Positions 1 through 46,236 of a stretch of DNA of 46,236 nt are shown piece after piece (the first letter of the stretch is position 1; every line of letters begins with the position of its first letter). Below the pieces are notes generated by a model. That model was not told the DNA's origin, searched no databases, and saw only the letters and a program-made list of their open reading frames with translations. Both the position numbers and the translations under genes were made by a program. The DNA comes from Promethearchaeota archaeon (GTDB lineage Archaea; Asgardarchaeota; Lokiarchaeia; Helarchaeales; RDOG01), in the NCBI GenBank assembly GCA_011365055.1, contig RDOG01000027.1:1-46236 (forward strand), in the 5' to 3' direction.

Positions 1-731
1 TTTTTAATTTTTGGAATAAATTTGGGAGGAGGAACGACATACCCACCTTCTCCTTGAACAGGTTCTATAATTATAGCAGCTACTTCATCAGGAGGTAAAA
101 ATGTTTCAAAACACACCTCTTTAAGGTAATTTGCACACCATGTACCACAACTTGGGTAATCCATTTTAAATACGCATCGATAACAATAAGCATACGGAAC
201 ATGAACACCACCAATAGTAGGTAGAAAACGTTTTTGTTGAATTGGTTTTGATGCAGTGAAAGCTAAAGAACCCATTGTTCGTCCATGAAAAGCTCCAACA
301 AAAGAAACAACTTCTAATACAGATCTATTCCATCTTGCAATTTTCGCAGCAGCTTCAACGGATTCTGTTCCACTATTACTGAAAAATATTTTTTTATTAT
401 CATCACCAGGACTAATTTCACGTAAAATATTAGCGTAATCGACTTGTGGTTTATTATAGAAATCTTGACCTGCACCATGAATCAGTTTTTCCACTTGTTC
501 TTTAATTACTTTGATAATTCGAGGATGAGAATATCCTAGATTAGCAACTGCCACTCCAGCGGAAAAATCTAAAAATTTATTTCCATCAACATCCTCTAAA
601 ACACATCCATATCCTCTTTCAGGACAAAAGTCCGATACTTTTGTACTTAAAACTAGAGTTTTTTTATCTTTTTCTATAATTTCATAGGCCTTGGGCCCTG
701 GCAAACTGGTTTTTATATCGGGAATCTTCAT
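1..731 (-). CDS. class III PLP aminotransferase, C-terminal part missing at window edge
   Basis: This is a PLP-dependent fold-type I aminotransferase of the acetylornithine/ornithine/4-aminobutyrate group, which moves an amino group between an omega-amino acid and a 2-oxo acid. The reading frame stays open to base 1, so the window holds about 240 N-terminal residues. Visible family motifs are LPGPKA near the start, GVAVANLGYSHP, FFSNSGTESVEAAAKIAR (PLP phosphate-binding turn), GAFHGRTMGSLAFTASK and IIIEPVQGEGGY. A Cys cluster (CYRCVF...CGTWC) resembles the one in Thermococcales homologues. The PLP lysine lies beyond the edge. I chose the ATG at 731 because GAGGT lies 10 nt upstream and the protein then begins just before LPGPKA; an in-frame ATG at 761 has no clear Shine-Dalgarno. 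The agmatinase-family gene follows on the same strand upstream, so a shared role in arginine/polyamine metabolism is possible but inferred. The exact substrate cannot be told. Confidence 0.85.
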   Translation of the reverse strand, partial: MKIPDIKTSLPGPKAYEIIEKDKKTLVLSTKVSDFCPERGYGCVLEDVDGNKFLDFSAGVAVANLGYSHPRIIKVIKEQVEKLIHGAGQDFYNKPQVDYANILREISPGDDNKKIFFSNSGTESVEAAAKIARWNRSVLEVVSFVGAFHGRTMGSLAFTASKPIQQKRFLPTIGGVHVPYAYCYRCVFKMDYPSCGTWCANYLKEVCFETFLPPDEVAAIIIEPVQGEGGYVVPPPKFIPKIK

Positions 732-788
732 ATTCCGTTCTACCTCTTTAAAATTTTTCATTATGAAATTTTAATTATTAAATAATAT

Positions 789-1673
789 CTAATAAACATG
801 AACGACTTTTAAATCTGTAAGAGTTTCGACTATTAACCTAGCAGCTAAATGCGAGGTCATATCGTTTATATCAAATTTAGGATTAGTTTCCATTATATCA
901 AAGCCAACTAAACCTAGTCTAGCGATTTTTTTAAGCAAATATATAACCTGGGTGCTAGAAAAACCACCGGGAGATGGTGTGCTAACACCCGGAGCAAAAG
1001 CAGGATCAAAACAATCCATGTCTACGGATATATAAATATATTCTCCAATACGTTTCTTTATTATTTGAAAGATTTCTTTGATACCAATTTCCATAAGATC
1101 AAATGGAGTTAAAGTAAGTATCCCTTTTTCCCTCAACGTTCTGATTTCTTCTAATTCAGGTTCTCTTATGCCTAATTCTACACTTTTTTGTAAGTCTACA
1201 AATTTGGATGCATCTGCTACTACAGAACCATAATACGGTCTATCACTATAAATGATATCTGGATGAGCATCAAAATAAATTAAACTAATTTCTATATTTT
1301 TAGGATATCCTCGAAGTATTTCTGCAGTTATTGAATGATCACCACCAATAGCTATAGGAAATTTCTTCTTTTTTAAAATGTTATTGATGAAATGATTTAC
1401 TTCTTTTTTAGTTATATTTCCATAATCCCAAACTTTCGAAATTATTTCACCCGTCATTGATTGAGCAATTCGATTCGGTCCAAATAATTCTCTCTGATTT
1501 GAGATTTTTCTTATTTGGTCAGGACCAGATGAAGATCCAGCTCTATAGGCGTGAGAACCACTTTCATCAGGGACTCCGACCAGAATTATTTCAGCATCTT
1601 CAAAATTCGTATTTGACCAAACAAACTTGCTCAAGAGCTCATCAACCTCTAAAATAATTAGATTATTTAACAA
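789..1673 (-). CDS. speB: agmatinase/arginase-family ureohydrolase
   Basis: This is a binuclear Mn enzyme of the ureohydrolase fold, most likely agmatinase (agmatine to putrescine plus urea). All metal ligands of the family are visible: GGDHS (His113), YFDAHPD (Asp135, His137, Asp139) and SVDMDCFDP (Asp218, Asp220). A glutamate in DIMETNP (about 262) matches the usual C-terminal acidic position. The loop reads DAHPD where many agmatinases have DAHTD, so guanidinobutyrase or another guanidino substrate is possible. The full length of 294 residues is normal for the family. The outer start is TTG at 1673. An internal TTG at 1634 has GAGGT 10 nt upstream and could be the true start, giving 281 residues. 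The family is certain and the substrate is not. Confidence 0.88.
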   Translation of the reverse strand: MLNNLIILEVDELLSKFVWSNTNFEDAEIILVGVPDESGSHAYRAGSSSGPDQIRKISNQRELFGPNRIAQSMTGEIISKVWDYGNITKKEVNHFINNILKKKKFPIAIGGDHSITAEILRGYPKNIEISLIYFDAHPDIIYSDRPYYGSVVADASKFVDLQKSVELGIREPELEEIRTLREKGILTLTPFDLMEIGIKEIFQIIKKRIGEYIYISVDMDCFDPAFAPGVSTPSPGGFSSTQVIYLLKKIARLGLVGFDIMETNPKFDINDMTSHLAARLIVETLTDLKVVHVY

Positions 1674-1758
1674 AAAGTTTCTTTATTATGTATGTAAAAT
1701 ACTCTAAAATATCTTTATTCTAAAAAGTATTTTAAAAATTATAAAAAGTGAATTCGTA

Positions 1759-2244
1759 ATGATTCAAAACATTTTAATAATAAATCGAGGCATACCGTTT
1801 GTGGTGGAAAATTTTGGCCAGTGTCATACAATTGATACGAAAAGTTCATTATTTTCAGGTTTTCTAGAAGCATTTATAGATTTTTCCTTGGAGATTTCAG
1901 AAAGTAAAATTAAATCGATAAATTTTGAAGATATAATCATAAGTATAAAGTTTGCTGATGATTTATTGTTTATCATTATAGCAAATAAAGAGGATAATTT
2001 AGAAATTTTGGATAAAAAAATGTCATCAATTATCGATTTATTTTTTGACACGTTTAAGGATTTTACAGAAGCAAAAACAAGAAAAATGGAAAATTTTAAA
2101 GAATTCAGATCCGTTTTAATGAAAAATAACATTGTAAGTAAAATTTGTGATGATGAACGATGTGATTATTGCCCTACAATTGAAGAAGAAGAAATGTTAG
2201 AAAAAATTTACGATAAAATAGAAGAACTTGCAAAAAGTTCATGA
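1759..2244 (+). CDS. small longin/roadblock-like domain protein
   Basis: This 161-residue protein has no recognisable catalytic motif. Its predicted pattern is two beta strands (residues 2-18), a helix (about 31-48), three strands (about 53-77) and a long helix (about 81-105), which is the order seen in longin and related profilin-like folds. The C-terminal third is charged, with three Cys in CDDERCDYCP (about 130-140), possibly a metal site. It reads opposite to both neighbours and ends 2 nt from the korC stop, so the two genes converge. Asgard genomes carry many such proteins and they are thought to partner small GTPases, two of which occur in this window. The fold call is inference from predicted secondary structure. 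Confidence 0.6.
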   Translation: MIQNILIINRGIPFVVENFGQCHTIDTKSSLFSGFLEAFIDFSLEISESKIKSINFEDIIISIKFADDLLFIIIANKEDNLEILDKKMSSIIDLFFDTFKDFTEAKTRKMENFKEFRSVLMKNNIVSKICDDERCDYCPTIEEEEMLEKIYDKIEELAKSS

Positions 2245-2246
2245 AT

Positions 2247-2798
2247 TTAAATTTTAATTATCTTTTCATATCCTAATTTTAGAGCTTTTATGTTAATTAC
2301 ATTATTTTTTTGTGATAAATTATTTTTAATTACTTCATTAACAATCTCCAATGGAATTAGATTAACCAATTTTAAAAACCCTCCAATTAAGCTTATACTT
2401 AATGGAAGAGCAGATCCAATTACATCTATAATTTCCATGTCATTTAACACGTAAACTTTTAGTTTTACTTTTTTTATAAGATGTTTTATTTCTTTCCACA
2501 AAGATTCAAATAAAATTATTGTTCCACCATCGATTAAATTAGATATATAAGCTTCAAAACTTGTTTTATTCATCACTAATAAATAATTAATTTCGTCCAT
2601 GTTAATTTCATTTATTGGATTTAAAGAAATAATGACATTACAAGCTGCAGTACTTCCTCTAACGGCAGCACCGTAACTTTCGGTTTGAAGAACGTGGAAT
2701 TTTTTAAGGAAAAAGGCATTTGCTATAATTATTCCTGCAGAAATAATTCCTTGACCGCCACTTCCAGCAATCCGGATTTTAATGTCGTTATTTATCAT
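2247..2798 (-). CDS. korC: 2-oxoacid:ferredoxin oxidoreductase, gamma subunit
   Basis: This is the gamma subunit of a CoA-dependent 2-oxoacid:ferredoxin oxidoreductase (KGOR type). The family signature IRIAGSGGQGIISAG lies at residues 7-21, followed by ESYGAAVRGSTAACNVIIS at about 41-59. At 183 residues it has the normal length. The ATG overlaps the korB stop by 4 nt (ATGA), so translation is probably coupled. It is the last gene of the korA-korB-korC operon. The complex would oxidise a 2-oxoacid such as 2-oxoglutarate to an acyl-CoA while reducing ferredoxin in the cytoplasm, or run reductively. Confidence 0.9.
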   Translation of the reverse strand: MINNDIKIRIAGSGGQGIISAGIIIANAFFLKKFHVLQTESYGAAVRGSTAACNVIISLNPINEINMDEINYLLVMNKTSFEAYISNLIDGGTIILFESLWKEIKHLIKKVKLKVYVLNDMEIIDVIGSALPLSISLIGGFLKLVNLIPLEIVNEVIKNNLSQKNNVINIKALKLGYEKIIKI

Positions 2799-3562
2799 TT
2801 TCGATCACGTAACAACCTCGAAAATTCGGGTTTAATTTCTTTTTTAAACACGCCAACTTTGATTGCTCCAGGTTCTGTCTCTTTTAAAGTAAATTTTCTT
2901 AAATAATCTACAAGAGAAAGTTGATTTTTGCGCCCAAATTCAGTAGGACAAGGCGACATTACTTCGATGAATGAAAATCCTTCATGCGATATGGCTTCTT
3001 TAATGGTTTTTATTAATTCCCGAGGGTGATATACAGTCCATCTGGCAATATAGGATCCACCGGATGCTTCTACGAGCTTACATAAATCAGGAAAAGGGTG
3101 TTCTAAATGTCCATTTTTTGAGGTGGATGTTATTGAAGCGAAAGGTGTTGTGGGGGCAAACTGACCACCAGTCATTCCATAAATAGCATTATTTACAAGA
3201 ATTACTGTTAAATCAATATTTCTTCTCGCAGCATGGATTAAATGATTCCCTCCAATTCCTGCACCATCACCATCACCCGTAAAAACTATAACTTTCAAAT
3301 TATTATTAAAAATTTTTGTACCTGATGCAAAAGGAATTGCTCTTCCGTGTAAGGTATGTAAAGTATTTAACTTTAAATACGGACTAGGGATCCAAGAAGA
3401 GCATCCAATTCCAGATACACATAAAATATTCTCTAATTTTAATTCAAGATCATCTAAAGCTCGAATAAAACAATTTAAAATAATACCGTTTCCACATCCA
3501 GAACAAAATGTAGTTGGTAAATACTGCAAATACTTGTCAATCAAATATTCGGTGTCCTTCAT
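2795..3562 (-). CDS. korB: 2-oxoacid:ferredoxin oxidoreductase, TPP-binding beta subunit
   Basis: This is the thiamine-diphosphate-binding subunit of the same complex. The TPP/Mg motif GDGDGAGIGGNHLIHAARR starts at about residue 96 and ends in VNNAIYGMTGGQ. Cys20, Cys23 and Cys54, plus the Cys in SPCPTEFGR near residue 204, are positioned as ligands of the family's [4Fe-4S] cluster. HGRAIPFASG matches the conserved region before the TPP site. The length of 255 residues is typical of KorB rather than of pyruvate-specific PorB. It lies 3 nt after korA and overlaps korC. Substrate preference (2-oxoglutarate or other 2-oxoacids) is inferred from resemblance only. Confidence 0.92.
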   Translation of the reverse strand: MKDTEYLIDKYLQYLPTTFCSGCGNGIILNCFIRALDDLELKLENILCVSGIGCSSWIPSPYLKLNTLHTLHGRAIPFASGTKIFNNNLKVIVFTGDGDGAGIGGNHLIHAARRNIDLTVILVNNAIYGMTGGQFAPTTPFASITSTSKNGHLEHPFPDLCKLVEASGGSYIARWTVYHPRELIKTIKEAISHEGFSFIEVMSPCPTEFGRKNQLSLVDYLRKFTLKETEPGAIKVGVFKKEIKPEFSRLLRDRK

Positions 3563-3565
3563 AAC

Positions 3566-4690
3566 TTATTCAACTTCTTCTTTAATGAAAGAATAGATTT
3601 CTTTAATTGAAGGTACTAAACCGCCTAACTTATTATAAGAGACTATTTGTCCATGAGAAACACGTTCAATTTCCCGTGATAATTTTCCCATATTCATCTC
3701 AATCACAAAAATTTTTTTAAAGTTCTTATTAAATAATTCTCTCAATTGTTGATTAGGGAAAGGCCAGAGTGTTTTAAATCTAATAAAGCCCATTTTATAG
3801 CCTTCTTCTCGTAATTTCAAGAACGCACCGTATGATGGACGGGCAGAAACACCAAATGAACATATGAAATAATCTGCATCCTCAACATTTTTTAGTTCTA
3901 AATCAATAATTTTGTTTGAGGCATTCTGAACCTTTGCAATAATTCGAATTATATTTTCAGTATGAATATTTGAATCATAATTTCGTTTTCCAGACTTTTC
4001 GTGTGCAGATCCAGTTACCATAAAAGGAAAATCCTTTCCAAAAATAAGCATGGAAGGAACTAATGAATCATCAATTGTTTCAAACGGGAATTTATTTGAT
4101 TTATTTAATTTCCTCTCAATAAGTTTAATTTTATTTTTCGGTGGTATTAGGAGTCCTTCTCTAGAATGTCCAATGGCACCATCCATTAGTAAAATCACTG
4201 GTAGACGAAATTCTTCTGCTAGATTAAAACTTCTGATTGTCATCTCAAATGATTCTTGAACGGACCATGGAGACAATACAATAGATTCGTAATCACCATG
4301 AGCACCAAAACGCGCTTGATAGAAATCTTGTTGAGAGGGATAAGTTGCCTGACCAGTAGAAGGACCTGATCGTTGCACATCAACAATTACACAAGGTGTT
4401 TCTGTAAAATATGCATAAGAAATGGCTTCTTGCATTAAAGAAAATCCAGGACCCGAAGTTGCAGTCATTGCCTTCGCACCAGCCCATGATGCCCCAATTA
4501 CAGCACATATTGAAGCAATTTCATCTTCAAGTTGCACGAAGAAACCATTATTTTTTGGTAAATTTTGAGATAAATATTCTGCAATTTCTGTTGCAGGAGT
4601 GATGGGATACCCTGCAAAAAAATTACAGCCAGCAGCTAAAGCTCCAAGTGCACATGCGTGATCTCCTAATATAAAAAGTTCATTTTCCAT
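3566..4690 (-). CDS. korA: 2-oxoacid:ferredoxin oxidoreductase, alpha subunit
   Basis: This is the alpha subunit and carries the pyrimidine-binding half of the active site. It shows GYPITPATEIAEYL (about residues 28-41), LEDEIASICAVIGASWAGAK (about 54-73) and TSGPGFSLMQEAISYA, all characteristic of KorA-type subunits. It also has RSGPSTGQATYPSQQD and the C-terminal Rossmann-like domain with WPFPNQQLRELF. At 374 residues it matches the separate KorA form without a fused gamma domain. It heads the operon, with korB 3 nt downstream. The delta ferredoxin-like subunit (KorD) that often precedes archaeal korA is not present upstream, where a decayed unrelated gene lies. Confidence 0.92.
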   Translation of the reverse strand: MENELFILGDHACALGALAAGCNFFAGYPITPATEIAEYLSQNLPKNNGFFVQLEDEIASICAVIGASWAGAKAMTATSGPGFSLMQEAISYAYFTETPCVIVDVQRSGPSTGQATYPSQQDFYQARFGAHGDYESIVLSPWSVQESFEMTIRSFNLAEEFRLPVILLMDGAIGHSREGLLIPPKNKIKLIERKLNKSNKFPFETIDDSLVPSMLIFGKDFPFMVTGSAHEKSGKRNYDSNIHTENIIRIIAKVQNASNKIIDLELKNVEDADYFICSFGVSARPSYGAFLKLREEGYKMGFIRFKTLWPFPNQQLRELFNKNFKKIFVIEMNMGKLSREIERVSHGQIVSYNKLGGLVPSIKEIYSFIKEEVE

Positions 4691-4929
4691 ACAACATTCA
4701 CTTCATTTATTTCTCATTAAAACAAAAATCAATATAAATCCAATCATCAAGGATATTGGAGATGCGATGTACAAATTATCAATCAGAATGTTTAAAATTA
4801 TGAAAAAACTCCTCCTTTAACTCTTTTATTTTCATTATTTATATTATCTAATTATTAAAGATTTCTACTTTATCAAAATCCATTTGTGTGAAGGTTCTTC
4901 TTTCCAACCAGAAAATTATCATTTCCGAT

Positions 4930-5279
4930 ATTATTAATCAGGGATTAGCAATAAATGTTAGAACCCGAGATGAAAAGACTGCCAATTTCACTTCTCTTTC
5001 AGTAGAAATGTTATATTTAATACTATGAGGTATGTAAATTATAATAGCAAGCTCATTAAAAATATCATTTCGCTTTAATTTCCAAATTTACTTCCCGCAT
5101 TTAATTTTATATTCTCCACTTAAAATAACTAAAAACGTTTCAATTCTTAGATTTTAAAATCCAATATTGCCATTTTTTAATTTAATTAGTCCAAATTCTA
5201 TGATTTGTAAAATTTCATTATAAGGATCCACTAAGATATTATATCCAAATTCAATTGAAGGTTTATCACATACGTTCAT
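4930..5279 (-). pseudogene. decayed iolB-like (5-deoxy-glucuronate isomerase family) gene
   Basis: From an ATG at 5279-5277, preceded by a good Shine-Dalgarno (GGAGGA at 5290-5295), a single reverse frame reads as a cupin of the IolB family. It contains FGYNILVDPYNEILQI, then IIEFGLIKLKNG, FLVILSGEYKIKCG, IIIYIPHSIKYNIS and EREVKLAVFSS. This follows the order of IolB proteins (a YNxLV start, an EFGxxxL segment, a VVLSGxxxV strand, a YVPPxTxYxI strand and a final AVxSAP strand). The frame is broken by TAA at 5154-5156 and 5088-5090 and by TGA near 4938. Past that, another frame reads LVGKKNLHTNG, like the family's later GKGN segment. IolB acts in myo-inositol breakdown; no other inositol genes are visible here. 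The pseudogene status is clear from the stops, and the family is recognised from short motifs. Confidence 0.62.
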
Positions 5280-5361
5280 CTTTCTCGTCCTCCAAGCTCT
5301 TTCATTAATTATCATGTTATTGAATAACAATAAGAATTATATCGATTTGGAGTAAAAAATA

Positions 5362-5372
5362 TTATATATAAA
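5362..5372 (+). promoter_or_regulatory. TATA-box candidate for the longin-membrane fusion gene
   Basis: TTATATATAAA lies with its centre about 26 nt before the TTG start at 5393. That is the usual distance from an archaeal TATA box to the transcription start, so the transcript could be leaderless. No Shine-Dalgarno is seen before this TTG, which agrees with a leaderless start. It remains a guess in such AT-rich sequence. Confidence 0.3.
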
Positions 5373-5392
5373 TTAATTACGAAAAAAATAAA

Positions 5393-6346
5393 TTGGGGAT
5401 CCATATTTTTCATCAACTTTATATAATCAATCCAAAAGGAATTTGCATATTTTCTTTGAACTTCATTAAAAGAGAAATCGAACCCCAAATGGTGGCAGGT
5501 TATTTATCTGCGATGAGCGACTTTTCTCATGAATTTATGGGAGGAGACTTTAATAAAGTTGATTTATTTGATGAAAAACTTGTTGTTTACGAAGATGCAG
5601 CAACGAAATTAAAAATTGCAGCGTTGACCAATACTCTTGATAATACAACCTTACTCCGCAAAATAATAATTAAAATATTGCACAAATTTGAAGATTTAAA
5701 TATAAATGATAAAAATGGAAATTTTAATTTGTCATTAAAAGAACAATCCATTGAGTTGGAGCATTATATCAGGGATTTATTAAAAAGAAATACAATGAAA
5801 AGAGATAATAAATCTAGTGCAATAGCTTTTATAATTGGAGCATTAATTCTTTCTTCCTTCTTGATTATAACAGGAGAGTATTTTATATATTTGATTAATT
5901 ATTTTATTAATTTATTACAAAATTTATTTTTATCGATTCCTCTTAATTTTAATATGTTTGATCCTGCTAATGCAATAATAACTACAATGATAATTACAGA
6001 AATGTCGGCTATATTTTTTCTACTCCAATTCTATTTTAATGTAGGATTAATATTTTCAGCATATTTATATGGATACCTTTTAGGTTCGAGAAAAGCTTCA
6101 TTCAAACATGGAATTAGCTTGCTTCTTGTTGAAATTCCGATATCATGTATAATATTATTTATTCTTAGAAATTTATTTTTGGTAATATTTTATATATTTT
6201 CATTCACTCTGTTTTTTTATTTACCAGTTTTATCTTCAACTTATCTTTTTTACTTAGGGGCAATAGCAAGAGAAAAAAGAAAGTTATATCATATTCCGGA
6301 AGGTCAAAAATATAGATTTATTCTTCCAGATCCAGAAAATTTTTAA
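5393..6346 (+). CDS. longin-like domain fused to a multi-pass membrane domain
   Basis: Residues 1-105 show a strand-strand-helix-strands-helix pattern (QLYIINPKGICIF, then AGYLSAMSDFSHEFMGG, then LKIAALTNT, then a long helix ending near 101) like a longin/roadblock fold. A charged linker (about 106-140) leads to at least five hydrophobic segments (about 142-180, 195-230, 240-258 and 261-292), so the protein is an integral membrane protein with a cytoplasmic N-terminal domain. The start is TTG at 5393 with no clear Shine-Dalgarno; the first in-frame ATG is 32 codons later and would remove the first strands. It is not in an operon. In eukaryotes longin domains sit on trafficking proteins and GTPase regulators; a comparable membrane-anchored GTPase-partner role here is inference. 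Confidence 0.65.
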   Translation: MGIHIFHQLYIINPKGICIFSLNFIKREIEPQMVAGYLSAMSDFSHEFMGGDFNKVDLFDEKLVVYEDAATKLKIAALTNTLDNTTLLRKIIIKILHKFEDLNINDKNGNFNLSLKEQSIELEHYIRDLLKRNTMKRDNKSSAIAFIIGALILSSFLIITGEYFIYLINYFINLLQNLFLSIPLNFNMFDPANAIITTMIITEMSAIFFLLQFYFNVGLIFSAYLYGYLLGSRKASFKHGISLLLVEIPISCIILFILRNLFLVIFYIFSFTLFFYLPVLSSTYLFYLGAIAREKRKLYHIPEGQKYRFILPDPENF

Positions 6347-6950
6347 AATACTATGGCGAATATTCATATCCATAAAGAATAGAAAAGATATCTTTCAAGT
6401 AATTGATTTCTATATTGAATTAAAAATTTTAACTTACAATCATTCATTTAATTTTCTCCATATAGATATTCCTCCCATCCAATTTATCAACTCTCACATA
6501 ATATTCATTCATATCATCCTTGATTTTTTTGAATTTCTTATAATTTTCTACTAATTTGATAAAATCTTCCATATCGAAAACGACTTGTGCAAATCGAATT
6601 TATTACTATCGCGCACTATCTTTATAATATATAATAATATAACATATTATACACCTTTCTGGAGGATTTAATTTCTATTTTTTGATTATATCGTGTTTAA
6701 AAGAGCTAAGGTTTTTTATCAATTAAAGTCTTCTGAATAAATTATTCTAAAATTTGCAGATATAATCATTATTAATGATCCAAGCATTGAGAATTAGCTT
6801 AAAGAATTGCATCCCGGCATATATAATGGGCAAAAAATCAGATATATTCTTCTTTTAGGAGAAGATTGGACACAGATCGTTTCTTAGTATTGAGAAATCT
6901 ATAAGAGTTTTATTTAGCAGAAATATCTAGGAACGATTCTGTGCCATAAA
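6347..6950. other. gene-free stretch with decayed coding remnants
   Basis: No intact gene is visible. On the minus strand at about 6447-6602 a short frame reads IRFAQVVFDMEDFIKLVEN and ends in LDGRNIYMEKIK before TGA at about 6447; it is blocked upstream by TAA, so it looks like the end of a lost gene. On the plus strand at about 6778-6900 a broken frame reads LKELHPGIYNGQKIRYILL then LGEDWTQIVS, interrupted by stops, and could be a second remnant. Neither family was recognised. Confidence 0.35.
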
Positions 6951-8474
6951 CTACGATAATATTTGTTTCATTTGCGTCATCTCGCCCCATCGAGCGAGGG
7001 CCGCATAGGTTCGAGCAATTCTATGAGTTTCTGGAAGGGGAACAATTTTATGTTCTCGAAGCATATCGGGCATACCCGATTTAGCTTGAGAACTTCCCAG
7101 AAAGAACACGGGTTTCTTTTGTTTGAACATGCTTCGACTAATTTTTTTTATCTCTGATTTTAGCATGGTGATGAGCATGTCTTCATTTTCCATCATTTTT
7201 CGAAAACTCTCCAATTGATCCCCGAGACCCATATCTTCAGCGATATTTCCAGCCATTTCTGCCATGCTTTCTTGATCGTCAGGCATGTCTCCAAAAATCA
7301 CGAGCATACCGTCAAAATTGTCTTCATCTGCGAGAATTTTTGCCAATTTACCGATTACGGAGAAATCCATACTATCGGTCAAGTCAATAGGATTGGAATG
7401 CGACCAGTATTCAGGGAGAAATCCATTTAGTTTTTCAATTGTAGCAGGATTTAATGTGGCGAGTTCTAATCCAGCATTATTGATGGCATCAGATGCTTGG
7501 ACACCAAGACTTCCTGCAGGGGTAATGACTCCGACTCTTTTACCTTTTGGCAGATAGGTTAACATAAAAGAAGAACAAACATCTGCAAGTTCGATTATGC
7601 TCTCTACAGTAATTATTCCAGTTTGTTTTGCGAACCCTTCATAAATTCTATTGCTGAATTTACCGGCGATGGCCCCCACATGGCTCGTTGCAGCTTGTTG
7701 CCCGGCACGGGTTTGTCCCGCCTTGTACATTACAACAGGCTTTTCATATCCGCATTTTCGAGCAATCTTGAGGAATCGTTTCCCGTCAGAAATTCCTTCA
7801 GTATATACTCCAATTACTTTAGTTACAGGATCTTGATTATAATATTCAATAAAATCTTGCAAGTCAAGACAGGCTGCATCTCCAAGATTTATGAATTTTG
7901 AGACCCCAACTCCTCGTTTTGCGATCTCATTAATAGTGTTGCACCCAGCAGTTCCCCCTCGGGATACAACGGAGATGTGCCCATTTGGAATTGTAATAAA
8001 CCTCGGACCAAAAATGGCATATAAAGACACGTCTTCACTGTAGATGCCATTACAATTAGGTCCGGCAAATACAAATCCATTTTTTCTTGCAATACTCACT
8101 ATTTCGTCTTGTAATTGAAGTTTATCTTTATTATATCCTATGGATTCCGAAAATCCTGATGAAATAATAACTGCGGCTTTCATATTTTTTGCAGAACATT
8201 CTTCAAGAACTGAAGGTACTGCCTTCGAGGGAACGATGATATAGACAAGATCTAAATCAGATTCTATTTGATTTAAGTCAGATTTTATGGGTTGACCCAT
8301 AATTTTATGTCCATCTTTTATATTTTTATTAATTAAGTGAATATCTCCTTTAAATTTTTTCCGTATCAAGCTCATGAGTAGCATACTTGAGACTCCGATT
8401 AACTTTCGGCTCACGCCAACCAATGTCAAGTTTTTGGGATGGAAAAAATAATCCATAAGTTCCAGCTTATTCAT
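6951..8474 (-). CDS. ADP-forming acyl-CoA synthetase, alpha-subunit-type (CoA-binding) protein
   Basis: This belongs to the nucleoside-diphosphate-forming acyl-CoA synthetase superfamily, whose members couple acyl-CoA cleavage to ATP formation from ADP. The order is a CoA-binding Rossmann domain (residues 8-140, LTLVGVS near 16 and FAGPNCNGIY at 136-145), then two ligase-CoA domains (SVVSRGGTAGCN near 168, VYTEGISDGKRF near 223, KAGQTRAGQQAATSHVGAIAG at 251-271). His265 in SHVG is in the position of the phosphorylated active-site histidine. The length of 507 residues fits a separate alpha chain; the ATP-grasp beta chain is not nearby. SRGG replaces the usual SQSG, and the C-terminal 100 residues are less typical, so the substrate is open. 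AGGAGAG lies 11 nt before the ATG. Confidence 0.85.
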   Translation of the reverse strand: MNKLELMDYFFHPKNLTLVGVSRKLIGVSSMLLMSLIRKKFKGDIHLINKNIKDGHKIMGQPIKSDLNQIESDLDLVYIIVPSKAVPSVLEECSAKNMKAAVIISSGFSESIGYNKDKLQLQDEIVSIARKNGFVFAGPNCNGIYSEDVSLYAIFGPRFITIPNGHISVVSRGGTAGCNTINEIAKRGVGVSKFINLGDAACLDLQDFIEYYNQDPVTKVIGVYTEGISDGKRFLKIARKCGYEKPVVMYKAGQTRAGQQAATSHVGAIAGKFSNRIYEGFAKQTGIITVESIIELADVCSSFMLTYLPKGKRVGVITPAGSLGVQASDAINNAGLELATLNPATIEKLNGFLPEYWSHSNPIDLTDSMDFSVIGKLAKILADEDNFDGMLVIFGDMPDDQESMAEMAGNIAEDMGLGDQLESFRKMMENEDMLITMLKSEIKKISRSMFKQKKPVFFLGSSQAKSGMPDMLREHKIVPLPETHRIARTYAALARWGEMTQMKQILS

Positions 8475-8844
8475 TTTTCACATTACTCTCCTGGGGTGGG
8501 TCTCTTTTTTTAAAAAATATTCTTGATTTATAAATTCAATTTAATATGTATGATTTTTTACATATCAGCAGGCTATTATAGAGGTGATCTAAACCTTCCA
8601 GCTTGTTTCATCAGAATTTTAAAGAAATCAAATTTAAATTTTCTCATACTTATCTCAGAATTCATGTCTTAAAATATATATATATATGAACATTGACAGA
8701 AACATTATATTTTTTTAGAATTATAATAAAAATAGGGGGAAGAATGTTCTAGTTTTAAAAAAAAAAGAAATTCATAATTGAAAATTCGGTTTTTTATCTT
8801 GCCATCTATTCTATGTGTTAAAAAAAATAAAAAGAGAAGATTTT
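8475..8844. other. intergenic stretch without a gene
   Basis: Very AT-rich, with a short TA run at about 8675-8688 and several A or T tracts. No open frame with coding character, tRNA or clear hairpin was found. It probably holds the promoter of the acyl-CoA synthetase-like gene on the minus strand and the 3' end of the molybdopterin gene. Confidence 0.5.
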
Positions 8845-10944
8845 TTAGATTTTTTCAATATTTACATGAACACCATCAAGAAGAACCATACCTGCAAAAG
8901 TTTCAAGGTCTTTCCAATGATCATTAGTGATAATGTTAACGTTCACACCTGGTTTTTCTAGTGCCAATTCAGGAATGTCTTGATTAGTCCTTCCCCAACC
9001 GTGAGGGATCCAGATAATACTTCTCATTAAATCGGGAGTTGTTTTAACTTGGATTTCGATTGAATTGATTTTACTCGATACTTTAATGGTTTGAAAATCT
9101 TCGATTCCTAATTTGTTTGCATCATCTGAATTAATATAACAATAATTCGTCTCCAGATTAGTATGAATCCAGCTATTTATGGTTTCTATCTGCCTTCCAC
9201 TTATAAGAGTATAAGGATAATTTTCTTCGTTTTCAAAATTAAAATTCCTTAATTTCTCAAACTCACTTATGTAATCCTCTGGGATTAATGGAATAAGTTT
9301 ATCTGGAAATTGAATTCTATCAGGAAGTAACGTGTTATATTTAATTTCTTTTTCTTCGTTTAGAAAAATCCCTCTTTCAGTTTTCATTAATTCATTCATT
9401 CTTTTCCTATCATCTTTTTTTAAGGCTAATTTAAATACCCTTAAAGGAGGTCCACCTAGGGATAACATTCCCATTTTCTCTAGTAAGAGATTAAATATTT
9501 CCCATTCACCTTTTTGTTCACCATCAGGTTCTACTAAAGGATCTGAATAACAAGCAAAAGGGATGGGATTAAAAGAAGTTGTTGCCAATGCAAAATCTTC
9601 ACGTTCCAAGAAAGTTTTACAAGGAAGAATATAATCTGCTAAAATCGCAGTGTCATTCATAAATAATTCCATGGATACCAATAATTCTAAACTTTTAAAC
9701 GCTTTCTGAAGTCTTTTAGTATTTGGACAACTGACTAAAGGATCTCCTGCTAGTATTATCATGCTTCTAACTTGACCATCGCCAGGAGTAAATATTTCTT
9801 CAGCCATCAAAGCAGCAGGATAATTTCCAATCAAAGATCCAAAATTCCCTATTCGACTAAGTGCTTCTTTTTTCTTAGGTTTACTGCTTGAAGATAATCC
9901 CCCCATTTTACTGACATCAACAGCATCAATCAATCCATAACTGTAAAAATTCCCTTTTTTATCAATATTCCCTGTAATAAAATTAAACACGTCAATAGCC
10001 CATGCTAATAATGTTGCAAAGGATCCTCTATCCGTTCCCGACCGACCATAAACGGACGCTCCTCCTTTTTTTGAAGCTTCCAAAAAATCATTTGTTATTT
10101 TAATTATAGTTTCTTTGGGAATACCAGTTATTTGGGCAACTTTTTCTAAGTTACCTCCAAACTCTTTAGCAATCTTTCTGAGGTCATCAATTCCCTTGGA
10201 ATATTTACTAATAAATTCTTTATCTTCTAAATTATTTTCCAGCACATAATTTATCATTCCAAATAAGAGATAAATATCCGTATTCGGTCTAATAAACAGA
10301 TGCTCGCCAACTTGTTTTGCAGCTTCTATTTTACGAGGATTCATCCAAACGATCTTACAACCTCTTTTCGCCATGTTTTTTAATCGTTGCATGGGTCGGG
10401 GAAATACGACAAAACTAAAATGAGAAGCTGCAGGATTTGTGCCTATTCCTAAAAAATAATCTATTTTATCGAAGTCGGGAACAATAATAATGATGCTTGC
10501 TCCAAAGAAACGTTTTGAATGAGCAAATTTATTATTACAATCTTGTGATCCAGCACCATATATATTTCTTGAACCAATAAATCTTGCAAAGGTTGCTGAA
10601 TACATTGCAGCAGAATAGGAGAACGCAAGTGGATTCCCTAGATACATCCCTATAGAATTCCCTCCATGTTTAGTTTTTAATTCAAGCAATTTCGTGCCAA
10701 TTTCATCAATTGCTTGTTCCCAAGATATCCGTTCAAATTTTCCGTTGACCTTTTTTAGGGGATACTTAATTCTTTTTGGATGATATTGAATATCAAGAAA
10801 ACTACGTCCCTTTATACATGTATAACCTTTTGAAACAGGATGATCCTTATCTCCATAATATTTAACAATTTTATTATTTTCAATTTCTGCAATAAAACCG
10901 CAAGATCCTTCACAAATTCGGCAATATGTCAATTTCTTTTCCAT
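8845..10944 (-). CDS. molybdopterin (bis-MGD) oxidoreductase, catalytic subunit
   Basis: This is a DMSO-reductase-family catalytic subunit binding Mo or W bis-MGD and one [4Fe-4S] cluster. Counting from the ATG at 10944, the cluster ligands are Cys8-X2-Cys11-X3-Cys15-X27-Cys43 (CRICEGSC, later YTCIKGR). A Cys at about 136 in GSQDCNNK lies where the family places its metal-ligating Cys, Sec or Ser. ILAGDPLVSCPN, the acidic ADYILPCKTFLERED motif and the C-terminal MGD-binding domain (SGRQIETINSWIHTN; IWIPHGWGR) follow. At about 700 residues it is complete. The ATG at 10944 has GGTGG 8 nt upstream; a GTG at 10956 is an alternative. No electron-transfer subunit or cofactor gene adjoins it, so acceptor and substrate (formate, aldehyde or other) cannot be assigned. 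Confidence 0.88.
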   Translation of the reverse strand: MEKKLTYCRICEGSCGFIAEIENNKIVKYYGDKDHPVSKGYTCIKGRSFLDIQYHPKRIKYPLKKVNGKFERISWEQAIDEIGTKLLELKTKHGGNSIGMYLGNPLAFSYSAAMYSATFARFIGSRNIYGAGSQDCNNKFAHSKRFFGASIIIIVPDFDKIDYFLGIGTNPAASHFSFVVFPRPMQRLKNMAKRGCKIVWMNPRKIEAAKQVGEHLFIRPNTDIYLLFGMINYVLENNLEDKEFISKYSKGIDDLRKIAKEFGGNLEKVAQITGIPKETIIKITNDFLEASKKGGASVYGRSGTDRGSFATLLAWAIDVFNFITGNIDKKGNFYSYGLIDAVDVSKMGGLSSSSKPKKKEALSRIGNFGSLIGNYPAALMAEEIFTPGDGQVRSMIILAGDPLVSCPNTKRLQKAFKSLELLVSMELFMNDTAILADYILPCKTFLEREDFALATTSFNPIPFACYSDPLVEPDGEQKGEWEIFNLLLEKMGMLSLGGPPLRVFKLALKKDDRKRMNELMKTERGIFLNEEKEIKYNTLLPDRIQFPDKLIPLIPEDYISEFEKLRNFNFENEENYPYTLISGRQIETINSWIHTNLETNYCYINSDDANKLGIEDFQTIKVSSKINSIEIQVKTTPDLMRSIIWIPHGWGRTNQDIPELALEKPGVNVNIITNDHWKDLETFAGMVLLDGVHVNIEKI

Positions 10945-11133
10945 TATAATCGCCACCAGAAATTAAATTACTTGGTATATAATTTAAATTTAATTTGAAT
11001 AATCTAACATGTAATAATCTAATATCTGATAGCGATTTGTACAGCAGTACATCAATTATTCGGTTAATTTAAATAATTTATATTGAAGCAATTTCATAGA
11101 CTTTATGGGATTAAATTACTGAGAGGTTTTTCT

Positions 11134-11916
11134 ATGTCATTTTTAGACGATCCAATAGTTTCAAAAGTAGTCTTTTATCCGAGAAAAGTAAATATACCAA
11201 AAAATTTGGGAAAAAATATCAAGATTCTCAATTTTGAAATAGAACCTAACATAAATATTGGAGGAGTTTGTTACGTGCAAGATTATAACCTTCCAACAAT
11301 TCTAATGTTCCATGGAAATGGTGAAATCGCACTAGATTACATACATTTTTATGACTTATTCTTTGAATGTGGTGTAAATCTAGCAGTTGTTGATTTTCGA
11401 GGTTATGGTTGGAGCAGTGGAGATCCTTTTTACACTTGCTTAATAGAAGATGCGTTTCGAATTTATCAACATTTTAATAAATGGATGGAGGCTGAAACAT
11501 TTCGAGATTCATTATTCATAATGGGACGATCACTCGGAAGTGTGTGCGCTTCAGAAATTGGGGCTCAGAATCCATCAAACCTTAGAGGAATTTTTTTTGA
11601 AAGTGGATTTGCAAGCATATATAACTTAATGACCCGTTTATTTCGAATAGGAGGCCCTAATATTACGTTAGACAATCTAAAAGAATGGTCAAATGAAATT
11701 AGAATTGCTAAAATAAAAAAACCTATTTTAATCATCCATGGAACAAACGATTGGATCATACCAATTTCAGAAGGGGAATTGATCCATGAGATTCTTCCAA
11801 AAAGCACAGAAGCAAAAATGATTGCCATTCGAGGAGCGGGACATAATGACATATTGAGGTATAGGGAGAAATATATACCACCCTTAAGAGAATTTATTAA
11901 AAAGAATTCTGATTAA
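11134..11916 (+). CDS. alpha/beta hydrolase (serine hydrolase)
   Basis: This 260-residue alpha/beta hydrolase shows MFHGNGE (oxyanion region), VVDFRGYGWSSG, the nucleophile elbow MGRSLGSV (GxSxG), IIHGTNDWIIP carrying the probable catalytic Asp, and GAGHNDILR carrying the catalytic His, all in the expected order. It resembles the prolyl-peptidase-like/FrsA-BEM46 group of hydrolases, and the substrate is unknown. There is no signal peptide, so it is cytoplasmic. I chose the ATG at 11134 because AGAGGT lies 7 nt upstream; an in-frame TTG at 11083 would add 17 residues without a ribosome-binding site. It is transcribed alone, divergent from the molybdopterin gene. Confidence 0.85.
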   Translation: MSFLDDPIVSKVVFYPRKVNIPKNLGKNIKILNFEIEPNINIGGVCYVQDYNLPTILMFHGNGEIALDYIHFYDLFFECGVNLAVVDFRGYGWSSGDPFYTCLIEDAFRIYQHFNKWMEAETFRDSLFIMGRSLGSVCASEIGAQNPSNLRGIFFESGFASIYNLMTRLFRIGGPNITLDNLKEWSNEIRIAKIKKPILIIHGTNDWIIPISEGELIHEILPKSTEAKMIAIRGAGHNDILRYREKYIPPLREFIKKNSD

Positions 11917-12060
11917 TGATAAAAATTGTTATGGTTCTTTTCTTTAATTTTTTTATTGATTAAGTAATATTTAATATCTCATTTGAAGAGTAAATCCCAA
12001 GAAATATTTTAAAATCTTATAATTTTGTATTTTTTTTATTAAAATTGTAAAGTATTAAAA

Positions 12061-12258
12061 ATGAAATCCAGAATATTTGAAAACAAATTTTGGAAAATTG
12101 TTCCTTTTTTAGTAATATTCTCTTTTACAATAGAAATGACATTAATTGTAACGATTTTATTAGGATTACCACAACTTTTAATCGCCTTCATACCTTTATA
12201 TCTTTCAAATGTATTGTTATTGATCAAAATTCTTTCGAGAAAAGAGAATAGTGAATAA
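12061..12258 (+). CDS. small two-helix membrane protein
   Basis: This 65-residue protein has two predicted membrane segments (about residues 12-32 and 36-56) with a basic C-terminus. It overlaps the start of the next gene by 8 nt if the GTG at 12251 is used, so the two are probably co-translated and may form one membrane complex. No family was recognised. The opposite-strand frame across the same bases has poorer coding character. Confidence 0.5.
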   Translation: MKSRIFENKFWKIVPFLVIFSFTIEMTLIVTILLGLPQLLIAFIPLYLSNVLLLIKILSRKENSE

Positions 12259-13162
12259 TATGTTTGAGATTTTATTAATCGTCCCTTTAACCATTTTTTT
12301 TATCTTTATAATTCTTCATTCTTTATCTGATAAAGGAGCGAAAAAAACGTTAATTTTTTTTGGATATGCATTAATTTTTTCATTTATTCGCGAGTTAATA
12401 ATTGGAACCTTCGCACCTTTATATGAGGGCTCCGGATCTTTTAAAATTGGAAATATATCTCTCGTAATAGTTTTAGGATGGGTATTTACTTTTTATTTAG
12501 CTAAATATTTTTCCCAATTAATCACGGAAAATACGAAATTTCATAATGCTTTGTTAATTCGAGTTGCACTTGGAACTTTTTTTGTAGTGGGAATTTCATT
12601 AGTTATGGAAACTTCAGCAATTCAATTAGAATGGTGGAGATGGAGATCAGAGGTCCTTCCATTCATTACATTAGAAAACTCACTATTTGGAGCCCCTTAT
12701 TTCGTTTTTGTTGGATGGGGAATTACAGGATTCGTATTTCTTTGTACTTATTCAATTTTATTTGAAAGAGAAAGAAATTTTAAATCAATAAGTTTTAGTA
12801 TTTTATTAATTGGGTTGATGTTGTTGAATTTTCTTATTGGAAACTTCTTTATATTAAATCCAACTCCAGCCTTAATTATTTTAATTCATTCCATTGTTGT
12901 TCAGACATTGATAATTTTCTTTTTATTTTTATATTATAAGTCAATAGAAAGACACTTGTTTTTATCAATTGGACTCTTTATAGCCGCTATTTGGATAACA
13001 TGTTCAATGATTATTCCTATGATAAATGTAATTCATAATGTATTAGTCCATAGTATTTATTTTGGTCTTTTAATTTCTTTATTCACTTGCATAATTTTTG
13101 AGATTTATATTTTTCATGGTATTATTTCTATTTTAAAGCAAGATTTTAATGAATTAAAATAA
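12251..13162 (+). CDS. polytopic membrane protein, unknown family
   Basis: This 303-residue protein has about eight hydrophobic helices throughout and short loops, with no large soluble domain. A loop with EWWRWRSEVLP (about residues 126-136) carries three Trp and two Arg. An eight-helix layout with such conserved aromatic loops can be seen in carotenoid-type or transport proteins, but I do not recognise a family. GTG at 12251 or ATG at 12260 may be the start. It follows and overlaps the 65-residue membrane protein and converges on the next gene. Confidence 0.6.
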   Translation: MNNMFEILLIVPLTIFFIFIILHSLSDKGAKKTLIFFGYALIFSFIRELIIGTFAPLYEGSGSFKIGNISLVIVLGWVFTFYLAKYFSQLITENTKFHNALLIRVALGTFFVVGISLVMETSAIQLEWWRWRSEVLPFITLENSLFGAPYFVFVGWGITGFVFLCTYSILFERERNFKSISFSILLIGLMLLNFLIGNFFILNPTPALIILIHSIVVQTLIIFFLFLYYKSIERHLFLSIGLFIAAIWITCSMIIPMINVIHNVLVHSIYFGLLISLFTCIIFEIYIFHGIISILKQDFNELK

Positions 13163-13175
13163 AAAAAAAGAATTT

Positions 13176-13664
13176 TTATTTGGATTTATATATTGCTATG
13201 ACTCCACAGATACATAATATTATCGATGTAATTGCTAAATAAAAGCCAGGACCAAGACCAACAAATGCATCACCTATTATGTAGAAAAAGAATCGTTCAA
13301 ATGAGAAGTTTGCGATAATAAAATGCACCACCATATAAGTTATAGCCAATATTGATCCGATAACAATGATAATTAATCCCGTAACTCCTGCTTTTTTATT
13401 TACTTTTGCGCTAGCTATTATAAATACTATACCGCCTACAATTAATACAAGCATACAAATGTAATATATAAGATAACGTATATCGTTAAATGGATCTAAC
13501 AGGACAGGCCAAGAGTTATTAGTCATCCAAATAAATACATCAATTGAACTCATTCCATAGAGTGCTGTTGGACTTATTACCCACCACCACCATAAAAAAG
13601 CAGCTATAATAGCAAAAGCTCCACCTGTAATGCCTAAAATTTTTGCAGCTTTTTCTGCATCCAA
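13176..13664 (-). CDS. four-helix membrane protein, unknown family
   Basis: This 162-residue protein has four predicted transmembrane helices (about residues 10-28, 63-83, 92-115 and 132-158). The first extracellular loop holds several Trp residues. The start ATG follows GGAGG with good spacing (the plus strand reads cctcc at 13672-13676). It converges with the upstream membrane protein gene across 13 nt of A-rich then T-rich sequence that could stop both transcripts. Function unknown. Confidence 0.6.
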   Translation of the reverse strand: MDAEKAAKILGITGGAFAIIAAFLWWWWVISPTALYGMSSIDVFIWMTNNSWPVLLDPFNDIRYLIYYICMLVLIVGGIVFIIASAKVNKKAGVTGLIIIVIGSILAITYMVVHFIIANFSFERFFFYIIGDAFVGLGPGFYLAITSIILCICGVIAIYKSK

Positions 13665-13943
13665 AGAGAAACCTCCAATATATTAATTATAAGAATTATT
13701 CATGTTTTATTAAAAAAAGCTATGGGTTGCAAACTCTAAGATGGGAAATATTATTTCTTATAAATTTTTAAAATATAAAGACATCAAATTAATAATGATT
13801 AATCTAATTTAACTTTTTTTTAGATATTTTTTCATTAATAAAATCTTTTTTATTGCTTGAATTTCTTAATTTTATAAATAGGAAAATTATTCTTTATTTA
13901 TTAAAAATGACTAAAAAATATTATTGAATTACTTAAAATTTTT

Positions 13944-14762
13944 TTAAAAAATCATTGCATTTGCAGCTCGGATTATATTTTGAGCTTCTACAACTGAAAT
14001 ATCTAAAAGTCGTGAGATTTTTGATGGTAGCTCTGAGGCAAGCTTAAAAATCGTTGTGATTTCATTCTCTACCAATTTTATTGCTCTTTCCCTGTCGACT
14101 CCATAAATAACAGTCAAATTCTTGATGTCTTTTTCATTAATTTCTTTTGACATAACATAAGGTTTAAGTTTTTCAACGGGTTTTTCTTTGATTATTTCTC
14201 TATTAGGTAGTTGTTCTACAGTTTCTTTGGGCTTATCAGCAATTTTCTTTTCGATAAGATCTTCAATTTTAACAATTTTAGCTATTTTAACGTCTATCTT
14301 TTTTTCTTCTTCTGTCTTTACAGGAATGATGGGCTCCACGAATATTTTCGATTCGCTTTCAATCTTTTCTTCTTTTATTTCTTCCTCTTTTACCTCTTCT
14401 GCCTTTACAGGAATGATGGGCTCCACGAATATTTTCGATTCGCTTTCAATCTTTTCTTCTTTTATTTCTTCCTTTTTTATTTCTTCAATTTCTACGGGAA
14501 TAGTCGGTTCTACAGACAATTTTGATTCTCTATCAATCTTTTCTTCTTCTATTTCTTTAATTGACACCTTCATATATTCTTTAAGTTCATCTTTTTCTTC
14601 ACTCTTCTCTCCTTTAAGCCTTTTCTCCATATTGTCTGCGAGATCCAATATTCTATCCTGTACATTATTAATAAATTGATTAATACCGTCAATAGCATCT
14701 CCAACCATGTCAAAAAGTCTATCTACAAGACTTTTTCTTTTTGAGTCTTTCTCTTTATCCAT
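13944..14762 (-). CDS. charged repeat protein with helix-hairpin-helix-like C-terminus
   Basis: The 272-residue protein has three parts. Residues about 1-70 form a charged, probably coiled-coil N-terminus. Residues about 60-150 hold three tandem 29-residue repeats rich in Glu, Lys and Ile, each containing a PxxPV step (VEPIIPVK in two copies, VEPTIPVE in the third). Residues about 205-272 look like two helix-hairpin-helix units (IYGVDRERAIKLVENEI; LLDISVVEAQNIIRAANAM), as in RadA or DNA polymerase beta N-termini. This suggests a tethered DNA-binding or scaffolding protein. No signal peptide or membrane helix is present. It stands alone with about 190-280 nt of non-coding DNA on each side. The function is inference. 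Confidence 0.65.
   Translation of the reverse strand: MDKEKDSKRKSLVDRLFDMVGDAIDGINQFINNVQDRILDLADNMEKRLKGEKSEEKDELKEYMKVSIKEIEEEKIDRESKLSVEPTIPVEIEEIKKEEIKEEKIESESKIFVEPIIPVKAEEVKEEEIKEEKIESESKIFVEPIIPVKTEEEKKIDVKIAKIVKIEDLIEKKIADKPKETVEQLPNREIIKEKPVEKLKPYVMSKEINEKDIKNLTVIYGVDRERAIKLVENEITTIFKLASELPSKISRLLDISVVEAQNIIRAANAMIF
14321..14581 (-). repeat. three tandem 87-bp coding repeats
   Basis: Units begin at 14321, 14408 and 14495, a constant period of 87 bp (29 codons). The first two copies are almost identical over most of their length, including the 20-base stretch caggaatgatgggctccacg, while the third has diverged at many positions. The near-identity of two copies points to a recent duplication within the gene and makes slippage or copy-number change between strains likely. 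Confidence 0.9.
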
Positions 14763-14955
14763 TTATCTCACTTTTATTTAAAAAATATATAATAATAAAC
14801 AATCTAAAATTAATTCCATTTATTAAAAATTTATATATTCTTTTAAATTGAAATAAGATAACGTTTAAAAAAAATTTTATATTATGAACGAGATATTGCA
14901 TATTTGCATGGGTTTATAATTAAAATATGAAAAAACTGAGAGGAGAAATAATTTC

Positions 14956-15819
14956 ATGAGTACAAAAGAATTTAGTGGGATAGATGAAGACGATGAATTT
15001 GACCGAATAGGTTGGTTTCAACTACAACTTCTACTTCAACTAGCCTTTAGACCAAAATATGGATATGAAATCATTAATGAAATGAAAGTTAACGATATAA
15101 AAATTAGTACAGGACAGGTGTATCCAGCACTTAAGAAATTAGAGAATTCTGAGTATTTAAACTCATTTTCAAAGAAAGGACGGGCAGCAAGAAGAAAATA
15201 TTACGAAATTACTGAAAAAGGAGTGGAGGCAATTAAAAGAACTATACGACCCATGTTGTTTAATGTAGTTCCTGCCATGTATACTCTCTTATCAGGTATT
15301 AGAACAGCTTTATTTGACCATTATAAAGTAAATAAAGGAGATACGATATTATTTTATTCTGATCCAATAAAACAACCATTAATAGACCTTGCAAGATTAG
15401 TAGGAGATACGGGAAAAGTTCTTATTACTGTAAAAAATTCAGCATCCCTTCAAACTATATTAGAATTTGCAGCCTTTTTCAATTTTGATAAGGTCATCCA
15501 ACCAGTAATTATAACAAAAGATAGAAAAATAAATTGCGAAAGAAACATTGCGGATCAAGCAGTTTTATTAATGTTTCAGAAGGAAAAAGATATTCAATCT
15601 CTTTTAGATGAAATAATTAAAGTTGTAAAACCTGGTGGAAACATAATCTTATTATCTACCGAACCAAACATCATTAGTGAAACTTTCTTATCGTTCTTTG
15701 GATTTTATATTGGATATACTGACGAAGAATTGAAGGAAATTTGTATTAAGTCCGGTTTAGAGATTGATCGTGTTGATAACATTCAACGTATAATCTTAGT
15801 GAAAGCTAAGAAGAAATAA
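14956..15819 (+). CDS. PadR-family regulator fused to a methyltransferase-like domain
   Basis: Residues 20-100 form a PadR-type winged helix (LQLLLQLAFRPKYGYEIINEM, then STGQVYPALKKLENSEYL, then ARRKYYEITEKG). Residues 112-287 look like a Rossmann methyltransferase-type domain: GDTILFYSDP (first strand), then VKPGGNIILLS (the post-motif strand typical of class I SAM methyltransferases) and a final TDEELKEICIKSGLEIDRV. The first strand has no GxGxG loop, so the domain may bind a ligand or SAM rather than catalyse. A ligand-sensing transcription factor is the simplest reading. AGAGGAG precedes the ATG. The gene ends in a strong hairpin terminator. Confidence 0.8.
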   Translation: MSTKEFSGIDEDDEFDRIGWFQLQLLLQLAFRPKYGYEIINEMKVNDIKISTGQVYPALKKLENSEYLNSFSKKGRAARRKYYEITEKGVEAIKRTIRPMLFNVVPAMYTLLSGIRTALFDHYKVNKGDTILFYSDPIKQPLIDLARLVGDTGKVLITVKNSASLQTILEFAAFFNFDKVIQPVIITKDRKINCERNIADQAVLLMFQKEKDIQSLLDEIIKVVKPGGNIILLSTEPNIISETFLSFFGFYIGYTDEELKEICIKSGLEIDRVDNIQRIILVKAKKK

Positions 15820-15831
15820 CTTAGCTTTTTT
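15802..15831. terminator. bidirectional hairpin terminator
   Basis: AAAGCTAAG (15802-15810) and CTTAGCTTT (15820-15828) form a perfect 9-bp stem around a 9-nt loop, followed by a T run. The stop codon of the PadR gene lies in the loop, and radA ends just 5 nt beyond on the other strand, so the hairpin can serve both genes. Confidence 0.75.
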
Positions 15832-15835
15832 TATT

Positions 15836-16804
15836 TTATATATCTCTTACACCGTGACTAGTAATTTGAAAAGTAACTTGCCCTTCTGGTAAATATGGAC
15901 TATCAATTAATCGTGCAATTCTTTGATTACCCCTAGATGCTTTCAAGGATAATCGATTTTGGATGAAATGAGCAACAACATTACCACCAGTAGGTTTAGT
16001 CTGTTCACCAATTGGATCGAGCGTTGCAGAGATATGGTTTGTTACGAGAACTGCTGCATCATATATTTTTGCAACATTCTTTAATTCATTTAAATGAGCT
16101 AAAAGTTTACTTTGACGTTCCATTAATTGATCTTTCCCGATATAATCTGCTCTGAAAAAGGTCATTAGTGAATCCAAAATAATGATCTTTGCAGGAGTTG
16201 TTTTTAATTGATGTTTTAATTGGTTCACAATCAAAATTTGATGATCAGAATTATAACAAGTCGCTACTTGAATGTTATTTAAGACTTTTTGCTCGTCTAA
16301 TTCCATGTATGAAGCCATTTCGACTATTCTTTCTGGTCTAAATGTATTTTCAGTATCAATATAAATAGCGTTTGAATCAAGTCCCCCTTTTTCTTTTGGT
16401 AATTGAACGTTAATAGCTAATTGGTGAGCTAATTGGGTTTTTCCTGATCTAAAGCCACCATAAACTTCGGTTATTGCTTGTGTCTCCACACCTCCGCCCA
16501 ATAATAAATCCAATTTATTAGAGCTTGTAGAAATTCTGCCAATTTCTTTTCTTTCTTGAAAAAGTTCATTTGCAGGTTTAAAAGTATATCCTAACTTAAG
16601 AGCAACATCCTTAACAATTTTTTCTGCTTTATTTTCGGATATACCCGTTTTGTTAGCAATTTCTTTAGGTCTACTTGTTGCGATTAATTTTAAGGATGTA
16701 AAATTACATTCAATAAGTTTTTTCTTTATAGCAGGCCCAATTTCTTTTATCTGATCGAATTCGCTGTAAGGATCAACTTCATTTTCTTTTTTTGTTGGGA
16801 TCAT
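15836..16804 (-). CDS. radA: DNA repair and recombination protein RadA
   Basis: This is the archaeal RecA/Rad51 recombinase, which forms filaments on single-stranded DNA and promotes strand exchange. Residues about 15-70 hold the N-terminal helix-hairpin-helix DNA-binding domain (IKEIGPAIKKKLIE; ISENKAEKIV). The ATPase core has Walker A GGFRSGKTQ at 116-124 and Walker B IIILDS at 207-212. FRPERI (about 155-160), the PTGGNVVAHF segment and ARLIDSPYLPEG near the end are all typical of RadA. The Walker A loop reads GGFRSGKT where most RadA proteins have GEFGSGKT. At 322 residues it is full length. It diverges from a HisA-related gene with about 70 nt between starts, so both promoters must share that gap. 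Confidence 0.95.
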   Translation of the reverse strand: MIPTKKENEVDPYSEFDQIKEIGPAIKKKLIECNFTSLKLIATSRPKEIANKTGISENKAEKIVKDVALKLGYTFKPANELFQERKEIGRISTSSNKLDLLLGGGVETQAITEVYGGFRSGKTQLAHQLAINVQLPKEKGGLDSNAIYIDTENTFRPERIVEMASYMELDEQKVLNNIQVATCYNSDHQILIVNQLKHQLKTTPAKIIILDSLMTFFRADYIGKDQLMERQSKLLAHLNELKNVAKIYDAAVLVTNHISATLDPIGEQTKPTGGNVVAHFIQNRLSLKASRGNQRIARLIDSPYLPEGQVTFQITSHGVRDI

Positions 16805-16875
16805 TAAGCCTCCAGTTGAGCAAACATTTATCTTTAATTAATAAAATCATTCAAGTAATTAAAAGTTCTTACTGG

Positions 16876-17640
16876 ATGAAAATGAGAGTTATTCCTGTAC
16901 TTGACATCTTAACAATTGATGGGAAAAAACAAGTTGTAAGAGGTATTAAAGGAGAGAGAAAAAAATATCGTCCTATTAGATCGAGTAAAATATTAAATGA
17001 TAGCAGCCCAATAAAAATGGCTCAAAAATTTAAAGAATTGGCAGATTTTAATGAATTATATATTGCAGATTTGGATGCAATCCAAGGAATTAATAAAGAA
17101 TTAGAGTATATTAATAATATCACTAAGAAATTGGACTATAAAATCATGTTAGATGCGGGAATATCAAGTTTATCAGATATAGAGGCATTAAAATATCTAA
17201 ATATCGATAAATTAATTATAGGTACTGAAACTTTGAAAGATATTAATGAATTAAAAAATATAACTAAAGTTTTGGGAAAAAGTAAAGTAATTTTAAGCAT
17301 AGACCTTCTTAATGGTCAATTATTGACGAGAAATGAAAAATTTAAATCTCAAACATTAAATGAATTTTTGAAATTAATAGAAAGAATTAACATTAATGAA
17401 ATAATATTTCTTGAATTAACTCAAGTGGGATCAAAAAGAGGAATAAATAAAAAATTAATAGATATTATGAAAGATAATCTAAAAAATACTAAATTAATTA
17501 CGGGAGGAGGAGTTAAGACTATTCAAGATTTATCCTCAATGCAAGAACTAGGTATTAATGGTGCGTTAATTGCGACTGCATTCCATGAAGGTACCATAAC
17601 AATTAAAGAGATAAAGGAGTTTCAATTCAATAATACTTGA
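16876..17640 (+). CDS. HisA/HisF-related (beta-alpha)8 protein
   Basis: This is a TIM-barrel protein of the HisA/HisF superfamily, closest in appearance to the archaeal and methylotroph group known as COG1411 (HisA-related). It starts MRVIPVLDIL and has LYIADLDAIQG, KIMLDAGISS, LIIGTETL, VILSIDLLNGQ, LELTQVGSKRG and ITGGGVKTIQDL. The paired phosphate-binding motifs of HisA are preserved (IIGTET and GGGV...GALIATA). Asp in LDIL and Asp in SIDLLNG sit where HisA keeps its two catalytic acids. The true substrate is unknown, because no histidine genes adjoin. The ATG at 16876 or 16882 is the likely start; an upstream ATG at 16792 would run into the radA start and adds unlike sequence. Confidence 0.8.
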   Translation: MKMRVIPVLDILTIDGKKQVVRGIKGERKKYRPIRSSKILNDSSPIKMAQKFKELADFNELYIADLDAIQGINKELEYINNITKKLDYKIMLDAGISSLSDIEALKYLNIDKLIIGTETLKDINELKNITKVLGKSKVILSIDLLNGQLLTRNEKFKSQTLNEFLKLIERININEIIFLELTQVGSKRGINKKLIDIMKDNLKNTKLITGGGVKTIQDLSSMQELGINGALIATAFHEGTITIKEIKEFQFNNT

Positions 17641-17668
17641 ATGAGAGTTTTAAATAGGCGAATTATAG

Positions 17669-18199
17669 ATGGTTAAATCAAAGATTGAAAGAAAGAAAAA
17701 AATATTGGATGAAAGAAAAAAAACTGAAGAAAATCTCATGAAAAAAAGAAAAAGAATAGCAGATAGTGGCGATACAGATGATATAAAAGAGGTTAAAATT
17801 AATAGACCAGATGAATTGATTGGTTTAATCATATTTATCTTAATCCCTAACATATTTATTCCATTTATTTCATTTGTTTATAGTTTAATTACTTTAATTT
17901 TTTTATTGCTCGCCAATGATCCATTATTTTTTTGGTATCTTTATTCAATTATTATGTATCTTTCAATTTCAGCCATAACAGGATTAACTTCTTATTGGTT
18001 ATACCAATTAAAAAAATTCAGTTATTTTTTAGCACTTGGAATATGTTTGTTTAATTTAACAATAAATATAAGTCTTTTATTCAGTTTAAATATCCTAATT
18101 ATAATTATTGCTCTTATTATACTTATTTTAAATGGAATAGACGTTTATTTTCTACTTGCCTATAAGGAAATTCGGGATGCGTTAAATATTCCTAGCTAA
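17669..18199 (+). CDS. membrane protein with basic N-terminal helix
   Basis: The first 40 of 176 residues are very basic and probably helical (KSKIERKKKILDERKK). Four hydrophobic segments follow (about residues 51-78, 86-112, 115-140 and 143-165). No family is recognised. It starts 28 nt after the HisA-related gene in the same direction and could share its transcript. Confidence 0.55.
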   Translation: MVKSKIERKKKILDERKKTEENLMKKRKRIADSGDTDDIKEVKINRPDELIGLIIFILIPNIFIPFISFVYSLITLIFLLLANDPLFFWYLYSIIMYLSISAITGLTSYWLYQLKKFSYFLALGICLFNLTINISLLFSLNILIIIIALIILILNGIDVYFLLAYKEIRDALNIPS

Positions 18200-18220
18200 T
18201 TATTAGATTTTTTAATGGTC

Positions 18221-18238
18221 ATCATAAAAATTTATGAT
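18221..18238. promoter_or_regulatory. inverted repeat upstream of the DsrE-TusA pair
   Basis: ATCATAAA (18221-18228) and TTTATGAT (18231-18238) form a perfect 8-bp inverted repeat with a 2-nt centre, 57 nt before the DsrE-like start. This size and symmetry suit a dimeric repressor site; there is no T run behind it, so it is a poor terminator for the gene before it. Confidence 0.4.
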
Positions 18239-18294
18239 AACGTTTTTATGAGTTTATTAATGTTACAAATTTAGTAAATAATGGAGAACTATAA

Positions 18295-18642
18295 ATGGCA
18301 AAATTATCAGTCGTGATTTTTGAATCCCCTTATGGTAGGGAAAAACCTTATACTGCAGCTAGATTTGCATTAACAGCACTTTTGGATGGACATGAAGTTA
18401 CCGTAATTTTATTCCAAGATGCGGTATTTTGTGGATTAAAAAATCAAAAACCCTCGGAATACCCTAATATTCAAGAATATCTTGAAAATTCTATTTCAGA
18501 AGGAGTAAAGGTTATCGCTTGCGGCGTATGTTGTAATGCAAGAGGAGTTAAAAAAGAGGAATTAATAGATGGAATAACAATTGTCGGTATGCATGAAATA
18601 GTCGAAGCTGTTGTAAATAGTGATAAAGAAATTTCATTTTAG
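18295..18642 (+). CDS. DsrE-family sulfur-relay protein
   Basis: This small cytoplasmic protein has the DsrE/DsrF/TusD fold, a family that holds persulfide on a Cys. It starts KLSVVIFESPYGREKPYTAARFAL, and IACGVCCNARGV (about residues 73-84) carries three candidate Cys in the place used by DsrE for the active site. The normal family length of about 115 residues is kept. GGAG lies before the ATG. A TusA-like gene follows after 11 nt, so the two are one transcription unit and probably pass sulfur between them. Which step they feed (tRNA thiolation, Fe-S or sulfur oxidation/reduction) cannot be read from the sequence. Confidence 0.85.
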   Translation: MAKLSVVIFESPYGREKPYTAARFALTALLDGHEVTVILFQDAVFCGLKNQKPSEYPNIQEYLENSISEGVKVIACGVCCNARGVKKEELIDGITIVGMHEIVEAVVNSDKEISF

Positions 18643-18653
18643 GTAGGAATAAT

Positions 18654-18881
18654 ATGAATTTTGATGAAAATTTAGATGTTAAGGGAAAAACTTGTCCAAT
18701 CCCAGTATTGTTAACAAAAAAGAAGATTAAAACGCTCGAATCTGGAAAAATCTTAAAAATAATCGGAGATTTTGAACCCGCAAAAGACAATATTCAAAAT
18801 TTTTTAAAAAAAGAAGGATATGAAATACTCTTAATTGAAGAAGATGGACAATTTTATTCAATATATACAAAATTGAAATAA
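18654..18881 (+). CDS. tusA: TusA-like sulfur carrier
   Basis: This 75-residue TusA/SirA-family protein has the diagnostic CPIPVLLTKKKI motif (CPxP) in residues 14-25, where the Cys carries a persulfide. It has the usual alpha/beta layout, with GKILKIIGDFEPAKDNI and FLKKEGYEILLIEED. GGTAGGA lies just before the ATG. It directly follows the DsrE-like gene, which is a common pairing for sulfur transfer. Electron-carrying membrane partners are not nearby. Confidence 0.88.
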   Translation: MNFDENLDVKGKTCPIPVLLTKKKIKTLESGKILKIIGDFEPAKDNIQNFLKKEGYEILLIEEDGQFYSIYTKLK

Positions 18882-19022
18882 AATTTGAATTTATATTAGT
18901 TAAAAATTATTAGATTGGAAAAATTACTATATATTTTAGAATTTCAAATCATATTAATATTTAAATAGTTTTTTTTGAAAAATAGGTTTTGAAAATTATA
19001 TTATTTAAAGAAGGTGAAATTA

Positions 19023-19703
19023 GTGACTGAAAGTACATCAAAAAAGAAATTTATATTTGAATGTCAACAAACAGCGGATCCGCCTTGTTTTAAATGTTGT
19101 ACTGGAAGAATTTTTAATATATATTTTGAGGATTTAGAACGTTGGATAAAGGATCAATCAATATTTAGAGTTTTTCCTAATATTAGTATTGTTATTGATA
19201 ATGAACTTCCAGTTTTACGATTTAATTTTAAGGATGATGGGACTTGTCCAATGTTAATAGAAAAACAATGCTCTATTTCTTATTCAAAACCATTAAACTG
19301 CCAGTCAATACCATTAGGATTCAACGGTAACAATTATTATGTTCAATACAAAGAATGTGAAGGATTAGACAAAGGTGAAATGAATAAAGAGAAATTAGAT
19401 GAAATGAAAGCAAAAGCAACAAAAGAATTTGAAGCAAAAACCAGAACAGCGTTATTAATGCCTTATTTAGTTCAATTCATTAGCATGTTCGTTCAATCAG
19501 AGATGTCAAAAGCTTCTGAAGAAATGATGAAAAGCATGGACCCAAAACAAAGAGAGGAACTAGAAAAAATTCTAAGTGAAAGCAGAGAAAAACAAGTAGA
19601 AGAAACATTGAAAAATATGTCACCAGAGGAACGAGAAAAAATTGAAAAATTAATCAAAGAAAAAGAAGAAGAATTAGAAAAAAATAAACAGAAAGAAGAA
19701 TAA
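19023..19703 (+). CDS. YkgJ-like cysteine-cluster protein with coiled-coil tail
   Basis: The first half is a YkgJ/UPF0153-type Cys-cluster domain thought to bind zinc or iron. CQQTADPPCFKCCTG (about residues 14-28) is followed by DGTCPMLIEKQCSI and KPLNCQSIPLGF (about 78-102), the spacing typical of the family. The second half (about 130-226) is highly charged and helical, with repeated KEEELEKN-type heptads, and is an addition to the usual family length. I chose GTG at 19023, 6 nt after AAGGTG, over the GTG at 19014 that overlaps that site. The role is unknown. Confidence 0.75.
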   Translation: MTESTSKKKFIFECQQTADPPCFKCCTGRIFNIYFEDLERWIKDQSIFRVFPNISIVIDNELPVLRFNFKDDGTCPMLIEKQCSISYSKPLNCQSIPLGFNGNNYYVQYKECEGLDKGEMNKEKLDEMKAKATKEFEAKTRTALLMPYLVQFISMFVQSEMSKASEEMMKSMDPKQREELEKILSESREKQVEETLKNMSPEEREKIEKLIKEKEEELEKNKQKEE

Positions 19704-19828
19704 GAAAATTAGACCAAAAATCCATAAGATTCAATTATTAATGAATCTAATTCATTATTCAACATTAAATTTTATTTTTTACATTTCAAAAAGAAATTAA
19801 AACAAGATCAGCTTAATATCTAACTTGC

Positions 19829-19836
19829 ATATATAA
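19829..19836 (+). promoter_or_regulatory. TATA-box candidate for the small GTPase gene
   Basis: ATATATAA lies about 42 nt before the GTPase ATG, leaving room for a short leader with the weak site GGGA near 19865. It is the best TATA-like match in this gap, but the surrounding sequence is rich in A and T. Confidence 0.3.
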
Positions 19837-19877
19837 CGAATTTATAATCACTTAATTTTCTTGATGGGATTTATAAA

Positions 19878-20456
19878 ATGTTAGATGAACTGGAAGCTCG
19901 ATATACTTTTAAAATTCCGATAATCGGAGATTACGCAGTTGGTAAAACAAGTCTAATACATAAATTCGTCCAAAAGAAATTTTCAAAAGAATATAAACCA
20001 ACTCTAGGGGCAGATATTGTTCTTAAGAATTTTAAAATCGATTTTAACGACAAAATCTACGAAATTAATTTCCAATTTTGGGATATCGCTGGTCAGAGCA
20101 AATGGGAATCGTTACGAAGACGTTATTTAAAAGGTTCATCTGCAGTTATAATTGTTTATGATGTAACAAGATTACCTTCATTTTATAATGTTTTAGGACG
20201 TTGGAAGGAAGAAATAGACAATCATGCATATGAGTCAGAGGATTTGAGAGAATTAGAGCCAATTCCGCTATTATTGATAGGAAATAAAATTGATTTACAG
20301 GATATTAAAAATGTATCACTTGATAAAGGGATTGAAATGAGCACGAAAATTAATGCGTTTAAGTTCATAGAAACATCTGCAAAAACAGGAGATAATGTTA
20401 ATGAAGCATTCTCCATTTTAGCAAAAGTTTTATTAGAAAGCATGATAAGAAAGTAG
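19878..20456 (+). CDS. Ras/Rab-like small GTPase
   Basis: This 192-residue small GTPase has all G boxes: G1 GDYAVGKTS (17-25), G2 Thr in KPTLGAD (about 40-46), G3 WDIAGQ (68-73), G4 NKID (136-139) and G5 ETSAK (165-169). The G2/G3 pattern is like eukaryotic Rab and Ras proteins rather than bacterial MglA. There is no C-terminal Cys for lipid attachment, so it is probably soluble or bound through a partner. Proteins of this kind are abundant in Asgard archaea; longin-like partners are present elsewhere in this window. It is transcribed alone. Confidence 0.93.
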   Translation: MLDELEARYTFKIPIIGDYAVGKTSLIHKFVQKKFSKEYKPTLGADIVLKNFKIDFNDKIYEINFQFWDIAGQSKWESLRRRYLKGSSAVIIVYDVTRLPSFYNVLGRWKEEIDNHAYESEDLRELEPIPLLLIGNKIDLQDIKNVSLDKGIEMSTKINAFKFIETSAKTGDNVNEAFSILAKVLLESMIRK

Positions 20457-20467
20457 AAACTTTTTTT

Positions 20468-21562
20468 TTAAAAACCAGAAATATTTAATAAAAATTCTTC
20501 TAAAAAAGTTAAACATTCAGTGCAATCTTGATTACATGTTGATGTATCTTTCTCGCATGATTCGATTGAATGATAATCATGTACATTTTTGACTCCAAAC
20601 AAGAGTAAATTTCCAATAATGCAGTTAAATCTGTTTTTTCTTGGAAATTTCGTCATTTTTAGTAGTTCAATTCCTTCACGAACAATTTCTTCTGTTCCCA
20701 GATAAAGTGGTACACCTAAATCCATTTCAGATTTTTTAAAAGTCAAATCCTTGGGAGGCAAGAGTCCAACCATAGAGGTTTTTGAGTGTAATTTTGTAAA
20801 AAGTTGTGCATCATGGAAGACATTTTCAACGACAACGTGTTCTTTAATGGATTCATCACCCCACCATCCTGGGAAGTAGGTTGAAACCACACGAAGCCGG
20901 TATAAATCTTCATATTTGTTTCCTTTATTAAGTAGAGACCTTATCCGTTTACCAATCCTATAATTATTTGATTTTTGATCTTGCCCTTCTAGAAATCTGA
21001 CGTATAATTCACCATATTTTTTACAATTATTTTCAATTGATTCGTCAACCTTGTTTTCATGTGTATAATGAAGTCTAATGTCTGAATTTTTGATATTCCA
21101 CCATTTCATTAATCGCTTGTTTATTTCCATCGTTCGGTCTGCAACTTCAATCATATCATCTAAAAAATTTTGATGAGTCATTGACAGTGAATTTAATAGA
21201 TTAGTAAATTCTTTTGTTTCTAAGCAAACATGAATTGGCCCCCTTGCAGCAGTTGCAGTTAAAAATACATTTTGAATGGTAGGTTGTTTATTTATTATTT
21301 CTTGAATATTATTCCCTTTTCTACCTAATAAATTAATATCTGTTGTTGGGAGTAAACACGGACCAGTAGTTTTGTGATTAAAAACTTCTCCATTTATTCC
21401 AACTATTAAATTCCGTTTTAAATAAAATTCTATGTCTTTATATTTTGAAAGATTATTTTTAATTTCTTCTAATTCAAACTTTTCACGCAATGATATGCGA
21501 AATGAAGGCGAATAAATCATATCGAGAATATTTTCTAGTCTTTCGAAATCGACCTCAGGCAT
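20468..21562 (-). CDS. conserved-looking protein of unknown family, Cys-rich end
   Basis: I do not recognise this 364-residue cytoplasmic protein. It has a mixed alpha/beta character, with LLPTTDINLLGRKGNNIQE (about residues 68-86) and VFLTATAARGPIHVCLETK (about 98-116) reading like a nucleotide- or substrate-binding core. LRVVSTYFPGWWGDESIKEH, MVGLLPPKDLTF and GVPLYLGTEEIV follow. The end has a Cys cluster (CEKDTSTCNQDCTECL), a possible metal site. The order of motifs suggests an enzyme rather than a structural protein. The start ATG gives no strong ribosome-binding site. It converges on the small GTPase gene, which ends 11 nt away. Confidence 0.55.
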   Translation of the reverse strand: MPEVDFERLENILDMIYSPSFRISLREKFELEEIKNNLSKYKDIEFYLKRNLIVGINGEVFNHKTTGPCLLPTTDINLLGRKGNNIQEIINKQPTIQNVFLTATAARGPIHVCLETKEFTNLLNSLSMTHQNFLDDMIEVADRTMEINKRLMKWWNIKNSDIRLHYTHENKVDESIENNCKKYGELYVRFLEGQDQKSNNYRIGKRIRSLLNKGNKYEDLYRLRVVSTYFPGWWGDESIKEHVVVENVFHDAQLFTKLHSKTSMVGLLPPKDLTFKKSEMDLGVPLYLGTEEIVREGIELLKMTKFPRKNRFNCIIGNLLLFGVKNVHDYHSIESCEKDTSTCNQDCTECLTFLEEFLLNISGF

Positions 21563-21734
21563 TTTTAGATCAAATCATTAATTTAGGTTCTACATATTTA
21601 CTTTATATCTCTATTTTCCTAAAAGACTACCTATATAAAGAACTTAAGATTATGTCAAATTAGGAAATTAATGGTGAAAACTCAATAAAAATATAAAAAT
21701 TTAGAATAAAAAGGTTTTATAGGGAGGGATTAAA

Positions 21735-21788
21735 ATGAATTTTAATTCTAATATAAAGATTTTTTTTATTAATTACAAAAAGAGGTGA
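21735..21788 (+). CDS. 17-codon leader ORF coupled to the RCK gene
   Basis: A strong Shine-Dalgarno (GGGAGGGA at 21722-21729) precedes an ATG that opens a 17-codon frame of hydrophobic and basic residues, MNFNSNIKIFFINYKKR. Its TGA overlaps the AGAGGTGA that serves the next start at 21798. This arrangement fits translational coupling or a regulatory leader peptide; such a strong ribosome-binding site would otherwise have no use. Expression is unproven. Confidence 0.35.
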   Translation: MNFNSNIKIFFINYKKR

Positions 21789-21797
21789 TTTTTAGAA

Positions 21798-22931
21798 GTG
21801 AAAAAAAGTTTAAGTATAAAGATTGGACTAATTTTAAAGCAAAATGCATTGGCTTTCTCTTTATTTTTCAGCTGGTTTGCAATTAATTACATCGTATTTC
21901 TAATATTTTCTTCTCCTTTAGAAGCATTATTAATTTTATTTTATTTTATTGAACATGCGTCTTATTATGGACATTTTTATCCGATCTTTAGTGAATTTGT
22001 AATATTTGGATTGATCTTTTCATTAATTACCGTAGAATTATTTAGGAAATACAATCCAAAAGAAACTTGTCGACTTCTAGCAAAAGGAATTAACAATCAT
22101 ATAATTTTAATAGGGTATACAAACTTAGCAGAACGATTAAGACAACATTTCGAATTCATTGGAAAAAAATACGTAATTATTGAAAAAGATGAAAAAAAAG
22201 CAGAAGAATTAATTGATCTTGAAGTACCGCTTATTATTGATAATCCAGGAGATAGAACTACGCTCGAGGCTGCAAATATTAAGGAAGCAAAGCTAGTTAT
22301 CATTGCTGATGATGATATTAAATTATTGTTTCTTTCAATTGAGGAAATAAGAGAAATAAATACAAAAATACAAATTATTGCAAGATGTTTTGATAATGAT
22401 ATTGCCCAAATTCTTGACAGACAATTTGGATGTGAAACAATTTCCACTTCAAGATTTGCAGCCGAACGTATTGAAATACAAGCAAAATCAATCAGAACGA
22501 AGGGAATTGGTGCACAAATAAAGCGAGAATTTTTATTAATCGGTTTGAATCATATTTCTGAAAGGTTGGGAAGAAGCTTTAAAAAGGAAGGTAGAGGATT
22601 TAAGATCATTGACATACCAGAATATGCAGAAAAAACAGATTTCTATACTAGATTAAAAGAGGATGTAATTGTAGGCATACCATGGGATCCCCAATTTTTA
22701 TACCAAATTGGTATTGAAAATTACGAAATTATAATAATAACGATTGATGACATTAAAAAAGTAATCCTGATCCTAAATCAAATCAGAGAAGTTAATAAAT
22801 TCTGTAAAATAATTTGTAGAGTTTTTTCAGATGACATCGCGAAAATTATTGAAAGAAAACCATTTGAAGCAATTCCAATATCTTCATCAAGGGCAACTTT
22901 GGATTATTTAAAAGAAAGACGTTTACTATAA
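21798..22931 (+). CDS. TrkA/RCK-type protein with channel-like membrane pair
   Basis: Residues 18-38 and about 66-84 are membrane helices separated by a 28-residue hydrophobic re-entrant-like segment, the layout of a two-helix potassium channel. Two RCK (TrkA-N) domains follow. The first has HIILIGYTNLAERL (101-114) with the Rossmann loop and DNPGDRTTLEAANI; the second (about 235-370) keeps the fold but lacks the glycine loop. The place of the selectivity filter reads HASYYGHFYP, with no TVGYG. It may be a divergent channel, a ligand-gated channel with other selectivity, or a membrane-tethered sensor. GTG at 21798 is preceded by AGAGGTG. Confidence 0.75.
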   Translation: MKKSLSIKIGLILKQNALAFSLFFSWFAINYIVFLIFSSPLEALLILFYFIEHASYYGHFYPIFSEFVIFGLIFSLITVELFRKYNPKETCRLLAKGINNHIILIGYTNLAERLRQHFEFIGKKYVIIEKDEKKAEELIDLEVPLIIDNPGDRTTLEAANIKEAKLVIIADDDIKLLFLSIEEIREINTKIQIIARCFDNDIAQILDRQFGCETISTSRFAAERIEIQAKSIRTKGIGAQIKREFLLIGLNHISERLGRSFKKEGRGFKIIDIPEYAEKTDFYTRLKEDVIVGIPWDPQFLYQIGIENYEIIIITIDDIKKVILILNQIREVNKFCKIICRVFSDDIAKIIERKPFEAIPISSSRATLDYLKERRLL

Positions 22932-22942
22932 TTGACAATTAT

Positions 22943-23944
22943 TTATTCTTTTTTTTCTTTTTTTAATTCACGCATTAATTCATTTACATTTTTTATATCA
23001 TCGAGCTCCTCTTGATTAAATAATGGAAGTTTAGGTACTTGAGAATCAGGATATATTTGTTTATCAATTAAAATTTCTTTAATTGGTTCATTTTCTACTA
23101 TGAACATACTTAATGAATTCAAAATATCAGATAAATCATTAATTTGCTTAATTTTTTGAATTAATATTTTTTTCTTATCATTTTCTCTCCCAATACCTGT
23201 GATTATAACTTCACGCTGGTATTCCTTATCAGTGACACCATCAAAAGGAGTTCTTTTTGTCCATAAGACAGACAAGCCAATATGTTCAAGTTGTTCGCTT
23301 AATGAAGTTCTTAATTCGTCTTGTGGATTGAAACTCAATTCTTTTTTCTGATCAGGTTTCCATTCCATTATATCTATTGGTTTAAAAATAGAAGTTCCAA
23401 ACTTCTTCTTCATTTTATCATAAACGGATTTTTTCGCTGACATTTCTCCTTTTTGATAATAAGAAATAGTTCTTCTAGAAACTCCTATTTCCTTTGCAAA
23501 ATCAGACATATTAAAATTATCAGTTTCATTTTTCAATCGATTTAAACTTTCTTTAAATTTTTCAGGATCTATCTCTACAAACTCGCCTCCTCTTTTAACA
23601 TGAATAAATGGAATGATTTTATTGGCTAAAATATTTTGGAAAGTCTCGATTTTCATAACTTTTATGTCATCTTTTTCATAAATGACATTTTCTTTATAAA
23701 AATAATGCTTATTTTTATCGGATATTATTAATGGAATTCCTTGAAATGTTTCAGCAACTAATTTTAGCTCAGCGATTTGATCTTTCCCAAAATTATCAGA
23801 ATTTGGGATGCATTTAATAAATAAAATGCTATTCTGATTTTTCGCTGTAATGTCGAAACAATTATTTTTATTAGAGATTGGGAGAACTTTGTAATTGAAA
23901 TGTTCCAAAATAAGATTTACACTTTCTATTAATGATACTTGCAT
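22943..23944 (-). CDS. archaeal HTH regulator of the COG1395 type
   Basis: This 333-residue archaeal transcription regulator has an N-terminal restriction-endonuclease-like or ligand domain (residues about 1-115), then a Cro/cI-type helix-turn-helix at about 145-168 (MSDFAKEIGVSRRTISYYQKG). A C-terminal nuclease-like half follows, with LSEQLEHIGLSVLWTKRTPFDG and VIITGIGREN. This layout is the one described for the uncharacterised archaeal COG1395 group; the target is unknown. It follows a 72-residue gene by 2 nt and so shares its operon. Confidence 0.78.
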   Translation of the reverse strand: MQVSLIESVNLILEHFNYKVLPISNKNNCFDITAKNQNSILFIKCIPNSDNFGKDQIAELKLVAETFQGIPLIISDKNKHYFYKENVIYEKDDIKVMKIETFQNILANKIIPFIHVKRGGEFVEIDPEKFKESLNRLKNETDNFNMSDFAKEIGVSRRTISYYQKGEMSAKKSVYDKMKKKFGTSIFKPIDIMEWKPDQKKELSFNPQDELRTSLSEQLEHIGLSVLWTKRTPFDGVTDKEYQREVIITGIGRENDKKKILIQKIKQINDLSDILNSLSMFIVENEPIKEILIDKQIYPDSQVPKLPLFNQEELDDIKNVNELMRELKKEKKE

Positions 23945-23946
23945 TT

Positions 23947-24165
23947 TTATTTTATACCCAAAATCTTTTTAATTTTTCCTGAAGTATTTTTGAATCCTAT
24001 AAAACAGTAATGTTTCCTTTTTATATACTTAATCAAAATTACAGGACCGTTAGCTTCTCTATATTTTTCTTTTCTAATGAATAATCGAGCCAATTCCAAG
24101 TATTTATCATCTTTATCGACATTAAACTCGCGATTATCAACTCTATTTTTTATAAAGACCATCAT
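23947..24165 (-). CDS. small basic protein in the regulator operon
   Basis: This 72-residue basic protein has the core FIRKEKYREANGPVILIKYI and then KRKHYCFIGFKN, possibly a small beta-barrel or nucleic-acid-binding domain. No family was recognised. It lies 2 nt before the COG1395 regulator on the same strand, which argues that it is a real gene. ATG at 24165 or the next codon can start it. Confidence 0.45.
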   Translation of the reverse strand: MMVFIKNRVDNREFNVDKDDKYLELARLFIRKEKYREANGPVILIKYIKRKHYCFIGFKNTSGKIKKILGIK

Positions 24166-24358
24166 TAGAGCAGCATTACCCGAACATCTTGTAGTCGTTA
24201 ATACAATAATAATTTAGACTTTTAAAGTCATATTGATTATTTTTTTCTTATAAGAATATTATTTAATCATATATATCAAAATGTAATACATCTAATTATT
24301 AACATCAAACTTAATAATTTCAATTTATTCTTTTTGTTAAAAATTAAAGGTTAGTCTT

Positions 24359-25171
24359 ATGAGACCATTATGGTTGGTAAAAATTTTCAAAAGTGCATAT
24401 AGAAATAGGAATATAATGTTTAGAATGACGAGGTTACCGATTATTGGGAGATTAATTGCTAAAGGATTGGAAGAAGATGCTTTAATTTGTTTACCGAAAG
24501 ATAATGTCATTAAAGTTAATGAATCGTTGGATTTACCAAATCAAACAGTATTACCATCTCAAATTGTTGAATATTTCATTAAAAAAGCAAGCCATAGATG
24601 GATAATGAATTTTTGTATTTGTAGAACATCAAATGAATGTAAAAATTATCCAAGGGAACACGGATGCTTATTCTTAGGAGAGGCTGTATTAAAAATTAAT
24701 CCAGAATTTGGAAAGCTCGTTAGTGTTGATGAAGCATTAGAATACGTGAAAATTTGTAGAGAAGAAGGTTTTGTTCATTTCATTGGAAGAAATAAATTGG
24801 ATGAACTCTGGCTTGGTGCAAATCCGGGAGAAAAATTGCTAACCGTGTGTAATTGTTGTCCTTGTTGTTGTATTTCTGGTGGAATTAAATACATGGCAGA
24901 TGAATTCAGAGACAAATACTCAAAAATGTCTGGCGTGGAAGTCAAGGTTGATAGAAATAAATGCGTAGGATGTGGTTCCTGTGAAAAAATATGCATTTAT
25001 GATGGGATTTTTGTCGTTAAGGAGAAGGCTGTCATTCTAGAAGATAAATGCATGGGCTGTGGAAGGTGTGTCTCACAATGTCCGAAAAAAGCAATTAGCT
25101 TGACTTTAAATGATAAGGAATTTCTTGAAAAATCTATTCAAAGGATTTCAAAATACGTAGATATAGAATAG
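24359..25171 (+). CDS. Cys-rich protein with C-terminal dicluster ferredoxin
   Basis: The last 70 residues form a 2[4Fe-4S] ferredoxin: CVGCGSCEKIC (202-212) and CMGCGRCVSQCP (231-242). Ahead of it lie two unusual Cys groups, CICRTSNEC...C (86-103) and CNCCPCCC (164-171), which could bind another cluster or a metal. The first 35 residues are basic and mildly hydrophobic (WLVKIFKSAYRNR) and may attach to a membrane. Electron transfer with a coupled substrate or metal centre is the likely role; the partner is not visible. No clear Shine-Dalgarno precedes the ATG. It stands alone. Confidence 0.7.
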   Translation: MRPLWLVKIFKSAYRNRNIMFRMTRLPIIGRLIAKGLEEDALICLPKDNVIKVNESLDLPNQTVLPSQIVEYFIKKASHRWIMNFCICRTSNECKNYPREHGCLFLGEAVLKINPEFGKLVSVDEALEYVKICREEGFVHFIGRNKLDELWLGANPGEKLLTVCNCCPCCCISGGIKYMADEFRDKYSKMSGVEVKVDRNKCVGCGSCEKICIYDGIFVVKEKAVILEDKCMGCGRCVSQCPKKAISLTLNDKEFLEKSIQRISKYVDIE

Positions 25172-25422
25172 CAGGTTAAAGATTCGTCCATATCATTAGA
25201 AATAATGGGGTAGAGCGCTTATTAATTATGTTGACAATGTTTAACAAAAACATATTCAATCCATATTAAAATTAGGGGTATTTAAGGTAGATTGGGTATT
25301 CTAAAATTATTGATATATTTTATTTTGAGTAAACTTAACTAATCTTTATTAGATTTAATAGAATACATTAATTAGGTTGAACCTGTAATTAGAATCTATA
25401 TTATTAATTCGGTTGAAGGGGA

Positions 25423-26274
25423 ATGAATGAACTAGTTATTTTTAGTTTAGTTAATTTAACTATTATACGCTTGGTTGGTTTTGGAATTTCCTTACATTAT
25501 TATTTTGAAACGAAAAGAAAAGCGCATATATATTTTATGATCGGTTGGTTGGTTTTTTCTTTGGCACCAATTCCTCCTATATTTTCAGGATTAACCAATG
25601 AAGTTTATCTTTCTCAAATGTTTTTGTTATTAAATGGAATTTTAGTTTCTGTAGGTTTTTTATATATTACATCAGGATATTTTTCATACTTTATCAAGAT
25701 ACCTAAAATTATCTTTTTAATTTTGACACCAATTTTTATCTCATTACCAATAATTCTTTATTTTGGTTTAGGAATCAAAATCGCGTTAAATTGTTCTATT
25801 TTTACTTATAACGCTTTTTTGATGGGTGCATTCATTATACCTGTACTAAAGTGGGAAAATTTTAAGGAGACAGTCTCAAAAAGCATCGGATTATATTTTA
25901 TTAATTTGGGAATTCTTTTAATTTTTATTCCCATTTCACTATTTAACATCCTGCAAGGATATTCCTATGGATTATATGAGTCCAATGACGTGTTTTTGAT
26001 TTCAATTAATTATACTTTTGGTATTATTTCGATGATTTTAATGATTATTTACTTTTTACACTTAGAATTAACTATATCAAATAGGGAAAAAGGTAATTTA
26101 AAAGACAAATATTCTCATAATTTGGGCAATATTTTACAAACGGTTTACCTTTCAATCGGTTTATTGAAACAAAAAAAAGAAATTGATTTGAAGGAAAGGA
26201 TCGATTTAGTGGAATTAATTGAAAAAAAAATAAATCAGGCCGAAAAATTTCTTAATGAAATTAGAATTATATGA
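25423..26274 (+). CDS. seven-helix membrane protein with orphan DHp-like helix
   Basis: Seven membrane helices (between about residues 5 and 212) are followed by a cytoplasmic tail of about 60 residues. That tail reads KYSHNLGNILQTVYLSIGLL (229-248) then a second helix (about 258-283), which resembles the dimerisation and phosphoacceptor helices of a sensor histidine kinase, with His232 in the acceptor place. The protein ends there, with no ATP-binding domain, and none follows. It may be a receptor phosphorylated by another kinase, a dimerisation-only receptor, or a truncated kinase. The membrane part resembles the 7TM sensor regions common in archaeal kinases. Confidence 0.55.
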   Translation: MNELVIFSLVNLTIIRLVGFGISLHYYFETKRKAHIYFMIGWLVFSLAPIPPIFSGLTNEVYLSQMFLLLNGILVSVGFLYITSGYFSYFIKIPKIIFLILTPIFISLPIILYFGLGIKIALNCSIFTYNAFLMGAFIIPVLKWENFKETVSKSIGLYFINLGILLIFIPISLFNILQGYSYGLYESNDVFLISINYTFGIISMILMIIYFLHLELTISNREKGNLKDKYSHNLGNILQTVYLSIGLLKQKKEIDLKERIDLVELIEKKINQAEKFLNEIRII

Positions 26275-26307
26275 ATAAATTCATTTTTTACATGATCATT
26301 TCAAGTT

Positions 26308-26490
26308 CTAGACATTATTTAATATGTTGTCGTTTAAAGATTCCTGCATGATAATGATTCTTGTATCTTTCTCTTTTGCGTATTCAATTAACTTATTCAT
26401 CGTTGTAGGTCATCCATTTATGGCGGAAAGGTACGATGACAATACCATAGCGATGGCTTCTCATACAGAAATTGGAAAGCACAAACATAA
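26308..26490 (-). pseudogene. decayed fragment resembling a metal-ABC-transporter binding protein
   Basis: On the minus strand, short frames around 26340-26480 read RYGIVIV and, in another frame, LSAING then PTTMNKLIEYAKEKDTRIII followed by MQESLNDNILNNV and a stop at 26308-26310. This follows the order in ZnuA/family-A9 substrate-binding proteins (a RYGL segment, then an LIxYAKE helix and a VIFVEP strand). Frame changes and a TGA interrupt it. It is a weak call made from short matches. The rest of 26275-26609 shows no gene. Confidence 0.3.
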
Positions 26491-26609
26491 ATCCTGAAAG
26501 AATGACAAGTATCACACCTAATTAATACTCTAACATTTTTAGAATTGCACTTAATTACTTAAAAAAAAACAATAGTAAATCGAATTTAATATCACAAATA
26601 TATAAACTA

Positions 26610-27293
26610 TCAAATATTATCTATGAAATTTGTTGAGTTCTTTAAGAGTTCCAAGACTTCATCGTCATCCAAATCATACCAATTATTATAAGCAGATGCA
26701 ACTGCAAATGGAGTCCCTCTAACGTTAGGACAATACAGTTCGGATACCAATTTCTCAACTTTTTCAATAGAACTCATTGAGGCAGTCGGAATTGCTACAA
26801 TTATTTTATTTGGATTCATTTTTCTAATGGATTTTATTCCTGAAATCATTGTATATCCTGATGCTAATCCATCATCAGTAAGAATGACGTTTTTATCTTT
26901 TACGTTTAAAAAGTCGTTAGATCCTTTATATAATTTAATACGTGTCTTAATATTTTCAATGGTTTTTTTCACTTCCAAATCAATAGAGGCTTGAGATATT
27001 GGAATATATTTCAAAAGCTCTTCATTAAGTGTAATACTCTCATCTATCGTGACTGCACCAAAACCAGCTTCTGGATTATTAGGAATTTTTAATTTACGGA
27101 CTATTAAAAGATCATAAGGAATATGCAATGCTTCCGATAATTCTTCTGCCACAGGGACACCTCCATTTGGAATGCAATAAATTACAGCATTTTCTTTATA
27201 TTTTGTTAAAAAATTAGCTAAAACTTTTCCTGCATGGTATCTATTTTCATATATTCCAATCTCATTACTGTAAGAAATCAATTTTATCATCAA
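26610..27293 (-). CDS. PRPP-binding phosphoribosyltransferase-family protein
   Basis: This 227-residue protein of the COG1926-type phosphoribosyltransferases has the PRPP-binding loop VILTDDGLASGYTM at 137-150 and YCIPNGGVPVAEELSEAL at about 39-56. LLIVRKLKIPNNPEAGFGAV (63-81) fills the flexible-loop position. The C-terminal part is ordinary for the family (VRGTPFAVASAYNNWYDL). The substrate base is not identifiable; several members are annotated as putative or regulatory phosphoribosyltransferases. It diverges from the small winged-helix gene. Confidence 0.85.
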   Translation of the reverse strand: MMIKLISYSNEIGIYENRYHAGKVLANFLTKYKENAVIYCIPNGGVPVAEELSEALHIPYDLLIVRKLKIPNNPEAGFGAVTIDESITLNEELLKYIPISQASIDLEVKKTIENIKTRIKLYKGSNDFLNVKDKNVILTDDGLASGYTMISGIKSIRKMNPNKIIVAIPTASMSSIEKVEKLVSELYCPNVRGTPFAVASAYNNWYDLDDDEVLELLKNSTNFIDNI

Positions 27294-27369
27294 TTATTTT
27301 AGAAAATTCGACAAAATATGATTAGATTTAAATTAAAATCAATGTTTTGATAAAACAAGGTGGCAAAAT

Positions 27370-27564
27370 TTGTTTGGAACGGAATATGAAAAGCTTTCGG
27401 AATTAGAAAAAGAAATATTTTATAGAGTATTTGAATATATAGATGGAATTGGGGATGAAGAAATGGAAGAAATTGCAAAAGAACTTAAAATTACAAAAGA
27501 AAAAGTCGAAGAAATTCTAATTAAGCTAGAAAAAGATGGATATCTTGAATCACAAGAAGATTGA
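27370..27564 (+). CDS. small winged-helix-like protein
   Basis: This 64-residue acidic protein has a helix pattern like a winged-helix DNA-binding domain: KLSELEKEIFYRVFEYI, then EMEEIAKELKITKEKVEEIL as the turn and recognition helix, then KLEKDGYLES as the wing. The start is TTG at 27370 after AAGGTGG at 27357-27363. It lies 68 nt before the second GTPase in the same direction. Its acidity makes a protein-protein role possible. Confidence 0.5.
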   Translation: MFGTEYEKLSELEKEIFYRVFEYIDGIGDEEMEEIAKELKITKEKVEEILIKLEKDGYLESQED

Positions 27565-27632
27565 TTAATTAATTCCTCATTTTTTTTAAAAAATTCTTTT
27601 ATATTGATTTTATTCAATATTTGTGACGGAAA

Positions 27633-28280
27633 ATGGATAAATCGCTAATAGAGAAATTAAATCAATTAGAAAAAGAAAATAAATTTCTTAAGGATAAGAT
27701 TGGAGAATTACAAAATGATCTTTTACAATTTATGTCTAAAGACGAAAATATCGAGGAAAAAATAAATTATTATAAATTAAAATTGGTAGTATTAGGGGAA
27801 AATAGGGTAGGGAAAACTAGCTTTATTAAACAATTTGCTTTTAAAGAATTTGATAAGGAATATAAGCCAACCTTAGGAGCCGAAATTACAAAAATGAAAC
27901 TTAGATTTAAAAATGACATAATTGATTTGATAATTTGGGACATAGCAGGACAGATTGCATATAAAAATTTATCTAAAACGTTTTTACAAGATGCAGATTT
28001 GGTAATATTGATGTATGATATTACAAGACCAATAACATTTGAAAATACTAAAAATTGGTTTGATATTGCTACTAAAGTTTTAGAAAATAAATTTGCCTCT
28101 ATTTTAGTAGGAAATAAGTCTGATCTTGAGGATCAAAGAAAAATTTTTACTAAAAATGCATTAGAATTTGCTCAATCGATAGAAATCCCATTTATTGAAA
28201 CATCCACGAAAGAAAATTGGAATATTAAGGATGTATTAATTATTTTAATCGCAGATTTTTTACAGGTTAATTTAGTTTAA
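27633..28280 (+). CDS. Ras-like small GTPase with N-terminal coiled coil
   Basis: This small GTPase carries a 45-residue heptad-type N-terminus (LIEKLNQLEKENKFLKDKI) before the G domain. G1 is GENRVGKTS (55-63), G2 is the Thr in KPTLGAE, G3 is WDIAGQ (102-107), G4 is NKSD (161-164) and G5 is ETSTK (189-193). No lipid-attachment Cys is seen at the end. The coiled coil probably mediates dimerisation or partner binding. It shares the KPTLGA and WDIAGQ features of the GTPase at 19878, so the two are paralogues. SD-like AAGG is absent and the context is weak; the ATG is preceded by GACGGAAA. Confidence 0.9.
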   Translation: MDKSLIEKLNQLEKENKFLKDKIGELQNDLLQFMSKDENIEEKINYYKLKLVVLGENRVGKTSFIKQFAFKEFDKEYKPTLGAEITKMKLRFKNDIIDLIIWDIAGQIAYKNLSKTFLQDADLVILMYDITRPITFENTKNWFDIATKVLENKFASILVGNKSDLEDQRKIFTKNALEFAQSIEIPFIETSTKENWNIKDVLIILIADFLQVNLV

Positions 28281-28602
28281 TTTTATATTTTTTCGTTTTC
28301 TTTAGGTTTTTCTTATAAAACCATATAAGGTATAAAAAATTTATTTAAGTAATATTTAAAGAAAAGAATGTGTTTCTCGGCTTTTTTTATGTTTTTAAGG
28401 TGAAAACATAAAGTTTATCCATTGTATTTTCTATTAATGTGTAAAATGATGCCGAATGATAAAAATTTAATAAATGGATATTTGGAATTTCAAAATTACC
28501 GACAAAAAGATTTAGAAGAACTCCGTGAAGTAATTATAAAATAGGCATCAAAATATTAACTGAAATTAAAAAATATAAAATTTAAATAAGGAGATATTGG
28601 CA
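28281..28602. other. intergenic stretch with small inverted repeat
   Basis: No convincing gene. ATGTTTT (28389-28395) and AAAACAT (28403-28409) form a 7-bp hairpin. An open frame of 32 codons at 28446-28544 has reasonable composition (LINGYLEFQNYRQKDLEEL) but no clear family or ribosome-binding site, so it is not called a gene. The end is AT-rich before the next start. Confidence 0.4.
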
Positions 28603-28896
28603 ATGGAATTTAAAAAATGGGATAAATTTGAAAAAATATTATTTTCTCTTCTAGCAATAGTTCCAATTCTTGGTTTAACAATCGTGATCCTCTTTTGGTA
28701 TGATATCATGCAATTATTAGTTGGAGTTACAATAAGTGGAGTTGGATTCATTCTTATTTTTGATCTAATGATAAATGTAGTCGGAATTAATAGGCAAAAT
28801 GATGAAAATAATAGATATACCAATCAAAATTGCTCTAATTTTTTATTAAATATTTCAAAAATTGAATCTGAAGAGAAGCAAGTAATAAAAACATAA
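28603..28896 (+). CDS. small two-helix membrane protein
   Basis: This 97-residue protein has two hydrophobic helices (about residues 12-31 and 36-58) and a polar C-terminus. AAGGAG at 28588-28593 places ATG at 28603 as the start, 9 nt downstream; an upstream TTG at 28597 would be too close to it. No family was recognised. Confidence 0.5.
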   Translation: MEFKKWDKFEKILFSLLAIVPILGLTIVILFWYDIMQLLVGVTISGVGFILIFDLMINVVGINRQNDENNRYTNQNCSNFLLNISKIESEEKQVIKT

Positions 28897-28997
28897 TAAA
28901 CAAGTATTTAATGCACCATTAGTCATTAAATAATGCATGGAATATATATTAAATATAAATTGAGTTAGAATCATCAAAACTAATTTTTAATAAATAT

Positions 28998-29693
28998 TTA
29001 TTTATTTGGATTAATGGTCAAAACGAAGGATTCGTTTCTAATAACGTAATCTATTTTACAATTTTTAAATTCTTTTAAAAATTCGGAAAAATATTCGCTC
29101 CAAAATTCACCGTATCGCTTACTTCGTAAATTATGATAAAAGAACATCACATATATTCCTTCTTTACTTTTTTCAATTACTATATTATTAAAATAATTTC
29201 CTGCAAGCCATAATGCTTTAATACCATCTAGAACTTCTTTTAAAGATAATTCTGTTATAGTTTTTCCAGTATACCATTCTAAGATATCCACTGCTACATT
29301 TTCTTTAAATGCTCTCTTATAATCACCAGAAATATATGCTAAAAAAGTAGTTTTACCTACAGAAATCATATCTAATTCATTACGAAATCGCATCCAAATA
29401 TTTGAAGCCTCATCTTTTTGTGGATTTTGAAATTTTTCATATAATTCTAAAGCATCATCTATGATGTCTTTACCTGATTCAAAATAACTATCAGTATCTT
29501 GTACTTTTTCAAATAATTTAAGAGCATTTTCAATTATTTTTCTTTTGGTTAATAATTTCTTCTCTTCATCCCTTTTTTTTGAAAATTTTTCAAGAATATC
29601 TCTTGCTTCTGCAGATATAGTAGTGTGTATTACAATTCTTTCTTTTTTCTCTGTTTCTTTTTCTATTTCTTCACCCATTTTCTCATCACTCAA
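28998..29693 (-). CDS. RHH-like N-terminus with unknown C-terminal domain
   Basis: Residues 18-62 have a strand, IVIHTTISAEA, followed by helices, as in a ribbon-helix-helix DNA-binding fold (RDILEKFSKK, then TKRKIIENALKLFEKV). A second short helix copy, IIDDALELYEKFQ, follows at about 76-88. Residues about 95-231 form an alpha/beta domain (MISVGKTTFLAYISGDYKRAF, then VAVDILEWYTGKTITEL, then GIYVMFFYHNLRSKRYGEFW) that I do not recognise. A regulator with a ligand-binding domain is a fair guess, but not shown. It is the only minus-strand gene in its neighbourhood. Confidence 0.5.
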   Translation of the reverse strand: MSDEKMGEEIEKETEKKERIVIHTTISAEARDILEKFSKKRDEEKKLLTKRKIIENALKLFEKVQDTDSYFESGKDIIDDALELYEKFQNPQKDEASNIWMRFRNELDMISVGKTTFLAYISGDYKRAFKENVAVDILEWYTGKTITELSLKEVLDGIKALWLAGNYFNNIVIEKSKEGIYVMFFYHNLRSKRYGEFWSEYFSEFLKEFKNCKIDYVIRNESFVLTINPNK

Positions 29694-29870
29694 TTTAAAA
29701 AAAACACTTCATTTATGATAAAAACAGTACATGAATAAAAATATTATGTTGTAATACATTCAATTTTTAGGACATAAAAAATAGTTTGCGTCTACCAGAA
29801 CTTTTATATTCGTGTACATCGAACTTCAATTATGGTACACAAATACAAAAAAAATTGAATAGGAGTTGAT

Positions 29871-30251
29871 ATGGTGGAAAATGTAAATAAAAAAGAATTA
29901 AAAAATAATAATAATAAAATTAAAGTATTTAAAAATACATTTGGATTTATTTTAAAAGTATTTTCTGGTTTTACATTGATTTTAGCGATACCAATCGGAT
30001 TTGAGATTTTCAAAATTTTTCAATTAAATATTCAAGTTTTTTACTCATCAATAAGTATTATATTGTCTCTGATTATTTGTATGTTGATAATTGCTTTCTT
30101 TAAAATACTAAAAAGCCAAGAGTTAATTCAAAATTTGGATTACGAAAAATATGCAAAATCACTTGATATAAATAATATAAATCATTCAACTAAAACTTCA
30201 GAAATAAATAATGATTATTTTTTTGAAAGAAATCATTTAATACAACATTAG
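29871..30251 (+). CDS. membrane protein with two helices, upstream of the DUF2207-like gene
   Basis: This 126-residue protein has a basic, Asn-rich N-terminus, two hydrophobic helices (about residues 25-48 and 56-80) and a polar C-terminus. It starts at an ATG behind GGAG and ends 15 nt before the DUF2207-like gene, so they are probably one transcript and may work in one membrane complex. No family was recognised. Confidence 0.55.
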   Translation: MVENVNKKELKNNNNKIKVFKNTFGFILKVFSGFTLILAIPIGFEIFKIFQLNIQVFYSSISIILSLIICMLIIAFFKILKSQELIQNLDYEKYAKSLDINNINHSTKTSEINNDYFFERNHLIQH

Positions 30252-30266
30252 AGGTGAATATGTAAA

Positions 30267-32024
30267 ATGAGAAGAGGGAAAAACCTATTTTTATTTATAT
30301 TTGTGTTATTTTTTCTTTTTATTTTTAGTAGTATTTTTACTTCTTTAAATTCAAATAAAAATACTAAACCTTTAGAACAACTTGGCCTTACAACAAAAGC
30401 AACTACACGAGTTACTAATTATGTCATAACCATGCAAATATCAGGAAAAGACTTGATTACTCAAATAAATATTACTTATTTTGTAAGCTCAGGAACGAAA
30501 TATGACGGTTTTAAAAGATTTGAGTATCCATATTTCACCACGGGCCATATTGATGAAAATACAATAAATGTTTATGATGATTCAGGTAACGAACTTTTTT
30601 GGGACTTTTTTATTTCCTCCTCCAAGTTCCCCAATAAATACTATGAACTTTATTATCGTACGGGAGGATTTTCAGGAGAAAAGACTGTAAGTTTGAATTT
30701 TATCATGAGAAATTGGATAATTGAATCATTTATTTATTCTAAGATTGAATTAAGGAATTTTGGAACGTTCGGAATAGCAATTGATAGATTGGAATGTAAT
30801 TTAATTTTTCCAGAGGGATTTAATCCTATTTCCGTACTTTTGGATGTGAAAAAAGACACATCAATAATTCAAAAGAATGGTAATAGATATGTTTACACGT
30901 TAATTCAAACTGGATATAATATTTCAGATGATTTAATAATTACATTCTTCCCTCAGAATACATTTTTTCTTCCTCTATTGCTATTATTTTCATGCATCCC
31001 ATTAATAGTAATCTTATATCAACGAAAGATCTTAAAAAAGAAATTTTTAGAAGATGAAACCCCTGTAAAATATTCAAAAATAACTAAGTATACACCTGCA
31101 GAAATAGCATACATTACTTATGAAGCCTTTCCCAAACAAATTAGAATGTCAAAAATGATTCAGGCAACTCTTATTGATTTAGTTGCAAACGGAGATGCAA
31201 TATTTTCAAAAAGTAATTCATCATTATTAATAAGTAAAACTAATCCACATTCTGAATATTTAGATTCTTTCTCTAAATACGTTTTAAATATTTTATATAA
31301 TGCAACTAGTGAAAAACTTGAAGATTTGCTTGAGAAAAAATATCATGATTTTATGAAAATCGAGGAACTAGTACAATTCAGTTTGAGTGAAAAAAAAGTA
31401 TTAAAAAATAATAGAACAAATCGATTAAGAATGGCCTTAATTTCTTTTTGTGAACTTATAATGTTCTTTACATTGTTTGGCCTAAATTATGTTTTTGCAG
31501 TTGGTGACCTATTCTGGATATTCCTTAATATTGCTATATTAATAATTGTTGGATTTATTTACTTTAAAGAAATTATGAAAGGCAAATATTTCTTTACATT
31601 AAAAGGGAAGGAATTTCAGAGAATAGTGAACCAAGATATAGAAACTCTCAAAATTCAACTTGAATCAATGTTTTTTAACGAACCATCTCTTGAAGTCATT
31701 TATAATGCCTACCAAAGTTATATTGGATATATATCATTAAACGACACCTTCTCATATAAAACTTGGATTGAGGGGTTATGTGAAGAATATATTGCTAAAA
31801 ATCCAAATTCTAAGGAAAAGGAGAATAAAAGAAATATTCTTTTAATATTTGGACAACATCAAGAGATTCTTTCAACCATTAAAGAACAAATGGTACATTT
31901 CAGACCACCACCAACCTATGATGCTTGGGGAGGTTGTGGAGGATGGGGCGGTTGCGGAGGAGGAGGTTGCGGAGGAGGCGGTTGTGGTGGTGGTGGTTGC
32001 GGGGGAGGCGGTTGTGGAGGTTAG
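30267..32024 (+). CDS. DUF2207-like membrane protein with Gly/Cys-repeat C-terminus
   Basis: This 585-residue membrane protein has a hydrophobic N-terminal helix (about 8-25), an extracellular beta-rich domain (about 45-230), then helices at about 232-251, 388-410 and 413-434 with a cytoplasmic domain between. This is the layout of DUF2207 proteins. The cytoplasmic end (544-550) is RPPPTYDAW, then a poly-Gly tail with six Cys at 557, 563, 568, 573, 578 and 583. After the first Cys-to-Cys gap of six residues, the spacing is exactly five. A radical SAM/SPASM gene begins 7 nt after the stop. DUF2207 proteins often end in Gly-rich tails; the regular Cys ladder is the notable feature. SD GAGGTGA lies before the ATG. 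Confidence 0.8.
   Translation: MRRGKNLFLFIFVLFFLFIFSSIFTSLNSNKNTKPLEQLGLTTKATTRVTNYVITMQISGKDLITQINITYFVSSGTKYDGFKRFEYPYFTTGHIDENTINVYDDSGNELFWDFFISSSKFPNKYYELYYRTGGFSGEKTVSLNFIMRNWIIESFIYSKIELRNFGTFGIAIDRLECNLIFPEGFNPISVLLDVKKDTSIIQKNGNRYVYTLIQTGYNISDDLIITFFPQNTFFLPLLLLFSCIPLIVILYQRKILKKKFLEDETPVKYSKITKYTPAEIAYITYEAFPKQIRMSKMIQATLIDLVANGDAIFSKSNSSLLISKTNPHSEYLDSFSKYVLNILYNATSEKLEDLLEKKYHDFMKIEELVQFSLSEKKVLKNNRTNRLRMALISFCELIMFFTLFGLNYVFAVGDLFWIFLNIAILIIVGFIYFKEIMKGKYFFTLKGKEFQRIVNQDIETLKIQLESMFFNEPSLEVIYNAYQSYIGYISLNDTFSYKTWIEGLCEEYIAKNPNSKEKENKRNILLIFGQHQEILSTIKEQMVHFRPPPTYDAWGGCGGWGGCGGGGCGGGGCGGGGCGGGGCGG
31932..32021 (+). repeat. Gly/Cys pentad repeat encoding the membrane protein tail
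   Basis: The 15-bp unit encodes four Gly and one Cys and recurs through the last coding 90 bases. The Gly codon just before each Cys is always GGT, the Cys codon is TGT or TGC, and the other Gly codons vary freely. This mixture shows the peptide pattern is kept by selection rather than by DNA slippage alone. It is a sharply GC-rich island in AT-rich sequence. Confidence 0.9.
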
Positions 32025-32031
32025 TATCTGA

Positions 32032-33096
32032 TTGATATCTTCAGAATGTGAAATATCAAGTAGAATGAGTGCTTGTGAAGGGCTCATTCGACCTTGTTTT
32101 TTTTTACAATTGCATATTACGCCTTTTTGTAATTTACGATGTATTCATTGTTATCAAGAATTTGAATCTGAAAAAGAGAAAAAACTTCTCACGAAAAATG
32201 AAATTATAAATTTGATTCACCATTATTATCGCTTTTTAAGAATTCAAGATCATTCGGGAACCATTTATCTAACAGGAGGCGAACCGACAATAGATCCAAA
32301 CTTGTTAGATTATGTAAAGGAAGCAAAACGCCTTAGAATTTTTCCCATGATATTAAGTAATGGTACATTAATTGACAGCAAATTTGCATTTAAATTAAAG
32401 GAAGCAGGAACAGGAATCGTTCAAATTAGTCTGGATGGATTAAAGCATACCCATGATGAAATTCGTGGGAAGGGAAACTTCGATAAAGCAACTCGAGGAT
32501 TAGATGCATGTCGACAAGCTGGATTAAAAACTATTGTCATGTTCACTTTACATAAATTGAATGCAAATGAAATGGAAGATGTAATTTCACATTGCATAGA
32601 ACATGGAGTAAAACGGTTTGCTTTTCACAGATTGGTTCCTGTAGGACGTGGTTCACAATTATTTAATGAAATTTTTAGACCTGAAGAATTAAAAGAATTT
32701 TTTAAAAAAATCAGAAAGTGGAAAAATAGATATAGAAATTTTATAGAGGTCACTGCACATGATCCGTTGTGGCAGAGATTTTTGGGTATGTCACATCCAT
32801 TTGGATGTTGTATTGGAAATAGCGGAATTTGTGTGATGCATAACGGAGATATACTTCCTTGTAGAAGATTAAATAAAGTAATTGGTAATATTAGACAAGA
32901 TAGCTTACATTCAATTTGGAATGGATCCTATCTGCATAAATTTCGAAAAAGAAAAGATTATGAAGGAAAATGTAATTCTTGTATTCATTTTAAAAAATGC
33001 ACGGGTTGTCGGGGGATCGCATACGGAGTCACGGGTTCAGAATTTGGGTCGGATCCTCAGTGTTTTAGCTTTAAAAAAAGGAAAATAATAGATTAA
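32032..33096 (+). CDS. radical SAM/SPASM-domain protein
   Basis: This radical SAM enzyme has the CNLRCIHC cluster motif (Cys33, Cys37, Cys40), the SAM-binding TGGEP (81-85), and a C-terminal SPASM domain with Cys260, 267, 277, 314, 317, 323, 326 and 344. CNSCIHFKKCTGCRG fits the CX2CX5CX2C core of SPASM, which holds two auxiliary [4Fe-4S] clusters in peptide- and protein-modifying enzymes. At 354 residues the protein is complete. The start is TTG at 32032; its ribosome-binding site, GGAGG at 32016-32020, is the last Gly codons of the gene before it, so translation is coupled. Its position strongly suggests the Gly/Cys tail of the upstream protein as substrate, but this is inference; a heme- or cofactor-related role cannot be excluded. 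Confidence 0.85.
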   Translation: MISSECEISSRMSACEGLIRPCFFLQLHITPFCNLRCIHCYQEFESEKEKKLLTKNEIINLIHHYYRFLRIQDHSGTIYLTGGEPTIDPNLLDYVKEAKRLRIFPMILSNGTLIDSKFAFKLKEAGTGIVQISLDGLKHTHDEIRGKGNFDKATRGLDACRQAGLKTIVMFTLHKLNANEMEDVISHCIEHGVKRFAFHRLVPVGRGSQLFNEIFRPEELKEFFKKIRKWKNRYRNFIEVTAHDPLWQRFLGMSHPFGCCIGNSGICVMHNGDILPCRRLNKVIGNIRQDSLHSIWNGSYLHKFRKRKDYEGKCNSCIHFKKCTGCRGIAYGVTGSEFGSDPQCFSFKKRKIID

Positions 33097-34308
33097 TTAA
33101 TTATTATGGATCCAGATTAAAATACCACTAAGAGGTTTTGGGTAGAAATATGTAGATTTATGAGGCATGAGCTCACCCATCTTAGTAATTTCTTCAACCT
33201 CAGTTATTTTAGTTGAATTAAGAATAAATGCTGCATCCATTATTCCAGATTTTACTAATTTAATTGATTTTTTAGGATTTTTTGAGAATTCTAAATTTTT
33301 ATAAATACCTAATTTTTTCTTAATAATAATTTCGTTTAAGATCGTAACGTCAAGTTTTTTCCAAGCATCAGATTGTTTCGTTGAAATTTTCTCAACAGGA
33401 TTAATATCTTTTTTCATAGTTAATAATAATAATTTTCCTTTTTTGGACGCAAATCCAAATGAGGTATTATCTTTATTTCTCTCTAACTCCTGGAAAAGAA
33501 GATCTTCATCAATAATTTCTTTAATTTCAAATAAATCGCTCAATTTTTCTTTAATCACTTTATTAGTAATAGCATTAGAATCTTTGATTAATCGATGAGT
33601 AGGGAGGATTATTAAACCAGGATCATCCACGTCTACGAGATATGCCATAATATATGGATTTTTTCCTTCTTTTTTATGGTATTTTAAAGCTGTCTTATAC
33701 CTATGATGTCCATCTGCAATTATAACGCTTTCAACACCATTAAACTTTTTAATTATCTCTTGAATTAATTTATCGTCATTAATTTCCCATACTTGATGTA
33801 AGAATCCATCTTCATCTTTAATCTGATAAATTGGATTGTTTTTTATTTGTTCAGAAATAATTTCTTTAATTGAGTCAATACCACGATAAATCATAAAAAC
33901 AGGACTAAAATTTGCCTTTGTAGCACGTAATAAGTTCAATCGATCATCCATACATTTAGAAAATGTCATTTCGTGAGGAAGGACCTTTTTTTCTTCAAAA
34001 CTAGATAACTTCAATAATGTTAATAACGCTATTCGTTCAAAATCTTCTCCTTTTAGAGAAAAATTCATCTTATATATAAAAATAGATTTCTTATCACGTG
34101 GAATTAACTTTTTTTCATTAATCCATTCCTTCAATTTTTGAGCTGCATCATTATAGTTAGTTGGTAATTCTAAATGGGTAATATTGTAAGGGTTTCTTTT
34201 GTAGATTGCTTTTTCTTCCTCAGAAATCACATCATAAGGTTTTGATACGAACGTATCAATTTCGTCGGAATTATAATGATACGCTCGAAATGGACTGATT
34301 TCTACCAT
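33097..34308 (-). CDS. DUF1015-family protein
   Basis: This 403-residue member of the DUF1015 (COG4198) family starts VEISPFRAYHYN and has SKPYDVISEEEK, LPHEMTFSKCMDDRLNLL (about 118-135) and the hallmark VIIADGHHRYKTALKYHKKE (about 200-220). The family is cytoplasmic and uncharacterised; the His-rich motif suggests metal or nucleotide chemistry. Full length for the family. Its stop lies immediately beside the radical SAM stop, so the two genes converge without a gap. The start is ATG with no strong ribosome-binding site. Confidence 0.88.
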   Translation of the reverse strand: MVEISPFRAYHYNSDEIDTFVSKPYDVISEEEKAIYKRNPYNITHLELPTNYNDAAQKLKEWINEKKLIPRDKKSIFIYKMNFSLKGEDFERIALLTLLKLSSFEEKKVLPHEMTFSKCMDDRLNLLRATKANFSPVFMIYRGIDSIKEIISEQIKNNPIYQIKDEDGFLHQVWEINDDKLIQEIIKKFNGVESVIIADGHHRYKTALKYHKKEGKNPYIMAYLVDVDDPGLIILPTHRLIKDSNAITNKVIKEKLSDLFEIKEIIDEDLLFQELERNKDNTSFGFASKKGKLLLLTMKKDINPVEKISTKQSDAWKKLDVTILNEIIIKKKLGIYKNLEFSKNPKKSIKLVKSGIMDAAFILNSTKITEVEEITKMGELMPHKSTYFYPKPLSGILIWIHNN

Positions 34309-34614
34309 TTTTGATTCATTTCATTAGTTAAAAAGGATTAATTGTATTAATGATTGACATCTACAATTTAAAATTTTTTAAGTATTAATAATCTTTACTT
34401 AAAGAATTATTTAAATAATCAAATTATCCTTTAATAAAGAAAAAACGCCTATTAAATAGGTCATACTCTTTAAATTTCTGTTGAATCGGCGATATCGTTA
34501 ATGTAATAATAATAATATAACAATAATAGAAGATTATTTTAATCTATTTTATTATTTATTGCATAAATGTTAACGATTAATTTAAAAAAGTAACCACTTG
34601 AGGTAAACTATTGG
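34309..34614. other. intergenic stretch with a short palindrome
   Basis: No gene is seen. CCTATT-A-AATAGG forms a near-perfect palindrome at 34448-34460, and a short run TCGGCGATATCG lies around 34486-34498. The rest is AT-rich. It should hold the promoters of the divergent DUF1015 and longin-like genes. Confidence 0.4.
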
Positions 34615-35904
34615 ATGAGCGAACGAGTTCGTGGATGTGTATACTCGAGATTCGAACGTACAGGTCCTAAACCTATTTTCTGGTATCCTGAGAATTTGAT
34701 GGAAACAACAGATAATAATTTACGGCAGATAGCTATTAAGACCATTAATATGCTAGCCGCAGATAGAGAAATTCCCGAAAGCTCAGCAATAGTTCCTTTT
34801 CCAAAGATAGATATGGTCGGGCTTGTTAAATTTCTTGAAATTCCCGCACCAAATGAACGAGGATCTGCAAAAGACTGTAGTTTAACCTTATTATTTGTTG
34901 AAGAAGCAGATGATATCATACATAAATATTTTGATAAGTTTGAACCCGAAATTAGTAAATGTTCAGAAATAATATCAAATTTAGAAAAAGATGACAAAGA
35001 ATCAGGCATTGAAGATATCCTGAAAAGTTTTTTTTATGCTTTTAATTCAAAGTTGGATCAAATTCTTATTCCTGCGGAGAAGTTACAGATACTCCAGAAA
35101 TCCTTGGATGATGTAAAAACTTTAATCCAACAAATCGTTGAATCAGGTTCATCATCTCAAGATGAATTACAGACTGCTTTGAAATTGAGTTTTGAGTTAA
35201 ATCAATTGAACGTCGAAAATCTTAAACCTGATGATATTTCAAAGATCATGAAAATTGCTAATGAATTACAAGTAAAAAAAGACATGATTTCAGCACAACA
35301 AGAAAAATTAAGGACCATTTCTGCGAAATTAAATAAGAAAAATGTAAAAAGATTGGAAAATAAATTGAGTGCTATTGTTGATTCTTTCGATAATTACATC
35401 AATGATATTACAGACAAAGTAAATCGTTTGGGAGATATTGGGACGACAATGCTTTTTTTCAGAGATTTTAAAGATGAGGCACAAACTGAACAAAAAATAA
35501 CAGAAATAACCAAAATTTTAACGCATTCCATAAAATTACTCACTAAATTCCAAAATTTATCTCCTGCTGAACAGAAAAAGGCTAGAATGTCTTATAATGG
35601 CTTAATAACTAATAGAAAGAAGAAAAAATACAAAGCTGTAAGCACACATGCACTCATATTAGGTAATATCGTTGGGATGACAAAAGAAGAAATCTTAGAA
35701 GAAACAAGGGATCCGCAAATGAGATCAGAATTGGATAAAATATTACTTGGCAAAGCGATAAAGGTAAAGAAAATTACACAAGTTGATGAACAAAAAAAAC
35801 CAGTGGAAATTATAGAAAATACTCAAAAAGTTGGAAAAGTCAAAAAACCTAAGAAGCAAAAATCAACAAAATTAAAAAAGAAAATTAAAAAGAAAAAGAA
35901 ATAA
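34615..35904 (+). CDS. longin-like domain, coiled coil and Lys-rich tail
   Basis: Residues 1-120 begin RGCVYSRFERTGPKPIFWYP and end SLTLLFVEEADDIIHKYFDKFEPEI, a strand-helix-strand-helix order like a longin/roadblock fold. Residues about 140-300 are helical and coiled-coil-like, with long Lys/Glu/Gln heptads. The last 40 residues are almost all Lys, with few acids, like histone H1 or ribosome-binding tails. A scaffold linking a GTPase to nucleic acid or membrane phospholipids is one reading. It has no operon partner in the same direction. The start ATG has GAGG 10 nt upstream. Confidence 0.65.
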   Translation: MSERVRGCVYSRFERTGPKPIFWYPENLMETTDNNLRQIAIKTINMLAADREIPESSAIVPFPKIDMVGLVKFLEIPAPNERGSAKDCSLTLLFVEEADDIIHKYFDKFEPEISKCSEIISNLEKDDKESGIEDILKSFFYAFNSKLDQILIPAEKLQILQKSLDDVKTLIQQIVESGSSSQDELQTALKLSFELNQLNVENLKPDDISKIMKIANELQVKKDMISAQQEKLRTISAKLNKKNVKRLENKLSAIVDSFDNYINDITDKVNRLGDIGTTMLFFRDFKDEAQTEQKITEITKILTHSIKLLTKFQNLSPAEQKKARMSYNGLITNRKKKKYKAVSTHALILGNIVGMTKEEILEETRDPQMRSELDKILLGKAIKVKKITQVDEQKKPVEIIENTQKVGKVKKPKKQKSTKLKKKIKKKKK

Positions 35905-35908
35905 ATCG

Positions 35909-36949
35909 TTATTTTTTCAAATAATAGAATAATTCTTTATTCTCAACAATCCAATCATATTCTTTTCTGATACCTTCTTCTGCAGTAACTTTGGGTTCCC
36001 ATCCCAATTTTTGTTTTAATTTGTCAATATTAGTAACATAAATATATTGATCCCCAGGTCGCCATTCATCTAACTTATATTTTGTTTTTTTACTGCTGAA
36101 CCCTTCAATCATTTTAGTGCAATTTAGTAATGAGATGGCATTATTTGGACCTCCTCCAATATTAAACGGAGTTCCAGCAGAAATATTAATCTTCTTAATA
36201 GCTGTTTTAAATCCTTCAATCAAGTCAGTTATGAATAAAATATCTCTTACTTGTTTACCATTCCCATAATATGTCAATTCCATCCCTAAGACATTACATA
36301 ATATCAACCATGCAATCCAACCTTGATCAGACGTGGCCATTTGTCTAGGACCGAAAATACAAGACATTCTAAATGTTATGGTTTTCATCCCATAAACAAA
36401 ATTATAATCAAGAAAATATGCATCCCCAGCTTGCTTGCTAGGACCGTATAATCCTTTAGGATCAAGTGGAAAATCTTCAGCAATGCCTTTAATATCAGTT
36501 AATATGTACCTATCTTCCAATTCTTTAACGGGCGTGCTCTCTTGAGGAGGACCATACACTTTATTCGTAGAAGTATGGGGAATGATGGGATCCGTGTTTA
36601 ATTGTCTAGCAGCTTCTAAAACATTAAAGGAACCCAAAGCATTTGTATTGAAATCTAATCGAGGATTTTCCACAGCAATTGTAACAGCAACTTGTCCAGC
36701 AATATGAAATACGATTTCGCAATCCTTCATTGATTTTTTTAACAATTCAAAATCATGAGCGATGTCACCCTTAATGATAGTTAATCTTTTCGAGTTAGGA
36801 TTGCTTTTTAACCATTCTGCATTTTGTTCTACACCCGTACGTGAATAATTATCGAAAACAACAACTTCATAATCTGTTTTATTTAAATAATCATTTGTGA
36901 TATTAGAGCCTATGAAGCCTAAACCACCCGTAACCATAATTTTACCCAT
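35909..36949 (-). CDS. NAD-dependent sugar epimerase/dehydratase, CDP-paratose 2-epimerase-like
   Basis: This extended short-chain dehydrogenase acts on a nucleotide sugar. It has the NAD loop TGGLGFIGSN near the start, VFDNYSRTGVEQNAEWL, the TNKVYG segment, the catalytic YGPSK (YxxxK) and SDQGWIAWLILCN, then YYGNGKQVRDILFI. TNKVYG and the QGWxAW stretch are characteristic of the CDP-paratose 2-epimerase (RfbE) group rather than of UDP-glucose epimerases. ATG at 36949 is favoured because GGTGA lies 5 nt upstream; ATG at 36961 is an alternative. It belongs to a loose cluster of glycan genes here (GalU-like, GT2). The exact sugar is unknown. Confidence 0.82.
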   Translation of the reverse strand: MGKIMVTGGLGFIGSNITNDYLNKTDYEVVVFDNYSRTGVEQNAEWLKSNPNSKRLTIIKGDIAHDFELLKKSMKDCEIVFHIAGQVAVTIAVENPRLDFNTNALGSFNVLEAARQLNTDPIIPHTSTNKVYGPPQESTPVKELEDRYILTDIKGIAEDFPLDPKGLYGPSKQAGDAYFLDYNFVYGMKTITFRMSCIFGPRQMATSDQGWIAWLILCNVLGMELTYYGNGKQVRDILFITDLIEGFKTAIKKINISAGTPFNIGGGPNNAISLLNCTKMIEGFSSKKTKYKLDEWRPGDQYIYVTNIDKLKQKLGWEPKVTAEEGIRKEYDWIVENKELFYYLKK

Positions 36950-37043
36950 GGATTTCACCATTTCTCTTAGTAATCAAAAAAAGGTTAATTTATTTATAAA
37001 TTTTTTTTTAAGAATACCAAGTTGATCCAGAATTTAAGTTAAT

Positions 37044-37733
37044 TTATAGAAAGTCTCCAAGGCCAATATTTGATAAGTTTGATAAGCCTGAAATTGCAAA
37101 TAGAGAAGAAAATAATGAAATTACTACATTGACTAAAAATATTAATCCTGCTAATATAATCATTTTATTATCTACTTTTCTACCATACTTATAGAGGAAA
37201 TATGCACCTGCAATATTTGTTATAAATGATACAAAGGAAAATAAACCGTAAAAAAGTAGAGTTTCCATAGCTTGCATAGCTTCTACATCTTGTAACATTA
37301 TAATTATGTTCTGGTTGAAAAAAACTGAATTGATTAGACTGAAACCATATGATGTCGTCCAAGCGATACCAGAATAGATAAGGGATCTTGCATCTTGATC
37401 TTCTCGAAATTCAATTACTCCAAGTATTGTTAAACAGCCTCCGAAAGTAATCGTATAGATTATGTTTGGAAGGACTGACTGAAAAAATAAAACAAGATTT
37501 GATGCAAGCTCCGCTTCAGAAGTCAAGCTAGTATAGCCAGTGGGGAGGTATATAGATATAAATAGCATGGCAATACTTCCATACCCCGAAATGAGGAATA
37601 AAAAATAGGGATTTAATTTCTGTTCAGTTTTTATGTATCCAGAAATTACTAAAAAGGAACTTCCTATAATTGAAATTACTGCTACCGCTATCATAAAACC
37701 AGAATATCCAAAAAAAGTGAATTGAATAACCAT
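37044..37733 (-). CDS. six-helix membrane protein, unknown family
   Basis: This 229-residue protein has six predicted membrane helices at about 8-32, 43-64, 78-104, 118-138, 155-180 and 192-217. Loops are short and no large domain is present. Six helices with such loops resemble small-molecule channels (for example AmiS/UreI-type), but no family motif was found. It lies between the epimerase gene and the large propeller gene on the same strand. Confidence 0.6.
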   Translation of the reverse strand: MVIQFTFFGYSGFMIAVAVISIIGSSFLVISGYIKTEQKLNPYFLFLISGYGSIAMLFISIYLPTGYTSLTSEAELASNLVLFFQSVLPNIIYTITFGGCLTILGVIEFREDQDARSLIYSGIAWTTSYGFSLINSVFFNQNIIIMLQDVEAMQAMETLLFYGLFSFVSFITNIAGAYFLYKYGRKVDNKMIILAGLIFLVNVVISLFSSLFAISGLSNLSNIGLGDFL

Positions 37734-37771
37734 TTTTTTACATCTCTCATACTTTTTCTCAAATTTTTTAA

Positions 37772-40700
37772 TTATTCATTACATAAACCAATAAAAATCC
37801 ATTTATCTCCTTCTGAAGCTGAAGTAATTTTTCTAGCGAGACTATTTTTTTCAATTATTTCTAAAGTTTTATTTACTTTCTTTAGATCCCACCCTAATTC
37901 TGCGATTATTTGGTCCTTAGTTATTATACCGTTTTTATTATTTGCTAACTGAACAATTACTGCCACTTCACTTCTATCCTTTGCATTTCCTTTCCATTGA
38001 AATCCTTCCATCATTTCCGAAATCAAAGCAGGAACCATATCCTTATCTTGTGCGCAAATAGTCACGCTGATACTACATTGTTCTTCATTTACTTTACCAT
38101 AAATTCTTAGATCTAGAGCAACTTTTTTCTTAGAAAATTTGCCTTGAGCAAAACCTTGAATGGTTCCAACAAATACATCCTTTATCCGTTGTGGTTGCGA
38201 CCAGATCATTTCAAAATTATTATCTGGTAAAAAAGCTTTCACCTTTTCATATAACATCTCAGCTTCATAATCATATTGTAACTCCTCACCAATTTTCTCA
38301 AAATCTAAAAGTTGTTCAGTTATTTTACGAAATTCAGATATTGAGATGCTTAACGGTTGAAGTAATCCACAAACATGCCGAATTTCATATGGATCAACAA
38401 CAATAGAATGGGTTTTATCCAAGGCGTCAAGATAGGTAACAGTTGAATGAATTTTACCATCAACACAATCCTTTTTGGGAACAAATTCGAATGTAGGACT
38501 AATAGATCCACTCGCATTAATTTTAGAGATTTTTCTAGCAGTATCACCAGTTAATTTTAATCCATCGGGGAAGGAAATCATTTGAACTAGAACATCCGTT
38601 ATTATTAAGGGTGTAGGATTTTCGATTTTAACTTTATAAATATATTTTCCTTTTTGAAATTCCCCACCTCGTTTCACTTTAATTTCTTGTGCGATTTGAA
38701 TAGGTTCAGACATTTTGCCATTTGTTTGTACTCCCTCAGGGTAAGCTAGTTGGATTGTAGTTTTTGAAACTTCAGAAACTTGGAGAGATAATTTCCGTTC
38801 TGAACTTATACTACCACGGAATACTTCGGGTAAATATTCTTTCAAGAATAACAGAGCTTTTTTTGTTTTATAAGGGCCAAATTCTTCCGCAAATTCATCA
38901 AAAGATATATTCGGGTTTTCCTCTATTTTTTTAGCAATCGGTCTACTCATTTCCATAATTTTTTGTTTCTCTTCAGGTGTCAGGGATTCAAGTTCTATTT
39001 TTATATCATCCATTTGCTCAATTAGCTGAAGGCTTCTAGAAAGACTATAAATTCCAGTATTGAATTTTCTTGCAAGAGCAATGAGATCTAATGAATTATG
39101 TTTTCGACCTTGGGCTAGGAGTTTAGAAGCTAGTTCATCTAGTTCTTCTAACTCGTTTTGAGTTAACGGTCTTGAATCCCGCCATTTTGTTATTTTATCA
39201 AGATACTCAACCAAAGTTTTTGCATCGATAATGCTCATTTTGCCCTTAACAACTATGTTCAAGATATTTAAGGGCTCTTTCGGTTTTATGCTACTCAAAA
39301 CACTAGTCACTTGACCATCCAGATTTTGAATCTCATCTATTGATAACTTATCAAGATCTAGGTCTACAGGTGAATTAATTAAATCTTGCACGTCATTTAA
39401 AAAGTTGGCATCAGACACATCAATGCCATATTCAGTATATAACTTTGTTCTGGTTGGTTCAGAACCAGTTTCATGCATGTATTTTAAGACCATAAGAGCT
39501 GCTTCATTAATTTTTTTCTCATATTCTTGTAGTTTCATTTCTTCCTTTAATCGTTTTCGTTCGATTTCTTGGAGCTCTTGTATTTCCCGGATTTTTTCTT
39601 CTGCCTCTTTTTCCTTTCTTTTTTGTTCAGCTGTTTTTTTTCTTTCTGCTCTCTTCCTTGAAATTGTATCTATGGTGAAAAAAGCAAATGGTAGGATAAG
39701 AAATATGATTGTTAATACAAGAAAGACTAAGAAACTTATATAAAATGAAGCACTATTTTGATAACTTCGCGCTAGTGGAGCGCCATATTTATTTAAGATA
39801 TATATAGTATCATCAGCCCCACCTGCTGCAATACATTCACCATCTGCAGAAATAGCCACGGAATAAATATTCCCTTCTGTTGAATAAGTCCAGAGAGGAA
39901 TCGAGCTATTTTGATTAAACATATAAATCATATCACTATAACTTCCAGCAACTATAGACCGTCCATCTGCAGAGATCGATATAGTGCGAACATCATCACT
40001 GGCTGCATAGCTCCACTCTGGAGTGGAGCTAGTCCGATTAAATAAATAAATCGTTCCATCGTTATTTCCAACAGCTATATATTGCCCATCTCCAGAAATT
40101 GCAGTAGCTCTGACAGTAGCTCCAGTTACAAAGCTCCAAGTTGGATTGGAATTACTCTGGTGAAAAAAATATATATTTGAATCATCACTCCCAGCTACAA
40201 TATATTGTCCATCTGCTGAGATAGCAATTGTATAAATATTTCCTAATGTTTGATAATTCCATTGTGGGGTAGAAGTATTACGATAAAAGAAGTAAACTCT
40301 ATTATCTAAACTTCCCGCTACAATATATTCTCCTGTCGAAGAAATAGAGGCACATTGGAAATCATAAGTAGAAGTATAATTCCAAAGTTGGCTTTGACTG
40401 CTACGATTTAATACATAAATATAATTATCGTCACTTACAGCTACAATTGTCTCCCCATTTGCAGAAATTACAACCGAATTAATATCATCAAGAGTTAAAT
40501 AACTCCAAAGCGGATTTGGATTAGTCCGATTAAATAAATAAATACGGTTAGATGTAGCACCTACAATATAATTTCCATCATCGGAAATTGAGACGGAGTC
40601 CCAATTGTAACTTGATGTGTAACCCCATAATGGAGGGAACGTGCTTGAACTGTAGAGAGAAATTGTATCATCATCGCTTCCAGAGACGATATATTCTCCC

Positions 40701-40849
40701 TTCCCAGATATTGATATTGAATTTATATCTGAAGCATGCGAATTGAAATTAACTATTGAATTAACATGATAATGAGTAATAAATGATGCAATAGTCCCTA
40801 AAATAGATATAAATAAAATAACCTGCATTATAATATATTTGAGTTTCAC
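37772..40849 (-). CDS. beta-propeller, membrane helix and coat-appendage-like protein
   Basis: This 1025-residue protein has, in order: a membrane helix at about 5-25; eight repeats of about 41 residues at 35-355, each with an (A/S)ISADGxYIVAGSxDxxIYxF-type core and a PxWxY turn, forming a WD40/PQQ-like beta-propeller; a second helix at 368-393; a charged coiled coil at 396-455; a helical region (456-680); a beta-sandwich with YKVKIENPTPLIITDVLVQM (about 738-757); a platform-like alpha/beta domain (about 830-950) with CAQDKDMVPALISEMMEGF; and a winged helix at 955-1020. The sandwich-plus-platform pair resembles the appendage of COPI and AP coat subunits. The propeller is outside and the rest inside if both helices span. 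The GTG start at 40849 is outermost; ATG seven codons later is possible. Confidence 0.7.
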   Translation of the reverse strand: MKLKYIIMQVILFISILGTIASFITHYHVNSIVNFNSHASDINSISISGKGEYIVSGSDDDTISLYSSSTFPPLWGYTSSYNWDSVSISDDGNYIVGATSNRIYLFNRTNPNPLWSYLTLDDINSVVISANGETIVAVSDDNYIYVLNRSSQSQLWNYTSTYDFQCASISSTGEYIVAGSLDNRVYFFYRNTSTPQWNYQTLGNIYTIAISADGQYIVAGSDDSNIYFFHQSNSNPTWSFVTGATVRATAISGDGQYIAVGNNDGTIYLFNRTSSTPEWSYAASDDVRTISISADGRSIVAGSYSDMIYMFNQNSSIPLWTYSTEGNIYSVAISADGECIAAGGADDTIYILNKYGAPLARSYQNSASFYISFLVFLVLTIIFLILPFAFFTIDTISRKRAERKKTAEQKRKEKEAEEKIREIQELQEIERKRLKEEMKLQEYEKKINEAALMVLKYMHETGSEPTRTKLYTEYGIDVSDANFLNDVQDLINSPVDLDLDKLSIDEIQNLDGQVTSVLSSIKPKEPLNILNIVVKGKMSIIDAKTLVEYLDKITKWRDSRPLTQNELEELDELASKLLAQGRKHNSLDLIALARKFNTGIYSLSRSLQLIEQMDDIKIELESLTPEEKQKIMEMSRPIAKKIEENPNISFDEFAEEFGPYKTKKALLFLKEYLPEVFRGSISSERKLSLQVSEVSKTTIQLAYPEGVQTNGKMSEPIQIAQEIKVKRGGEFQKGKYIYKVKIENPTPLIITDVLVQMISFPDGLKLTGDTARKISKINASGSISPTFEFVPKKDCVDGKIHSTVTYLDALDKTHSIVVDPYEIRHVCGLLQPLSISISEFRKITEQLLDFEKIGEELQYDYEAEMLYEKVKAFLPDNNFEMIWSQPQRIKDVFVGTIQGFAQGKFSKKKVALDLRIYGKVNEEQCSISVTICAQDKDMVPALISEMMEGFQWKGNAKDRSEVAVIVQLANNKNGIITKDQIIAELGWDLKKVNKTLEIIEKNSLARKITSASEGDKWIFIGLCNE

Positions 40850-41158
40850 GTGATCATCCGATTCCCATTTAATTAATTTAAGTGTAAATTTAAAATATAT
40901 TTGTAAAGACTAAATTTCAAATATTTAAAAAAATTTTTGACTATTTTAAATAAGAACTTAATAAGACCTAATTTTTTTATTAATTTTTAGGAAAAAAAAA
41001 AGGAAGAAATCAATTAACTTGAATAATCTTAATGTTTTTGCTAGAAATAAGCATATTTTATTAAAGTAAATTAAGCAATTAGAAAAAAAATTGTAAAAAA
41101 ACGTTATTAAAAATTAATTAGGAATGATCGAATAATATCAAATAAAAAATAACATTCT
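40850..41158. other. intergenic stretch without a gene
   Basis: Only AT-rich sequence with A and T runs. No open frame with coding character, tRNA or clear inverted repeat was found. It separates the GalU-like gene from the propeller gene, both on the minus strand. Confidence 0.5.
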
Positions 41159-41962
41159 TTAAATCTTATATCCTTTCAGTTTTGCAGCTCGTTTTAAATC
41201 TTCAGGAAAGGTCACGTTTAAATAGTCTCCTTTCAAATAAAAACCTTTCACCTTATTCCCAATTTTTATCAAAGTATTGATGGAATCAGTTATTTCAATT
41301 TCTCCTCGTTTGCTGGGAGGAGTCTTTTCAATTGCTTCAAAAATATTTTTATCAAAGATATAACTGCCTAAACCTAAAATCTTCAAATTTAACAGATCAT
41401 CACTTGTCGGTTTCTCGTATAATTCACCCACAAAGCCATTTTGAAAGGTCACGGTATAATTTCTTTTAATTTGAGATTTATCCTTCCATTTCTTTAGACC
41501 TATAACAGCATTGCAATTCGCATCAAATTCTTGTAGCATTTCGTCATGATTGGATCTTGCATATATTTCATCGCCTAGTAGCATTAAAAATGGACACCCA
41601 TCCAGTCGTTCTTCGGTCATTGATAAGGCATGACCGATTCCTTTCGGTTTTTCTTGAACAACATATTCAATATTTACACCAAACCGTTCGCCATCGCCAA
41701 AATAGGTTTTCATAATGTTAAAATAATATTCATTATCAATTTTCTTGCCTATTATTAGAATAACGTCTTCAATATTAAGGGATTTTAACATTTCTAGTGT
41801 ATGTTGCATCAATGGTTTATTACCAACGGGTAATAACGGCTTAGGTAATATTTCAGAGTAAGGACTAATTCGCGTTCCATTCCCTGCACAAGGTATGACT
41901 GCGGTTTTAATAAATTTTGAAGTCTTTTTTAGCTTTTCTCCTAATTGTTCCTGGTCTGCCAC
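41159..41962 (-). CDS. galU: GalU-type nucleotidyltransferase
   Basis: This is a sugar-1-phosphate nucleotidyltransferase, most like UTP-glucose-1-phosphate uridylyltransferase, which makes the UDP-sugar donors for glycan synthesis. The pyrophosphorylase signature AVIPCAGNGTRISPYSEIL then PKPLLPVGNKP lies at 21-50. QHTLEMLKSLNIEDVILIIG, GIGHALSMTE and FLMLLGDEIY follow. GEIEITDSINTLI near the end matches GalU and RmlA. At 267 residues it is full length. A thymidylyltransferase role cannot be excluded. It stands alone but near GT2 and the epimerase. Confidence 0.85.
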   Translation of the reverse strand: MADQEQLGEKLKKTSKFIKTAVIPCAGNGTRISPYSEILPKPLLPVGNKPLMQHTLEMLKSLNIEDVILIIGKKIDNEYYFNIMKTYFGDGERFGVNIEYVVQEKPKGIGHALSMTEERLDGCPFLMLLGDEIYARSNHDEMLQEFDANCNAVIGLKKWKDKSQIKRNYTVTFQNGFVGELYEKPTSDDLLNLKILGLGSYIFDKNIFEAIEKTPPSKRGEIEITDSINTLIKIGNKVKGFYLKGDYLNVTFPEDLKRAAKLKGYKI

Positions 41963-42250
41963 TTAGACACCAACAAGTTTCTTAAAAGTAAAGATTGATT
42001 AATTGATAAGCTTCTTAGATCCTTTTTATTTAAAGTTAATTGACCACATATAAAACTTGTTTTGGACATTTTTATGATCAACTAACTCATTTATACTATG
42101 CGCTTATTGAGGAAATTCGTTTATTTTTTGTAATAAAGAAAATTTTAAATAGATTATCCAATAACTTTTCTCTCTAATCACAATTATTATTCAGAATTAA
42201 TAGTAATAAAAACATGTTATTCATGTTTAAAATTATTCATTGGTGTAAAA

Positions 42251-43558
42251 ATGATTCAAATCATCTTGTGGTGGATATTTTTAATTTTTTGGTTAATTAT
42301 ATTTGGTCTGCTACTCGGTCATTTGTTTCTTGGTGTTCTTTCTTGGGTTGCCATTCATTTGAGGGAAACACAGCACCCAGATTTTAGACCATGGCAAATA
42401 AAAGAATACGACCATTTTAAACCTGAAGTTTCAATAATTTGTTGCGCAAAAAATGAAGAAGATTCGATTGGTAATTTGCTAGAAGGACTCGTGAAACAAG
42501 ATTATCCGCCAGAAAAGTTCGAAATTTTGATCGTTGATGATTTAAGTGATGATAATACACCAAATATAGTCTTAGATTACATAAAAAAATACAAAGAAAC
42601 TGGTCCAAAAATTCACTTACTTCAAAAGAAAAATTATTCTCCGAAGCCTGAAGGGTTTAATCCAGTTGCACATGGAATTACTTTAGCTATTGAAGAATCT
42701 TCACATGAAATAATCATCATTACTGAAGCAGATTGCATGCATTACCCTACTTATTTGAAATTTGTCGTTTATCCCTTTTCAGATGAGTACAATACGTTAC
42801 ATAAATCTAAATATAATCCCAATAGGATTGAATTCGTTGCTAGTCCACCAATCATGATTGGCAATTCTTTAATTGAAACCTTACAACGAATTGATTATTC
42901 AATTATGGTCTGGCATCAACTTGGTGCATTAGAATTAGGAAGAGCATGGCTTAAAAAAGAAGTTGGTGCTTGGGGAGGATCTCTAGCTTTTACAAAATCA
43001 TTATTCAAGAGAATTGAAGGGTGGAAAGGCATTGAACATCATTCCGTTCAAGATTTAGCGATCGTTCGTAAGTTACAACACGGAACAAATATTAGGGCTT
43101 TACTTGCTTTCGATCGAAGAGTTCAAGTTGAAAGTGAAACCGAGCCTACATTAAAAAGAGCTATCAGGCAAAGAATGAGATGGTTTAAAGGTTGTTGGGA
43201 TCTCAAAGGAGACTTTCCAGATTTTAAACAAGGTCAATTCATTCTTTCTGGCATTCCATTCATTTTAGAAAATTTTTCAATTGCCATGATCATTTTGTCA
43301 TTATTAGAGATTATCCTTAACTTGAATTTTATTCCAGAATCGATTTTCTTTTTTCCAAATTGGATCCTTGCTTTGATAGTATTAAGTCTGGTTTATTTAA
43401 TAAGATATGGAACGGTCATTCAAGCTCAAAAAAGCGAAGTTCTAACAAAGGGATATAAAATTAGGAAAACAGCATGGTTATTATTAGGGTTCTGGTTGTG
43501 GTTTTATAATTGGATGTACATCATGAGCTATTTTAAAAGATCCATTGTATGGAAATAA
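42251..43558 (+). CDS. membrane-bound glycosyltransferase family 2
   Basis: This processive-type GT2 enzyme of the cellulose-synthase-like group has an N-terminal membrane helix (5-30), then a cytoplasmic GT-A domain (about 58-320) with VSIICCAKNEEDSIGNLL, LIVDDLSDDNTPNI, EAD at 159-161 in the metal-binding DxD position, VQDLAI in the base position, and QRMRW at 307-311, the QxxRW product-binding motif. C-terminal helices lie at about 333-357, 365-390 and 405-428. EAD replaces the usual DAD. It would add sugars from a nucleotide donor to a glycan or lipid carrier at the membrane. Donor and product are unknown. Confidence 0.85.
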   Translation: MIQIILWWIFLIFWLIIFGLLLGHLFLGVLSWVAIHLRETQHPDFRPWQIKEYDHFKPEVSIICCAKNEEDSIGNLLEGLVKQDYPPEKFEILIVDDLSDDNTPNIVLDYIKKYKETGPKIHLLQKKNYSPKPEGFNPVAHGITLAIEESSHEIIIITEADCMHYPTYLKFVVYPFSDEYNTLHKSKYNPNRIEFVASPPIMIGNSLIETLQRIDYSIMVWHQLGALELGRAWLKKEVGAWGGSLAFTKSLFKRIEGWKGIEHHSVQDLAIVRKLQHGTNIRALLAFDRRVQVESETEPTLKRAIRQRMRWFKGCWDLKGDFPDFKQGQFILSGIPFILENFSIAMIILSLLEIILNLNFIPESIFFFPNWILALIVLSLVYLIRYGTVIQAQKSEVLTKGYKIRKTAWLLLGFWLWFYNWMYIMSYFKRSIVWK

Positions 43559-43592
43559 CTTTTTTCATTATAATAAAAAAAAAGAAAGTTAT
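43555..43592. terminator. bidirectional hairpin between convergent genes
   Basis: ATAACTTT (43555-43562) and AAAGTTAT (43585-43592) pair perfectly around a 22-nt AT-rich loop. The GT2 stop codon lies in the left arm, and the GNAT gene ends 2 nt beyond the right arm, so both transcripts could use it. T and A runs lie within the loop. Confidence 0.45.
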
Positions 43593-43593
43593 A

Positions 43594-44019
43594 TTATCTC
43601 TGCATCGTGCAAAACAATCTTTTAAAACCAAACTTTTCGTATAATTTACCTTCTTTCTCTAAGTTTCGAACATTTGCTTGAATGCGCCCAACTTTATGCG
43701 TTTCAAAAAAAGCTATCACCTTTTGAATTAATTGATTACCAATTCCTTGCCCTCGATATTGCCCATCAATGATAAAATTTGAAATTTTGCCGATTTTTGA
43801 GAGATCAACTTCACCCCAAATCATTCCAACGACATTTTCTCCATCCTTGGCTAATATGATCCCATTTCTATTAATTCGGTCCGTTTTTCTTTTAGATATA
43901 GCAAGTCGAAAACGTCGGTCATCAAAATCTTCTCCTACATATCCAGTCAATTCCATTGCTAACTTTTTGACTGCTTCATAATCTTTTGCAGGATTAAAAA
44001 CATCGGTTACTACCGCCAT
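43594..44019 (-). CDS. GNAT acetyltransferase
   Basis: This 141-residue GNAT-fold protein has NFIIDGQYRGQGIGNQLIQK (81-100), in which QYRGQGIG is the acetyl-CoA pyrophosphate-binding motif. VVGMIWGEVDLS lies before it and EGKLYEKFGFKRL (123-135) after it, as in N-acetyltransferases. It would acetylate an amine or protein N-terminus in the cytoplasm; the substrate is unknown. GGGAG precedes the ATG (plus strand ctccc near 44029). Confidence 0.88.
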   Translation of the reverse strand: MAVVTDVFNPAKDYEAVKKLAMELTGYVGEDFDDRRFRLAISKRKTDRINRNGIILAKDGENVVGMIWGEVDLSKIGKISNFIIDGQYRGQGIGNQLIQKVIAFFETHKVGRIQANVRNLEKEGKLYEKFGFKRLFCTMQR

Positions 44020-44131
44020 TTAAACCAACTCCCATTTTTTTAATAAAAAATTAAAGTAAAATCCATTTTTCATTTTTTTCATTATCAAGTATTAGACCCA
44101 TTTACTAATTGTGGTTAGGATTGACAAATGG

Positions 44132-44140
44132 TTTTTATAG
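44132..44140 (+). promoter_or_regulatory. TATA-box candidate for the surface-protein gene
   Basis: TTTTTATAG lies about 46 nt before the ATG of the surface protein, in the expected place if the leader is about 20 nt and holds the GAGGAG site at 44174-44179. The match to archaeal TATA boxes is moderate. Confidence 0.28.
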
Positions 44141-44185
44141 AAATGAAAATACAATTTTACGTATTAACATATTTGAGGAGTTTAT

Positions 44186-46219
44186 ATGCTAAATCACAAA
44201 AAAATGACCTTGTTATGTCTAATGATCTTTTTAATAATTTTACCTTTTTTCGGATTAATCCAACTTAATTTTCCAGTCATGAATGAATCAAGCTTAAATT
44301 TGGGGATTAGAGCTAATTCACCCATTATCATCACCGAAGACGCTGATTTCTTGATTTATAACAACGGAAGTGGATATGGGAACAGCACGCACCCCTACAT
44401 AATTGAAGATTACGTCATTAATGCTAGTGGTTTGAGCACGTACGGGATTGAGATACACAATACGGATGCTTATTTCATTTTAAGGAATTGCACGATAACT
44501 GATTGTGGTACGTATCATGGCTTCCTGCTTCAAAACGTTACGAATGGAGTCATTGACAATAACACGTTATTTAATAATAAGAACGGTTTTTACATATATG
44601 ATCAATGTGATGGGAACACACTGTCTAATAACATAATTCATGACAATACTGGAAGTGGAGGCTATTCTGGAAATGGCATTCTCTTAACTGATGATTGCGT
44701 TGGAAACACGCTAATTAACAATACTATTTATAATAATACTGGAGGAAGTGGAGACTATTCTGGAAATGGCATTCAGTTAAATGATCATTGTGATGAGAAT
44801 ACATTATCCCAAAACACCATTTATAACAATACTGGAAACGGAATGTATTCTGGAAATGGCATTTTCTTAGTTTTATATTGCAATGGGAACACGTTAACTA
44901 ACAATACCATTTATAATAATACTGGAGGAAGCGGAATATATTCAGGCAATGGCATTCTCTTAGTTGAAGATAGTGATGAAAACACGCTGTCTAATAATAT
45001 GGTTTATAATAACACGGGAGGAGCAGGATACTGTTCAGGCAATGGCATTTTCCTTTACTTAAGTGATGATAATGTTTTTATTCGGAACAAAATCATCTCT
45101 AACACGGGATATGGCATTAATGTTTCAACATCAACTTGTTCGGATAATAATGTATTTTATAATTTGATCTGGCAAAACAATAATGAACTACCAGTCCAAT
45201 CAGACCAAGTTCTCGATTTAGGCACGAATACTATTTGGTATGAAAATATCTATGATTGGCAAATCGATTCAGATGGTGATGGGCTTTTAAATGGAGAAGA
45301 AGTATCCTTGGGAACAGATCCGGTTGATCCTGATTGTGATGATGATGATCTCCAGGACGGTTTTGAAATAAATCATGGAACTAATCCCTTGGATGATGAC
45401 TCTGATTCTGATGGGTTAACCGATTATGAGGAAATTCATACGTATTTTACAAATGCTACTAATCAGGATACAGATACAGATGGTTTATCTGATTGGGATG
45501 AAATAGAAACGTATTTAACTAATCCGATCTCGAATGACACGGATGGCGATGGATTAGCAGATAATTTTGAAATTAATATTGGAACAAACCCGCGATTGGA
45601 GGACTCTGATGGCGATGGTTTAGATGACAAATTTGAATTGAATCAAGGTATTGATCCGAAGAATAATGATACTGATGATGACGGGTTAAGTGATAGTGAC
45701 GAATTATACACGTATTTCACGAACCCAAATAGTAATGATACGGATTCAGACAATATATTAGATTGGGATGAAATAAACACGTATTTAACTAGTCCGACCT
45801 CGAATGACACGGATGGTGATGGATTAGCAGATGATTTTGAAATTAAAGTAGGAACTAACCCGCGATTGGAGGACTCTGATGGAGATATGCTATCGGATTT
45901 TGTTGAATATCAACTTGGAACTAATGCAAATCTCACCGATACTGATAATGACGGATATTCTGACGGTGCAGAAGTAGCTGCAGGAACGGATCCGACATCT
46001 GCAAGTAGTACCCCCGTAACCACGACTTCACCAACAGGTAATTTTACGGATATTTTAATAATAATCTTGTTAATAGCAGTAGTAGTAGCGATTTCTTTGA
46101 TTGTGATGTTATTCTTTAGAACGGGAACTCTTAAGAAGGAAATAATAGATTTGAAGAAAAAATCAGACAGCTCCAAAAAAATGATTAAAAAATCAGAAGA
46201 GAGCACGTTAAAAGAATAA
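44186..46219 (+). CDS. surface protein: parallel beta-helix plus Ca-binding repeats and membrane anchor
   Basis: This 677-residue protein has a signal helix (about 8-27), then a NosD/PbH1-type right-handed beta-helix (about 45-350) of repeated NTLxNNxIYNNTG units. After it comes a run of thrombospondin type 3-like acidic repeats (about 355-610) with DSDGDGLDD and DTDGDGLAD motifs that bind calcium. A membrane helix (about 622-645) and a basic cytoplasmic tail close it. It is probably an S-layer-associated or adhesive surface protein. GAGGAG precedes the ATG by 6 nt. Internal 90-residue repeats suggest growth by duplication. The last bases carry a T run terminator. Confidence 0.85.
   Translation: MLNHKKMTLLCLMIFLIILPFFGLIQLNFPVMNESSLNLGIRANSPIIITEDADFLIYNNGSGYGNSTHPYIIEDYVINASGLSTYGIEIHNTDAYFILRNCTITDCGTYHGFLLQNVTNGVIDNNTLFNNKNGFYIYDQCDGNTLSNNIIHDNTGSGGYSGNGILLTDDCVGNTLINNTIYNNTGGSGDYSGNGIQLNDHCDENTLSQNTIYNNTGNGMYSGNGIFLVLYCNGNTLTNNTIYNNTGGSGIYSGNGILLVEDSDENTLSNNMVYNNTGGAGYCSGNGIFLYLSDDNVFIRNKIISNTGYGINVSTSTCSDNNVFYNLIWQNNNELPVQSDQVLDLGTNTIWYENIYDWQIDSDGDGLLNGEEVSLGTDPVDPDCDDDDLQDGFEINHGTNPLDDDSDSDGLTDYEEIHTYFTNATNQDTDTDGLSDWDEIETYLTNPISNDTDGDGLADNFEINIGTNPRLEDSDGDGLDDKFELNQGIDPKNNDTDDDGLSDSDELYTYFTNPNSNDTDSDNILDWDEINTYLTSPTSNDTDGDGLADDFEIKVGTNPRLEDSDGDMLSDFVEYQLGTNANLTDTDNDGYSDGAEVAAGTDPTSASSTPVTTTSPTGNFTDILIIILLIAVVVAISLIVMLFFRTGTLKKEIIDLKKKSDSSKKMIKKSEESTLKE
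45531..45889 (+). repeat. 270-bp repeat in the calcium-binding region
   Basis: The sequence starting cgaatgacacggatgg at 45531 recurs at 45801, a period of 270 bp (90 codons), with few differences over about 85 bases. The segment just before each copy, encoding DEIxTYLTxP, also recurs, showing duplication of a whole 90-residue block. Confidence 0.85.
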
Positions 46220-46236
46220 TTTTTTTTTTTTTTATT
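46220..46236 (+). terminator. T-run after the surface-protein gene
   Basis: Fourteen consecutive T residues right after the stop codon resemble an archaeal intrinsic terminator, which needs only a T run. The window ends here. Confidence 0.55.

What the first reader, a model, noticed from the sequence alone, without database searches (positions are those of the whole stretch)
30267..33096. Candidate protein-modification system: Gly/Cys tail of a membrane protein next to a radical SAM/SPASM enzyme
A DUF2207-like membrane protein ends in six Cys spaced every five residues in pure Gly, and a SPASM-type radical SAM enzyme starts 7 nt downstream with coupled translation. SPASM radical SAM enzymes commonly install thioether or carbon-carbon links in Cys- or Gly-rich peptides, and Gly-rich-repeat peptides paired with such enzymes are known in bacteria. 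Here the would-be substrate is the tail of a full membrane protein instead of a free peptide. The pairing is seen directly; the modification, its chemistry and its purpose (cluster binding, crosslinked anchor, electron or metal relay) are inference.
Basis: partly seen in the sequence, partly recalled or inferred. Interest (0 to 1): 0.88.

Follow-up and report, generated by a model that had tools for sequence, protein, structure and literature searches.

The report
Membrane-protein Cys/Gly tail with dedicated enzyme
A probably archaeal membrane protein ends in a string of glycines studded with cysteines, and the gene next to it encodes an iron-sulphur radical enzyme that very probably rewrites those cysteines; the same pairing recurs in distant archaea and bacteria, so it looks like an overlooked way of chemically modifying a whole membrane protein.

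Summary
The 585-aa DUF2207-type membrane protein (30267-32024) ends in 24 Gly, 6 Cys and 1 Trp; an intact radical SAM/SPASM gene (TTG 32032 to 33096) follows 7 nt on, with GGAGGT inside the last tail codons. The pairing is conserved. In 227 Asgard genomes 9 of 9 strong relatives of the enzyme have a Cys/Gly-tail gene directly upstream, against 2 of 12 weaker ones; all 9 genuine CGG-stop tails found by a DNA pattern lie at such loci (8 strong, 1 weaker enzyme). Thirteen DUF2207 proteins from Asgard genomes without a detected enzyme keep a Gly tail with no Cys. In 245 Nitrospirota genomes 15 of 15 TIGR04222 tail proteins have a radical SAM gene adjacent, joined to it or one gene away. Three of those enzymes are SbtM-type (two scored, both pass TIGR04082); SbtM is the enzyme others showed to turn Cys into thiooxazole. 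I conclude that the enzyme modifies the tail cysteines of an intact membrane protein. Thiooxazole (-4 Da per Cys) is my first choice, Cys-to-Gly alpha-carbon thioether (-2 Da) second. The modification, metal binding and biological role are not shown. New variant of a known kind.

The parts
30267..32024 (+). 585-aa DUF2207-type membrane protein, the proposed substrate: TM1 about aa 7-25, extracytoplasmic beta domain aa 46-227, TM2 232-250, cytosolic domain, TM3 394-412, TM4 415-433, cytosolic helices to aa 544
   Evidence: PF20990 36.4 bits, cut-off 33; AlphaFold2 mean pLDDT 79.1, pTM 0.56; hydropathy and positive-inside count; sidedness is inferred
31929..32024 (+). Gly/Cys tail (31 codons plus stop): GGCGGWGGCGGGGCGGGGCGGGGCGGGGCGG
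   Evidence: modelled as disordered (pLDDT under 50 for aa 553-585)
32016..32021 (+). GGAGGT Shine-Dalgarno-like sequence made by the last two Gly codons of the tail, 10 nt before the TTG
32032..33096 (+). 354-aa radical SAM/SPASM enzyme (TTG start; alternative ATG at 32065)
   Evidence: AlphaFold2 mean pLDDT 84.6, pTM 0.85; best solved-structure matches SkfB, anSME, SuiB
32128..32151 (+). radical SAM cluster motif C33-X3-C37-X2-C40
32806..33063 (+). SPASM region: C259, C277, C314, C317, C323, C326, C344 (auxiliary Fe-S clusters)
   Evidence: six of the seven in 21 of 21 tail-associated enzymes, C326 in 20 of 21
29871..30251 (+). 126-aa two-TM protein 15 nt upstream, possibly in the same transcript; no match to it in the 19 related loci compared, so probably not part of the core module

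Best explanation
This is a two-gene protein-maturation module. The SPASM radical SAM enzyme acts on the Cys residues of the Gly/Cys tail (predicted cytosolic here) of the DUF2207-type membrane protein encoded just before it, and the modified tail stays attached to the membrane protein. The most likely product is a row of Cys-derived thiooxazoles (each Cys loses 4 H), giving a membrane-tethered soft-metal ligand, an oxygen-independent counterpart of the MNIO-associated tails and of bufferins. Shown: gene pair, its conservation, enzyme motifs, and Cys in the tail going with the enzyme gene. Inferred: that the tail is the substrate (about 0.85), thiooxazole chemistry (about 0.45), metal binding (about 0.4). 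The confidence below is for the enzyme-substrate relation with Cys as the target; the thioether rival shares that relation and differs only in chemistry.
For: Asgard: 9 of 9 enzymes at 300 bits or more, in 9 of 227 genomes, have a Cys/Gly-tail gene directly upstream. Reverse: of 12 stop-terminated CGG..CGG pattern hits, 9 end ORFs of 159 aa or more, all 9 at radical SAM loci; 3 are 16-17-codon chance ORFs. Control: 13 DUF2207_C proteins over cut-off, in genomes where one search found no enzyme at 1e-60, have Gly-rich tails with 0 Cys. Nitrospirota: 8 of 8 enzymes at 345 bits or more have a Gly/Ser/Cys-tail gene just upstream, 0 of 22 weaker loci checked; 15 of 15 TIGR04222 proteins found have a Cys/Gly tail and a radical SAM gene adjacent, joined or one gene away. 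Chemistry: enzymes 55-56% identical to an SbtM lie directly after TIGR04222 tail genes in three Nitrospirota genomes; two were scored and pass (538, 530 bits, cut-off 350). SbtM makes thiooxazole with loss of four hydrogens (PMC11002830 passage). MNIO enzymes are reported beside TIGR04222 tails (PMC12452194 passages) and make thiooxazoles (PMC12538549 passages). Related clades of the enzyme sit beside short Cys-rich peptides.
Against: No chemistry was measured. The window enzyme is far below the SbtM (142.8 of 350, seventh of the families listed, behind NirJ2 and AhbD) and ACGX (181.5 of 400) cut-offs, and the SbtM row falls elsewhere in the tree on a long branch, so its chemistry may differ. 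The Cys-free control proteins are not the same subfamily: one search did not recover the enzyme-adjacent Asgard proteins over cut-off (L003 18.7, L004 26.7 bits), and nine of the 13 are near-copies. Tail context varies: in the last 45 residues of 25 partners Cys is followed by G 97, S 35, other 6 of 138. Topology is uneven: the window protein has four predicted TM segments, but of ten rows from Asgard loci five have an even and five an odd number, and 6 of 8 Nitrospirota rows have five, which would put such tails outside the cytosol, so they would need modification before insertion. No metal-handling gene was recognised among the few neighbours scanned. One locus has HemC next to the tail gene. 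Gene order varies: the enzyme precedes the tail gene in L008, and with one gene between in L014 and L019.
Confidence: 0.8

Rival explanations
1. Sactionine tail: the enzyme takes H from Gly alpha-carbons and joins Cys sulphur to them, giving -2 Da per thioether and a crosslinked, rigid tail. Same enzyme-substrate relation, other chemistry.
For: Gly is listed among sactionine acceptors and streptosactin has two 4-residue rings (PMC8326336 and PMC13361665 passages). The best solved-structure match is SkfB, a sactionine enzyme. Nearly every possible acceptor in the tail is Gly.
Against: Sactionine synthases score lower than SbtM against the window enzyme (SkfB 76.1, StsB 86.6, SbtM 142.8 bits). 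CGG repeats at every third residue leave very small rings. SbtM-type enzymes stand by the same kind of tail.
Confidence: 0.25
2. The tail is an unmodified metal or Fe-S ligand, and the enzyme uses it as electron donor or modifies something else.
For: Cys/Gly runs can bind metals without modification; no modification has been seen.
Against: Tail Cys and enzyme gene go together in both directions in Asgard, and several SPASM subfamilies and, in print, MNIO enzymes sit by the same tails.
Confidence: 0.12
3. The enzyme is a haem-pathway (AhbD/NirJ-like) or other small-molecule SPASM enzyme placed here by chance.
For: NirJ, NirJ1, AhbD and NirJ2 models score 125-168 bits; HemC lies after the tail gene in one Nitrospirota locus with an L177-like enzyme, L278/L292.
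Against: All are far below their cut-offs of 500-650 bits; adjacency to tails is conserved across phyla. Neighbours were annotated only in part, so this is not excluded by a full survey.
Confidence: 0.04

Closest known systems
TIGR04222 (near_uncomplex) membrane proteins paired with MNIO (DUF692) enzymes, PMC12452194 (passages)
   Same: Membrane protein with a C-terminal Gly/Ser/Cys low-complexity tail beside an oxidative enzyme; TIGR04222 matches 5 of 18 of my partner proteins and PF20990 matches 5 of 18
   Different: Enzyme is a radical SAM protein instead of MNIO; the window protein does not match TIGR04222; its tail is predicted cytosolic, in the paper periplasmic. The paper also says a third of genomes with TIGR04222 lack MNIO and over a quarter of these proteins lack C-proximal Cys
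SbtM thio(seleno)oxazole maturase, TIGR04082
   Same: SPASM radical SAM enzyme acting on Cys; in three Nitrospirota genomes an SbtM-type gene stands directly after a TIGR04222 tail gene
   Different: Window enzyme scores 142.8 of 350 and lies elsewhere in the tree; the assayed SbtM substrates were peptides
ACGX system, TIGR04340
   Same: Best-scoring curated family for the window enzyme, aligned end to end; Cys-Gly repeats in the partner seen in L251
   Different: Partner in L251 is a free peptide in a 74-codon ORF; score 181.5 of 400, so not a member; chemistry unknown to me. The other four ACGX loci were not searched further for the peptide
Sactipeptides and ranthipeptides (SkfB, StsB, PapB)
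   Same: SPASM radical SAM, Cys-rich substrates
   Different: Free peptide substrates; lower scores; the window tail lacks acceptor side chains for ranthionine links

Membership tests
SPASM-domain radical SAM enzymes | CX3CX2C motif and SPASM Cys set | tested here: met
DUF2207 | PF20990 C-terminal domain over its cut-off | tested here: met
   36.4 bits, cut-off 33
DUF2207 | PF09972 N-terminal domain | tested here: not met
   no match at E 0.1 for the window protein; 1 of 18 partners matched at E 0.01
TIGR04222 membrane proteins | TIGR04222 score over 43 bits | tested here: not met
   window: no family listed; relatives L191 108.1 and L011 56.8 bits pass, L016 37.9, L004 29 and L003 18.3 do not
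TIGR04340 ACGX enzymes | score over 400 bits | tested here: not met
   181.5 bits
TIGR04082 SbtM | score over 350 bits | tested here: not met
   142.8 bits; the Nitrospirota L290 and L294 enzymes pass with 538 and 530.3
TIGR04082 SbtM | thiooxazole product, -4 Da per Cys | not testable with these tools
   needs mass spectrometry
RiPP biosynthetic cluster | short precursor peptide with leader and core | tested here: not met
   substrate candidate is a 585-aa membrane protein
RiPP biosynthetic cluster | linked protease or exporter | tested here: inconclusive
   no gene shared by the window and more than one of 19 loci besides the pair; neighbours annotated only in part, with peptidase genes near L009 and L011
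Sactipeptide | Cys-S to alpha-carbon thioether | not testable with these tools
   no chemistry available

The most novel reading that the evidence does not exclude
A widespread, oxygen-independent class of protein (not peptide) maturation: radical SAM enzymes convert the Cys of a membrane protein's Gly tail into poly-thiooxazole, giving anaerobic archaea, including relatives of the eukaryote ancestor, a membrane-tethered metal-binding or redox tail; several radical SAM subfamilies and the MNIO enzymes of aerobes arrived at the same substrate independently.
Probability: 0.3. Interest if true: 0.88.

Novelty: new variant of a known kind. Interest (0 to 1): 0.74.

Why it matters
Radical SAM maturation is mostly studied on small peptides. 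Here the evidence points to the tail of an intact membrane protein as the substrate, in archaea and bacteria, and suggests that several SPASM subfamilies, an SbtM-type enzyme of known chemistry and (from the literature) MNIO oxidases serve the same kind of tail. That gives a concrete chemical hypothesis for the TIGR04222/DUF2207 Cys tails, whose role the MNIO paper leaves open, and a direct mass-spectrometric test of it.

Tried and rejected
No genome is held for the window, so its species is unknown; 'archaeal' rests on the closest named relatives of the enzyme (Promethearchaeota). No tRNA or Rfam match helped. The viral-contig scan gave only distant enzymes (best 29% identity) and was not pursued. 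The membrane-protein search (E 1e-5, 7999 candidates scored) found only two relatives, so partner proteins came from neighbours of the enzyme. Third gene: besides the pair, one divergent gene (by eye RHH-like) recurs in one of 19 loci, L001; Ras-like GTPase genes of the window also have homologues in L001; a nucleotidyltransferase-like gene recurs in L290-L294. A peptide beside the SbtM of L247 was sought by reading TGA as U, with no convincing result. The beta domain resembles OST ribophorin and M1-peptidase domains at TM-scores of about 0.25; no function drawn. Ranthionine links rejected for this tail: beyond Gly and Cys it holds one Trp.

Limits of the counts. Searches score few candidates per genome (7-15 in the phylum searches), so 'no match' is not proof of absence. 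The 300- and 345-bit lines were drawn after seeing gaps. The first tail criterion missed L161, L207, L208, L213, which I added by eye; to treat controls alike I reran all with a looser, both-strand criterion: it finds L207, L208 and L213, misses L161 (three Cys) and L176 (cut by the contig end; tail seen), and adds one weaker Asgard locus, L183. Controls L221 and L226 have almost no flank on one side. One search's own control, the pattern read backwards, gave 10 hits against 18, so its value rests on the ORF check, made for 13 of the 18 (all 12 with a stop). In one search the ORF shown is the longest in the locus; for L255-L267 its length agrees, for the seven matches below cut-off it need not be the DUF2207 gene. 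Of the 15 TIGR04222 proteins 11 pass the cut-off; L296's enzyme is cut before the SPASM part and L295 is a locus in which enzyme and tail are joined by a deletion or misassembly. In the Nanoarchaeota search 12 of 279 genomes matched; 6 loci have a Cys-rich peptide upstream, and for the other 6 none was seen. Zixibacteria: 1 of 132 genomes. Trees are quick searches with SH-aLRT only; rows over 360 aa were cut to the last 345; for the second tree I left out long-branch or partial rows (L020-L023, L025, L179, L183, L238, L240, L245, P0020 and any of P0003, P0022, P0023, P0027 present) and nine near-duplicates, so L183 and L179, both inside the larger clade, are not in it.

Literature, all seen as passages only: PMC12452194, PMC11002830, PMC8326336, PMC13361665, PMC12668002, PMC12538549, PMC11291487, PMC13188914 (nothing on this pairing in the passages). 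Lewis 2021 (SbtM) is not held; I know it here through PMC11002830 and PMC12538549. Other listed papers were not opened. That the DUF2207/TIGR04222-radical SAM pairing is not in print rests on searches of one open-access library only. Statements on what ACGX, AhbD, NirJ or SkfB do beyond the names and passages shown are recalled.
Full report
WHAT IS THERE. The window holds a 585-aa membrane protein gene (30267-32024) and, 7 nt after its stop, a 354-aa radical SAM/SPASM gene read from TTG at 32032. The protein ends GGCGGWGGCGGGGCGGGGCGGGGCGGGGCGG. No other stretch in the window comes near: 30 of 32 residues are Gly or Cys, against 10 for the runner-up, in a 29.7% G+C sequence, with mixed Gly codons. 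The last two Gly codons spell GGAGGT, a Shine-Dalgarno-like site 10 nt before the TTG. The protein passes the PF20990 (DUF2207_C) cut-off. Model and hydropathy give an N-terminal TM segment, an outside beta domain, TM2, a cytosolic domain, a TM hairpin, cytosolic helices and the disordered tail, so here tail and enzyme are predicted in the same compartment.

THE ENZYME. The expected Fe-S cysteines are present. No curated family claims it: the best are ACGX (181.5 of 400 bits), NirJ2 and AhbD; SbtM (142.8 of 350) is seventh and the best of those with a peptide chemistry known to me. The model is good (pLDDT 84.6) and its best solved-structure matches are SkfB, anSME and SuiB.

THE PAIRING IS REAL. 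A genome scan for the enzyme brought in loci from Lokiarchaeota, Sigynarchaeota, Thorarchaeota, Njordarchaeota, Zixibacteria, Nitrospirae, Elusimicrobia and others. Of the 19 best loci, 13 have a Cys/Gly-tail gene beside the enzyme, 4 a short Cys-rich peptide ORF upstream, and 2 a TPM-domain protein with a Cys/Ser/Gly tail one gene downstream. In the Asgard phylum 21 of 227 genomes have a match at 1e-60; 9 score 300 bits or more, and all 9 have the tail gene directly upstream. Of the other 12, two (L177 with a TIGR04222 CGG tail, L183 with a Ser/Gly-rich tail ending GGGGCGC) have one and ten have none within the flanks held. The converse search for CGG..CGG-stop gave 18 hits, 6 ending in TGG and 12 in a stop; 9 of the 12 end ORFs of 159 aa or more, in 8 genomes: 8 at the strong enzymes (two in tandem in L003) and 1 at L177; the other 3 are 16-17-codon ORFs. 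The backward-pattern control gave 10 hits, so the ORF check is what carries weight.

THE CYSTEINES GO WITH THE ENZYME. Thirteen Asgard DUF2207_C proteins over cut-off, in genomes where one search found no enzyme at 1e-60, end in Gly-rich tails such as GGGFSGGGGGGGGGGIG with no Cys. A Gly tail is thus a habit of the wider family, and Cys appear where the enzyme gene does. Caveats: nine of the 13 tails are near-copies, and the enzyme-adjacent Asgard proteins score below the same model's cut-off, so the comparison is between subfamilies.

OTHER LINEAGES. In Nitrospirota 8 of 245 genomes have an enzyme at 345 bits or more, and all 8 have a Gly/Ser/Cys-tail gene just upstream; 22 of the 31 weaker hits had loci, and none of the 22 has one. 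Searching the other way with TIGR04222 found 15 proteins in 15 of 245 genomes. Eight are those same loci. The other seven also have Cys/Gly tails and a radical SAM gene: directly downstream in L290, L291, L294 and L296, one gene away in L292 and L293, and joined by a deletion in L295. In L290, L291 and L294 the enzyme is 55-56% identical to an SbtM; two were scored and pass the SbtM cut-off (538, 530 bits). L292 has HemC after its tail gene. In the Zixibacteria search 1 of 132 genomes matched, with the enzyme before the tail gene. In Nanoarchaeota 12 of 279 matched, 6 of them with 56-95-codon Cys-rich ORFs upstream that look like RiPP precursors. Trees put tail-associated enzymes in several clades, with peptide-associated enzymes among and beside them.

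HOW IT LIKELY WORKS. The enzyme acts on the tail's Cys. The composition leaves few chemistries: alpha-carbon thioether to Gly, a Cys heterocycle, or epimerisation. Two lines favour thiooxazole: SbtM-type enzymes stand beside the same type of tail, and SbtM converts Cys to thiooxazole with loss of four hydrogens (PMC11002830 passage); and MNIO oxidases, which make thiooxazoles, are reported beside TIGR04222 tails (PMC12452194 passages; PMC12538549 passages). Against this, the window enzyme is not an SbtM and may differ. A thiooxazole peptide binds Cu(I), so a membrane-tethered metal tail is my guess for the role; no metal-handling gene was recognised among the neighbours scanned and I give it 0.4.

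COMPARISON. It works like a RiPP maturation pair, but the substrate candidate is a whole membrane protein. It is closest to the TIGR04222-MNIO systems with the enzyme swapped. Where the tail ends up is not settled: four TM segments put it in the cytosol in the window protein, but predicted counts are odd in 5 of 10 Asgard-locus rows and five in 6 of 8 Nitrospirota rows; PMC12452194 places TIGR04222 tails in the periplasm. The library searched returned no paper joining DUF2207 with radical SAM, and the MNIO paper has radical SAM only in its references.

VERDICT. Observation confirmed; interpretation supported at the level of genomes; chemistry and role open but sharply testable.

Noticed in passing
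L290, L291, L294 (Nitrospirota): SbtM-type enzymes stand directly after TIGR04222 Cys/Gly-tail genes; a nucleotidyltransferase-like gene (scored in L292) recurs in L290-L294.
   Followed up: partly
L236, L237, L239, L241, L244, L173 (Nanoarchaeota): Cys-rich ORFs of 56-95 codons upstream of a related SPASM enzyme; the gene downstream in L239 scores as a TehB-like methyltransferase and similar ones are seen by eye in others: possible new RiPP family.
   Followed up: partly
L014 2746-3576, L019 8104-9039: TPM-domain membrane proteins with CGSSCGGSSF-type tails, one gene downstream of a related SPASM enzyme in Lachnospiraceae/Clostridia.
   Followed up: partly
L255-L267 (Asgard): DUF2207 proteins with long Gly tails lacking Cys; role of the Gly tail itself unknown.
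   Followed up: partly
L183 1-1494 (enzyme orientation): ORF ending in a Ser/Gly run and GGGGCGC directly upstream of a 219-bit SPASM enzyme in an Asgard genome.
   Followed up: no
L278 88-1110 (-): HemC (porphobilinogen deaminase) follows the TIGR04222 tail gene in this Nitrospirota locus.
   Followed up: partly
L002 5623-6963: Tiddalikarchaeum locus: a short ORF with GGGCGCGCG near its start, whose C-terminal part looks similar by eye to the N-terminus of the enzyme that follows.
   Followed up: no
window 28998-29693 (-): Divergent gene upstream, by eye RHH-like, with a 36% identical counterpart divergently upstream in L001; no Pfam match.
   Followed up: partly
P0020: A related SPASM protein recorded from the amoeba Pelomyxa schiedti; contamination or transfer not tested.
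   Followed up: no
L295 3430-4807: TIGR04222 tail and radical SAM gene joined by a deletion or misassembly.
   Followed up: no
window 24359-25171 (+): 270-aa protein with two 4Fe-4S ferredoxin motifs and a further Cys-rich stretch.
   Followed up: no
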